Origin: Bryum argenteum
Lineage: Eukaryota; Streptophyta; Bryopsida; Bryales; Bryaceae
Direction of reading: 5' to 3'
Assembly (NCBI GenBank): GCA_037043015.1
Contig: CM073325.1
Span: 12,503,001 to 12,567,000, forward strand
Length of the DNA: 64,000 bases
Shown piece by piece: positions 1-64,000 of the stretch. Within the stretch, counting starts at the first letter, position 1. Each line of letters starts with the position of its first letter. The notes beneath the pieces are model-generated. The model had not been told where the DNA came from and ran no database searches. It saw only the letters and a list, made by a program, of their open reading frames with translations. The position numbers and the translations under genes are program-made.

Positions 1-29
1 TAAAAACTCTAATTCATTTTACTTATGTT

Positions 30-530
30 CTTTGATTATTTAAGCGACTCTAAATTCTAATCCTAGTTTCCATTTTAATTTAATTCCCCATACTAATTCT
101 CTAATTTTAGTATTTGGTTATATAGCCATTTCAATTCAATTCCCATACTAATTTTCTAATCTTATTATTTGGATAAAAGCTATTTTAATTTAATTTCCCA
201 TACTAATTTTTTTTTTTATCGTAGTATTCGGTTAAGTAACCATGTCATTTTTATAGCCTCTACTAATTTTCTAACCATATAATTAGTCTAATAGCCCATT
301 TCCGTTTATTCGCCCATACTAATTTCTACTCGCAGTAATTAGTTGATAGCCATTTTCCATGTTCCGCCCATACTAATTTCTTAACGCAGTAATTAGTTAA
401 TAGCCATTTTCTCATAACCTCAACCCATACTAATTTCTGGCTACACTAATTAACTACCGCCCACACTAATCCCTGGCCACACTATTCAATCTCCGCCCAC
501 ACTATACGGGCCGGCGACCGCACTAATTTC
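30..530. repeat. degenerate ~55-bp minisatellite
   Basis: At least nine tandem units begin with a variant of CCCATACTAATT, near 87, 142, 197, 257, 313, 367, 424, 460 and 496. Spacing is 54-60 bp, falling to 36 bp in the last two units, which are also GC-richer. Most units share a core TAATTAGTTNATAGCCATTTT. No coding potential is visible. Confidence 0.85.
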
Positions 531-1477
531 CATGATTCTTCTTCTCAACACTCGCCGCCCCTCACCGATTGAGGTGACCGGGTCTCTAAATTTGAAGATA
601 TAAGGAAGAAAATCCTCCCTTCTTAGCATGTTAGTTTCAATTGTAGTTTCAATTTAGTTTCCATGTAGTTCTCTGTTCCTGTGATCGGTAGAAGTTCAAG
701 GAGTTTTGCGGCGACCTTGTCGACGGTGTCTTCTTGTCACCGGATCACGATCACATTCTCGCGGCTCCTCCGGCGCGTCTTTCGCAACAGGATGAACGCG
801 AATGATGGCGGTTCATTCTGATGTGTGACAAATTAGTCTTTGCAAGGTTGGTGCAATCCAGTGCATTTGCTTGGCCGGTTACGATGGAAGGGACGGCCGG
901 AGAAAAAGAGCGATCGCTTCGAGTCGTGTGTTTTGCGTATTTCAATCTCTCACGTGCGTGCGGCTGAGTCGCTCTCTCGTTGTGGTTCTTATATCCGGAG
1001 TCCTCGCTATTCCGCCTCTGAGATCTTTTGCCACTTACTCATCGCTCTCGATTCTTCCCGGAGGTGCAATTGCCGCGACAAGATCTGTGACTCGTGGATC
1101 GGCGTTGTTCGATGGCGAGTCTTTGGCGTGTATGTGGTCGGTCGGATTCGCCGGAAGAGAAGTCGTTGTTGAGGTGCGGGGTTTGTGAGAGACGATCATG
1201 CCAAGAGTGATGGTGCGACGACGGACAAGGTGTAGGAAGTCGTGACATCTCGAGCTCGCCGGTGTTGTTCTTGTTGGACCAGGATCCGAAGCGCTCGTAG
1301 AAGGCCGGTCTTGAAGGCGAAATTTAATTTTTACTTGTTCATTGTGTAGATGTAGGAAAATTAGTAAGGTGAGACACAAAAATGATCAAAATCGGAGTTA
1401 AAATGAGGAAGTTATGAAGGTTTTTAGTTAGGAAGTTTTTTTCTAAACTCTGCTCCCAAATCTTTTTTTCTCAAAAA
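531..1477. other. GC-richer stretch, no gene recognised
   Basis: The sequence is clearly GC-richer than its flanks and has several overlapping open frames on both strands (for example 840-1188 on + and 1035-1379 on -). None contains a domain, signal or splice pattern I recognise, and the overlaps suggest chance openness in GC-rich DNA. It could be the untranslated leader of a decayed retroelement or a promoter region. I see no evidence that decides this. Confidence 0.4.
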
Positions 1478-1640
1478 TCATCATCCAATTGTTTTCATCC
1501 AAAGAAATATTGTTTTCATCCACAAGCGTTGTTTTCATCCGTGAGCGTTGTTTTCATCCAAAGAATACTGTTTTTTTCCACAAGCGTTGTTTTCACCCAA
1601 AGAGATCAAGTTTTCATCCAAAGAATTGTTTTCATCCTCC
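1478..1640. repeat. ~23-bp tandem repeat (GTTTTCATCCA motif)
   Basis: About eight imperfect copies of a 20-24 bp unit built on GTTTTCATCCAMARG occur in a row. Open frames across it are a by-product of the repeat. Confidence 0.8.
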
Positions 1641-2613
1641 AACATTATTTTCGTCGATCTTTTCAACTCGTTGTGTTGTTATTAATTCCTCGAAAGACGG
1701 TGGGAGGATTTTTTTAGCTCACAACCTCAATCTCGATCTTGCATTTAATTCTCTCAAAATTATATCGCATTTTGAGATAATTCTTTAATACAATTACACC
1801 TGTTACATTAATACCATTGAGCTCTTTATTATTTTCTCCACTTTTGGTCCCTAGAAAGTGACACTAAACAGGCCCAGGTATGTACCTAAAAAAACCCGTC
1901 AACAATCTTATAAATTTGCAAGTTTCTCCAAGTGAACCAAAGTTTTTATTTTCTTTTTCATTTCTTTTATTTCTTTTTGCACAAAAACATAATGTTGGAT
2001 ATGAGCGGATAGCCTCTCACCAAAATTCCTCTTATCCGTACGTGATATCAAATTATCCGGAATACTTTCATTGATACCCATCCCTCCTAGTGTGGAGTGC
2101 ATGATACGGGAGCTGACTTGGAGCCGAGTCGCACCCACGACACCAACTGAAGTGAGAGCTCTGCCGAAACAAAGAAAAGAAAAGAAAATTCGGTTAGTCA
2201 CCGCAAGTGTCAACCTCACTGCCGTCGTCATGATGCACCCTCGAATCTGCCAGCCAGGGTTTCGGGGATCGACAACAACTATAACCTACCCGAATATTCA
2301 AATTTACTCAAGCCACAATGAAAGATCCCTTCACATGATACATCCACGACACCGATATATCTGATCCGCTTCGTGGATCTCACTCCACATGCACCCTCCA
2401 TGCATTTTCCCAAGCAACATGACGGACCCCAGCAAGCCATTTCCTCGCCATAGTCTCTCAGCAATCTGATCCTTCGTGAATTCCCCTCCATGCATTTTCC
2501 TAAGCAGATGAAGGACTTCAGTCTCGGTAGAAAGCAAAATACTGCCATTGTCTTGGTAGTCTCGTAGCTGTCTCGGTGGTCTCGCAAATATCTACCATAA
2601 AAGTGCAGGGGCC
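1641..2613. other. intergenic, upstream of the carboxypeptidase gene
   Basis: No gene is recognised. A direct repeat built on CCTCCATGCATTTTCC occurs near 2393 and 2487. The promoter and leader of the downstream gene must lie here, but I see no convincing TATA box close to its start codon. Confidence 0.4.
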
Positions 2614-5152
2614 ATGAGATCAGATGTCAAACTTACACGGATTTCTGTCGCGATGAGGATGCTTTTCCAGGTTCTGGTCGTCTACTTGAGCTTAGTTGCT
2701 GGAAGTGCGCTTTGCCAGCAACCGACTGCTGGAGAGGCAGATCGAGTAGTGGCATTACCCGGGCAACCGGCTGTGAACGGATTCGGATTGTACGCTGGAA
2801 ATGTGAACGTCGCTCCAGGACGCGACTTGTTTTACGTGTTTGCTCAATGCTCCAACGATACCGGAGGAACCAAACCCTTGGTCATCTGGTTCAACGGAGG
2901 TGCGAAATCCGGCTGACTTGCTTTTTCTGCTTTTCTAACCTGTTCTTGATCAGCGCAGGTTAAGTTCTAACCTGCATTTTGTTTCTTTTCAGGTCCTGGA
3001 TGTTCTTCACTTGCATCTGGATTTGCGCGCGAGAATGGACCGTTCTACATCAATCCAGGCGGTGCCGACCTCGCTTTCAATGAATTCTCGTGGCACAAAG
3101 GTGAAAACACAGCTACATCATTAAAAAGTCATTGCTTCATGACGAATTCAACTTGTCCACTTGAATTGGTTGTCAGGAAATTATAACATACGCTTTCCAA
3201 CAGTAATGATGTTATTTGGACTAAGAAGTGAATTGGTTTGAATGACAGAGGTGAACTTGATATGGTTGGAATCACCGACTGGAGTTGGGTTCTCGTACGC
3301 GTCGCAGAACATAACGGAGAATGTAGTCGGTGGTGATACCCGCACAGGTATATCGAACTAACCCTGCTTTTCGAACTGTGGTAATCTTTCATTTTTGCAA
3401 GATTTGCCAAAAAAAACTGAAGAAAGTGGCGTAGGATACCGAACGTATTAGAGGGCTATTGAAATTCCTGTCGAGGTTTCAGGATTCTTTTGAAAAAAAC
3501 AAATGTTAGGAATGATTTGGATGGGATTTCATGCACCTTGACTGTTTAATGATGTCTAGATCTAGTCTCACACATATTTTGGCACTGAATCTGCAGCTGA
3601 GGATGCATACAATTTTCTGGTGGGTTGGTTCGGCCGATTCCCTCAGTACCAAAACCGGGAATTTTACATCACCGGCGAAAGCTATGCAGGTACAACTCAT
3701 GTTCTTTCATCGACTAATCACTCACTCACCTTCGATTAGTGCTAGAATTCGATTGTATAACACGTATTCCATCTGGTCTGGTGGCAGGCCATTATGTTCC
3801 TCAACTGGCCAAGGTGATTGTAGACCGCAACAAAGCCGCTGCCCTGAAAATCAACCTCAAGGGTTACCTGGTTAGTACAAATCACTCTGAACAAGCAATA
3901 ACTGTTTTACTCCAGCAAGAACTCACAATATTGTTCTGAATCCTGTTGCTATGACATGAAATCTGGGGAGTAATTTTGTGGCATTGCTCGAGCAGATCGG
4001 CAATCCCGACATAGACTATGTTCTGGACTACAAGGGCGACCTGGACTATTATCACTCTCATGCCATGATCTCCACCGAAACGTACACCGGAATGAAGCAG
4101 AACTGCAACTTTGCGGACTGCTGCACAGCCATATGCAACCAGTTCTTCCAGACGATGTACGCAGAGATTGGAGCTATCGATTACTACAACATCTACGGTG
4201 ATACATGCATTCGCCCCAACACGACGACCACCCAAGCTAACGGGGTGAGTCCCATCCTTGCATTTATTTCTTGCGACGAATTCGATGCTTGTTTGACTTG
4301 AACGTGCCAAGGATCCTTCCCGTTGCTGAGTGTTGTGGACTTTCCAGATGATGCGATTTCGCAAAGGGGGTTACAATCCCTGTGCGGAGGATTATGCCGA
4401 AATCTACTTCAACAGACCAGATGTGCAGTTGGCACTGCATGCCAACGTGAGTGGTCACATTCCCTACAAATGGACGATGTGCAGGTCAGCCACATGATCT
4501 CATACTTTCATCCTTCTAGTATTTTGTGATCACTTTGCAAGAAACTCCTTCGTGACAATTTGGCCGTTTTGCGCAGTAACGCACTTCCAAGGAACTGGAC
4601 GGACGCTCCTATGAGCATGATCCCCACGCACCAGGAATTGATGGCCGCTGGCGTCAAGATTTGGATTTACAGGTGCATCTCCTTTCCTTCCTCTATCTCT
4701 TACCCAAAATGGAACCTAGAATATTGCTGTGTCATGGGTTGCGGAGGTCTGGAAGCTCATGTGACGAAATTAGACTAACAATATGAGCGATTATGGTATG
4801 ATTTGCAGTGGGGATGCGGACAGTGTGGTGCCGGTGACATCCACCAGACTGGGAATTGAGGCCATGAAATTGCCCGTTGTGACACCATGGCATCCGTGGT
4901 ATGATCACCAACAGGTACTATAATGGCTATCCATCCGTTGAATGCCATCTTAATTGGCTTCTATAGTAGGTATTCTGATTTGGGGGGTTGATTGTGCAGG
5001 TGGGTGGACGTGCTGTGGAGTATAAGGGACTCAAATTCGTGACCGTTCGCGGTGGACCGCATCAAGTGCCTCAGCTATTTCCGGGCCGCTTCTTGCAAAT
5101 TCTGCAAGCCTTCCTTGGTGTCCAGCCGCTTCCACTTACCCCTTTCGCTTGA
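2614..5152 (+). CDS. serine carboxypeptidase-like protein (S10, type II), 10 exons
   Basis: Predicted exons: 2614-2899, 2993-3100, 3249-3347, 3597-3689, 3788-3870, 3996-4244, 4348-4484, 4577-4672, 4809-4914 and 5000-5152. All have GT-AG borders and phases agree throughout, giving 469 aa, normal for the family. The protein starts with a signal peptide (residues 1 to about 34, ending SALC-QQ), so it should enter the secretory pathway, for vacuole or cell wall. S10 landmarks are present in order: [20 protein letters not shown], the nucleophile elbow GESYAG (Ser193), GDADSVVP with the catalytic Asp (386/388) and the His segment (His440). The family removes C-terminal residues from peptides or acts as acyltransferases. 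The N-terminal [10 protein letters not shown] block is typical of type II members. One oddity is that the His segment reads GGPH rather than the usual GAGH. Exon borders are my reading; the family assignment is firm, the substrate is unknown. Confidence 0.93.
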
Positions 5153-5177
5153 TCCGACGATCTAACTTCACGTTTTC

Positions 5178-5183
5178 AATAAA
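5178..5183 (+). terminator. polyadenylation signal AATAAA of the carboxypeptidase gene
   Basis: A canonical AATAAA lies 25 bp after the stop codon, a plausible place for the plant near-upstream element. Confidence 0.55.
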
Positions 5184-5449
5184 TCAGGTGTAGTTTGGTG
5201 TGATTTGCTATCTGGAAGATGCTGCGACTATGCCTCCATGATATATTGCCAAATTGGCACTTACTCGAATGGAAAATTACATCAATGAAACCTCAGTTGG
5301 TACTAGATAGCAAACACCCATGGTACTGGATAGCAAACACCGAACCAATCTGTGATCTATTGATGTATGAAGATTGCATTTTTCCATTGATTCCTTGATA
5401 GTATATTTGTAAGTTTGGTAATTGATATTGTTAAGGGTTGTAATAGCAG

Positions 5450-5590
5450 AAGTGAAATGACTTAAAAAAGTGTAATGACTCAAAGAAGTTTGTGTAATAA
5501 ATGAAGTGTAATGACTTAAAGAAGTGTAATTACTTAATGACTTAAAGAAGTGTAATGACTTATAAAAGTGTAATGACTTAATTATTCTAC
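5450..5590. repeat. short tandem repeat of AATGACTTAAAGAAGTGT
   Basis: About seven imperfect copies of an 18-20 bp unit follow each other, including near-exact runs around 5505-5580. Confidence 0.75.
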
Positions 5591-6720
5591 AATTTGTGGA
5601 TCAATAAATTCAGGCCGGGAAACCATTAAGTTGGTAATGATTCATTTTCTACTCTTGAAACTATCCTCTCTGCTTAAGCTTAAATTGATAGATTTTCTCT
5701 AATAATATGTAAATATAGTAGAAATGATATTATTTCATTATGATCTTCTAGAAGCTGGCATTCACTATCTTTGCTGGCAATGTTGTATTGATCCTTGTAA
5801 TAAGGATATGTTGCATAGCTTTAAATATTGTTGAAAATTGTAAAGGGACTAAGAGCCTCTTTACATGAGGGGAAGTGGCGGTTAAATCTTCCAAAGTTTA
5901 GTGTTGATTGAATACACCTCAATCTTGTTTTTTAAGTAGGAAGGAGGAAGTGATTGTGACATGAAGGATCAAGTTCTTATGGCATTGTCCTTGAATGAGA
6001 ATTTTACCAATTATTGAGAATTTGAGAATTTGAGAATTCTCTTTGTTGTTACAAGTTACTAAAGAGAACCTTCCTAAGGGTGTTGGAACTGATAATGCTA
6101 CTTTCTGCACAAAACAATTTATTGTGTTTCATCGTCACTCCTCTTGTGGTTGCAACAATTTCAATCTAAAATGAGGATATAAAAAGTATGTCATGTATGT
6201 CAAAACTCAAAAGACTCCTTTGTGTAACTCCTCACTTAGAGCCTTGTTAAGAAGGCTCCTTTGTGTCACCCCTAACCTTTAGTTAGTGCTTGTGTACACA
6301 ATGAGTGGCACTTAGTCACTTCTTGCCTACATGGGCTTACAACTTGGATAAATTTTATTGTGTAGAATGAGGAAATGTATGAAGGAACCACTTTGACATA
6401 CACTTAGTAAAAAGTTCAAAAATTAGCCCAATGTAGACATGCCACTTTTTGATGGGGAGCAAGCTACTTTCCTTCTTGTAAAGAGAGGTTCAGAGACTTT
6501 AATCCAAGGTTGTGAATCCCTGTGGTTGAATTGTTGACTCCCCTTTCGCATAGGAGTGAGGAAAACTTTCAATGTGGCTCTTCATATGAAGTGACCCTCA
6601 GTAAAGAGTGTAAGTAGTTCAAAAACAAAAGATTAAGGGATTTACAAAAAGCTTCAAGAAAGAACAAAGAAACTAGTAGGCGGTATAATAAGGAGGGTTG
6701 AAACAAACTATGGTCAGTAA
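5591..6720. other. AT-rich intergenic, no gene seen
   Basis: No frame with recognisable homology and no clear repeat structure. A segment near 5855-5875 (CTTTACATGAGGGG) weakly resembles the terminus of the foldback element that follows. Confidence 0.4.
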
Positions 6721-6891
6721 GGGACGCTTTACATGGGGAGTTAAGCCATCATGACGCCGAAAGAAGGCAAAAATCCCTCTCATGTGATCAATGCATTTCT
6801 TAAAGTTCGAAGAAAGGACCAATCATTTTGAGAAAATTTTTTGGTCTCCTTCGGCACCATGTATAGCTTAATTCCCCATGTAAAGCATCCC
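6721..6891. mobile_element. foldback/MITE-like element, 171 bp
   Basis: The left end (GGGACGCTTTACATGGGG at 6721, continuing into AGTTAAGCC and GCCGAA) is inverted at the right end (CCCCATGTAAAGCATCCC ending at 6891). The imperfect terminal inverted repeats are about 45 bp long. There is no coding capacity. No convincing target duplication is visible, so the transposon family is open. Its right half is part of the 140-bp tandem array. Confidence 0.6.
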
Positions 6892-7195
6892 TGAAATTAC
6901 ATTTTACACAAGGGTCCTCTCATGTGATCAATGCATTTCTTAAAGTTCGAAGAAAGGACCAATCATTTTGAGAAAATTTTTTGGTCTCCTTCGGCACCAT
7001 GTATAGCTTAATTCCCCATGTAAAGCATCCCTGAAATTACATTTTACACAAGGGTCCTCTCATGTGATCAATGCATTTCTTAAAGTTCGAAGAAAGGACC
7101 AATCATTTTGAGAAAATTTTTTGGTCTCCTTCGGCACCATGTATAGCTTAATTCCCCATGTAAAGCATCCCTGAAATTACATTTTACACAAGGGT
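6776..7195. repeat. three identical 140-bp tandem units
   Basis: Three consecutive 140-bp units (6776-6915, 6916-7055, 7056-7195) read identical base for base. Perfect identity in neutral-looking DNA implies recent duplication or an assembly effect. Each unit carries the right inverted-repeat arm of the adjacent foldback element. Confidence 0.92.
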
Positions 7196-7450
7196 TCGAC
7201 AAGGAAAATTACTCATCGATAGCAAGAATGAAAAAAACTCAAGAAAACAAGAAACTCTGTTAAAAAGGAACTCTCACTGCCTTATGAAAGAATGTTGGTA
7301 CTAAATCAATTCACAATTTACACCTTCTATCACGAAGGCTCTCCAACAATGTGTATCTAAATGCGGCCAATGTGGCCATTGCTAAATCTAACTCCTTCGA
7401 GGTAACCTCACTGCAAAAATGCTCTAGCTCAATCACTTGGTAACAAAAAT

Positions 7451-7890
7451 TTAGTGGGCTCCAACACTCAAAGCTGCAGGAGACGGAAGAACGAAATCTG
7501 AAACAAAACAGACACAAAACAACATCAGTATAATGCTGTAATCGATCGGCAGCTAAAAGCACTCCCCTCTTTCCACTCACACATGATCGAATTGCTTCAT
7601 ATACAGTCTAGAGCATAGCCATAGCCAGCGGACAAAGAAACGAATAGTGCAGAGTGCGGACCTGAAGCTTGAGTGGCGAAAATCTGCGACAAGGTTGGGG
7701 CGGCCAGAGTGGGCAGAACGAGCAAGCTCGGGCGTCGACTAGTTCGCACATGATTATCGTCCCCTTCATGCTTGTTATCCGACTGTGGTGGATGGTAGAA
7801 TCGGGGTCCTGTTTCTGGGTAGCGGCCATAGAACCGGAATGCGATGCAGAAACCCAAGTCCGCCGCTTCTTTGATCAGAACCTGCGCCAT
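7451..7890 (-). CDS. possible small two-exon gene, function unknown
   Basis: On the minus strand a GC-rich frame starts with ATG at 7890 (MAQVLIKEAADLGF...) and reaches a donor after 7662 (CAG-GTCCGC). A pyrimidine-rich acceptor TTTGTTTCAG ends at 7498. Joining 7890-7662 to 7497-7451 keeps the phase and gives 91 aa ending LSVGAH. I recognise no domain. The protein is Pro- and Ala-rich in its second half, with no clear signal peptide. Support is only the open frame, the splice signals and base composition that contrasts with the AT-rich flanks. A plus-strand frame at 7669-8223 covers the same DNA and cannot be excluded, so treat this as a candidate. Confidence 0.25.
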
Positions 7891-8223
7891 CGCTCCAAAT
7901 CGATCGATCAGGCTTGGAGCATTAGCGATCAATCGACAACTATGAAAGTCTGGATTGTGGATGGGGTTGGGGAGTATGGGGGTTCAGTGCGTGTGTGTGA
8001 GGAGATTGAAGCAAGTGTGTTTGTGACTGTTGGACCAAAATTGATGGTTTTATGGGTGACTGGAGAGATGGCGACGATTACGGACGCGGATCGGAGACGA
8101 GTCAGGCCGGGGGTCAAGGATGGAGACGATTTGTTTGTCTGGAAAGGGAAGTGCCCGCGGATTGAATTGAACGTTCCAGGCACGAGAACGCGACTCCGTG
8201 ATTTCAGTCAAACCCCCACATGA

Positions 8224-10154
8224 ATGGAAGGTGGAAGGAAGCTGTTGGCCATGCCCGTGCTGGTCGGGTATCAACCTAGGTATTAGCTACTGGTCGAGGA
8301 TAAACTCAAGGATATCCTGGAACTCTTTCAAGAGCAGCCGTATAGTAAGTATACTTAACTACGCAAGGTAAGGTATGAACACCTATACCTATTGTTGTGT
8401 ATTTAAGAAAATCACTACACTTACAGTGGTGGAATGAGTGCCTTTCTACTTTTCAGTGATTAGCAAATAGAAAAGAATTTTTTTCCCTATTTTTAGGATA
8501 TTTATAAGCACTCACAATAATAACTACAAATTTGAGAAATGACCTATATAAGTTAACCTATAATGAGACACCCTATCGTGAGAAATGACCAATATAAGTT
8601 AACCTATAATAAGATACCCTATTGTATGTACGCTTGAGGTAAATAAGAGTGAATGATTGTAGGGTGCTCAAATTTTCACTAAAGCAAGAATCTAACATGC
8701 ACGCTTTTAGGGGTGGCCACTTCTAGGTGCTCATACCTTAATCGCACAAATTTCCTTATGCCAAGCTTGTTGTGGAGCAAAAATAGGGGGAGAATAGAAG
8801 ACAAGAACATTGGCACCGTAGCACCTCCAAATAAGGCCATCAACTGAACCATGTGAGGGTTTATTGAGGGAGAAATTTGAAGGCAACCTAAAATATCAGT
8901 GAAGAGCCCCACCCCAAAAACTTTAATTTGATGTAATCTACCCACCTCCCAAGGAGAGAGTCCCAAAATAAGCTTCCTAAGGACCCAACAATCAAGCATC
9001 CTCATTAAATGAATAGTAAAAACAGAGAGAATATTACTTGGAGTAGAACTTTTGAATATTGCAGGGCATATGAAAGATTAAAGGGCAAGGCCGTTTGGAG
9101 GGGTGATTACCCCTTAAAAATAGCGTTGACGAGTTCAACTTTTGCTGAAGTGGGGCATGTGTTCTTCAAAAAGCCTTCCATAACGGCATTCGCATGCCTA
9201 GAATTGCCTAGTGTACATATACTCTAAGTCAACCAAATGAAAGTGCCAAAAGTGTGAATTTGATGCCAAACGTTTGGGATTTTTTTATGTTTCAAGATGT
9301 ATACCTAAGTAGCACATGACTGTCACCCAATGAATGTATCAAAAAGAGGATAATAGTTGAATGACCATATAAAATTTGTAAACCTTGTTGTGAAATGGCC
9401 AAGGAATCATTCTTAAAAATGGCCAAAGTTTGTGGGAGATTGGACCATTTGATATCGTGAGCTCCTTTCTTGTGAAAAGTGTGTCATTTGCACTTTTTGC
9501 ACTAAATTTTGCACCATCACTGATCTAGTTTCCATGTAACATATTGATAAACTAGTGTGCCCTTGCGGGGTCCCCACGCTCATACAAAGAATTTTGAATA
9601 GTTCTAGCCCAATACTTTGAAATTCAATATCTTGGGATCCGTCCACCCATTTTGCAATCCAATTATTACATGCACTCCTACGTAAAAATCTACTTTGAAC
9701 AACACCTCATGTGTCCCCATGCTACCGGCATTGCCGGGGTTTATAATATCGATCACTCACTCACACACTCTCACACAAACCAAAGTACCTACCTCAAATA
9801 ATGGATACTCATATATCATATGAATGAATTTAATCTCAAGATTGAACAACCCAAAGTGCTTCCCTCCAATTTAGATCACTATACAAGTAACATCTTATGA
9901 CAAATGATTCTATATTTCCAAAATAATTATTCCAATAACACTTGATCTAATGTACAACAATATATTCAACATCTTGAGTGCATTTTGAGTGAAATTCTTC
10001 TTATCATATATTTTAACACATGTTTACATTGTCTATTTTGTGACAATTGATGTTGAATAAATTTCAAAAAATCCAACATAACACAACTTTTTGATGGTTG
10101 TGTACATAAGTCCAAGTTTGAGAATTTAGCCGGTAGAACGTTTTAATGCACCAC
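8224..10154. other. intergenic, one short direct repeat
   Basis: No gene is recognised. A 46-bp unit containing ATAAGTTAACCTATAAT is repeated twice at about 8534-8625. Near 9565 and 9725 are short GC-rich hairpin-like words (CCTTGCGGGGTCCCC, CCGGCATTGCCGGGG) that may be transposon ends, but I cannot pair them. Confidence 0.4.
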
Positions 10155-11962
10155 TTAAGGTTCCATTTCATGACATTTGGAGTATGGTACAAATTTGGAG
10201 TGGTCAAAAGCTTGGTTGGGACCCCTTTCCCTTGGTCCCATGAGGAGAGGATCAACTGGATGACGAATAACATGTTTTCCTGAGAAAATGTGATACCCGG
10301 TTTGCATGCAATAGCAAGACCCGGGAACGGGGGGCGGGATATTAATCGGATAACAACCACAACATCCTCTTAGTTGTTTTGGAGGAGGTGGTTCCTTGTA
10401 CGGTTCGATCGGTTCTAATGGGTTGGTGTACCCCGGGAACGGTACCCTAAACTCGACTCCACACGGAAGCTCCCCGCACTCGGAAATAATAACATTCAAC
10501 TTGGGTTTGCCATCAAACGTGCCACAAGCTTCAATGGCTTTTAGAACTATGAAGCCTTCAAGAACTTGACCAAATACAACATGTAATCCGTCAAGCCAAG
10601 GACATGGTACCATCGTTATGAAGAACTGGGAGTTGTTGGTGTGAATGTCGTGAAAATTTCCCATTGATACACAACCTGCTCCACTGTGCTTTCGAAGGAA
10701 GTTCTCATCGGGGAGCCGTTCTCCCCATATTGACTCGCCTCCTAGTCCATTCCCTTTTGTAAAGTCCCCGCCTTGGCACATAAACTGCGGGATGATGCGA
10801 TGGAACATGGAATGTCTCAACCATAAGTTTCTTCCGAGTTTTCCCACTTTCTTTTCACCCGTGCACAATAACCTACAAATCTAAAATAATAACATTGGTT
10901 GATGTTGACTGATCATTTCTTGTATACATAGTCATCAATCAGTGATATAGATCTGAGTTGTCTTCTTTGACAACTTCACAAAGAGTCAGCGGCAGTCGCC
11001 CTTTGCTCGACCCTCGGTCACCCCACACACTCAACCGAGCGTGTGAGGTGACCTAAGGTAGGCAAAGGGCAACCACCAGTCGCTCTTTGTCAAAGAAGAC
11101 AACGCTCATATAGATATAATTTACCATTCTAAGTAGTATTTTGGACTAGAGATAAAATAAAATCATAAACTTGGTGCTAAGTAGAATACCACTTCAAAGA
11201 ATCTTCTTAAAAGACTATATTTAAGTTGAATACTACTCAATGTATTTCATACCCAGTTCTGCTTTATGATGCTCAATGCGGAACACAATTTGTATGTTCA
11301 TGAACGATGAAAACTTGAGAACATCTTTGCACAATGGCTTCTATTATACCCTTGCCTTGAGGTGGATTATTTGGTAGAAGAAAACTAAATACAAAATTGA
11401 TCACAGGAACAGACTCCATGATGCTCACACGCGAAAATTTCTAAGATTACAATTTAGGTTACGACTTCATCCAGGAAATGTTATCTAAAACCAAACATGA
11501 ATATAAAAAGGTGCTCACTAGTGGTTTAATTTTCAGCACAGGAGATCTATTTGGTTGTAACCAGTGGAAGCAATTTTTGTGCACAAGGAGAATTAGTAGA
11601 AAGATAGAGCAAGTGGAATTATCATTTTTGGACTCTTCTACATTGAGTTATGAATTTTTGAAGTTGGAATACATTGTTCCTAAAGTGGTGCCCTTAAATG
11701 AATGACACCCTGTAATGTGTTTGCAATGAGAACATCGTGTCGTTGTATGGCAAAGCTATTATGGACATCCAAGTGAAGATTACTAAAGCTCCATTTTAGA
11801 CCACTCTGCTATATTGGTAAGAGTCCCTGGAATATTTGTATACCTGAAGTTCTCTGCAGTGACAGGGACCGTATCTGCAAAGAGCTCAATCACAATGCGC
11901 CCTTTGAATTTTTTCTCAATCTCAATATCAAAGTACACTCTAGGATTTAATGGGTTCACCAT
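10155..11962 (-). CDS. cyclophilin-type peptidyl-prolyl isomerase with long C-terminal tail
   Basis: Exon 1 is 11962-11844 and exon 2 is 10872-10155, joined across a 971-bp GT-AG intron in phase, giving 278 aa. Residues 5-176 are a complete cyclophilin domain: [35 protein letters not shown] and [10 protein letters not shown]. The residues aligning with the human CypA active site are kept (Arg65, Phe70, Met71, Gln73, Phe124, Trp132, His137), so isomerase activity is expected. The ATG at 11962 puts MVNPLNPRV just before the domain, as in ordinary cyclophilins. The bases before it (ATATTGCAG) look like an acceptor, so a 5' UTR intron is likely. Unusually, about 100 residues follow the domain: a Pro-rich linker, a cluster of Cys ([15 protein letters not shown]) and a charged end. 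No signal peptide, so probably cytosolic or nuclear. Confidence 0.9.
10957..11103. mobile_element. foldback element inside the cyclophilin intron
   Basis: The segment opens with GTTGTCTTCTTTGACAA and closes with its inverse (TTGTCAAAGAAGACAAC). The inner parts also pair: GCCCTTTGC with GCAAAGGGC, and GGTCACCCCACACACTC with GAGCGTGTGAGGTGACC. It is therefore palindromic almost end to end and has no coding capacity. No exact target duplication is visible. It lies wholly within the intron. Confidence 0.65.
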
Positions 11963-13160
11963 GAGGACCTGCAATATCTACAGAACAACTTTACTGACAG
12001 AAGGTCGAAGTGCTCTCCAATACAAATTTTGTAGGCTAAAATTTCTTATCAGTAAGAAGTTTGATATTAAAAACTATACTATGAAACAGGGGATTTCGGC
12101 TCTGATAATGAATATGATTGTTGCTCGTCATTACCTTCCAAGTTGCAGCTAGGTTTCAATTCTGAGAAGCTCTGCTGAAAAGACAACCTTGCTTCATTCC
12201 TCGAATCCACGGAACACAGTTCACACCTCCGAACAGGAAATTGTTATTTCACATTATGTCTTCGATCACCACTTTCTTTAATACTTTGCCATCTATATAT
12301 TTCTTATTCGATGGAAGGAGAGAGTTTGAACAAATCGCTGTTGGAGCTTGCATACTCCATCGAGAGAATGAACTAGCTACACATTGTCCTGTTCTTAACA
12401 TGCTACATTCTGAGAGTTTTGAAGTGTAGAAATCACCAGCTCGATGATCTATCACTGCTTGAAAGATTCAAGAGTCTGCAATATCCGCTCTGCAATAGAT
12501 GTCACTGATAAGGATGATCAAGATACAGGAATGGATGTTCCAATCGTGAATATCAAGCTTTCGATTATCCGAAACATGTACTGCAGAGAATTCGATCTCA
12601 AATAATCGATAAGAGACCTCTCATTGAACTTGGCCTGGCAAGGGACATAATCTCAGCTTTTCCCGTCAAAGACACGAATTGGAATCTGGAACTGTGCACG
12701 GTCCAGTTCTCTATCCTCCAAAAGCAATCAATCAACTCTTCATGACCAAAGGTCATAACCAATTCTGAGGTTGGAAGACATTACTAGTAAATACTGGGCG
12801 TCAGTACACTCGCAGACTACACGTTACGGACAGAGACGGAGAAAGAAGTAAGGAGCTGTTGTTGAATCACAAGACATGTGTCAGTTAAGATCGTACCTGT
12901 GAAACCATTATTAGGTGAAGAAAAATCGTTAATAAAACCATTAACGACTACAGAAATATACAGTACCAAAGTCTCCGTAATCACAAAGCCCGAACCCCTC
13001 ATGGCCGAGCTTTGAGAAATGGTACTCCTATCTTACAGAGAAAAGCGGTATTTAAACAGTGGTGTGGAGTATGCCAACATGGATCACGCTGCTGGGAAAA
13101 CAAATCTGCAAACTTGCTGAAGACCTGGTTGAGAGAAGAAACAGTATGTGCAGTAGCCTC
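11963..13160. other. spacer between cyclophilin and VPS2
   Basis: It should hold the promoter and probably a 5' UTR exon of the cyclophilin gene (minus strand) and the VPS2 3' UTR. Short open frames (12241-12429 on +, 12817-13002 on -) show nothing recognisable. Confidence 0.4.
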
Positions 13161-15133
13161 TCACATCTTGCGCAAGTTGTCAAGACGAGCTTGTAAGTCG
13201 CTGTCGATCCCTCCGTCATCAGCAGGTGGACCACCTGCTCCCTGAGGTTGCGCAATTTTCGACGGTGTCGCTTGAGCAGGAGCTGCTGTTGCATGCGCTG
13301 GAGCACTCATCAACTGCAAATGCCATCCACCATACAAGCACACGTAAGACAATTGCGAACAACTACCGGATTAATCATGTCATTCTACCAGTAGAAGTAA
13401 TGCGAAACTCCAAAGGCATGGAGACCTATACATCTACATATAGCATCACACGACATGAATCTTGCAAATTGATAACAGAATCTCGATTCTGGACGTAGCA
13501 TGGGTGTATATGATAACCTTCGGGTGAACCTCACGACTTGGACTACAGGGAGGTGATAGACATATATCAATGTAGAGACAAAGATAGACACCAGATGTTC
13601 AATCGTGACCACCAATCAGGCGGCGGACTAATAAGTATTGCTCAAAGAGCCAAACACGACATGAAACTCGCAAATGTATCCGAAGTGTCGATTCTAGACG
13701 AGAGATCGAAAGACTTATATGGATCTTATTTACAGCTGGAACGGAGGTGACAACATTGATCGATAGAGAGACGAAGATAGACGCCAGATTATCAATCGAT
13801 TTAACATATATAAGTGTAACGTTCGAAAAGCCAAAGCATATAGCAAAACACGGCATGCAGCTCGCAGATCCATGAAAAATGTCGATTCTAGAGATCAGTA
13901 TATGTGCTTTACCAAATAAAATTCAAGTAAACCCTAGAACTTAAAATGAGTCCTCAATAAAGCCCAGGTGACAACATAAATCAATGGAAAGAGGAAGACA
14001 GACACCAATATTGAATGTTCACCAAAGATGAAGTATGTGCACTGTTGCAAAAGATCACAGAGTTGTAAAGAGGAGTTAATTACTTGGGAATCAAGGTCGA
14101 TGCCAATTTCGTCAAGCACTTGGCTAACAAGCTCGTCGGTTTCCTCTTCCTCTTCATCGCCCTCCAAAGCGTCATCAATGGCATCACCCATGACTTCAGT
14201 CGTCATTTCCATCTTCTCATTCTGCCGTTCGAATTCCATCATGATCTTTTGCAGTGCTGGTAGATTGAGCTGCCTGTTCATTTGTCCCATCGCCTTCGTG
14301 ACGCCCTTCATTGCTTCCGCCATTGCCTGTGTGGACTTCAATGTCTGCAACAACATAATGAGGTTGAGAAACCTCCACCCTCTGAAGCTGCAAACCCTAA
14401 CAGAAAAAAGCATTGATATTAACCTGGATGCGCAAAGAGATTCCTTGAAGCTGTGACTTCAGACCGTAAAACTTGGTGATTTGATGTCTCGTTCGTATCA
14501 AATCCTTCGCCATCACCTTCACTGCGCCCTACGAAGTTCATTCAAAACTCAAAAAGTGTTAATGCAGGCAGCAGCATAGTCATAGCAATCAATCAGCACA
14601 TCCAAGCGTTACAGGCTTTCTTATGATCAATAAGGCATGATATAGTGGTTCAAGCTGAGTTTATTTCCAAAAAACTCGATCTCTCAATGAATAACAGTGC
14701 TCTTCAAGCCGAATGGTTTCATTAAGTTGAGCTTATGCGGATTCTTTTAGCACAAACTCACCATCTGGCCTTGCTTAGCCGTCTTCTTTATCTCCATGAT
14801 CAGCTTCTTCTCTTGATTCTGCAAGTTTTGTCTCTCTCGCTCTATCTCCCGAATTGACTTATCAAGTGCCCGTTTGTTTTCCCGCAGAAGGTCTGTCATG
14901 CAGACAACCCCATAGAAAAATTCAATAAAACCCTAAAGCGTTCTGTACTCTGTTACGAGGACTTCATTCTGGGCTGAAGTTTATTGAAACACACAGAGAT
15001 CATCGTAAGAAATTTAAAGAACCCTAAAGTCGGCTTTCCTCTGCCACAGTCCGATCTATTCAACCCTCGAGAAAATGAGAAGAATCGATATACCTGCGGG
15101 AGTCTTCTTTTTCCCGAACAAATTGAAGCTCAT
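13161..15133 (-). CDS. VPS2: ESCRT-III subunit VPS2 (CHMP2-type, SNF7 family), 5 exons
   Basis: Exons: 15133-15094, 14892-14762, 14528-14424, 14344-14084 and 13313-13161. All introns are GT-AG and phases agree, giving 229 aa, close to Arabidopsis VPS2.1. The protein begins MSFNLFGKKKTPADLLREN with the basic N-terminal helix, then the conserved SNF7 core (AVKVMAKDLIRTRHQI, TLKSTQAMAEAMKGVTKAM). Next come an acidic segment (DDALEGDEEEEETDEL) and the C-terminal MIT-interacting motif DLQARLDNLRKM. VPS2 works with VPS24 to cap SNF7 polymers and recruit the VPS4 ATPase during multivesicular body sorting and other membrane scission. Everything expected is present and intact. The last intron is about 770 bp. 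It is probably a housekeeping gene independent of its neighbours. Confidence 0.96.
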
Positions 15134-15312
15134 CTTGAAAGAACTGTGTGCTTCAGTTGCAGCAGATTTCTGAGATGTATCTGCGATCAAAGCCCCAGGA
15201 AACCCTAAATAGACTACAAGAGACAACCAAACCCCCTCAAGAAGGTGATGACGGACTTACTCTCGAGGAAGTGATCCCTGGCTACCTTGACAACTAAGTG
15301 AAATATCCTATA

Positions 15313-15327
15313 CCCCCCCCCCCCCCC
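15313..15327. repeat. C15 homopolymer
   Basis: Fifteen consecutive C upstream of the VPS2 start codon, on the plus strand. The length is likely variable or imprecise. Confidence 0.95.
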
Positions 15328-16043
15328 TCTGGTAGACCTAACTGGGAGCGTGACGATTAATGAGCTTACCCAGTACTGAGATTGAATGGTTGCTGAACTT
15401 GAGGAAATGGGTCATGGGAACTTACCCTATTACTCCGAATTTGCTTGCAATGTCGAGTTTCGATGTTGAGTTCCTTGCTACAATCCGATTTCGGAGCGTT
15501 TCTTCGTTGTTTCCAGAAAGATGAAGTGATCCCCACAACACGAATCGATACTACAGAATCCGACGAGCAATTGCACTTTCCAGGGACTGCTTCACGCTAC
15601 AACCCAGCTCGTGGTTTGGGTCTACTCACGCGCTTCAACTGTATGACGTGGACTCCACGTAGGCTGGTTGTGAGTGCCATGTGGCAATTGATCAATATTG
15701 TTTTGCCTAAAACTACTCTACTCTTACAAGAAGTAACTACACTAAAAATTATATTTAGTGTTGGAAACACTAAATACAAATAACAATGCCATTTGTCAAC
15801 AAGGGTAGAATTGTAGCAACTCTAATTTTCAATTCCAACATCAATTGTAAACAATGATAATTTTTGTAAGAACAACAAGTAAGGAAGTTGGCATTTAGTG
15901 TTAAATTTTGACAGGGATCTCTTGGTTTTCTTCTTATCCTTGTAAATCCCTAATGAGACCTCTAAAAATGAATTCAAGTATAAGCGCTGCCACCATGGCG
16001 CACATACATGCTTCACCTACAAATATCAATTTACACGACCAAA

Positions 16044-16200
16044 AACACAATACACTTTCTCTCTCTCTCTACACTCCCTTCACCAAATGTACTACTTTAC
16101 CCACAATTACTGAGTACAACCACCAAAACACAATAAACTCTCTCTACGCTACCTTCACCAAATGCACGTCTTTACCCACGATTACTTAGAACAATCGGTG
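16044..16200. repeat. 77-bp direct duplication
   Basis: Two adjacent copies share AAAACACAATA, a CT-rich run, CCTTCACCAAATG, TTTACCCACRATTACT and a final RAACAA. Identity is roughly 80 percent by eye. Confidence 0.7.
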
Positions 16201-17279
16201 ATCTACGGCCTTCACTTTGAATTCCAATCTACGACCTCCATTACAGAGAACAATCTCAAAATTTATAAAACCCTCCAAAAAAGTAGAGTCATCTCCGTAT
16301 TCATTGTTTGTGAGTACATATAATATGAGTTTTGTTACATGTCTTTATAGTTGAGAAGAATAGCTCTAGTTAAAACATTATTGTTTGTAATTGAAATATT
16401 CAAAACGGTCTAACATTTTAATCGAAGCTACTTAATTTCTTTGTTGAACTAGCTTGGCTTTATGTATTTCTCAGTAGCTATGACATTTTATGAAGTGTTC
16501 ATTTTATTATTTTGATGAAATTCTATTAAGTGTTCATTGCATTATTTTGATGACTTTTGAGACTTGATTTGAGCTTCTTCGTATAACATACGAGTAAAAC
16601 CTACTATAAAATATAGCATGAACAATTCCAATATCTTTCAGAGTTTTTGATTTGTTGAATTTAAGGTTCATAAAATTTAACATAAATGTTTCAATCCACC
16701 AGGTTTATTTAAGAAGAAATAACAATTGTTATTCTAGGCAACAATGTCTTAGTTTTCAATAGTAATAATAATTAATGAATAATCTAATTATAAGCCTCTA
16801 AAATTAGGGTATAGCTACCGGTTCAACTAAGTCGCAACTATTGCATACCTGTGGCAGCCAAAGGAGAGCCACTCCAACTTCTTATTTATTATGCACCCGT
16901 TAGAAACTGCATTGCCTTCATTATACTTTCGTGCAATATATACCTCAGTGTCTCTCTTAATCTGTGTGTTTTAGCTTTTAGCTTGCGTAAGTAATCAACT
17001 TTGTTAGCCACTTAGTATAATGAGCTCGTGGAGCATCAGAGTACTCAATATAAAAAAGAGAACAAAATACGAGGGCTCCATGGTTGCAAGTTCACTAGAT
17101 CGTCTACTATACCATTAGATCAGAAAATTGTAAGATTTGACAATTTAATTATTATTAGTTTAAAAATTGTCATAGATATAGAGGTTTGACCAAATACTTT
17201 GTGCACGTTAACTATGGATCACCATTAGGGTCTAGTTTTTTTTTTAGTTTAGACCTTATTTTAATTCAAGGTGGTTCAA

Positions 17280-17790
17280 CAACAAGGCATGGATTTTAGT
17301 GGAAGGGGTCTAGGTCTAGACTACTTTCCTTTGTATGTTTTGTAGCAATTTTTACTATTGTGAGGCAAATGAATAGTTTTAATGATAAAAATTTACTTTT
17401 TAGATGAATATGAAGAACTTTCTATCTGAGGAGTTTTTTATTGCAACTAATTTCTTATGAGAATTTTTACTTTGGAAGAAAGTGATGAAATATGATTTCT
17501 GTTTTAAAGTACTAATACATTGTTATTACACATTCTATAGAGCCTTATGATTCAAGATTTGACCTATATCAAGTCTATTACAAGATAGTACGGTTGAGAT
17601 CTACATAGTTCAACTTCATATTCACCTATTATAGTTTTTTCAAGTTTGCTTTTATATGCTAAGACAATTTGGGATTGAATCTCAATAAGTTCATCGTATG
17701 AACTTATTTTAAATGATGTGAATCCAATTTGAAGTTTTGAGGCGGTATATATTGCAACCTTGATCATTATGTGTGAGAACTAAAAATTAC
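17280..17790 (+). mobile_element. fragment of the ~0.97-kb TTAA element (family A)
   Basis: This stretch follows the order of words in the complete copy at 56989-57961 (about 57519-57925): the GGGGTCTAG block, GAAGAACTTTCT, the tract around TACGGTTGAGATCT, and the CATTTTCA-like end. Sequence is diverged and the ends are missing, so it is an old truncated copy. Confidence 0.55.
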
Positions 17791-18336
17791 TCCAAAGTCT
17801 CAACATGTTCACATTAGTGTAGGAAGGCTATTAACATACTTCTTGCAATAAAAAATCTTCCAAACAAAAACATCATTGCACATCTAGTACGAATATTGAT
17901 TTCAATAGAAAGATCTTTTAGCCATAAATTTGTCGGCCAACAATTTCATAGACTTCATCCTAAGATTACACTTATGTAAAAAAACAAAAAAAATCTAAAT
18001 CTAATAAAATTTTAAAAAATAAAATAAAAATTTAATTCTTGGATTTGATTGAAATAAATGGATTGTGATGGTTAAACACGCCCTATGCTTGAAAACCCTA
18101 AAACCTAACCCCTAACTCTCTTTGAAGCCCAAACGGGAAAGGTAGCCAAACCTTAGCATTCAAAATCTCATTGAGGATTAATTAAAATCAACTACAATCT
18201 ATTTTGTTAGGATAATATGTTTTTGATTTGTTGATTTTTGGGTTTTGGTTTCCAGGTGTTGACATTGGGAAAGATTAGTATTGGTGTTTTGTCAAGTGAG
18301 TATTATTGTCATGCGAGCATATTATGAAGAACATGT

Positions 18337-20545
18337 CCTTTCATGTGTCCTCTGGACACGGACATCAAAAAGGTCAAATCAAAATTTCAAAAAAACATGT
18401 AAAAAATCTAGACCTAGGTAAAATAAATAAAGTATATACCCTATTGAAAATCCTCCAACTTCATACATTATTATTTTTTAAACATGTAAACGAGCAAAAT
18501 TAACAGTATTTAATAGTATTTAATTATAGTATTTACTTCAATTCGTGAGTAAGGTCCCTCTCGTCCCAATGGGTGAGCTCTTTATTTGGTGCTCTTCAGT
18601 AACTACCCCCTATTCTTGGTCCCTTGTTGATGGTCCTCCTGCTTTTTAAGATTTATAGCATGTCCTTTGTTCCCTTCTTCTTGGTTCCCCATGCTTAATC
18701 TCGATCCTGGTTTCTATTCTTAGTTCCCAATTCCTCGTCCTCCAACTCCTCTTCTTGGTTTCAATCAATTGTTACCGGTTCTCATCATTTATTCCTAGTT
18801 TCTATCATTTGTTCTTGGATTCCATCCTCCGTTCCCAGTTCCTATCCTAGTTCCTAGTTCTTATACCATGTTCCTCAATCCTCTCTTCACTCCTTAGTTT
18901 GCTTTCATTTTACATGTTCTATTTTAAATGTTCCACATTACTTGTCCCTTGGACTCCTTGTTATATCATTGGGTTCTAATAAAACTCTTAATAACTATCA
19001 AATATCACTTACGCAAACCCTTCAAATTCTTTAAAATCTTCATGCCATATATACATGACCAAATGACCATGATCTTGAGTTCTTGACCATGCATATATGG
19101 TGGATCACCAAGCAAAGAGACGGATCTTGTTCTTATATATATACAAGTCCTAACCCGTGTCCTCCGGACACGGACATCAAAAAGGTAAGATTGAAATTTA
19201 TGAAAACATGTAAAAAATCCAGACCTAGGTATAAAAAATAATTATACCCTATTGAGAATCCTCCAACTACGTATTTCTTTTTATACCTGAGTTTAAATTT
19301 TTAGTTTTTTACATGTTTTAAAAAAAAAATTGATCGGCCCTTTTTGATGTCCTAGTCCATGGTCTTCCTACTTTTTAAGATTTATAGCATGTCCTACGTT
19401 CCCTTTTTCTAGGTTACCCATGCTTTGGCCCGTTCCCTGTTCCCATCATTTCTTTTGTGTTTCAACAACTCTCCTTTTTGGTTTCCGTCATTTGTTCCTA
19501 GTTTCCATCATTTGTATGTAGTTCCCATCATTCGTTCTTGGTTCTCATTATTTGTTAGTAGTTCTCATCCTCCTTTCGTAATTCTTATCCTTTAATCTCG
19601 ATTCCTGGTTCCCCTCCGATGTTCCCTTGATCTCCCCTCAAGTGACTCTTTCTTTGCTCCCATTTTTATGTTCCATATTCCTTGTCTCTTTAACTCCTTG
19701 TATTTTTATTATTGGGATCTAATAAACTCTTAATAACAACCACATACCATTTAGAGAACTCTTCAAAATCTTTAGAACAGTTACTCTTCATGTTGTGTAT
19801 ACATGACCAACTGATAATGGCCATGACCATGCATGTCTTTGATTAATTTCTCCCCCTCATCCCGATGAATGAGCTTTTTATTTGGTGCTCCTCAAGAACT
19901 GACCCCCATCCTTGATTCTCTCGTTGATTGTATCTCCTTGCTTTATGAGAATTTTATGAAATCCTTCATTCCATGGATCCCTACTTCCCAGCTGTCCTCT
20001 GTTCTATTCTGGTTCCCCATTCACTTTAATTTTACTAATCACTCCCAACCTCTAATTTCCCATTTGTGGTTTCCATCCTTTCTTCCCGATTCCGGCTCCC
20101 CCGTCCGGCCATCCCCCAATTTCCCTTCTTGGTTTCATCATTTGTTCCCCATTTCCATAATTCGTTCCCAGTTCCTATCGTACATTCATGGTTCTCATTA
20201 TTTGTTTTTGTTCCCATTCTCCGTGCCCAATTCCTATTTCTTGTTCCATGTTCCCTTGATCTCCTCTTTACTCCTTACTTTGCTCCATTTTACATGTTCC
20301 ACATTCCTTGTCCCTTCGACTCTTGTTATGTTAATGAGATTTAATAAATTCTTAATAACAATCAAGTACCACCTACGGAAATCCTTCAAAATCTTCAAAA
20401 CTCTTCATACCGTGTATACTCTCATGGGCAAACCACCCTACTACCGGGAAGGATCACCAAGGGCAAACAAAGAAAACCGGTTGCATCAGGTTGGGCAACC
20501 TGCAAAGGATCGCTAGCAGGTAATCGTGTTCTTTTATATATATAG
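18337..20545. repeat. three degenerate ~0.7-kb repeat units rich in GTTCC words
   Basis: Three related blocks occur at about 18540-19150, 19330-19850 and 19850-20545. Shared landmarks are GAGCTCTTTATTTGGTGCTC, TTTTTAAGATTTATAGCATG, long runs of GTTCCYNGTTCCYATC words, CTTGTCCCTT and a TAATAA(A)CTCTTAATAAC end. A separate ~130-bp unit (GGACACGGACATCAAAAAGG, then CCTATTGARAATCCTCC) precedes block 1 at 18337 and block 2 at 19156. The pyrimidine bias creates long false open frames, for example 19869-20516. Confidence 0.75.
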
Positions 20546-22189
20546 ATAGAGATAGGTCTAAATAATATACATATGGTTTATGCCAACCCCCAACCCAATT
20601 AAGGATTGAGCATTTACTACGAACTATATTAACATACTTAGAATATAATTGGATTAAGGTTTCAGTTTTTTGAAGTTTTAAAATAATAAGTTAATTTTTT
20701 TATGCTTAATTTCACTATTATTGTACTTGAGATAATCCACGAGTAAAAAATCAAGGGAACCCTCCCTAAGCATGTGAATATAATACAAATCAAATTGAAA
20801 AAATGTAAATAGTAGGATTGTTCTTAAAATATAGAGATACAAAATTCCCCCAATGTAGATTTTTAATTAGCATAGTAACCGTTTCACTAGATTGAAAATT
20901 TCCAGAATATTATTCAAATCAAAATTCTTCAATGAGTCCAATTTTATTTGAATATGACATATTTTCTATCACCACCAAGTAACTCAAGATTTTTTTCTTA
21001 CATTTATCTTAAAACTTCAATACCTTTTTTGCATGCTCTATAGGGAACTTCATGCATCACATGATTCTTTCTACAAATATCAAGTAAAACTCATCAAATA
21101 TAAGCATTTACATAACTACTATGACGTTCAATAAAATGATCAGCTCAACCTCTGACCATCCTTGAAGAGTGAAACGGTATTTTACTATTTCGGGCAACCT
21201 AGGTTTTTAGATTTATTATTATTATTATATATTTATATATTTATTTATTTATATATTTATTTATTTGTTTATTTTAATTTTTTTTTTTTTTAAGTTTAAA
21301 GTTTTTTTTATTTTTTAGATGAATTTGTAACCAAATAAATACTCAAATTCCAAGGCGGCTAAAGCCAAAAAGTTTACCAATTCTAGAAGGGCAACCTCAA
21401 AAAATTACAAAAAAATCTTTATAGTTTTTTGTAATTTTTGAATTATTTCTTTCAAAGTTTGTCAAAACTTGAGAATTTGAAAATTAAAGAAAAAAGAAAA
21501 AAATAATAAAAATAATAAAAATCCCGCTTGAAAATCACAAACACATAAAGACACCTAACCACCTTTTATTTTTTTTTACTCCACAATAATTAGTGTGTTA
21601 ATTTTGCACATCAAAGGCAAAATTTGACCTCCCGGTAGGAAAAAAATATATATTCTTGCCTTAGGAACACGTAAGAACCCTAAGTTTTTCACACGCATAC
21701 TCAACTTGATTACCTACATGGAAAAACATTTGAGCAAAATGTTGGTAGTAACAATCATCAACTTACCCTATGCACCATTGAGAACACACATCTTGTGCAA
21801 TCTTGAAAAAAACTTTTGGTTCAACTTTGAACATTACGATCTCACAAATGATAAACATCAAAACACAAGGAAAGTTAGAGGCGAATGTTGGAAACAATGC
21901 CAATGAGTGACAAACACATTTGTAGTCAAGCACATTGACGCACAAGAACAAATTTGTACAAAAATTTGACAACTAACTTGCCAAGAATGTACTAAGTAAG
22001 TAATTGATATACTAGCTAATTATATCTTGGAAAAGAATCAAATGGACATATAGTATATTTGGCCCTATTGAAAGTCAGGTAATATGTGTCTAGGAAAAAT
22101 CAAATCAACCCGTTATACGTTTGGGCAAAATTAAATCAACAATGTAATGGCAACAATTGTAAGATAGCCCAAAGTCGGAAGCTGATAAA
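20546..22189. other. very AT-rich intergenic
   Basis: No gene seen. It includes a TTTATTTATTTATATAT low-complexity stretch near 21212-21300. Confidence 0.45.
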
Positions 22190-22500
22190 GACAATAGAAC
22201 GGGAAATGGATAAAAATGAAAGCGATTGAAGTGGATAAAGAGTGAGCAAATGAAGTGGAAAGTGGATGAAGTAGGAAACAAATGAATCGAAAGTGGATGA
22301 AGTGGAAATTGGAAAGCGGATAAAACAGATAAAGTGGGAAGTGAATGAAGTAGGAAGAAAATAAAACATGAATTCGTACGCGGATGTATCAAATAAAGCA
22401 GCTGAAGCGGAAAGCAAAGGGATGAATGAAGAGGATAAAGAGGTAAGCAAGTGACTAGGGAAGTGGAAGAAGCTGAAAGCAAGGAGCGGTTGAAACAAAA
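22190..22500. repeat. purine-rich degenerate repeat (GAAAGTGGATGAAGT)
   Basis: About a dozen loosely tandem copies of a 14-20 bp purine word are present. The minus-strand frames across it are Phe/Ser/Leu-rich artefacts of the bias. Confidence 0.65.
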
Positions 22501-22652
22501 AACGACTATAGGAACGTGATGGAAAGAAGATTTGAAATACAGTAATAAGATTGGAATTGCAACACATGGCCGCACATATTTCGAGGAAATGGTGAACCCT
22601 TCTCTAGGTTTCCCTTCCACGACAAGACCATTTATTCTTCAAATTCCTTATA

Positions 22653-23097
22653 CCGTAGTAGGAAGGCAAGGTCGGCAAAAAATAATTCCCAAAAAAAATT
22701 TCGAAAAATAAAATAAATTAATGGAGTAATTTGTCGAAGTCAACAAAAATTAATTCAATGAATAGCCGAAAAAGAAGAAAAAAAAGTCTACAAGTCGGAA
22801 TCTTCAAAATTACAGCTGTAGAAGAAGCCCTTGAACAAGAAAATGGTTGAAAATGGATGAAAATCAGCGAAAATGGATGAAAATCAGCGAAAATAGCGAA
22901 AATGGATGAAAATCGAGCATTCAATGAATAGTATGAACGAAAATCAAACAAAATAGTTAGATAGCCGCCGGAAAAAATTAATGATGGCTATAAATAGCCG
23001 ATTTTTTAATAATTGTTTTTGAGTTTGCTGACCCCTACTTTTTAAACTTTAATTAATTATTCGGCACAAAAGTGCCGACCCTGCCTTCCTACTACGG
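22653..23097. mobile_element. 445-bp TIR element with TA target duplication
   Basis: The ends CCGTAGTAGGAAGGCAAGGT and its inverse (ending CTTCCTACTACGG) form terminal inverted repeats of about 25 bp with one mismatch in the first 20. TA lies on both sides (22651-22652 and 23098-23099). A TA duplication suggests a Tc1/mariner-type (Stowaway-like) MITE, although the TIR does not start with the classic Stowaway word. The inside has short GAAAATGGATGAAAATC repeats (22845-22915) and no coding capacity. Confidence 0.75.
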
Positions 23098-23099
23098 TA

Positions 23100-25447
23100 C
23101 TGTACGTCCTGGTCAGTTTCAACACAGGAGAGACGAAATGAATTATTTTTTAATGGGCGAAGCTTTTTGGCAATAGAAATAAAAATATTCCGGATTTTGA
23201 ACTTCGCCGGCATGTTTATTCTGCCCTTTTGGCTTTTTGTGGGGTCATTATTAATGGTGGAGCTAGGCTTGAAAGAGTGACAAGAAATACGCTTCACATA
23301 GTAGTTTAGCTATGCATTTTTTGATTTGGAGATTTGATTTGCCAAATTAAGATCATTTCTATGACCAATGAGTTTTAATTATGTGTTTCATGTTTTGAAT
23401 TACAGTGCAAATTGAAGACAAAACAACATATGGTGGTTGTAGAGTAGGACCATTGTGATGCTTCATCAACATGCACTATGAAGCAACTTTAATAGTATTT
23501 ACCATTATCATAGTATTTGTATTGATATAAGATTGAGACTTTTTATTTTGGTTTGAGAATGAGTTGTATTTTAATTTGAAGCAATTTGTTTTCTATATCT
23601 TGAATTTTATATTTTCCCATTTTAGTCTTAAGATTGAATTTTTGCAATTCTTTGATTTCAAACAACTATATTTTTTCAAAAAATTACACAAATAATGCTT
23701 TAAAATTTCTACACTTTCAACAAATCCTAACATATAATTTTCCAAAACATTCAACATTCTTAGTTTGAATTAATTTGTGCCGAAATTGACCACGACATAG
23801 GGTACCCTTCAAAATATTCACTCACAAGGTTCAAAAGTGCATGAAGGGCCACCAAAATTTACCCAAAAATAATTATATTACAGAACTATTAAAAATTTCA
23901 CCAACAATTGTGATTTTTTTGTAAATATTTATTTTATGTACATGTAAATGTGGCAGTATGTTGTGTTCTACTACCTTTGTCCCAAAGCCCCAAAATATTT
24001 CATCGAGTCAATATAGCACTATATCATCTCGTTACAATCTATGGAGTCCTTTGATCACCTCATTACAATACTACTCCACTTACCAACTAGCAACCATTAT
24101 AATAAGAACAACTGATTATTCAAAATCTAATTTTACAGTGCTTAGTGTTTCTAATTGGTGAGAATATGTTCTTTAGCTTCAGCAATTTTTCCAATCATTT
24201 CACCTCTCATTGATATCAATTGAGCTCTCAACGAGGAACATTTGATCGGTCAAGTTTTGCTTAAGTTTTTGCGGGCCAAAACCGAAGAGCAAGAGCAAAC
24301 ATCATCAAATTATATATCATCAAAAAGCTCTCAGTGAGAACCTTCCATCTAGCTAAACAAACCCCCCTAAATATTCAATTTCACCTTAATCCCACGAAGT
24401 TTGTATTATCGATGAGTCATTTGAGTCATAGAGAATGAAAGAAAAAAAAGAGGAACTCCAACCTATTTAGAGGCCGACGTGAATAGTGTATTCCTTTGAC
24501 CTATCCTTGGATGCATGGTCGAAGATTCTTTCAGCAATGGCGGGGTATTGGTATAACCCCTCTCATGGCCAACACTGTGCTAGGTCCTAGCTAGCCACTA
24601 GTGCCTTAAAAATACCCGACATGGTATCCCTTAGAGGGCTTTGAGGTACCCCTACAACAAGGTTCAAGAACCCCCCACCATAGTTGGGTGGACTATGGTG
24701 GTGAGCACCATGCCGACATTGAGAGTAGAACCTATGATCTCGTCATTGGGGGCCATGAGCTCTAACTATCAAGAGAGATTTTAGGGTTATTGGCAGTTTG
24801 AGGCCGTTTGACTTGAGGGATTGGGGGGTCATCGAGGATTGACTGTGAGTTAGGTTGCTCAAAAACCACGTAGGACCAAGAACCACATGGTAGGGGCGTC
24901 CCGGAAGGAGGTACATTGTAGCTTTCAATTTCAAATCTTGATACAATCATAGTTTAGATGTTAAAGTGTGTGGCTTCTTATACACATACCTACCACCCTC
25001 ACTTCCAACATTCATAACTTATTCAAGATAAATCCAAAATCTTTGATTCCAATTGCTCCAATGACCGACACACTTTGTGCATTTCCCAAAAAGAATTCCC
25101 TCGGCCACTCCTCTAACGATCTTTGCCAATCTGAAATTAGTGACTGAGGACACGGAGTATCATACCTGATCATGCATCAATCTTGAATCATGTGGCTTGG
25201 AGCTTGTCACTTTTTGTTCTAGAGCAATTGATGACACAATCTATGTCGCCAAAAAAAATATAAAATAATCAATACAAAGCGTTTACTGATTACCCTCTCC
25301 TTTAGCGTTTAATTCAGCACAAAGGAGCTTTCATCGCAAAACTGATCGTGATCAATGAACAACTGAACAACCACTAATTGAGCCCACGTCGTCTTCTCCT
25401 CCACTAACAGCCAAAACAGGGGTGCCACCCAGACAAAGGTCAACAAA
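23100..25447. other. AT-rich intergenic, no gene seen
   Basis: The 24.4-24.95 kb part is GC-richer and holds short inverted words (ATAGTTGGGTGGACTAT), but no frame is recognisable. Confidence 0.4.
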
Positions 25448-25954
25448 TTAATGACAAAAAGAAAGCATATTCAAAGCGCCTCTAAGACTCATACTTTTTT
25501 GCAAGAAAAAGGCTAAATACCGTATGGTCGGTGATCTGCCAGAGTCAAATACGTACACACAGCCAGTATGTGAGTTTAGTGGGCAGTACCACGAAGGAGC
25601 CGTTGGACGGTAGTAGTTACTGTGAAGGATAGTTGAAACTTCATCCCACCTCCCAGAGTCTGTGGAGTTTGAAGCAGCAAAGGCCAGGAGTTTAGTACTG
25701 TAGCTAGCCTTGAGGGACTCGTGCATGCCGTCGTTTGTGGACAATGAATCAGACAAGTTCTGTCTGTTTGTAGAAAGTGGGAGGTGATTCGTCAAGTGGG
25801 GTTGACGCGCCGCGGTAGTGGGAAGGGATGTCATGTACAGTGATCGAGGAGGCAAAGGACCGAAGCTAAAGGGCGACTGACAGCAGCCAAGTTTGTTGCG
25901 ATTCCAACACGTGCCTCGCATCTTCTCCGTTGCAACAACATCTCTCCCTCTCAT
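25448..25954 (-). CDS. unassigned ORF, 168 aa from its first ATG
   Basis: A minus-strand frame stays open for over 700 bp (25448-26173) in a region of near-balanced GC. The first ATG is at 25954 (MRGRDVVATEKMRG...), giving 168 aa; upstream codons are open but lack an ATG. The product is rich in Ser, Thr and Leu, with several Cys and Tyr. It has no signal peptide, transmembrane segment or domain I recognise. An internal AAGGACCGAA region could hide a splice site. It may be a real lineage-specific gene, an exon fragment or chance. Confidence 0.2.
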   Translation of the reverse strand: MRGRDVVATEKMRGTCWNRNKLGCCQSPFSFGPLPPRSLYMTSLPTTAARQPHLTNHLPLSTNRQNLSDSLSTNDGMHESLKASYSTKLLAFAASNSTDSGRWDEVSTILHSNYYRPTAPSWYCPLNSHTGCVYVFDSGRSPTIRYLAFFLQKSMSLRGALNMLSFCH

Positions 25955-26173
25955 GATGGAGTTTAAACTGCATTGAGGTTGGAGGTTAATATTGATGCTA
26001 CTTAACTCCCACTGAAACTCCCCTCCAACCGCCCACTTCAGTGTGTCAAAGATGAAGAGGAGGAAGAAGAGAAAGTGCGAAGCGCGCTCTAACTCGCTCC
26101 CGTCGTTCAAAGGTACGTACGATTCGATGGCTGTTTCCTTTGCAACTCCGACGTCCTGTAGGTGAGCAAGCAA

Positions 26174-27640
26174 AGTAGCATCTTACGCTACGAACTGTAA
26201 ACATGTGATTGTGCGCATCTTAAGAGTATGTTACAGTTCGAGTATTAATCCAAGTGCTGCACGTCAGTATCGTGCAATGCCAGTAGATGTCTAAACACTT
26301 TTGATCGGACTGATCGTACCCTAGTGAAAGAAATGGTTGTAACAGTCATCGCCTCCATCAGTGTTTAGAAGACTCCAAATGGGTAATACACTACTGGTAG
26401 TTTCTCAATAGGATGCAACTTAGTTCAATTTCAGCTTTGCTCGCGGGACCAAGCTTTAGAATTGATTGATAGAAATAGTCTCGCACTTCAGGGACATAGC
26501 AGTGTCTTCTTAGACACTCGTATGGGAAGTGCAGGGTGGGAAGTTTCAAGTTCTTGGTTTCGTCAAGAAGTGTGTGTTTCACGAATTATACTGTGTTGTT
26601 GCATCAAGTTGTATTGTCCGAGCTTCATCTACTTGTGCAACTACTATTAAGCACCGGAACTTGATATGCTTGTTGTTGCAGGAACGGATTAACGGGAGCA
26701 GTGACGGGGTTGGGCTGTGCAGACTGTGTAACATGTGAAAGATGCCGGAGTCAATGTCTTTGAACTGCAGCTAAAGTAAAGCAAAGATGGAGGCTCCATG
26801 CATGACTGTACTGGCGGGCTTGGAAGCAATTCCACGCTCACTGATCGAGGGACTGATATAGATCCTCTGAAGTTTTTTTGGCCGGAGTGGAGCTAGCTCC
26901 TCCACTTTGGGGCCGCGTGCTCGCTCGTATACCTCTGTCAATCTTGAACAGTACTCCTGCAGTAGTACTGTTTTTATTACTACATTTAGACACATTAGCT
27001 TTTTGCAGATCATTGATAGATTTCAATCAATCGATCATACGGCATGGGACTCTTACCAAGCCAGGCATATAATTGATTGATCGAATGGCATGCGCATGAC
27101 TGGGTTGGCTAAAAACCGATCGATTTGCTGCAACTCCTGATTCACTCGGGGATTGAAGCGGCCACTGACAATTGTGGTGGCGGAGATATTTGATGATTCT
27201 ACAGTTCCTTTTGAGCCCTTTCTGGACGTCGTGTAAGTTGACAGAGAAGGTTCTTTTTGTGTAGTTCCAAAATGTTCATATTAATATGATTTCTGTTACA
27301 TACTTTGTACGTATCATTTCGACCATGATGCATGAATGTTCTGCCAGCCTGAATAAAGCTGTTCCACAGCGTGAGCAACCTCCACCATGACTTCTTCAAG
27401 CAATGAAAAGTACCATTTTAGTGTTCCTCTAAAGTTTCATTAGATTTGTTTTGGACTGTTGTGACTATGTCCAAGATTTGGACCGCATGAAGTTGGAACC
27501 TTTTGGAGTTGCTAGATTTTCTCCATACCTTTTTCCCTTTTTCGAAGAAGTGACCATTCATGCTTCAAAATTCCTTATTTTTGGAAGTATCTGCAGTCAA
27601 AGTTTGAAAATACTGTTAGGGCATGCTAAAATTCTGCCTA
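26174..27640. other. intergenic, short unassigned frames only
   Basis: GC is moderate to 27.1 kb, then AT-rich. Small open frames on both strands (26391-26582, 26771-27013) overlap each other and show no recognisable motif. Confidence 0.35.
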
Positions 27641-27644
27641 GGTA

Positions 27645-28551
27645 AAGGTGTCGTGTATGCTCATGTGTTCTCAAAATTTGTGCCAAATTGATTAACCCCG
27701 AAAGTAGAAAGTTCCAAAACTCCTTGAAACCACCCTCTTTCAATGCAAGATGAAAAATTTCAACTTTTGACGTAATCTCAATTATGTAACCATAAGGTCT
27801 TTTTCCTAACTTGTTCATAGATGTGTACACCAAATTTTAGTTTCAATTTCTTTACCAATTGTGAGATCATAACATTCAAAGTTGGAAAAAAATGTGTTTC
27901 ACCTTGCTGCAAAATGGGTTTGAAGTTTTTTGTGGGCCCAAAGTACTAATTTTGAGAGTGATTGTAAATTGAGGCTCTTCACTTTCTTGTTCTTAAGTGA
28001 GTTAGGAACGTATCAATGCAATTTTTGCCCTCATACGACGTGTAAATTTTTTAAAAATGCTTGAATTTTCACATAGAGGTATGCTGAAATTCAACTTCAA
28101 AGGCACATCTTTCATAACAAAAATGGCACACATGTGAACAGTAATTGAATGAAAGATCCAAACACTGAGATTATGCCTTAAAATCTTATTTCCAACTACA
28201 AAAATCAAAACTTGGAAAAAAGTAAATTCTCAATTTTTGGTGAATTTTTAAAGTTCTTGTGAAGTTGTGATCCTATTTATTTTAGGCAAATTTTGAGAAT
28301 AAACGAGAATATACCGCATTTTGGGTGGTTTTGAGCAAATTTCAAATAGTTTTTTCAAACTTTGACTGAGAATATCTCCTAAAGTATGAGGAATTTTGAA
28401 GCATCAAATGTCTTTTCGGGAAGGTGTGGTAATTGGTAAAGTTCTGCAACCTACAAATGGTATCAATTTCATACGAGCTGAATATATCAAATAAGGGGCT
28501 GACCAGACCCCAAACCGCCCGTTTTGGGCTCTTTTTGACATTAGGGGTCAA
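27645..28551 (+). mobile_element. ~0.9-kb dispersed repeat (family H, copy 1)
   Basis: It is collinear with a copy at 35107-35825. Shared words include CCCTCTTT-ATGCAAGATG, TATGTAA-ATA-GG, TTGAGGCTCTTC, TTTTACCCTCATA-GAC, AATGCTTGA-TTTCACAT-GAGGTATG and GGCAAATTTTGAGAATAAA. It ends near 28551 with GACATTAGGGGTCAA, a degenerate form of the TTAA-element terminus. No coding capacity, so probably a non-autonomous transposon. Confidence 0.55.
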
Positions 28552-28585
28552 ATTGCATTCAAAAATCTACCACATATTGATTTAG

Positions 28586-28590
<5 letters not shown>

Positions 28591-28621
<31 letters not shown>
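28591..28621. repeat. (AT)15 microsatellite
   Basis: An uninterrupted AT run of about 31 bp. Confidence 0.95.
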
Positions 28622-28625
<4 letters not shown>

Positions 28626-30038
28626 TATTGACTTAAACATATAACTAAGGTTTCAAGTCATATATTCGGAGTTCAAATTCCTAAATTTATATAAAAATTC
28701 ACTGAAAATTGCCCTTTGAATTTGAATTTCACCATACCTCCATGTGAGAAATCAAGTTATTTTAGGTTTGATAGGTCCTATGAGGGTAAAAATTATGCAC
28801 ACTTATACCTTACTCACCTCGAAACAAAGATTTTAATAGCCTCTAATCATATTAACTATTAACTATTGAAGTAGTGTAGTTCTAAGGGTACAACATGCAA
28901 ATAGTGTCTTAAAACTTTAGGGGTGAGATCAAGAGAACCATATTGCACAATCTTCCTTAGATCTTGGCATTTTTGATGAAAAAATATCATTGGCATTAAC
29001 AATTATTGTATTGTGCAGATTTACTAATTCTAAGCATCGACATCAACCATGGGTGCTTTCGAATGTGAGCCCTTGCTGATACTAGGTCTCAAGTTGCACA
29101 ATTTCAAAAACACAGGAATACAATCAGATAAACTAAAATATTGGGAAATTGAATAAAGAACCTTTTCAAAAAAAATAAATAATGTGAATAAAATCAACAA
29201 CCTCCTCAAGAATAAAAATAATGTGAATAGGACCCCATTGTGATTACGTGGCAACATCAACATGCCATGTCATCTTTTCATCCACTTAAAGTTTGTTGTT
29301 TTCTACCCACTATCTAAATCAACATGGCTTTGTTGATGTGTTTTGATTGAATTTCAAAAATTTGTTAATTCTAAATCCCATTGGTATCAAGTGCCAGAAT
29401 TATTATCAAGTGTTGTATCTGATTCTATAGTTTTTGTTTTGTTGATTTGGACATGCATTTTTAGTAGTGAAATCATGGATCTTCAAACCTTACGGTGAAT
29501 ATACTTGAATTTTTATTCTAAAATTGATTCTACATTCACAAGTTTTCAAATGATCTTGTGAAAAATTTAACAACTTGCTTCTTTCAAAGAAAATCTCACG
29601 GTTGCTACCCCTTAGGCCTTTAGGAATTATGGTTTTCAATTTAATGTACACATCTGCACTAAATTGTGATTATGTACCATGGTCACTTTTACTAACTCAT
29701 CTCAGATTTAGAACACTGTCACTCATGGGCGTAATTTGATGCCTAGAATAACCAATTTTTAGTGTGTCATGTTTCATAAATACATTTGAATGCCATAGAC
29801 CCCACAACCAAGCAAGGCCAAGCTACACAATCTTGACTTCCACCAAATTGGAATAAGACAATGATGTAAAAAACCCAGAAGATGAGCATTATGACAGACT
29901 CAAGGATGGCTGGTCGAGGCTTGCGATGCAATTTTCCATCGCAAACAGAGAGGACTAAAAGTAGGTTAACGGAGGCTGATCGACCTCCATCAGTTGATCC
30001 TTCCCTTATCCTCAATCTCCCCCGATCTCTACATCACC
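28622..30038. other. AT-rich intergenic, no gene seen
   Basis: Only short frames with no recognisable content. Confidence 0.4.
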
Positions 30039-30165
30039 AACCGTTCCTAAAAGAAACTAACCCTTCCTCAAGTAGGAGGGGAACAAAGTACCCCTCCTAC
30101 TTGCAATCTATCACCAACCGTTCCTCACAGGAACTAAGTACCCCTCCTACTTGCAATCTTAACGG
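30039..30165. repeat. direct duplication containing a perfect 13-bp hairpin
   Basis: CAAGTAGGAGGGG (30069-30081) and its exact inverse (30091-30103) flank a 9-base loop. The segment ATCACCAACCGTTCCT...CCCTCCTACTTGCAATCT is then repeated just downstream, ending near 30159. It lies about 350 bp before the pectin methylesterase start. Confidence 0.75.
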
Positions 30166-30503
30166 GGCTGTTTAGTGCTCGAGAAGGTTATATTCTTAGA
30201 CTAACTTCAGTGCTCATCATGAATTTGAGGTGATCACAGACACAGAGCGTGCATGAATGCAAGAAGGCCACGAATTTGGTGAGCCCTGCCGATTCGGTTG
30301 CTGGCCTGGATCTATCTGATCGACCTTCCAAATAAAGTATCAAAGCAATCGCTCACAGCTTATGCATGCACAACACAACCACACAACAAACACACACACA
30401 CATACAAGTTGTCGGTAAGAATCCACGAACCGATCGAGGTCTTTGATTACTTATTTTGTAAATGGGATCTTTTGCTCGATCAGATTCTTAACTTTGCGGT
30501 TCG

Positions 30504-31981
30504 ATGGCAGGAGCGTGGTGGAGCTGCACGCTCGTCTTGATGACATGCGCAATCACAAGTCCTGTTGCGACCCAAAGGGTGATTGTGGTGGATCAGAGTG
30601 GATCCCGAGATTTTAAAACGATCAACGACGCATTAAATGCGGTTCCCGATCATAACAACGACCCCATCACCATCAAAGTGAACCCCGGAATATACTCGTA
30701 CGTAATCCGATCACCTCCTCTCTAGATATTGAAATGGATACTTCGATCTCGTATGATGAATTTGGGGTTGTTTTTGCAGAGAGAGGGTGGTGGTGCCCAA
30801 GAGCAAGAAGCAAATCACCTTGCAAGGAGCTGGACGAGATGTCACGAAAATCACTTCCAAGACCGCCGCGGTGGACTCTGGCACGACCTACAACTCCTCC
30901 ACATTCGGCATCAGCGCGCCTTACTTCACAGCCAGAAACATCTCCTTCGAGGTAAACAAAACTCATGCGATCCATTTCCTGGATGCGGTTCATCCCAATC
31001 TATGTTCAAGGCACATATGAAGAACCCAATCTACTGCTCAAATCTCGCTTTAGAGAAAATTCATTTGTAGTAAGGATGGCTGGATGCAGAACTCGTTTCC
31101 GCGGCCGGGTGGCGTACCGCAACAGCAAGCGGTAGCATTACGAACGACAGGAGACTTCAATGCGTTTTACGGGTGTGCCTTCTACGGGCAACAGGACACG
31201 CTCTACGACGACCGCGGGCGCCACTACTTCAAAGAGTGCCTCATCTCAGGCTCAGTGGATTTCATTTTCGGCAACGGAAAGTCATTGTACGAGGTACCAT
31301 AAACCCCCGAGCTCCAAATCGATCGATCGATAGCTAGCATGTTGGAATGCATGGACTGTGACATCTGTATGTGGGTGTGTTGGATCATGTACTAGGAGTG
31401 TGAGCTGCGAGTGCTGCCCACGTCGAAAGGGTCCCTGACGGCGCAGAAGAGGTCGGATCCCAGCGAGGACACGGGATTCTCGTTCGTGAACTGCAAGGTG
31501 ACGGGCTCCGGCGAGGCAACGGTGTATTTGGGACGAGCGTGGGGCGCGTTCTCGCGCGTCGTGTTCGCGTTCACGGAGCTTGCGGACATCATCAACCCCG
31601 TGGGCTGGTACAGCTGGGGTGACACCGCCGTCGAACAGTGAGCATTCTTCTTGCACTTTTGGCTACTTGCTAGAAATGCCAACTACACATAACAAAGGAT
31701 ACTCTTTATCATCGTACAGTACTCATTCTAGAAGAGCCAAAAAAATTCGATCTGTATGTGGTTAGAAGTAATTTGCTGATTTTGGAGAAAACTAACTTGG
31801 ATCTGGTATGTTCACAATGAACAGGACAGTGTACTACGGACAATACAAGTGTTTTGGTGCCGGTGCAAATGAAACAGGACGAGCACCTTGGTCTCATGAA
31901 CTCAATGACACTGAAGCAGCACCATTTGTAAGTATTGATTACATTGACGGCGGCTTGTGGGTTAGTAACCTGACAAGGTGA
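30504..31981 (+). CDS. pectin methylesterase (CE8), no PRO domain, 5 exons
   Basis: Exons: 30504-30697, 30780-30951, 31090-31293, 31396-31637 and 31825-31981. Borders are GT-AG and in phase, giving 322 aa. An N-terminal signal peptide (about residues 1-23) is followed directly by the CE8 beta-helix domain, so this is the class lacking the inhibitor-like PRO region. Catalytic features are all visible: Gln135 (QQAVAL), Gln157 and Asp158 (GQQDTLY), Asp179 (GSVDFIFG), Arg237 and Trp239 (YLGRAWG). The enzyme would demethylesterify homogalacturonan in the cell wall, releasing methanol. The C-terminus reads through GWYSWGD and FVSIDYIDG as expected. The last exon could in principle be split at GTAAGT (31929), but readthrough gives the family's usual ending, so I kept one exon. 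Confidence 0.94.
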
Positions 31982-32916
31982 ATCGGCCTTCCATTCAGGC
32001 TTGTGTATCAATATCAGTGAACAATTGTTCTTTAGAGATTTTTCATTGATCCGAGACTTTCAATCAGATTGGGTACCACTTTCAGAGCTCACAAACGACC
32101 TGACCTTCACAGAAGCAATGCCGTTCAAAAAATTGCGTAGCAATTCCAGAGCCATTAAGTTACATAACTCATATCTGGCCGCCTCGAGTTGCCACATTAC
32201 ACATCAATCTAATCAGGCACGCATTTTCCACTATGCCCCAGGGAACCAAAAGTTTACACCGAAACATATTCATCAAGATTCTCGACATTGGTACATTTCT
32301 ATACTTCAAGAAGTAACACATCAAGAGCTCTTTATAACTTTGTGAACAAGATATAGGAATAACACGGGATGCCCCAAGAGTATACAAAAACATGAATTCA
32401 CTAATGTTGGTCCTTAATCAGCATAATAACCGTTTCATAGAATCATAGAATCCAAAATCTATCCCAGTCTAGATTTCTTGAATGACATGAGATTCGAATG
32501 CATACGCACATTTGTACTAGTCTACACTTCTTGATTGAGTCCATATTTGATCGACTATGGCATCCTCAGATGATCAAAAATTCTTGCCCTCAAACCAATC
32601 AAGAGATCAATCAACTGTTGATCTCAGTTGATACTCACAACACATTCTTTGATGCGTCAAAAACTTGCATTTATGACAGAGTAGCACAAAAAGCGTATCA
32701 ATTCATATGCCCTTATGTACAATCCAATAATGGACGCAATGCAAAAGAGAGGGAGACGATGGAACCCCACTCGATCGATCCTTCCACTCTCCGAAATCGA
32801 AACCCTAAACTTGGCTCTCGCTCAAAGACCAATGCGGAAGCAAATCGCACGAGAGCTATTCTAATCGAATGTGTAATCAAATCAAAGAAGGGCAGGGCGG
32901 GGCAGGGCAAGCAATC
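31982..32916. other. convergent 3' spacer between pectin methylesterase and VOC genes
   Basis: The two genes point towards each other, so both 3' UTRs lie here. No canonical AATAAA stands out on either strand. Short frames (32498-32935 on +) look random. Confidence 0.45.
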
Positions 32917-33354
32917 TCACTGTGTAGCGACTTGAGCATCGCCGGTGCAGCCCCAGGGATTGAACTTGTGAGTAGCAATCCACCAAGTGTTGCCCGCGGC
33001 GTCTTTGACAGCGCCCATGCGATCACCATACACCTCATCTTTCGGCGCCACCACGGACTCCGCGCCTTTCTGCAGCGCAAGCTCGTAGGTCTTGTCCACA
33101 TCGGGCACGTAGACGTGCAACCACACAGGCACGGGCTGAAACTCCTCGTTCCCGTCCATGATCATTATCACTGTGTCCCCTATCCGCAAGGAAGCGTGCT
33201 TCACGCTCGCATCGTCACGCGTTTGCTTGTACATCTGGTGCGCCTCCAGGACCTCCACCATGAAGTCGATCACCTTCTGTGCGTTCTTTGAGACCAAGTA
33301 GGAGGATACTGTTGAGTGCCCCTTCATCTGCCATTCCACTGGCTGCTTCGCCAT
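32917..33354 (-). CDS. VOC-superfamily (glyoxalase/PhnB-like) protein, single exon
   Basis: An uninterrupted 145-aa frame begins MAKQPVEWQMKGHSTVS. I chose the ATG at 33354; the open frame extends eight codons further to a GTG, which is an unlikely plant start. The pattern is that of the vicinal-oxygen-chelate fold: a first beta-alpha-beta unit (STVSSYLVSKNAQKVIDFMVEVL), LRIGDTVIMIMD, then VWLHVYVPDVDKTYELALQKGAE and the end block YGDRMGAVKDAAGNTWWIATH. This block is typical of PhnB-like proteins such as the plant desiccation-induced VOC protein. Metal ligands and substrate are not certain. No targeting signal is seen, so probably cytosolic. It is encoded head-on to the pectin methylesterase gene. 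Confidence 0.87.
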   Translation of the reverse strand: MAKQPVEWQMKGHSTVSSYLVSKNAQKVIDFMVEVLEAHQMYKQTRDDASVKHASLRIGDTVIMIMDGNEEFQPVPVWLHVYVPDVDKTYELALQKGAESVVAPKDEVYGDRMGAVKDAAGNTWWIATHKFNPWGCTGDAQVATQ

Positions 33355-33687
33355 CGCCAATGCGAAATCAAATTCCACTAGTGAACTCCGATTTCTAATT
33401 CTCTAACTGCTAAGTTGGGTTTGAAGATGGCTGTGATACTCAGGATTCGGAATAAGGAGTTAGAGTCCCCATTGATCTGACACTCAGGTAAAGCTTCGAT
33501 TGGGTTTCGGGTTTCAACTCCACTTGGCCGTGATCCGATCTGCAACTTGCGGCCTGAGGTGGGATTCCTCGAAGAGATTTCCTGGTGACTTCTTTCTAAC
33601 GTGGTTTTGGGCCTTGCCTTCGTTCGAATGTTTGTAGATTGGGACTCCTGCATGTTCGTAAGCCCCTGCTAAGAAAATTCCCTTTAA

Positions 33688-33984
33688 ACCCTAAGAGCCC
33701 AATTAACCATTTTATGGTTGATCCCCAATTTTATGTAGCTGTACCCTGATAAAAAAACATTGTTTTTGGAACCTAGTTATACATTCCAGAAGTTTGGTGA
33801 GTTGGGAACCACATTCAATTTACAGAATCTAGTTTGGATTCATACATTGTTCACATATTAAGCCTTCAAATACAAACATGGCAAGGTTTTCTTAGTGTAA
33901 GAAAACTTACTATTTTCCGAAATTAGTAAGGTTCCTCATAGGTTACTTGTGGCCTTTCTACATTTCATCATATAATATATGACT
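33688..33984 (-). mobile_element. TTAA-end element, family G, copy 3
   Basis: It begins after TTAA (33684-33687) with ACCCTAAGAGCCCAATT. It matches, inverted, the copy at 60616-60904: TTTGGTGAGTT-GG, ATCCATA-ATTGTTCACA, AAGCCTTCAAA-ACAAAC, AGTGTAAGAAAACTTACTA and the ATATTATATGAT end. Non-coding. Confidence 0.6.
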
Positions 33985-34186
33985 GTAGCCAATCATACCA
34001 ATTTCCAATTACTAATAATGGAAAGTACATTTTATTTCTGTAATAACTTGTCTTGCGTGGGCACCATAACAATCACTGCACTATAAATCTTGCACTTTCA
34101 CTAAAGCGAGCTTGTTTGCGTATGTGTCTCTTCACAAGATTGCAAATTACTTTGTCGGTGCTTTCCGTTCCAGCTAACTCTCAGCC

Positions 34187-34315
34187 ATGGCGCAAACTCC
34201 AGAAGGAGCTACTTTGGAGATCACCAAGCAGAAGCGCAAGTTCAATTTCAACCTCGACACTCTCGAGTGCCCCATTTGCCCTTTGACTCAAAGCAATCCA
34301 ATCCAAAAGTCATAA
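34187..34315 (+). pseudogene. 5' fragment of a SINA/SIAH-like RING E3 ligase gene
   Basis: A 42-codon frame starts in good plant context (CAGCCATGG). It reads MAQTPEGATLEITKQKRKF, then FNFNLDTLECPIC, followed by a short PLTQS tail and a stop. LD-LECPIC is the start of the RING finger in SINA-like ubiquitin ligases, normally continuing FEPLT and six more zinc ligands. Here only the first Cys pair is present; the rest of RING, the SIAH zinc finger and the TRAF-like domain are absent downstream. Probably a truncated copy cut by later insertion. A first exon of a gene with remote exons is possible, but the stop and lack of a donor argue against it. Confidence 0.5.
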
Positions 34316-34649
34316 AGTGTGGTGCAATCAAATTAGAGTTTACTAGATTCTTAACACACACGTACACATTTACTCATGAAAGATATATATATATATATAA
34401 AAACGACCGTGTATACTCATTTCAAAATTAAATTAAATAGTGTAGAATGCGCTTGTACTTTTTTATATTCTTTTCATTTATGAATATGTACATGTGTGTT
34501 GGCAATGTGCAAGATTCCATGGTGATTGCAACACGTTATGACATGGATCAATTCTGAGTACAAGGGCGATATTCAAAATTTGTGGAATTAGCCAGTTGTG
34601 TGGCAAGCTATCCCTTCGAGCAAAATTTTGCTATAAATTGTGTTGAGAA

Positions 34650-34831
34650 GACTGTACAGAACTTCTTGAGTAATTTTAATATCAGTATTAATTTTCAATG
34701 TTTTACTCTTTTTATTTACGGTTTACGGTATTCATACTATATTTGGAGCGCTACATCATAAGGGTTACAAAATTCATATTTTATAACACATCTAAGTTTT
34801 TCCTCAAACCCCTCGGGCCTTTTGGAGTTAA
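34650..34831 (+). mobile_element. TTAA-end element, family B, copy 2 (partial)
   Basis: From TTTGGAGCGCTACATCATAA to CCCCTCGGGCCTTTTGGAG and TTAA (34828-34831) it matches the copy ending at 58181. The left end is not defined. Confidence 0.5.
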
Positions 34832-35106
34832 AGATCTGAGCGTGTCACTCTCGCCATTATATATTGTTCTTCGCATGTCCTTCAATGTGTACCTTGAAAT
34901 CTACTTTGAAAGGATGTTTGTATTTACAGAATACTTCAATAGCTTTCTAGTGATACATTGCTTGCCCCATTCTATGACATACCTTATGATCTACAAGGAT
35001 ATTCGTGTAGACTTAGCTTCGGCGTATAGAATTACGTCTGAGAAGCGAGATCCGAATTGCACTTAACTGGCTTAGACATTTGCTCCGCATTTTATTTGAG
35101 GCATGC

Positions 35107-35825
35107 ACCCCATAAATATTCTTCTGAACACCATTGAGATTGAGTTATGGTGTCCCCGGTATTTTCTTAAAAATATCAAGAGCATGCAACTAATGTAATC
35201 AACCAAAATCTCTCAAAATTGCCCTCTTTTTATGCAAGATGCAAATTTGGAACTTTTATAGGCTTTGAAGTATGTAATTATAGGATCTAGTACTTAACTT
35301 GTACATGAACATGTACACCATATTTTAGGTTCAAAATCCTCACCATTAGTTAGCTGATAATCTTTAAAAATAATTACAAAAAAAAATTCTCATGTTGTAG
35401 AATGGCAAAGAAAAGTTTTGGGACTAAAAAAACCATTTTTGAAAAGAAATTTGACATGAGGCTCTCTTCAAATTCTCCTTCCTAGGTGAGTAGTGATATG
35501 TCTATGTACTTTTTACCCTCATAGGACATATAAAACTTGTGAAAATGCTTGATCTTCACATGGAGGTATGTTGAAATTAAAATACATAGACCTAATTTCA
35601 ACAATTAAAAAGGCATGTAAAATAATATAAGATTGAAAATCCAAACGGCGAGATCATGCCTTACTACCTTTTCTACAAATGGAAAAAACTAAACTTGAAA
35701 AGAAGTAAAATCTCAAATTTTAGTGAAGTTTTGAAGTTTCTGCAATTTAGTCACTTCAGGCAAATTTTGAGAATAAATGAGCATATACAAGAGTTTGGGT
35801 TTTTTGATCAAATTTCAAATAGTGC
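35107..35825 (+). mobile_element. ~0.7-kb dispersed repeat (family H, copy 2)
   Basis: Collinear with 27645-28551 but missing its last ~200 bp. The right edge abuts the GC-rich, LTR-like block at 35830. Confidence 0.5.
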
Positions 35826-36784
35826 TTTCTGTTACCCAAGCCAACGCTGTCAACTGGGGGCGCGATCGTTCCGGAGGAACTTATCGGAGGCCGACGTCAG
35901 ACGCGATCAAGGGAGTTAACAGAAGCCAACGACGTCAGCCCATGGAGCGACTAAGTCGGGAGGATAGGGTCACTGTTAGACAACAGACGACTACGATGGC
36001 AACGAAGAGTACTTAAGGATGTAGAAAACAGAGAGTAGCACTTCTTAGTCAACCAGTGATAGCTTTCAGCCGAATGCAACAATTGTATCTTTATTTCCAT
36101 TGTTATCAATACAAATCTCTCTAATCTCCTTGCCTCCTTACTCTCTCTCACTTCTCTCCAACCTAACTATGCGTACCTTACACTCGCTGTCTCTCCGCGG
36201 TATGGCAACCGTGTGTTTTGATACGTTGTTCCTACTCAATGTCACCGATGCCTTCTACTGATCCAGCAAGAACCCTCGTTGGGGTGTTCAGTTCATCAAG
36301 GCAGCAGTGGTTGCAACGTTGTTCTCCTTAGTATCGGCTTGCCAAGACCTCCTTCGACAACCTGGGACAGAAACTATTCTCATTTCTCTCGATTCTTCCT
36401 CTTTTGGCTATTCTCTCACAAAGACTTCCCCTCCCAACGATACCCCTCTCAGAGACAGCTTGGACATAGCCCGGGAATGCGTAAACATAATCCTGCGTAG
36501 CCCTAACCAGTCGACCAACGAAACAGTTCGACTCTCTGGTCCGTTCCAGCCTTAGTCTGAAGTCAAACTTCTTCCCACGCTGACCCTACTGCAAAGGACA
36601 AAGTCCCTCTCCTCTTTCACCTACTAACCAATAAAAACTCACCTAGGTCAACTTGAGTCACCTCGTAAAGCACTACCTTGTGAAGCCCGAGCGTCACTTG
36701 TAAATCTGTGAATGCTTGAAAGGTTGTGGGAGTGCTTGAGCAAATTCTGTTGAAATACTCCATCCAAGGGCCATCTGAATCTTG
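35826..36784 (+). other. GC-rich block, possible LTR and gag start of a retroelement
   Basis: Base composition changes sharply from the AT-rich repeat on the left. The order is GC-rich sequence from about TGTTACCCAAG (35830), CTTTATTTCC-ATCAATACAAATC (36090-36115), a CT-rich leader, then ATG (36249: MPSTDPARTLVGVF). That resembles U3-R-U5 and the start of an LTR-element polyprotein. A second frame (36307-36555, LFSLVSACQDLLRQPGTE) suggests a frameshifted continuation. I find no matching second LTR or target duplication, so this is only a suggestion. Confidence 0.3.
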
Positions 36785-37936
36785 CTATCCACCCGAAAGC
36801 TCTGCTTGCAAGCTTCCCTGCAAGCCACCCGAGAGCCCTCCCTCCACATGAGACTCCTCCTCCGGCCATTGGTCATCGTCGTTGCTGGCTCCAAGAGAGG
36901 GGTCGACTAGCGGCCTTGTCGCACTTCGTTGCTCCGCCTCCCTCCCTTCGCGGGTACCGGTCCCCTCCGCTTCCTTCCGCCGCGCTTTCTCTAGGAGCGC
37001 CTCCTTGGCAAGCCTACGTTGGAGCTTTGCAAGCTCCTCCTCGCGGCGGAGGCGCAGGTACTCCCTCGCCCCAACGTCTGTAATCTGCACATCCGGGGTT
37101 GTGAAAAGCATGAGCATGTTTTGCTCCTGCAACAACTTTGTATTCCTCCACGTCGCGGCAACCATGTCTTTGGTCGCGGCAGCCTACGCCCTGCTCGCAA
37201 GCTCGCGCAGCTTGCCCTGCTTGTGCTCCTCCTTCGCAATGCGGTTGCCAATTGGGCGCTTCAACATGCGGCCCGCTCCCGTGCTTCCTGCTGCCTCAGG
37301 CCCACCCCCTCCGACAGGCGCCGCCATATCCACACAACCTGACTCCTGGTCTGACCCCTCCCCAGCCCGAGATTGCTTGGTGGGTGTTGTCTTCTTGGCT
37401 CCTCCAAATCCGTCAGCCCACTTTGGCGCGTCCTTCAGCAACCACTAGCAATGCATGAACAAAAAATCCGAATTCTTAGCCGCCTTGATCTTGTACAATT
37501 GCAGCGCTTTCTACAAAGTATCCTCCGCATTTGTGCCGCTCACGTTGAGCCGCTCCACCTGCGCGTAGCATCCGCCAAACTTGTTGGCGTCGTGTCGAAT
37601 TACATAATACTTGGATTCAAGAGAGCGAATAGGGCGACTACCAGTGGTGACATGCTTGTTGAAGTGCACCGTGATCCTCTCCGAGAACGCGTCCTTCCTC
37701 TGTCCGTTCCCTACACAAGGATCATGAGAAACGTGCAAGAAGCTCCTGCACAACTGACGCTCCTTTTCGGGTGCAAAATTGAGCCCCTTCTTGGGCTTCG
37801 GCACTGCAGGTCGAGAGGTGAGAGGCGCGGCACCAGTGAGTGTCGACGTGAGAAGTGCAGCCTGCGACAAAGCTCTCCCACTTCCCGCCATCCTTTCCAA
37901 AAAGCTGCAAAGCCCAAGAAGATTCACTTTGACCAA
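36785..37936 (-). pseudogene. Myb/SANT-like (NAM-associated, PIF/Harbinger-type) protein, three in-frame TAG stops
   Basis: One minus-strand frame runs from 37936 to 36785 (384 codons), interrupted only by TAG at 37513-37511, 37447-37445 and 37183-37181. The N-terminal part is a Myb/SANT-like domain: KKGLNFAPEKERQLCRSF, HVSHDPCVGNGQRKDAFSER, then KYYVIRHDANKFGGCYAQVE. It is followed by LYKIKAAKNSDFLFMHC-stop-WLLKDAPKW. The C-terminal third has a charged coiled-coil segment (REYLRLRREEELAKLQRRL). This architecture is that of the DNA-binding partner proteins spread by PIF/Harbinger transposons and related plant NAM-associated proteins. The otherwise intact frame suggests fairly recent death. 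No neighbouring DDE transposase is visible. Confidence 0.75.
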
Positions 37937-38605
37937 CTCTTAAGTGCGATGTAGAGAGCTTTGTATATCGTGAGATTTGGTCGTGCCCTGGGCCTCTTTG
38001 GCTAAGTCCGACTTCCATGCTACCGTTGCAGAGTGAACGGTGCGATTCCACTTTCGGAGGTTGGCAGCATGTGGCCGTTTTTTTGGCCTCCCAGAGTTTC
38101 TGCTGGAGACGCTCTTAAGAGGTGTCCAAATTTCTATTCGGAATACTTGTTTGGGTAATGACTTAGGCCTACTAGTGACTACAACATTAATGAGTAAAGT
38201 GACATGAGAATAATTCATATTTATGTCATTAACCTTCAATGTCCCATGAAAATGGAGAACCACTGGGCACGTCCACTAACTTTTGGAGCACATAAATTGA
38301 CTGTAAGTCATAAAGACAAGGAATGATTTATGAGAACCAAACAAATAAACTCTTTTACCTTTAAAGAAGAAGGACTTCACTATGGCCATATTAGCCTAAT
38401 AAAAGTTGCCACTTGAGAGAACCGGTTCACAATTCACACTCAAACTTTGACAAACATGGTAAGGTCGAGGCACCTAAAACCGACCAAGCACCCATAACCA
38501 ACCAGAAATCTAAATTTGCTCACAAGAAATCTCCCTCCCAAGTAGCCATATTACTTAGGTTCATGATTGTATTTTTCTCAATGGTATAATACATTGATTG
38601 GTTTA

Positions 38606-38859
38606 TTAACCCCGAAATTTCCTTGTTGCAAAACGGTCTAAGTTACAAAATTTGACCTTCCTTTAAATTAAGCTCAAAAAATTTCAATCTAAGCATTATT
38701 AAAAGATCTCAAAGTTCACTTGGCATTCTTCTCACATACCAAATTTGAACTGTTCATTCTTCCTCATTTGGGAGATTATAATGGTCAAAGTTGGCTGAGT
38801 TTTTCTCCCGCAGGAACCTCCAAAACCCGTTTCAGGTTTTAAGGAAAGTTAGGGGTAAA
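38606..38859 (-). mobile_element. TTAA-end element, family F, copy 1 (uninterrupted)
   Basis: TTAA (38606-38609) is followed by CCCCGAAATTTCCTTG; the other end reads CTTTAAGG-like sequence then AGTTAGGGG and TAAA. Inverted, it matches copy 2 at 48.7-49.2 kb across its full length, including CTCCCGCAGGAACCTCC and GACCTTCCTTTAAATTAAGC. It keeps the undisturbed site (TTTCC-TTAA-AACC on the minus strand) where copy 2 carries an insertion. Confidence 0.75.
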
Positions 38860-39161
38860 AAAAATAAATAAAAGTACCTGAAATGTTAGTTTCAGTATCA
38901 TCAGTTTTAGGTGAACCTACATATCGATTAAGTGTCTGAGTAGCATTTGGGCTTTCAAAATTCATTGTGAATTACATATTGGAGCAAACATAAAGTTTGA
39001 AGTTGCATTCCTCATAATATTTATTTCTTTTTGAAGGAAAAGAATCCCTCCAATGATACACCTCCCCTTTGGGTGGGAATTCTCGTACATACTCGGTTTT
39101 AGGTGCCCCGACCTTATAACTAAAAAACTGCTTTGACCTAATTATCCCTATGAACCACATA

Positions 39162-39164
<3 letters not shown>

Positions 39165-39203
<39 letters not shown>
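39165..39203. repeat. T39 homopolymer
   Basis: Thirty-nine consecutive T followed by AAAATATC. On the minus strand this is a poly-A tract, possibly a retroposon tail, but no retroposon body is recognised upstream. Confidence 0.9.
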
Positions 39204-39210
<7 letters not shown>

Positions 39211-40146
39211 CGGACACGTTAGATGAAGGTGATAAACCAATAAGTTTGTCTAAGATTTTTATAGGGAATTTTCTATACTACAAGGTGTGTGTGTAAACAT
39301 TTATGACCGCATTCCTACCCATATTTTCAAGTGACCCAAGTCATACCTTTCTCAAGTTTCACAAGGGTAGCCTTCAAAACTTACAAGAGCAAACTTCATA
39401 GTTTTTTAAAATTTCATAATGGACTTTTGCACAAATTTTGGATGTTATAATCTTGATAATGATAAAGATCGAGTGGTCAATGTTTGGATGAGAGACTAAA
39501 AATTGGTTTATATATAAGATCTTAGGATTTGAAGTCTAAAAAGAGTTAGAAAATTTGGGTTCACACTCCTAAGAGTGCATAGAGGTAGAAATCGCAATTT
39601 TGAGGTTCAGAAAATCTAGGATAAAGACAAGGGGTTCTAAAGTCCACTTGATAATTCTTGAATCTATATTTTTGAGTGCCCATAGGAGTATTTCAACCAA
39701 CATAAATAAAAATAAAAATCAACCAATGTATCAAACTATCAATCAATTGAGAATAATACAATCATGAACCTAAATAGCATGGCTACTTAGCCGAGGAGAG
39801 GGATTTTTTCATTTTTCATGTTCACTGCTCTTGACCAAGACCCATGATTATGAAAATATTTAAATTTTCTCAGTCATGGCTCATGGTATATAGTGTAACA
39901 CGCCCCTGAACAAGGACGTAAATATCATACAAAACAAGTATAAAAACTGTCGGAATAAAAACCTTCTGCACTAAAAAGCTACACACAAGGAGCTTCTTAT
40001 CTCATCTACTCACAAGAATAAAAAGTCTGACAACGAATCTCCCAACTTTGCAAAATTCTGCTACAAATGAACGGAGATGCTGCAACACACATGCTAAAAC
40101 AGTAACAATTTAGTCAAAATGCCACATCACAAACTACAAAGTATTA

Positions 40147-40248
40147 CTACCTCTGTCCCATTATAATTGTTCAGTAGGTTCTCTCAAATCTACCTCTCAA
40201 TATAGATTTTATTTAACCTACTATACAATTATAATGGGACAGAAGGAG
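40147..40248. mobile_element. Stowaway-like MITE, 102 bp, TA target duplication
   Basis: Ends CTACCTCTGTCCCATTATAA and the inverse of CTCCTTCTGTCCCATTATAA form 34-bp terminal inverted repeats with few mismatches, flanked by TA (40145-40146 and 40249-40250). The CTCCCTCYGTCCCA-type terminus and TA duplication are diagnostic of Stowaway (Tc1/mariner) MITEs. Confidence 0.9.
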
Positions 40249-40250
40249 TA

Positions 40251-41396
40251 TAAACAGAGGTGGGACCACAAGCGTAAAGGGAATCAATTTATTACTACAC
40301 AGATTGTTTAGAAAAGAGTGCAAAGGGGAAAAATGGGAGCACGCGAGCACTTCATGGCTAACCTCATTTACTCGTTTGCAATTTAAAATGATACTATTCG
40401 TCAGAGTAGCGCGCAGTTCTCCTAGTTTCCCGATCTTTGCAGCAGTCAACCTCCAAGACCCCGCCCACCGAACACGCCCGATTGCGTCAATGTGGAGTCA
40501 ACGAGCGTGCGCTCCCGATCGTTCATGGCCGCGCCGCTCGATTCCGCCGTTGAAAATTCTTCTGCTTTTTGGTTGACGAAATCTAGCTCGTTTTGCGCGG
40601 ATACGCTATTTTTACTGTTTTCCAGTCTCGACTCTCAAATTAGCCTCGCACCAGTCAGAACGCTGTCCCTTGCAGAAGAGAATTGAATACACGACACCTG
40701 AACGTGTGTGAAGCAGCGTTCAGTGAAAGTAAACATTGTGAACAGCAATCGAACAGAAGTCTCGAGCAATTTATATGTGTTGCAGCGCTGTTGAATACTA
40801 GATCTCTCGAAAATGCGCAGCAGGCATCTTGTGATATTTCGTCGAGTCGATTATTCTTAAGAACTCGATCAATGTTCTTGGCAAATCTTGATGCTGCTGG
40901 AGCAGTGGAGTGTGGAAGCTTTGAAACACGTATGATTCTTTAGATAATTTTCTTAAGGTTGGAGTTCCCTGAAGGAATGCGTCTCTGGATTTTTTTGATG
41001 ACTAGATCTTGAAGTTTTTGAGGCTTGATTATTTGTTTGAAATAGCTTCGGACGTTAGGAAGTGATGAATATTTTTTGTAGTGTAGGATGAGTTGATTTT
41101 TATGATCTCCGGAGTGCGTCTTCAGAGGACGTGGTTTCATGTACGAAGTTTCTCACGGTTGAGGTCTGCGGGAGGACGCATTTTTTCTTCTGAGGTTTAA
41201 GTTCGATTGGCAGAGATCGAACAGATTTTTTAATTTATGACCAGGAAATTTGAGGAGATAGATCGCTTAGGTGTGATCAGAAATTTTATGTTGCTCGAGG
41301 AGTTAGGTAGTAGAAGTGAACGGTTGATGTTCAGTCGTTGGAAAAGCAGCTCGATCTGATTTTTGTAAAAGTTTCTCCTTCGGAGCGATTTGCGAG
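40251..41396. other. upstream region of the galactan synthase gene
   Basis: Of moderate GC; likely promoter and a long 5' UTR, perhaps with an intron. Small frames here (40304-40576, 40683-40943) show no recognisable domain. Confidence 0.4.
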
Positions 41397-43345
41397 ATGG
41401 CGTACGGCGGCCATGGCGATGAGCACACAACTATCAAGGTGGAGGAGAAAGTAAGGGAGAATACGTGCGCGTCGAAAGGATGTCTCATCAAGTTTCAGAT
41501 AAAGAGTATTATATTGTCTATGGTGTTAGCACTCGCATTTTTCCTCGTCGTCACTGCGCACGTTCTTCCTCTCAGTGGCTTCGATCCTAAGAAGATCTGG
41601 TGCGCAGAGACGGGGGATCTAGGTTGCTTGGTCACGGCAGTAGGAGATGTCCCAGAGAAGCAGTCTGTCAATCCTCTCTCACGAGAATTACTTCATGAGA
41701 ACATCAATATCTCTAGTGTAGATTTAGATTATGGAAAGCTCCGACTCTTCAAACCGCACGGATTAGCAACACATTTGTACATTGAGATGAGCGCCTACAG
41801 AGGCGGTCCTAGGGAATTTTCGATCGTTGGTCTCACCTCCAAGCCTATAGAAACTCATCACAATCCGCCTTACAAGTGTGCTTGGGTGCCAAACTCTGGT
41901 GACGGCAAGGAAATCAAGGGCTGGACACACAAGGTCTTGCCGGATTGGAATTACGGCAAGCTGTACACCGTGGTCGTCATCACGTGCTCTTTTGGTAAAG
42001 ATGTCGGGGTAGATAGAGAAGGTGGAGAATTGATACTGTACGCTAGCTATGGTGATCAGTACAGGGAGGATGAGAGAATAGTAGTTCTGAAGGAGGCGAA
42101 GGGGGAGTACAATGCCAGTATTTTCGACGAAAAGAATTTCCCTTACGATTATGTTTACTGCGGATCACCAGTCTATGGCGACATCAGCCCTCACAGAATG
42201 CGGGAATGGATAGCTTATCATGCGAAACTCTTCGGCACGAAGTCACATTTTATCCTTTATGATGCTGGTGGTTATAAGGGAGACGTCCGGAAGGTGCTGG
42301 AACCATGGATCAAGCTAGGAAGAGTGACACTGCACAACGTCAGGCAGCAAGAGATCTACGACGCATATTATCATAACCAGTTCTTGGTGGTGAACGACTG
42401 CCTCTTCCAATCTCGATTCATGGCGAAGTGGACTTTCTTCTATGACATTGATGAGTTCATCAATGTCGACTCGTCTACAACTTTGCCAATGGTTCTCAGC
42501 AGCAAGAACGATTCTACGCAGATCATCATTGAGCAAGTTCCAGTCGTGACCGGTATGTGTCTGGCTACGCCAAGCTCCAAGGCGGATCGCGACAGGTACG
42601 GAATTCAACCATGTTTACCACCAGCTACACACGTGAGTTCAGCGTCAATTCACCAATGAGCTTGTAATTAATCATCGTTGAAATTCGTAGGTTCCACAAA
42701 CAAATTTTCACATGTAGATATCCTAGAGATTCATGACGAAAGTCACATTAAAGTTACTGTAAAAGGCCCTTCACACATTAGAACTGCTCGGATGAAGCAT
42801 TCTTTTTGTTGAACACTTCTGAAAATTTCGTTAGGATCTACGGACGATAATTAGACTTCTAAGGTGCAGAACAAACTACAAGGGCTATCAGATCAGTCAT
42901 GAACAGAGTCTTTACAAATCCATGATTTTGCATTTTCCTCCGCAAGGGATTTTCTTTGAACTCGATCAAATAGCTGCTGACGCTGCTCGTTTATGCTCTG
43001 TGACTTTGCAGAATATGGGGAATTGAGAAACTCGTCTTCAGGAAGTTTTTCAAGAAAGGTCATCATGATCGCAAGTATGCAGTACAAGCTCGGTATGCAG
43101 AGGCAACAGGAATCCATATGTCGATGAACATGCGGACAGGGAAGCATTCGACGATGAGAAAGAACCATATTCGCTACTACCATTACCACGCTACTATCAA
43201 CAAAGATGAAGTCTGCAGCACTTACGTCGACCCCAAGAAGGTCCCACCACATTCGCAGGTTAGGCAGCTTGATTATACCATGGCAAAACTAGCCAACAGC
43301 GTGAAAGAGTACGAGAAGAAGACCATTGGAACACTCGTTTTATAG
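41397..43345 (+). CDS. GALS: GT92 beta-1,4-galactan galactosyltransferase (GALS-like), 2 exons
   Basis: Exons 41397-42595 and 43012-43345 join in phase (GACAG-GT...TTTGCAG-AATATGG), giving 510 aa. The protein is a type II Golgi membrane protein: a short basic cytosolic N-terminus, one transmembrane helix at about residues 37-57 and a lumenal region. Family blocks are YCGSPVYGDISPHRMREWIAYHAKLFG, FILYDAGGYKGDVRKVLEPW, the acidic metal-binding motif FFYDIDEF (Asp350/Asp352) and, from exon 2, WGIEKLVFRKF with a HYHATI segment. GALS enzymes add beta-1,4-galactose chains to rhamnogalacturonan I. Length and motifs look complete. The intron is 416 bp. Continuing through the donor would give a frame ending at 42659, which lacks the conserved end. 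Confidence 0.92.
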
Positions 43346-43347
43346 CT

Positions 43348-43515
43348 GATGTGGGGAGGCTACTCGACATCATATCATTGCCTTCCTCGAGAGAGAAGAG
43401 AAGCGATCGCAGCATTTTCCTCTACAACAATTGGCTCGGTGCAGGTTTCGTCCTCAATAGCAAGTTCGTTGCTCAGTACGTATGTACTCCCCACCATGAC
43501 TTCACATGGAAGTGA
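43348..43515 (+). other. coding-like frame directly after the galactan synthase stop
   Basis: Just after the stop, in another frame, 55 codons read ADVGRLLDIISLPSREKR, then RSIFLYNNWLGAGFVLNSKF, then VAQYVCTPHHDFTWK and a stop. Codon choice and residue pattern look protein-like, and it ends in the left arm of an inverted repeat. I cannot name a family. It could be a relic exon inside the 3' UTR or chance. Confidence 0.25.
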
Positions 43516-43642
43516 CGGAGGAGAAGCTCGTCATGGAGCGCAGTTTCCGCGCCGGCCTGATAACTAATTGCAAGACTGTACATCAGTGGTGGAGCTGCAG
43601 GTATAGAAGTACATGGTGGGGAGTACATACGTAGTGAGCAAC
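43468..43642. repeat. 31-bp inverted repeat in the galactan synthase 3' region
   Basis: The arms at 43468-43498 (GTTGCTCAGTACGTATG...) and 43612-43642 are reverse complements with one mismatch, around a 113-base loop. If this lies in the 3' UTR, the transcript could form a long hairpin. Confidence 0.85.
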
Positions 43643-43749
43643 AAACCTCACAATGTCTGCTTTGTGCGATAGGAACTGGAAGTTCTGCGTAGATTCGAAG
43701 CAAGAATTGCTTCAGTTTGAAGACAGCAGTGTCTGTCGCCAGTACTGAC

Positions 43750-44767
43750 CGGACGTGGTCACTACTTATGTCAAGGGCATTCCCATCTTTTGATACTATT
43801 TATTTATTAAGATGTTCTTGACCATTCAGTTGCGTTGAGCACTCATTCAATTTTCGCCTTTCTCGTATTGTAGTAGCGGTACGAATCCGATACATACTCA
43901 CCAATTCCAGGGACATGGCCAGCAATAAGGGTGATAGATGTAATGGATCCCAGTTAATTGTAACGTTGGATTAGGCACCTCAGAATCTCTGATGACTTGT
44001 TTCATTGATTTCGAGAAATGTAGAGCACTTCGTAACCCGAGCAGGGATTCACAAGGAATGTGGAGCACCATTTATCTATGTACATGAGAGCTCACATTGA
44101 ATGGTATGCATTTAATGCAGAGAGCAGTAAAGCTCGAGGGATTCGAACAATGCGGATGAATGTTGAAAGACTGAGGGCATACAGGTATCGTGACTAAAAC
44201 TGTACTTATTTTGATCTGTCGTACTGTACTACCGATGATAGACTAGGAAGAGCAGAATTCCAACTTCTCTGGAAATAGAATGATCAGGTGGGAATCACTG
44301 AGCATGAACGTTACAGTATGATTTTCTGCATCATCAATGATTGTTTATGATTTTCTGATGCGCGCCATAAATGAAAATAGTGTTAAGTGAATCTTTTCCG
44401 TATTAATATTTTCTTTTTGAAACAGTTAATGTATTAAACAAGTGAGCATCTAATTACTACATCATGAACCAGAGTGAGAGTATCACTCGGCGGAATTTGC
44501 CGTAATAACTGATTACTAACTTGAGGTCAACTTGCGGGCAGATTTTAGGATTATTCTTCTGAGCAATTAGATGATGCAGTTTACTTTTTTACTTAACTTT
44601 TTCAAATGAAAAGAAATTTTCAGTACGAAGTGAATTTACATGCCCCTCACCGGTAAGGCGGTAACCAGTTGCAGAGTCTAAACTAAGGAGATTCAGTTTA
44701 CTCTCAATATAGAAAGCTTATATTGAAGTTACTGTACTTCAACTCCTGTAAGTCCATTTTTGATGTG
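43750..44767. other. intergenic, no gene seen
   Basis: Likely begins with the 3' flank of the galactan synthase gene. No frame or repeat of note. Confidence 0.4.
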
Positions 44768-45160
44768 CATTGACATTTTGGATAAACGGATGAAACTTTG
44801 AAAAGTCAGAACTTCTTCCTCCAAGGTCAGTTTTGATGAAATTAGTAAGGTTGGATTCCAAACCAAGTCTCATACGTCAAATGAAAATTACAGATTCATT
44901 CAAGATAGTATGAATTTATGACATGCATTTTAGTGAAGGCAGTTTTTATTTACTGCTTTCAAGCATGGGCATGTTTTACATTGCATCAATTATCTGAAGT
45001 CAATATTAGTGATTCCTGAATCTTTCTCACATAAGATGGATTCCAACAACTTTTTGGTTGAAAGATTCTTGATCTTGATAATTCTAGCATTAAATTTGCA
45101 ATGATATTTCTATACTGAAATCATTTAGAAATCATGGTCCCTGAGGAGTTATACATTAAG
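44768..45160 (+). mobile_element. truncated family A TTAA element
   Basis: GACATTTTGGATAAACGG, CTTCTTCCTCCA, GGATTCCAA-CAAGTCT, TTTTAGTGAAGGCAG, GGCATGTTTTAC, CAACAACTTT-TGGTTG and TTTGCAATGAT-TTTCTA follow the order of 57030-57380. Both termini are missing. Confidence 0.6.
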
Positions 45161-45369
45161 AATGACACATATAACTACTAAACTCAAAGTAGTACATCTA
45201 TGCAATCGGGGCTTCCTATATGTAAAGAAGACTCTTCCATATCTTAGGAGGACCAACATATTTATTCACAAATAGTAAGAAGCCTCATGCGCGCCATTGT
45301 GAATACAAGACAGATTGTGCTTATACAATTAGTACTTTAGTACAATATTTAAGCAAATTAGGTGAATGA

Positions 45370-45905
45370 CATGTTCAAACTCTTAAAAGAAATTTAAGAT
45401 ACATTAGGGGCACTTTACCTTATGAAATATGTTATAAATAATTTCCACAAGGTGCTCTTCTTCATGGATACTTTGATGCTGACTGAGATAGTTGCAAAGG
45501 TAGAAGAAAATCAACATCAGGTTGCAGATTTCTCTTAGCTAATGGTGTAATTTTCGAGGCAGCAATTTGTTGCCCTTTTCTTAACAAAATGAGAATATAT
45601 GGCACTAGCTAAAGCTACATCAGAAGCCATTTGGTTAAGAAAACTTTTACAAGAACTAGGATTTCCGTATAGTGATCTGCCCCTACAACCATTTATTTAG
45701 GTAGTCAAAGTGCTCTTGCCTTGGCAACCAATCCAAAATACCACTGACATTCCAAACATATTGATACCCCATATCATCTTACTCGTGAAAAAGTCTTAAC
45801 AAATGAAAATCCATATCTACATCGAAAATGACAGCTGATTTTTTCACCAAGGCATTACCACAAGACAAACATCTTTGGTGTATGCATAAGGTTGGCATGT
45901 GTTCA
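45370..45905 (+). mobile_element. Ty1/copia pol fragment (RNase H end), decayed
   Basis: Across shifting frames and several stops one reads the copia RNase H order: GTLPYEICYK, ALLHGYFDAD, SGCRFLLANGVIF, EYMALAKATSEAIWLRKLLQE, then SQSALALATNPKYH, HIDTPYHLTREKV and the FFTKALP-like end near 45850. Frameshifts and stops show long-dead sequence. No LTR pair is recognised around it. Confidence 0.85.
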
Positions 45906-46121
45906 ATTTCAAATCTACAACAAAAATCAATAAAGCAAGCACTTTGATTTCTCGACCTCTAACCTTGAGCGGGAGTTTTCCACATTTTAAACAATCCTTG
46001 AGTTGGAGAAATAGCCTTTGTAAATACAGAAGTGACATTTCAAAGATCTCTCTAAGACAACACATTCAAGCAAGATCTCAAAACAACAAAGTAAGATCTT
46101 ATTAACACAACAATACAAAGA

Positions 46122-46370
46122 ATGAACTCAAGCAAATTCAAAGTAAACATACTTAGCTTATTGTTGTTTTCCTTCATCTCCAGAAGTTATGCTACTTATG
46201 CTCCATCCAAGCAGTTGCAGCTACCCGTCTCAACGAGTGAGCACCAACTCGTCATAGCGAAAGCAGCAAATCCAATACAGAAGAGCATCAATGGCATCAC
46301 CACCTTCAACGATGAACACCAACTTACAAGCCTTACGCTCTATAAGTACATAGCCGATGTGCCTTCATAG
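46122..46370 (+). CDS. possible small secreted protein, frame cut by a repeat
   Basis: ATG at 46122 in fair context (ACAAAGAATGAAC) opens an 82-aa frame. The N-terminus (KVNILSLLLFSFISRSYA) looks like a signal peptide, followed by a hydrophilic Gln/Ser-rich chain. It stops inside a triplicated 17-bp unit. I recognise no family. It lies between a dead copia fragment and a TIR element, so it may be transposon-derived or chance. Confidence 0.25.
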   Translation: MNSSKFKVNILSLLLFSFISRSYATYAPSKQLQLPVSTSEHQLVIAKAANPIQKSINGITTFNDEHQLTSLTLYKYIADVPS

Positions 46371-46400
46371 CTGATGTGCCTTTATAGCCGATGTGCCTTC
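46350..46400. repeat. 17-bp unit, three copies
   Basis: ATAGCCGATGTGCCTTC at 46350, 46367 (two changes) and 46384. Two extra 17-bp copies shift the reading frame of the surrounding ORF. Confidence 0.85.
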
Positions 46401-46786
46401 TACTGCCTACTCTACTCCAGCCTCCGGAGCGAGATGTCCTCTCATTGCCTCTGCCTCCAACGCAAATGCAAGCTTACCCTAATAGCAAACTTCCACCACC
46501 GCCTCTACTGTACAACTCTACGCTGTTGCGGCACCTCCCGCCCTCTATTACCAAAGTCGCAAGAAAATTAGACCATCGACAAGCAAAGCCAAGCAAAAAC
46601 AAAGGCAAACATGAGCGACTTGCGACAACCACACAGCTGCCATCTTCCACCAACTTTGAAGCCGCCGTAGTCGTTCACGTGCAGCAACGCAAAGAAAGAG
46701 AACCTTAACCTAGCCAACGAAAGTTGAAAGATGACTATTCTCGATGATTAAAAAATTCTAGAACAAATTAATTTTCATTTATACAT

Positions 46787-47037
46787 TATACTAGTGGGAG
46801 TGTAGGAAGTATTAAGTAATATACACAATTATATAGTATAGTGTACACTTCAAAAAGTGTGACCTTTCATTATGGAAAGTTCAGACTCTCTTCATAAGAA
46901 GGAGATGTTTTCAAAATACAAAATAATATACAAAATGTTATTCTTCTATCTTAATTCAACATCGCATACTACAAGTCAGATATCACTTCTGAATTATATA
47001 ATTGTGTATATTGATGCTTCCTACACTCCACAGTATA
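46787..47037. mobile_element. 251-bp element with ~45-bp imperfect terminal inverted repeats
   Basis: The left end (TATACTAGTGGGAGTGTAGG..., then ATATACACAATTATATA) is inverted at the right end (TATATAATTGTGTATATT ... CTTCCTACACTCCACAGTATA). The long terminal pairing favours a foldback or MITE element. A solo LTR running TGTAGGAAG to CTTCCTACA (46801-47025) is a less likely alternative. It interrupts the 3' side of the polymerase relic. Confidence 0.65.
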
Positions 47038-47150
47038 GTACGTACTTGCAGCCTACGTCGTGGGAAGCTTCGCTTAATTCTTGTGCATGCACATCATTCT
47101 CAATGTCTCCCTTGTGATCTGAATCCTTGCTCCATTCTTCCGCTCGCGAT

Positions 47151-47846
47151 TCATTCCTTGTAGTCTGATTCCTCGATCCGTTCTTGCTGCTGGGCTTCAT
47201 TTGCAATTACTAACCCGTGATTCAGTTTCATATCCATCCAGATCGTCTCATCCTCTTTGTTGCCCTTCGTCACGAAACTCACTTTTAAACACATGAATAA
47301 TCTACTTGAGAAGCATGGCCTGATCTGAACATCAAAACGATCGGAGTGATTTCCGTACCTCCTTAGGTTTGATTCTGTGACAAACGAGACACATTCCATC
47401 GAAGATGTGTTTCACAAAGTCGATGTGAAGCTGATGGTAAATCTTATATAGAAGGGGAATGTATCCAGAAGAGACATGAGAAAACTGTGAGTGAACAAGG
47501 ATCATAGCTGTCCATCCGTTTCAAACTGAAAGCAAAACCCTACAATTCCTGATCCTCACATGATTGCGTAAACGATTGCTTACCGTCGCATTCCTCAGCC
47601 CTTTGTGTGCACAGCAGGTGAAACATTGATTGCACTCGAGCTGGAAGAGTCCAAGTTGAAAACACCCAGTTTGTTGTTCCGATTGCCGATGTAATCGATT
47701 ACGGAAATCTTCTTCTGCAGAAAGAAAATAAAATCACACTTACGCACTGCTTTTGCTTCGTGAAAAGAACGAATTGTGTTTGAAGACAAACTTACCAGGT
47801 CTTCTTCGTCTAGTGTGCCGAATTGGAGCCGTGTGAGCTTCGGTCC
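47151..47846 (-). pseudogene. relic of a Pol IV/V-type RNA polymerase largest subunit N-terminus (NRPD1/NRPE1-like)
   Basis: On the minus strand, exon-like pieces occur in the expected order. 47846-47796 (TAG before, GTAAGT after) encodes GPKLTRLQFGTLDEEDL. 47714-47584 (CAG before, GTAAGC after) continues KKISVIDYIG and NNKLGVFN, then after a one-base frame change has a CTQRAEECDG Cys cluster. 47484-47359 encodes SGYIPLLYKIYHQLHIDFVK and then CLVCHRIKPKE. Frame around 47290-47230 gives SFVTKGNKEDETIWMDMKL. This matches the start of plant NRPE1/NRPD1, where GYI-LP-PIYHP-H and CLKC-KIKK follow the zinc cluster. The frameshift, damaged GHFG motif and lack of the catalytic core mark it as a dead fragment. 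Established function of the family: RNA-directed DNA methylation. Confidence 0.55.
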
Positions 47847-47849
47847 CTA

Positions 47850-48009
47850 CCAGTCCACGAACTCCGATTTCAATGGATTCTTCGGTAGTTCTGTTCGTAT
47901 CAATTCAACTACATCGTACTCTAGCAATTCAAATCAGGTCAAACGCAAGTGCAGCATGTTTCGCAAATTCTGTGATCATGTTTTGCGAATTCCGCCATGA
48001 GCTTTCGAA
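47850..48009. other. segment shared with 52.26-52.45 kb
   Basis: Immediately 5' of the polymerase relic. It contains GATCATGTTTTGCGAATTCC, which recurs inverted at about 52335-52355, within a diverged match of roughly 160 bp. Confidence 0.6.
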
Positions 48010-48072
48010 TGTCTGTGTCTGTGTGTGTCTGTGTCTGTGTCTGTGTGTGTCTGTGTCTGTGTGTGTCTGTGC
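48010..48072. repeat. (TGTGTC)n microsatellite
   Basis: About 62 bp of mixed GTCT and GT repeats. Confidence 0.95.
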
Positions 48073-48699
48073 ACAGCTGCAATTCACCCCTAACTCTCGG
48101 GTGATAGTCTGGTTGGGGTACCCAAAAAGGTTGTCCTATGAACAATTGCACTCTATGCTGGTGTGACAAGCATATCCATTTTTAAACTGTAATACAATAA
48201 GACTTCATTAGATGTGGTTTTAGTTGTCTATACTTATAATGTATCAAGAAAAAAAATTAAAAATTAAAAAAAATATTTTGAAGTAATTTTATTTGATTTT
48301 TTAGTTGAAAAAGTAAGTCATGTCCCAATAACCTAAAATCCATAGAATCAAGCAAATGGAATATCAACCATTTTTATTTTAATATGATTTTTGAATATGA
48401 CCTACATCTTCTTGTATAGAATACAAAATAATTTATTTAATAATAAAAAAATTAATTCATTGTGCACTATAATGCCTGCAAATCCCCAAATTCAACACTT
48501 TATCCCCTCATCTATGAATGGATCCAAAAAAAATAAAAAATCTAAAAGAAAATCTATAGGCATATATACTTTGATTTCAGTGAGGTGCATGATATTTTAT
48601 TTTCTATTTTAGGGTCTTTTTACTTGATTAAAATGACTAAATTAGACAAACTTTGGAGGCTTTCAATAAAAATAACCTAATTAGTGTGTCCAAAAAGTG
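48073..48699. other. AT-rich intergenic, no gene seen
   Basis: Nothing recognised. Confidence 0.4.
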
Positions 48700-49217
48700 A
48701 TACCCCAAGCTTACCATTGCCCTCTCCTTAACCCTTAAACGTCATATGCTGTCCTGATACCACACCCAAAATCTCTTTTAAAACTCCACTTTTAGCATTA
48801 TTCTATTTTTAATTTGCGTGAGCTCTATTCTAAGAAAGTATAGATCTCTTTAAGGTGCTCAGTTTGGAATTTTAAAAATTCCATTTGGTATAATGGAGTG
48901 TAAGTTATGAGCAAGATTCTCTCAAAAAAAAACCCAACCCCTCGGGCTGGGTCTGACGTTTAAGGGTTAAAACCCAAAACGGGTTTTGGAGGTTCCCGCA
49001 GGAGAAAAACTCAGTCAAATTTGACCATTATAATCTCACAAATGAGGAAGAATGAACGGTTCAAATTTGGTACGTGAGAAGAATGTCAAGTGAACTTTGA
49101 GATCTTACGGTTGAATCTTTTAAATAATGCTTAGATTGAGATCTTTGGAGCTTAATCTAAAGGAAGGTCAAATTTTGTCACTTAGACCGTTTCGCAACAA
49201 GGAGAGTTAGGGGTTAA
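48700..49217 (+). mobile_element. TTAA-end element, family F, copy 2, interrupted by element E
   Basis: The right portion (48971-49213) matches copy 1 inverted and ends GTTAGGGG-TTAA (49210-49217). The left terminus is separated from it by the 235-bp element E, which sits at the TTAA that copy 1 keeps intact. Confidence 0.75.
48728..48970. mobile_element. piggyBac-like MITE (element E), 235 bp between TTAA duplications
   Basis: TTAACCCTTAAACGTCA at 48728-48744 is perfectly inverted at 48954-48970. Taking TTAA as target duplication, the element is 48732-48966 with 13-bp perfect terminal inverted repeats CCCTTAAACGTCA. TTAA duplication plus a CCC-start terminus is the piggyBac signature. It has no coding capacity. 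Near its right end is a small hairpin, ACCCAACCCCTCGGGCTGGGT. Confidence 0.85.
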
Positions 49218-50674
49218 GCGGCAGCATGACGCCATCCCAAGAAACCCTAATTAGAGGAATCTACCCTTTTGGTAGATTTTTGTTGGAACTTCTCTGTTTG
49301 GTTTGAATATCAAGGTCAACGTCTAATGGTCTTTGGTCAATATGTGGTCGCCATTTGGCCTGCAGCCATTATGTGCATAACATTAGAATTCCCTTTTTTT
49401 TGTTTATTTTTTTGTGAAAAAGTTCGATTCCATATTCTAGTAGTGGAACTCAATTTAGATTTTATTTTTTTTAATTCTTCACCAAAGAGATATGTATTAT
49501 CTCTAGTAGAATGCAAAAGTAGTTTCTTATGAAATAATTATATCACAAAGAAAATTGTAAGAATGAATATAGCCCCTTTCATACAAGAAAAAGCTATGCA
49601 CTCGTACATTTCTATACTTTAAATTATATCCCCTTTACCTTCAAACATCTTTCTCGTTTTGTTCCTATCTAATCATAAACATAGGAAGCATTAGATTCGA
49701 GAGTTAGAGCAATTCATTCTAGGAAGTATTACGTTTGACGGAGCATTATGTTTGAGGGAGTATTTCGTTTGAGGGAGCATTACACATTTGAGGGAGGATT
49801 ACGTTTTAGGGCATGTATCCTTGTTATGCCATTGCTCCATTCAAGAAATTTTAAGAGATTGACCAATAACATGAGAAGACTTTTTCCCATTAGGCCCCAT
49901 AAAAAAATAAAATCTCATATAAAACCTTCCTTAATCAAGTCCTACTATTTCTAGTCAACAAAGTTCGAATCTATTTATTGCGATGTGACAAAGAAGAGAT
50001 TGAGGAAATAGATAGTACTTATAGATGGTCACTTTTTACTTCATTATGTATTAGAGTGGTCCTAAGTCACTTTCAACGGTCACTATTCCTTGCTCTTCAA
50101 ATCAAAGAAATAAATATTAAGTGGTTTTGAATGCATCTCAACAAGGAGATTATTTGAAAGCAATGCTTATTTCAAACCTTTTCGAATAGAGATAAGGAAA
50201 TTGCATATACCAAAATAAAATATTTCTATCGGAACCCACATCCCACCATCATGTTCTTATGCTTGAATAAATTTTAATTGCTTATTTTTTAAAAGTGTAT
50301 GATCTCCAAATCTATGCAATTCTCAAAGGTTGAATTTTCAAAAGAAGTGTTCAATTTCTACTAAAATGAGATCAAAGAATTTTTTTTCGACACAAAACTG
50401 TTCTTGAAGCACCCAACCCCTTGGTGTTAAAGGGCACATTCACAATTCACAATTCTAAGGCAATTATTTAGATCAAGAATTTCTTCTAAGCTGTGATAAT
50501 ATTATTTTTCACAAGTGTAATGTTAGGATGAAGTTTCACAACTTTCTAGTTGAAACATGTTTGATTGAAATTGTTTTAGTAGTAGATTCTCAATTATGTC
50601 TTTACATTCTTGAAAACTCAAAACAAAACATTTTTCTTGAATGCGAGTTGAATCTTCATCACCATTACCTCTAA
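49218..50674. other. AT-rich intergenic, a family B end near 50.42 kb
   Basis: No gene seen. Around 50385-50425 the words GTTCTTGAAG-ACCCAACCCCTTGG and TTAAAGGG resemble the family B terminus. Confidence 0.4.
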
Positions 50675-50931
50675 GGATTCAAAAAAGCGGAAACGGCTTT
50701 TTAGGGTTCCCATAAGAACAAAAATCAGCCAACTTTGACCATTATAATCTCCCAAACAAAGATGAATCAACAACTCAAATTTGATATCTGAGTGGAATAA
50801 TAAGTTATCATTATTTAGATTGTGCTATTAAATCCAATGAGATTTTAGATTGAGTTTATTCGAGCATGAAGTAGACAAAGGCCAATTCTTGTAATTTATG
50901 CAATTTTGCACAATGGACATTAAGAGGTTAA
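50675..50931 (+). mobile_element. TTAA-end element, family F, copy 3
   Basis: Collinear with copies 1 and 2 (GACCATTATAATCTC, AACTCAAATTTGATATCTGAG, AAGGCCAATTCTTGTAA-TTATGCAA) but more diverged. It ends AGAGG-TTAA at 50925-50931. Confidence 0.6.
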
Positions 50932-51099
50932 ATTTCAACATTGTTTCTTTGGTTGGATTCCAATTCATCTATAATATTTGTGGTTCAAAGCGTTGTTGGA
51001 TTTAATGAGATTCAATAGATTTGTAAGTATGAAGAGTTATTTCTCAATTTAGATTATAGATGAATTTTGTTTATTTTAAATTGTTAAAACTAGCAATCT

Positions 51100-51480
51100 C
51101 ATTTTGTTATTCTCTCTCAAAACAACCTACAAATTATGTGAAGCGAAAACGTGCAACAAGATTTTGAGAGTTATCAACCATCGAATCTAGTGTATTATTC
51201 CTACGTGTGCATATACTCCATATTTGAAATTAAACTACTCACCGTTTGTAAGACCATGAAATTCAAAGTTAGAGTAGACATTATGGTTCATGTTGTTTAA
51301 AGAAAACGAGTGTTCTGTAGGCCAAATTGTTTACTTAAAAAGTACTCTAGACTTGAGCCTCTTCAAACTCTTCTTCCTGATTGTGTTTGTAAAAATCTAC
51401 GTCTCGTTTATCCTCATACTACATTCCGAATCATGTGAAGTAAAACAAAATGACCATGTTTTATAGTGAACAAGTATGGT
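51100..51480 (+). mobile_element. dispersed repeat family H, copy 3 (diverged, partial)
   Basis: CATATACTCCATATTTGAAATT, ATGAAATTCAAAGTTAGAG, TTGAGCCTCTTCAAACTC and ATCCTCATACTACATT keep the order seen in copies 1 and 2. Confidence 0.4.
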
Positions 51481-52245
51481 TAAAAAATTATCAAATTGTT
51501 TTTCCTAACAACGAGCAAAGAAGCTTGTTTAACATCCTCTATATGTTGATAATAGAAAACTCAAAAGTAATAAACCGTTTGACAAAACTTGGTGCACTCT
51601 TTATGGTTCTTGCCAGTTTATTGTTTTAGGGCATGATGCTTAGAAAATATACAAGAATATAGTGAATATTCAAGTTTAAAAAGATATAACTTATCTCTTA
51701 CATGCTTAGAAGATTCTACCTATAATAAAAAAATAATTCAACGTAGGGGCATGACCAATGCCAAAAGTAGAATTTCGTATCGTTTTCCTACGGAATGAAA
51801 TATAAGAAAGAGATCTCTAGTCCAGAAACACTACGTTGCTACCAACTCCACCGCCAAACACAACTTTGTAATCTCGTTATAACTAGAATTGAGGGGCTTT
51901 GTATAGTAATATGTTCTACATTGCCAAAGTGGAACATCCTTTAGTTGCTCCGGTGACATTTTCAATCTCAGATCTAAAACGGTTGAGATTAATTTGAGTT
52001 CTATGAGGAAACAATGAAAGTGATTCAACCTTTTCACCAAAAGAATAAAACAAAAAAGAATATTCATGGTCATGCGTTTGTGCGACCACATAATGGCTAA
52101 GGAGCATTTGACGTTGACCTTGACATTCAAAACGAACAGAGAGTTCCAGCTAGATCTAGCTCGGTGGTAGATTCCTCTAATTTAGGGTTTCTCAGAAAAA
52201 GAGTTCCAGGTCAGTAAGATCTAGCTACGTGGTAGATTTAGCAAT
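51481..52245. other. intergenic, short direct duplication near 52.15 kb
   Basis: GAGTTCCAG...GATCTAGCTNNGTGGTAGATT occurs twice at about 52139-52175 and 52200-52240. No gene seen. Confidence 0.45.
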
Positions 52246-52830
52246 CTATGTATTCGTACATTTCGCGGGCGATGGCGACGTTCATCTCCGGCTGCCGCGA
52301 ATGCTCATGGCTCATGCGAATGCTCAGGGCGCGGAATTCGCAAAACATGATCGAAATTTTCTGAGATCGCGTTTACTTACAATGAATTGCTACAGCACGA
52401 TTTCTTTGCATAGACACGACGACCAGAATTGCGGAAAGATCCACTGAATCGGATTTCCTGGACTGGTAGGATCGGACTGAACGATCGCTGTGCGCGATAA
52501 AGCAATAGATATTATGCTGTTTTTCGATCGTGGACTACTCGTAGCGAAGGAAACCCGTCGTTCGGATTTGTAAGAGTTGAAAAGAGCAGAAAAGCAGAGA
52601 GTGATTGATTGCAGGCCATGTTCCGAGCTTGATTTGAATGTGCGAGCGTCGTGCGCAGCAAACTGGAGGGATTCTTTTTCGTTGTAAGTTGCTCGTGGCG
52701 AAAGGGTAGCTGTAATACATTTCTCTGTAGTTTTAACCTGGAAGATTTCATATTGGAAACACTGAGTTTGTTGTTCGTAGGGACTTCCGGTTGTCGATAT
52801 TGTATTGTAGAACGTTGCTCAAGCAAAAGT
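52246..52830. pseudogene. rearranged second copy of the polymerase-relic region
   Basis: On the plus strand 52260-52450 matches the segment 5' of the relic at 47.85-48.0 kb (GCGGAATTCGCAAAACATGATC, then a diverged match to CCTGGACTGGTAG). On the minus strand around 52800-52720 a frame reads TNNKLSVSNMKSSRLKLQRN, resembling NNKLGVFN-SSSS of the relic's second exon. The two pieces are in opposite relative orientation, so this copy is rearranged as well as broken. No intact coding sequence. Confidence 0.4.
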
Positions 52831-54177
52831 AAGTTCCAAAACGTTGCTAGACTTGAGCAACGTTTATACAAAAGTAACGTTTGTAACGTTGCATAACCCC
52901 TCTAACATCTTAGTAGTGCTTGTCTGAATTCAACTCGAAGTATGGAAGAGATTACAAACTTGCAGCTTACTTAATTAAGATATGATTGAATCCACTTCGA
53001 GAGTACTAAACGAATTGAAATTTGTAGCCTGTGCTCATAGTGGTAACTTTATATTAAGAGGAATTTCTTGCACCTGATAGAGGGACAATTTGGAGTAACA
53101 ACATTATTTAGACAGGGACAAGAATTCAAGAAAGAGGCCATAGTTTCATAGACAATAGAAGCAATTTTCAATAAACTCCAAATTGAGGAATTCTTCTAAT
53201 TAGGTTGTTAGCTTTTAATTAAGTTGCAACTCTACTGAAGGCTGTAAGGGATACAGAAGGTTTGTAATCAAGCATCATAGGACAAATCTGTTGATAATCA
53301 CAAGATAATAATAAGAATCTTGAATAAAACAACGGTTAAATTATGAAATAACTGTAGATAGATAGATAGATAGATAGATAGAAACTCCGGTCCCTTTCTA
53401 AGGGGCCGGCGTGAATGAAGTGTCCGTTCGTAATGCTAATATCCCGATGGCCACCGGACAAGGGGGAATTGGAGAAATAACTGTACATGTGATGGAGACA
53501 TTTGTACTTGGTGAATACCAATGCAATTTCGAGTTGCAGCATTTGTTTTCTTAAAAATTGCTTTGTTAAGTGGAGGAATGTCTTGGAACTTGCTTCAACA
53601 ATGTTCTCAACAAAAGAAGCAATGTTATCGAATCATCAAGTACCATTGTTTATAATGTTGTAAATTTGAGGTTGAAAACGTTAATTTTGCAAACAAAGAT
53701 TTTTATTTTATTTTTCATTTTTTATTTTATTTGGTTAAATAATCAGTAGAAAAATATGCTATGCCTTGCCGCTTAGTTCATCTTACGAGCTTGTTGGATT
53801 AGCCCTTTTGAATCAAAGTTTTTCAAAGGTTTTCAGCCGATTCTTCAATCGAACTAAGAAGACCTACTATTTAGTTAGTACAAATAGTAGTTGGCAACAC
53901 ACACAAAATAAATAGTGTTTAGTTTAGTTTAAACACTATTTTGTTTAAACACTATTTTTTTGAGCAAGCAAGTACCATGACATTGCAAGACTTGATCAAC
54001 GTTTACACAAAAACAACAAATGTTGCAAACCCCCTCTTATCTAGTAGTGGAACTGAATCGGCATTTTCTAAAAAAGAGTTTGAGTGTGTGGAAGAGGAAT
54101 TCTATTAATAACAAAAGACTTGGGTAGTGGAACTCGAGGAATGATGTTCACTTGGCCTCGTCTCTTTTAACAGAACA
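52831..54177. other. intergenic with a GATA microsatellite
   Basis: (GATA)6 at 53357-53381. No gene seen. A 23-bp palindromic word built on TTTAGTTTAAACAC / GTTTAAACACTA lies at about 53915-53955. Confidence 0.45.
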
Positions 54178-54440
54178 TTAACCTCTAAGAGCCCAATCAA
54201 CAACTTCGATTCCAAATTTTGAAGAGTTGTAGCAGACTAAAAAATGAAATAATTTGAAACATTCTCTTTTTCCCGAGGAGTTTGGTGAGTTGGGAATGAC
54301 AACCAAATTTAGAGAACTTTGTTTAGATATATAGGAGTTTGACGACTAGTCTTCCGAAACACAAAAAAGGTAAGGTTTTTTTCAATGTTAGTCAAACTGT
54401 TTCTCCATGTTCACCTTTGAATTGAGAGGCAACATTCAAG
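54178..54440 (+). mobile_element. TTAA-end element, family G, copy 2
   Basis: TTAA (54178-54181) then CCTCTAAGAGCCCAATC, followed by TTTGGTGAGTTGGGAA and a diverged interior like copies 1 and 3. The far end is indistinct. Confidence 0.5.
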
Positions 54441-56984
54441 TCAGTGATTGAGTATGTGTGAACATATCGATGTGTTGGCAAGGTGCTTCATAATTATGCT
54501 AATCGAGTACCTGGCATGGTAAAAGATGAGTTGGTGAAGAACATTATCTCACTTCACAATACTTGCACTCTTTGTAACTTCCAAGCCTTCATACTCGTGT
54601 AGGTTAGAATTACAAATATAATTACAAATGTTCACAAAGAAAAGTCTCTTTACAATTGTATTGTCACGTTGTTAACTTTTCATATTCGGCTTTCATTGAT
54701 TAGGTGTTTATTTGATGTTTTAATTTTGACGTCTAGTTATTCCTTTTATTATTAAAAGTATTTTATTCTCTTTTCACTTTTGATTAATTGATTGATGACT
54801 AGAACCAAGTAGATTCTTCTGACAAAAGCTTACTTACTTACAAACTCATATTAATCAAATTGGTGTAAGCAAATCATAGTGAAATATGCTACTATAACTC
54901 CAATAAAAAAAAAATCATTTGTTTTTTTTGGCCTTCACCCATGCTACAATAGCCCCATGCACGAGTTAATCGCCTCTATGCATGAAAAGTTGTCGCCCTA
55001 ACACCAATTCAATTTCACAAGGTGTAGATTCAATGCGTTGGATATTCTACAAATTAGGTGATTAAAGTATTGTCCATCGTGAGTAGAATATCATAACCAA
55101 CCGAGCAAAATACAACTAACAACTAAACGCTTATTTCCAAAAATGCCTATTGCACTTCACGGAAACCTAACCTTTTTGACCTCCAAAATCCCCACCCTCT
55201 CGTAGGCTCAGTTTGGCACAATTGATAGAGATAATATCATAATTGTCATTTCCAAATCATAAATAATACTATAATAGCATAAACCACAGAGAAGTACATT
55301 TTATTCATAAAGCTTTTACATTTTCAAATCAATCAACATATATAATTGACAATATTTCAATTCCTATATTTGTATTATTGTAGTGGTATGTGATTAAAAC
55401 AACCAAAGCCAAATAGGGGGGTAATAATCAAGCTATTAATGATCACAAATCTATAACAAATCTACAACAAATTGATAATTAAAATGTTACAAACCTTACG
55501 AAAATTCTATCTACTTCATAATTTGCTTATGAGAGCGTATAAGCGCTCTTAATTCAAGTGTTGTTTATTGTGATATTAATAAAGAGTTAATAAATCATGT
55601 TATTTTGAAGTAATTTGAGGATACTTAGATAATTTAGTTACAAATGCAATGTACACTTAAGGGCTAGTTGTTGAAAGGCCTTGGGTAGAATATTTGGGGC
55701 GAAGTTAAGCTTTAGATAAGAACTAGATTGGAGTTATTAGAGGAGGGAAAATCCCTCCTTCTAAATCCAATGGAAAATGGGGAAGAACTAGAGGAGGGAA
55801 GATCCCGCTAATGAATCCAAAGTGTAGAAATAGACTAGTTGCTTCAATAAGAGTCAAACATTTTACCATTGGCCTTGCAAATCTAACTTTTGATTTTCAT
55901 GTTTGCATTTGTAATTGATTTGTCTTGGTTTCATTCACTTCTTTTTGTGATGATATGTGTGAGCTATGTCCATTGGTAGAGCCGGTGATGGATGGGATGT
56001 TTCAAAGGACGGAGTACCGCGGAGTAATGACTTAAGAGCTTGTGTTCAAGCTTAGATCTATCTCTCAATAGTGACTCTTTCTTGTGATGATTAGTCGGTA
56101 AGAGTAGGTAGGCCGGTGGCCTCTTTTTTGTAATGGTTAGTAGTTAGGAGAAGGAAGGTCAAGGGCCTCCTTCTCACTCTTTTTTGATCTCATTTTCCAT
56201 GTTAAAGCCTCTCTCAATTTATCTTGATGTCTTGTCTTGTCTCTTCCTCCTCTACTTGTGTCCCGTGCGGTTTTTTCCATCAATTCTTTGTGCTTTGTTT
56301 AATTAGAGTGAGATTTGATAGAAAAATAGATATATCTGAGTTATAAGAATTGAGAAACAGCCCTTTAAAGTTGTGGGTGTTGAAGGGTTTCCTCGCCGGC
56401 AGCTAAAAGAAGTAGGCCACAGTTTTTTGGCAAACAGTCCTAGGATTTTGATCCTATGGTTATGAGATTTTGAAGATGAGTGAAAAATTGACTTTAGCTT
56501 TCCAAAAATCTATGGCAAGCTCCAATTGCAGCTAGGATGAAGAATTAACAAGTCAAAAACCAGAAGCGAGTTAAAAGGAGACGGGCGGCAGGCTTTCTTC
56601 TTCATTCCTCCTCGTTTCTTCTTCATTATTACACGTTCTCTTCCTTCTCTCATATCTCTCCTTCATGTGTTGTTCTTATCCATTTCCTTGTGACCAATTA
56701 CCACCTTCATGGTGGTTGTTGCGTTCACATCGCTCTAAAATGTAATGCATTATACTAGTTAGAATGTTCATTGCGTGATCACAAATTTAGAAGTAACCTC
56801 TTTTCACAACTCATTGACGTCAACACAATACCTTTGTACGTCACATAATAAGATGCAAAAAAATCAGCTTAACAAACATTATACCATAGTCAATCTCTAT
56901 CACGAATCAGTTCAAATGCAATTCAATCATAATTGAAGAAAATTTTACTAGCCTAAGTAGAAAATCTTTGAAAATGATAAGTAC
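54441..56984. other. AT-rich intergenic, no gene seen
   Basis: No recognisable frame or structured repeat. A 55720-55815 stretch repeats GGAGGGAAAATCCC / GGAGGGAAGATCCC about 60 bp apart. Confidence 0.4.
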
Positions 56985-57965
56985 TTAACCCCTAGACGCC
57001 CCTAGTGTCGAAAAACGACATTTTGGATGAAGGGCAGAAACTTTGAAGAGCCATAACTTCTTCATCCAAACTCTGTTTTTGACAAAATCACTTGGGTCAG
57101 GTCACAAATCAAGTCTAGTTTATGTGGTAAAAATTGCAGACTCATAAAATAAATTATGTGTAAATGGCATGGATTTTAGTGAAGGCAGCTTTTGTTTTTG
57201 GGTTTTCAAACATTTGGCATGTTTTACCATTGCAAGCCAATTATGTGAAATCTAAAATAGTTTTTCATGAATTTTTTTTTGTAGGTTTGATATTTAGATG
57301 CATCTCAACAACTTTGTAGTTGGAAGTTTTTTGATTTAGATAACTTTGGTATTGGCTTTGCAATGATGTTTCTACGATGAAAAAAGTGAAAAAATGGATG
57401 ATTTTTGAAGAGCTAGATCTCCTTCATCCACCGTTAGATTTTGACTTTATTTTTTTGGGATGGATTCCAATTATAGTCTATTATTAGTGGTAGAAACCTT
57501 AACCCAATCGAGGATATATTGAAGAAAAGGCATGGATTTGAGTGCGAGGGGTCTAGTTTTGGAATATTTTTCCTTTGTAAAATTTTTGGCAGTTTTCACG
57601 ACTACAAGGCTACTATTTGATCCAAGATTTTTTTTTGATGACTTTTTTTGGTACAAAAGTGTCTTTGAGATGAAGATGAACAACTTTCTAGTTGTTGATT
57701 TTTTGATTGCAAATTTCATGTTGGTAGTATTTTCACTTCAAAGTGGAAATGATTGTATTCTGTAGCCTGTTTTGCGCACTAGTATGTTATGATCTCGCAA
57801 TCTATGAGGTCCCATGAGTCAAGTTTTGATCCACATGATCTACTACAAGTTTATTACAAGTTTGTACGGTTGAGATCTGAATAGCTTATCTTCATTTTCA
57901 TCTATATCACTTTTTTTGAAAATGAGTTTTTGGCTAAAAATACCCCAAGGACGTTTAGGGGTTAA
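56985..57965 (+). mobile_element. TTAA element, family A, complete copy (973 bp)
   Basis: TTAA at 56985-56988 is followed by CCCCTAGACGCCCCTAG. The right end is CCCCAAGGACGTTTAGGGG and TTAA (57962-57965). Terminal inverted repeats are imperfect, about 10-16 bp. Open frames inside (57471-57719 and 57532-57765) overlap on opposite strands and resemble no transposase, so the element looks non-autonomous. Confidence 0.8.
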
Positions 57966-58089
57966 AATGAACGCAATAAACTTTCTATTCACATGAAAAC
58001 CTACTTAGGTTGTGCTTTGGCAATGATCCTCAATGTGAACCATTACTCAAAAAGATTAATTTATATGAAGTATTATGCAATATAGTCTA

Positions 58090-58181
58090 TCTTTGGAGCG
58101 CTACTTCATAAGGGTTACCGAATTCATATTTTATAACACATCTAAGTTTTTCTTCAAACCCCTTGGGCCTTTAAGGGTTAA
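58090..58181 (+). mobile_element. TTAA-end element, family B, copy 1 (right end)
   Basis: TTTGGAGCGCTACTTCATAA to CCCCTTGGGCCTTTAAGGG and TTAA (58178-58181). Matches 34739-34831. Confidence 0.6.
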
Positions 58182-58233
58182 ACTTGGGAATTGTATTAAA
58201 CACTATCTTCGTCTTGGACTAGTCAAGCTTTAT

Positions 58234-58571
58234 CTGATATTTAACTAATTATGGACAAATTCATAGTCCAGAAATAATGTCGGCTGTCCGCCGATAACAC
58301 CTTGAGACTCCATCCGTAATCTTTGAAAGGTCATAACTCAGTCAACTTTTGTCCAAATGAAACATATGAGGTGTTTTTTGATATCTACAGAAAATGTAGA
58401 TGTCAAAAAACACCTCATATGTTTCATTTGGACAAAAATTGAGTGAGTTGTGACCTTTTGAAAGTCGCAGATATGGGGATGTGTCGGCTGGCCGCCGATA
58501 AAACCAAGGTTCTTCAGTAGTTGCAAAAAGTCCATAAGTTTGAAATAAGTCCATAATTAGTTAAATATCAG
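58234..58571. mobile_element. palindromic foldback element, 338 bp
   Basis: Perfect 23-bp terminal inverted repeats (CTGATATTTAACTAATTATG... and inverse, ending at 58571) enclose imperfect arms and a central stem. The stem is 58347-58389 against 58395-58437, 42 of 43 bases paired, with loop GAAAA. No coding capacity. It lies between two inverted family A copies. Confidence 0.85.
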
Positions 58572-58594
58572 TTCTTTGCTTGTAGTGTCTTCAA

Positions 58595-59483
58595 CCCTAC
58601 ACGTCCTTGGGGTATTCTTAGCCAAAAACGCATTTTCAAAAAAAGTGTCATAGACAGAAAAGAAGGTAAGCAATTTAGATCTCAAACTTAGAAACTTGTT
58701 AAAAGTCAAGTGGACCAAATCTTGACTCATGAGACTTCATGACCAGTTTGCAAGATCATGATGTATTAGTACGCAAAACAAGCTCATCATTGTCACTTTG
58801 AAGTGAAGATACTACCAACATGAAAATATCAATAAAAATTTTCAAACTAGAAAGTTGTTCATCTTTATCAAGCTCTACCAAAAAAATGCACCAAAAAAGT
58901 ATCTTAGCTTAAGTAGTAGCCTTCCAAGGTGAAAACTGCCACAAATTTTACAAAGGAAAAATAGTCCAAAACTAGACCATTGGCACTCAAATTCATGCTC
59001 TATCTTCAATAAATCTTAAATTAAGTTAAGGTTCCTACCACTAAATGATTGGAATCCATCCAAGAAAGTAAAGTTGAAATCTAACGGTGGATGGAGATCT
59101 AGCTCCTCATAAATCATCCAAATTTCCACTTTTTTCACTGTACAAATATCATTGAAAATCTAATTCTGAAGTTATTTGGATAAAAAAACTTGCAAGCATC
59201 TAAATATTATACTTATGTAAGAAAAAATCATGAAAACTCAATTTGATTTGCATGATTAAACTTCAATGTTTGGAAATTCCAAAAACAAAAGCTACCTTCA
59301 CTAAAATGCTTGCCATTAATTAACACTTCATCATATGGGCCTGCAATATTTACTGCACAAACTAGACTTGATTTGAGACCCAAGTAATTTGTCTAAAGAG
59401 GAGTCCTAATGAAGAAATTACACCTCTTCAAAGTTTTTGCCTTTCATCCAAAATATCATTATTTGACATAGGGACGATTAGGG
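58595..59483 (-). mobile_element. TTAA element, family A, inverted copy
   Basis: Reverse-complement match to 56989-57961 along its whole length. Ends are CCCTACACGTCCTTGGGG (left) and CATAGGGACGATTAGGG (right). The TTAA sites have decayed (TTCAA, ATATT). The 10-mer AGTGTCTTCA lies just outside both ends (58584-58593 and 59490-59499). Confidence 0.75.
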
Positions 59484-60615
59484 ATATTCAGTGTCTTCAG
59501 TTTAATAATATATTTGTAAATGAATCCATTTTTGTTCAAGAAGCAACAATATCATATATACAACTTTTATAAGGTTGGATAATTCAAATATTCCAAAAAG
59601 TACATTATTTGATTCGTGCAGGATATAATTAGGAAAAACATACATAATGGATAGGTAATCTTTCTTTATCTTAAGAAATAACATTTAAAACTTTAGAAGA
59701 CTTTTATGACGTATACAAAATTCTCTTAGAGTTTTATTTGTTATTTCTTAAGATACAAAAAGATTAAGTATTCATTATATGTGTTTTTCCTAATTATATT
59801 CTTCAAAAATCAAATTATGAACATTTTGGAGTATTTAGATGATCCAAAAATTTCCCACATCTTATGGAGTAGTGCATATAATGCAGTTGCTTTTTGAGAG
59901 TTTCCAAACTAGATGTAATGTTATCTTTTTTTAAAAATTTTAAAAAATTTTAAAAATTTTAAAAAAATTTTAAAAAATTGGTTGAAGAGATGTCTTTCTT
60001 CCATGAGCAATAATTTTTCATCCTTGTGCTCTATTGTTGTCATAGGATGCAAAATTCAACAACAATGTTAAAAGACAAAAATGTTTTCGATAATATAACA
60101 AGTAAATTACCTTTATATATGTAAAACACATAATTTTTTGTTGGTTCTCTAAAAATGAAAAACAACTCCAAATAGAACTCAAAGCAAAAGTATGCATATT
60201 TTTTAAAATAACAAAGAAAAATTATCTTAATTTGTAACATAAACATAAAAGGATTAAATTTCATTTGCATTCTCAAACGCAATTGCTTGAAGGCCCCACA
60301 CGTAGTGCATATGATGTTCTCATATTCCTATAAATTTAAAGAATTCGTGTGTCTTTGGAAGCTTGAAACCTCAAAACTGGGATTTCCTACCTTTAAGCAC
60401 TCCTTAATGTGTGAACCCTTTTTTTACTTTTTTGAGATTTCTAACTATATAATCTTGTACCTTACCCTACTTGGAAAAATTGTGCTCAAATTTCAACTTG
60501 TAGATGTTTATCATTTAGGTTATTTGATTATGAGCAGACTTCAAAGAGTGACTTAGGTCATGTTTGTCATTTGTGAGATCATAACATGGATATCTATTAT
60601 TATCATAACATTGAT
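59484..60615. other. AT-rich intergenic with TTTAAAAATTTT low complexity
   Basis: A TTTTAAAAATTTTAAAAA tract lies at 59930-59980. No gene seen. Confidence 0.45.
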
Positions 60616-60904
60616 ATGACATATTATATGATAAAATGGAGAGAGGCCACGAGTAAACTATGAGAAACTTCCCAAAGTAGTAAGTTTTCTTACACTAATA
60701 GAACTTTGCCGTGTTTGTGTTTGAAGGCTTATTGTGAACAATCTATGGATCCAAACGAGGTTCTGTAATTTGAATGTGATCCATAACTCACCAAACTTCC
60801 TGAATGTTATAAAAAAACCCCCCAATTTATTTTATTTTTGAATCCGGGTGAAACTCCTCGAAATTCGGGATCGATCATAAAATGGTCGATTGGGCTCTTA
60901 GGCG
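60616..60904 (+). mobile_element. TTAA-end element, family G, copy 1
   Basis: Runs from an ATATTATATGAT-containing left end to GATTGGGCTCTTAGGCG, meeting TTAA at 60905-60908. Inverted match to 33688-33984. It shares this TTAA with element D. Confidence 0.65.
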
Positions 60905-61274
60905 TTAACCCTTTAACGCCCATGGGGTGTGAAACGGGCAGCCCAAAATTGGATCACAACATCTTTTGGACTTGGGCATCATGAATAGTGCACTTTTTGA
61001 ACTTGGGCATCATGAATGCACCAATCAATGATGAGCTTGCAACCTCCTACAAGGTTATGTACAACCCCAACCTACCTACCACAATCCTTTCAAAGCACAA
61101 AATCACTCATACAAATTGTGATTTGAATTGTAAAATTTCACTTTTTGAATGCATCACAAGAAGGTGACCAGTTTGGCATCAAAATATAAGTGAAAAGTTG
61201 AGTACATTGAGAGCTACAAAGAAGATTCTGTTGGAAGGTGACCCCTCGGGTCACCTTGGGCGTTTAAGGGTTAA
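60905..61274. mobile_element. piggyBac-like MITE (element D), 362 bp between TTAA sites
   Basis: TTAA (60905-60908), CCCTTTAACGCCCA at the left, TGGGCGTTTAAGGG at the right, TTAA (61271-61274). The 14-bp terminal inverted repeats differ at one base. A perfect subterminal hairpin GGTGACC-CCTC-GGGTCACC-like palindrome sits at about 61238-61255. Non-coding. Confidence 0.82.
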
Positions 61275-62815
61275 CATTGTCAATGTCCAATTTATAGATG
61301 ACCTTCAATTTATTTAATAACATTGTTTCATGGAGTTTAAACAATCTGATGTTTTTTGTGGCCACTCTCACTCAGCGTGAAAACCAAGGCGTCATTCGAC
61401 ATAATCTCTGTTGAGGAATATAAGGGGACATTTGTACCGAGGGAATATAAGAGGGTTGGCATATAAGTCTACATCCACATTCTACACCCTTTTCAGTGTT
61501 CATGATATGTATCAAGTTTAGTTAATTGAAAGAATTCAAGGATAAAATTTGAAATAAGATCTTATTTTAAATATGTTGACCAACTACTCAATCAAGCAAT
61601 CACTCTTGATTGTTGTCATATGTTTTCTCTACGAAGGAGTCTACTTAAATTCTCTCATTTTAAAATATTAGAAATAACTCATGTACCATAGGTGTAGGCA
61701 GATGTTTATTTTAAACTAGATATCAAATTTTTAGGAAAATCATTTTTGAAAACATGTTTATTTATTGCATTGTGAAAATAAAATAAAAATAAACAAGACA
61801 AACTAACTAGAGAATAATCATTTATAGAAGAAATTGTTTATAGTAACATGTCTGTAATGACAAAGGTAACATGTTCAATACCCGCATGAATTTTAGTTTG
61901 GTTAGCTTTTTCAAAAATGGCCAAGGAAATAAAGTATGGAAAATGTACAAAGTATATATGAGATTGAACCAATTGTAATCATAAATTTTGGATTAATATG
62001 GGATCGATAGAGGTAACGTGCTTGATATGTGCACAACACCCAAAATTGCAAAGTAGGCTAATTTACTAGGAAGAAGATTCATCTTTTCATTTTGGAATTT
62101 CAATATACTTCCAATGGTTCTCAATACACCTATGTTCTTCTACTTATCTAATTTTATTAAAAGCTCATAAGTACAAAAAGAAGATTCATACTTGAGGGCC
62201 ACCCTTCTTGGTACTTTGCCTATACATGAAAATTGCTAATGTGCCAAAAATCATTGTAGGTTCTCTAATCTAAAATTTGGAAGGTTTATGGGCACGCTAC
62301 CTACAAAATTTGAAAGTGTGAGCAATAGGTGTATATGAAACCATAGATCAAAAAGTTTACCGAGTGCGTATATTGAATTTTGAGGTTGAAAGCTACAATG
62401 TACCTCTTTGCTTGAATGCCCCTAGCCTTGTGTATAAACTTTATCCCCTACGGTTCTTGAGCATCCTACTTTTGTGTCAATATGAGCAAGTTTTTAAAAT
62501 TGAGACTTTTTCAGTCTCTTTGTAATTGCTTTTGCTCATAATTTCTTGTATCAAGAACGCCTCTTTTTTGTCAAAAAAGTCTTAATATAACAAATTTGCT
62601 CGTCCATGTTTTCAAGAAACTAAGGTGAAAGCCACACAGAAGGCAAGTGATAAGTCTAACTGGACTTGGCAACCCTATGGGGGCAAGGAGCTGAGTCACC
62701 AGCAACGAGGCACATTTGCCACAGTCACGACCACTTGACAGAGGTTGCAGGTCGCGCGAGGGAGGGTGGAGGTTGCAAGAAGGAGGGTATGTAGAGGTGA
62801 ACCAACAACGATGAG
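61275..62815. other. AT-rich intergenic, no gene seen
   Basis: Nothing recognised beyond short random frames. Confidence 0.4.
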
Positions 62816-62957
62816 TAATTGATGACTTGGTAATTGATGACTTGGTCGTAAATCGAGCATTTCCAGCCCCGAACACCTGGTAGTTTCTCAAGGCACACAT
62901 TTTTGCTAAATCATTGCCTGGTAGTTTCTCAAGGCACACATTTTTGCTAAATCATTC
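62816..62957. repeat. 15-bp and 41-bp direct duplications
   Basis: TAATTGATGACTTGG occurs twice at 62816-62845. A 41-bp unit beginning CCTGGTAGTTTCTCAAGG is repeated exactly at 62876 and 62917. Confidence 0.85.
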
Positions 62958-64000
62958 TACCTTCACCGAAACGACCTTCCGTGGGGAATCGAGGCCTCAG
63001 CACGATCAATCGCAAGCTGCTCTTGCTCTCCTGTGGCATGGCCCTAAAGCACCTCCAGCCAGGTGCAGTGTCTGTGGTAAATGTGACCACCGTGAAAACC
63101 GTGCACACACCACTCTGACAATGGTAAGCCCCCTGAAAGCCAATCCAACAATCCCCAAAACACTCTCCAGAATGGCCACATCACCTGCTCCAAACACCAA
63201 CAAAACAAAACAACACAGACAAACATCATTCAACAAAAGCACAGCAAAACATGGATTCAACAAAAGCACAGTAAAACATCATTCAGCTCAAGTCTACCGA
63301 CAATTTTAAGGTGCAAGCATGCATGTGGCATATACCGGCGCGGGTGCATGCATGAAAGTGCGTGAGTGGACCGTCCCATGTGCTCGATTGCAAGCATCTG
63401 TCACCGCACATTTGCCCGTCTACCCTCGGATCAGCAGCTCCGTCGTCCCTTTTCCTGAAGCACGATCGAGTGCGTGCCAAGCAATGAATCCCTACCGCAT
63501 GAAATCACCGTGATCGTGCCTAACGAGCGGCCTCTAAATCACCATATCTGCTTGCTTTTCAGAGTTACCAAAATATTCAACCTTAGTTTCATCGTAAACT
63601 CAGGCTTTCAGAGAGTTACATCTGGAATTAACCTCGATCTTCTTGAAAAGTCAGGATGTAGAGTAGGAAAAATGGTGAGTAGAGGAAGGAAAATAGTGTA
63701 GGTTATGGTAATAAGGGAACAGTAGCATATGCTAAAAAAATAAAAACAAGTGAAAGGGAGCAGAGGAAGGGAAGCTACTACTGGTTGCTACAAGCTACAT
63801 ATGTCGGGACTTTTTGACATGGGTAATCTCTCTTTTCTATACAGAAATAAGAATTTTAGAGATGATGCTTGTGCATAAAATCTTAGTGTGCGAGAACGTC
63901 TTGTCTCATGGCAGAAACGATCAGCATGTATGGTTGAGATTTGGGCACACCAAATTAAAGCTAAATCATGGACCACGTATTGATTGAAGTCAAGGTTAGT
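62958..64000. other. GC-richer end of window, possible retroelement gag trace
   Basis: On + near 63010-63100 a frame reads ALLWHGPKAPPARCSVCGKCDHRENRAH. CSVCGKCDH resembles the first part of a CCHC zinc knuckle with its last Cys lost. The rest shows a CA-rich duplication (63229-63290) and no recognisable gene. The window ends without a partial known gene. Confidence 0.3.

Follow-up and report, generated by a model that had tools for sequence, protein, structure and literature searches.

A probable piggyBac-type MITE inserted at a TTAA within an earlier TTAA element in the genome of the moss Bryum argenteum

The window analysed here, a stretch of 64,000 nucleotides from Bryum argenteum, contains a nest of two transposable elements. 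Its most probable reading (about 0.9) is that the inner one, element E, is a short non-autonomous piggyBac-type MITE, put by a piggyBac transposase into an earlier-resident copy of family F, itself a TTAA MITE. Both are called non-autonomous piggyBac-type elements because of their TTAA flanks, their CCC ends and the occurrence of piggyBac transposases in association with shared outer bases. The nesting itself is an ordinary event. Of more interest is the abundance of piggyBac: the piggyBac-type elements of the moss genome, E among them, make up a population that is large and fairly young. The value of the nesting lies in the clean and repeated natural record of TTAA insertion that it provides in a plant, in which one target is seen about 1,780 times, either occupied or vacant.

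Element E, family F and the empty site

Element E spans positions 48732..48966 of the forward strand (235 bp) and is bounded by terminal inverted repeats that agree perfectly over 13 bp (CCCTTAAACGTCA / TGACGTTTAAGGG) and begin with CCC as in the piggyBac superfamily; when the adjoining TTAA target-site copies (left, 48728..48731; right, 48967..48970, both forward) are included, all 17 letters match. It has the features of a MITE, namely small size, high copy number, uniform length and inverted ends. Its 27-bp left end occurs 446 times in the genome at up to two mismatches, with no occurrence in the reversed control. Nineteen of the 20 top-scoring loci fit the search expression (L007 did not); all 19 measure 235 bp, and 18 are flanked by TTAA on both sides, the remaining copy having CTAA on the left. 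For a second sample, 20 copies were taken from the 100 listed among the 446, each of them matching the 27-bp left end exactly; here the left TTAA was built into the search pattern and is no test of that side, and the right-side TTAA is present in 20 of 20 copies, including L073, which missed the search expression and was read directly from the letters. Lengths in 19 copies of this sample range from 233 to 236 bp. The TTAA flanking these other copies sets the borders of E independently of F. E is therefore an element inserted at TTAA with TTAA duplicated, the length of the duplication being unreadable from a palindromic target. No Rfam match was obtained in the window.

The empty site is provided by copy F1 (38606..38859, minus strand), which reads CTTTCC-TTAA-AACCTGAAACGGGTTTTGGAGG on the minus strand, without E, and which has TTAA at 38606-38609 and TTTA at its other end. 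Copy F2 reads CTCTCC-TTAA-E-TTAA-AACCCAAAACGGGTTTTGGAGG, and its main part (48967..49217, forward strand) ends in ...GGAGAGTTAGGGGTTAA, the body to the right of E terminating at 49217 in GGGGTTAA. F is a TTAA element as well, since both of its ends have TTAACCCCTAACTYTCCTT in common. The nesting put forward in the original prediction is confirmed by these readings: F1 runs through a single TTAA at the very point where F2 has TTAA-E-TTAA, and E is younger than F as far as E and F2 are concerned. The earlier description of F2 is corrected at the left end of the copy, which is damaged beyond CTCTCC (48722..48727, forward strand), the recognisable remnant of its left inverted repeat. To the left of this remnant F2 no longer matches the F end TTAACCCCTAA, and 10 of 17 positions agree between the F2 left end and the F end. 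Over 48700-48727 the inverted repeat is altered, with only CTCTCC and a few scattered letters fitting TTAACCCCTAACTCTCC, and a rearrangement or small insertion probably occurred there. Because of this damage, the target duplication of F2 itself is unreadable.

The F junction across the genome

The 30 F loci most similar to F1, F1 itself among them, are all uninterrupted at the junction; 29 read TTAA and one (L038) reads TTGA. Since a selection by similarity to F1 favours loci without an insertion, the genome was also scanned by pattern. At up to three mismatches, 1740 uninterrupted F-end/F-body junctions were found (reversed control, 0), and each of the 100 listed is free of mismatches and reads TTAA. 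When the junction was scanned for a GGG-TTAA element end abutting the F body, 41 matches were obtained (control, 0), of which 40 are usable once L126, which reads TTTAACCCTTAA, is dropped. A bare TTAATTAA at the junction was found nowhere in the genome at up to three mismatches; its absence fits the seamless excision of piggyBac and equally fits no excision at all, and no excision event restoring a single TTAA was identified at the F site.

Forty of the 41 interrupted loci were fetched, that is all except the window's own, with the misfit L126 among them. Sixteen contain a complete arrangement of F end, TTAA, element, TTAA and F body within the 630 bp read leftward, their elements starting with TTAACCC and extending over 233-603 bp with both TTAA counted. 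In the other 24 the stretch read did not reveal a complete nest, and some of their ends look decayed, so that the 40 interrupted junctions are an upper bound. When the 40 stretches are grouped by chained similarity of at least 120 bp, with 24 of the stretches compared not being delimited elements, 16 fall with F, seven with a 370-bp element and 13 with a 981-bp element, and four stand alone. The last two elements are present in the window: the 370-bp TTAA element (60905..61274, forward strand; ends TTAACCCTTTAACGCCC / TTAACCCTTAAACGCCC, with CCC) has relatives sitting at this TTAA in other F copies, and the 981-bp TTAA element (56985..57965, forward strand; ends TTAACCCCTAGACGCCC / TTAACCCCTAAACGTCC, with CCC) has relatives that end there, the 13 stretches resembling it being shorter than the element itself. 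Close F copies nested in F are found at L096, L100, L108 and L120 (91-94% identity to F2), while some other members of the F group are linked to F only via one another. Since the nested sequences fall into several similarity groups, the interrupted junctions do not represent one inherited composite. These pattern scans perform the comparison of F copies across the junction that had been proposed with the original prediction, according to which a duplicated TTAA should appear only where E is present. The outcome agrees with the prediction, insertion with TTAA duplication being replicated, with the addition that several families besides E, F included, use the site.

Interruptions affect the junction TTAA in no more than 40 of 1780 cases (2.2%) and a second internal TTAA of F (GAGCTTAATCTAAAG) in 17 of 1348 (1.3%), the latter figure retaining 17 of 26 listed matches (those with GGGTTAA or GGGTTGA; nine with neither were dropped). 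The two frequencies differ at a Fisher p of 0.043 under unequal mismatch limits, and for this reason no preference is claimed. As the second internal TTAA is also struck, the junction is not special, and the idea of a unique hot spot was rejected; the occupancy of TTAA over the whole window is likewise 1.3% (five elements, namely E, F1, F2 and the 981-bp and 370-bp elements, for 383 TTAA). E is expected at the junction site about 0.5 times per genome, which makes a single E there unremarkable.

piggyBac transposases and the assignment of E and F

The PF13843 piggyBac transposase domain gives at least 116 scored matches over the cut-off in this genome, from 775 candidates, and none in 14 control genomes, one of which is Synechococcus and which have little bearing on plants. 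The 20 transposase loci read (L051-L070) form six clusters with mean identities between clusters of 28-45%, and many have long open frames, some reaching 900 aa and more. According to a motif expression, the three catalytic positions are present in 15 of the 20, one or two of them being absent from L053, L057, L063, L065 and L070 in the frame and expression used. Six PF13843 places have the identical score of 258.4 bits, hinting at recent copies.

Two full-length elements were read to both ends. Either end of the one at C1:23339974-23345172 (5199 bp) reads TTAA-CCCTTAAACGCCC, with TTAACCCTTAAACGCCC as the terminal sequence, and its open frame has 897 aa; the one at C2:21851246-21855714 (4469 bp) has a frame of 915 aa, with TTAACCCTTAAA at either end of the element. 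The C1 frame aligns to 6x67 (2e-29; also to 6x68) and to piggyBat 9c0f (7.7e-24), and aspartates match D268, D346 and D447 of 6x67 when counted along the alignment; we take 6x67/6x68 to be T. ni piggyBac and these three residues to be its catalytic triad. The C1 locus accordingly contains a DDD transposase with PF13843 inside a full-length element with matching ends, whose outer 10 bp (CCCTTAAACG) are common to E at both ends, followed by TCA in E and by CCC in the C1 element. A parent with the full 13-bp ends of E was not found among the 20 transposase loci read, two of them to both ends. The right end of the L052 element was read from L131; TTAACCCC, lying to the right of L051, L052 and L055, was considered as the other element end and rejected, being inside the transposase frame in L052.

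In comparison with the piggyBac superfamily (6x67/6x68; piggyBat 9c0f), the elements of this genome have the same TTAA flanks and CCC-starting ends, and the PF13843 transposase aligns from one end of the domain to the other and retains the three aspartates. They differ in that E is too short for a transposase, that the host is a plant, and that transposase frames of at least 900 aa with long N-terminal stretches are found here. We infer that one of these piggyBac transposases mobilised E by cut-and-paste chemistry. The transposase would have come from full-length elements elsewhere in the genome whose outermost bases are those of E; it would bind the CCCTTAAACG... ends of E and cut E from its donor site, after which E would be joined to a resident F copy at the TTAA that borders its left inverted repeat on the inner side and the four-base stagger filled in, leaving TTAA on either side. 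F would have arrived earlier by the same route, as another TTAA MITE family.

The original prediction also held that the empty site shows a TTAA duplication directly. TTAA does stand on both sides of E, but the empty site alone has no power over TTA, TAA or TA, which are inseparable from TTAA because TTAA contains them; the TTAA reading rests on the constancy of all four letters, on ends that start with CCC and on the presence of piggyBac transposases. Arithmetically, therefore, a TTA/TAA or TA duplication would also fit, and E and F could then be MITEs of Tourist-like (PIF/Harbinger) or Tc1/mariner type, the TTAA combining a target preference with an element end. Tourist and Stowaway MITEs with such duplications (TTA/TAA and TA, respectively) are established in angiosperms according to a review (PMC10004981), and Tourist elements share with E and F their small size and plant host. 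This assignment is nevertheless very improbable, since none of the four letters varies on either side in 18 of 19 E copies, or on the right side in 20 of 20 more, the ends are CCC, and a piggyBac transposase lies in an element sharing the outer 10 bp of E. Slightly less probable still is the mobilisation of E and F by another TTAA superfamily. Kolobok and Sola3 also duplicate TTAA, but both elements read to both ends combine CCCTTAAA ends with a piggyBac transposase, in a sample biased by its origin in a piggyBac transposase search.

Least credible, and close to negligible, is the proposal that an F subfamily includes E as a built-in component and that F1 arose by deletion. It draws on a second place where E adjoins F, C2:30817494-30818001 (L002), the second-best match to the whole composite, which reads TTAA-E-TTAA-F-TTAA. 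E lies there exactly at the outer terminal TTAA of F, and the locus is consequently a separate insertion and not a copy of the nest. Further arguments against it are the 1740 uninterrupted F junctions and the 446 E left ends in the genome; within the 20-base flanks printed for 39 E copies, F adjoins only the present copy (L001) and L002. E as a built-in part of F, the finding that the original prediction had named as its possible refutation, was thus sought and is itself refuted by the uninterrupted junctions and the outer-TTAA position. Insertion of a piggyBac-type MITE into a resident F copy remains the preferred reading.

Relative age and the piggyBac population of the moss

Beyond the single nest, the E family is probably younger than the F family, an order taken only from sequence divergence. 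The mean difference is 0.3% among 19 of the 20 top-scoring E copies, though these were selected by similarity; the second E set (19 aligned, L073 being left out by the search expression) differs by 2.9% pairwise and by about 1.5% from its consensus (66 changes). Divergence from consensus averages 4.3% for F (F1, 5.4%; F2, 5.5%) in a set made up of F2 and 29 loci, namely the 30 most similar to F1 less L024, which the search expression dropped. F landed in F too and hence had more than one round.

A broader proposal, advanced tentatively and at somewhat under even odds, is that the piggyBac population of this moss genome is large, diverse (six transposase clusters among the 20 loci read) and recently active, its TTAA MITEs numbering at least two thousand (1740 F junctions and 446 E ends), in a group of plants with no piggyBac report in the literature searched. 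On this view some families may still move, and they could have entered by horizontal transfer. Diverse plant piggyBac transposases with open frames, together with MITEs having matching outer ends, constitute useful material for asking how piggyBac reached mosses and whether it is still mobile there.

A survey of piggyBac elements in animals (PMC10813416) reports CCCTT as the best-conserved beginning of their ends, and a duplication that is usually TTAA. The piggyBac MITEs of animals (coral, PMC2872659; mPok of Daphnia, PMC4912750) resemble E in being short, non-autonomous and linked to piggyBac; their hosts are not plants, and the likeness is a general one, by description. Tourist MITEs are short plant elements as well, with a TTA/TAA target duplication (PMC10004981), and differ from the present families, which have a constant TTAA, CCC ends and piggyBac transposases sharing outer bases. 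That 2023 review places PiggyBac among the angiosperm MITE superfamilies, and a fern genome is listed with a small PiggyBac fraction (PMC6890710). For bryophytes, no report of piggyBac elements was found by title or abstract start among the entries listed from the open-licence literature, and one may exist all the same; the main text of a Physcomitrium transposon study (PMC7466625) contains no word beginning with 'piggy', and in PMC10619864 the word occurs as 'expression piggybacking of hub genes'.

On sequence evidence, too, the host is a plant and probably a moss. The product of a gene in the window matches galactan synthase 8d3t and is taken as that of a plant gene. Elsewhere in the assembly, contig C12 (L133) carries neighbouring psaA and psaB genes and is for this reason taken as probably plastid. 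Among solved structures, those closest to its psaB are 7ksq/7kux, 6l35/7xqp and 8htu at 1671 bits, followed by 9lut at 1632 bits and by the others shown at 1605 bits or less; the first entries are presumably moss (Physcomitrium) photosystem I.
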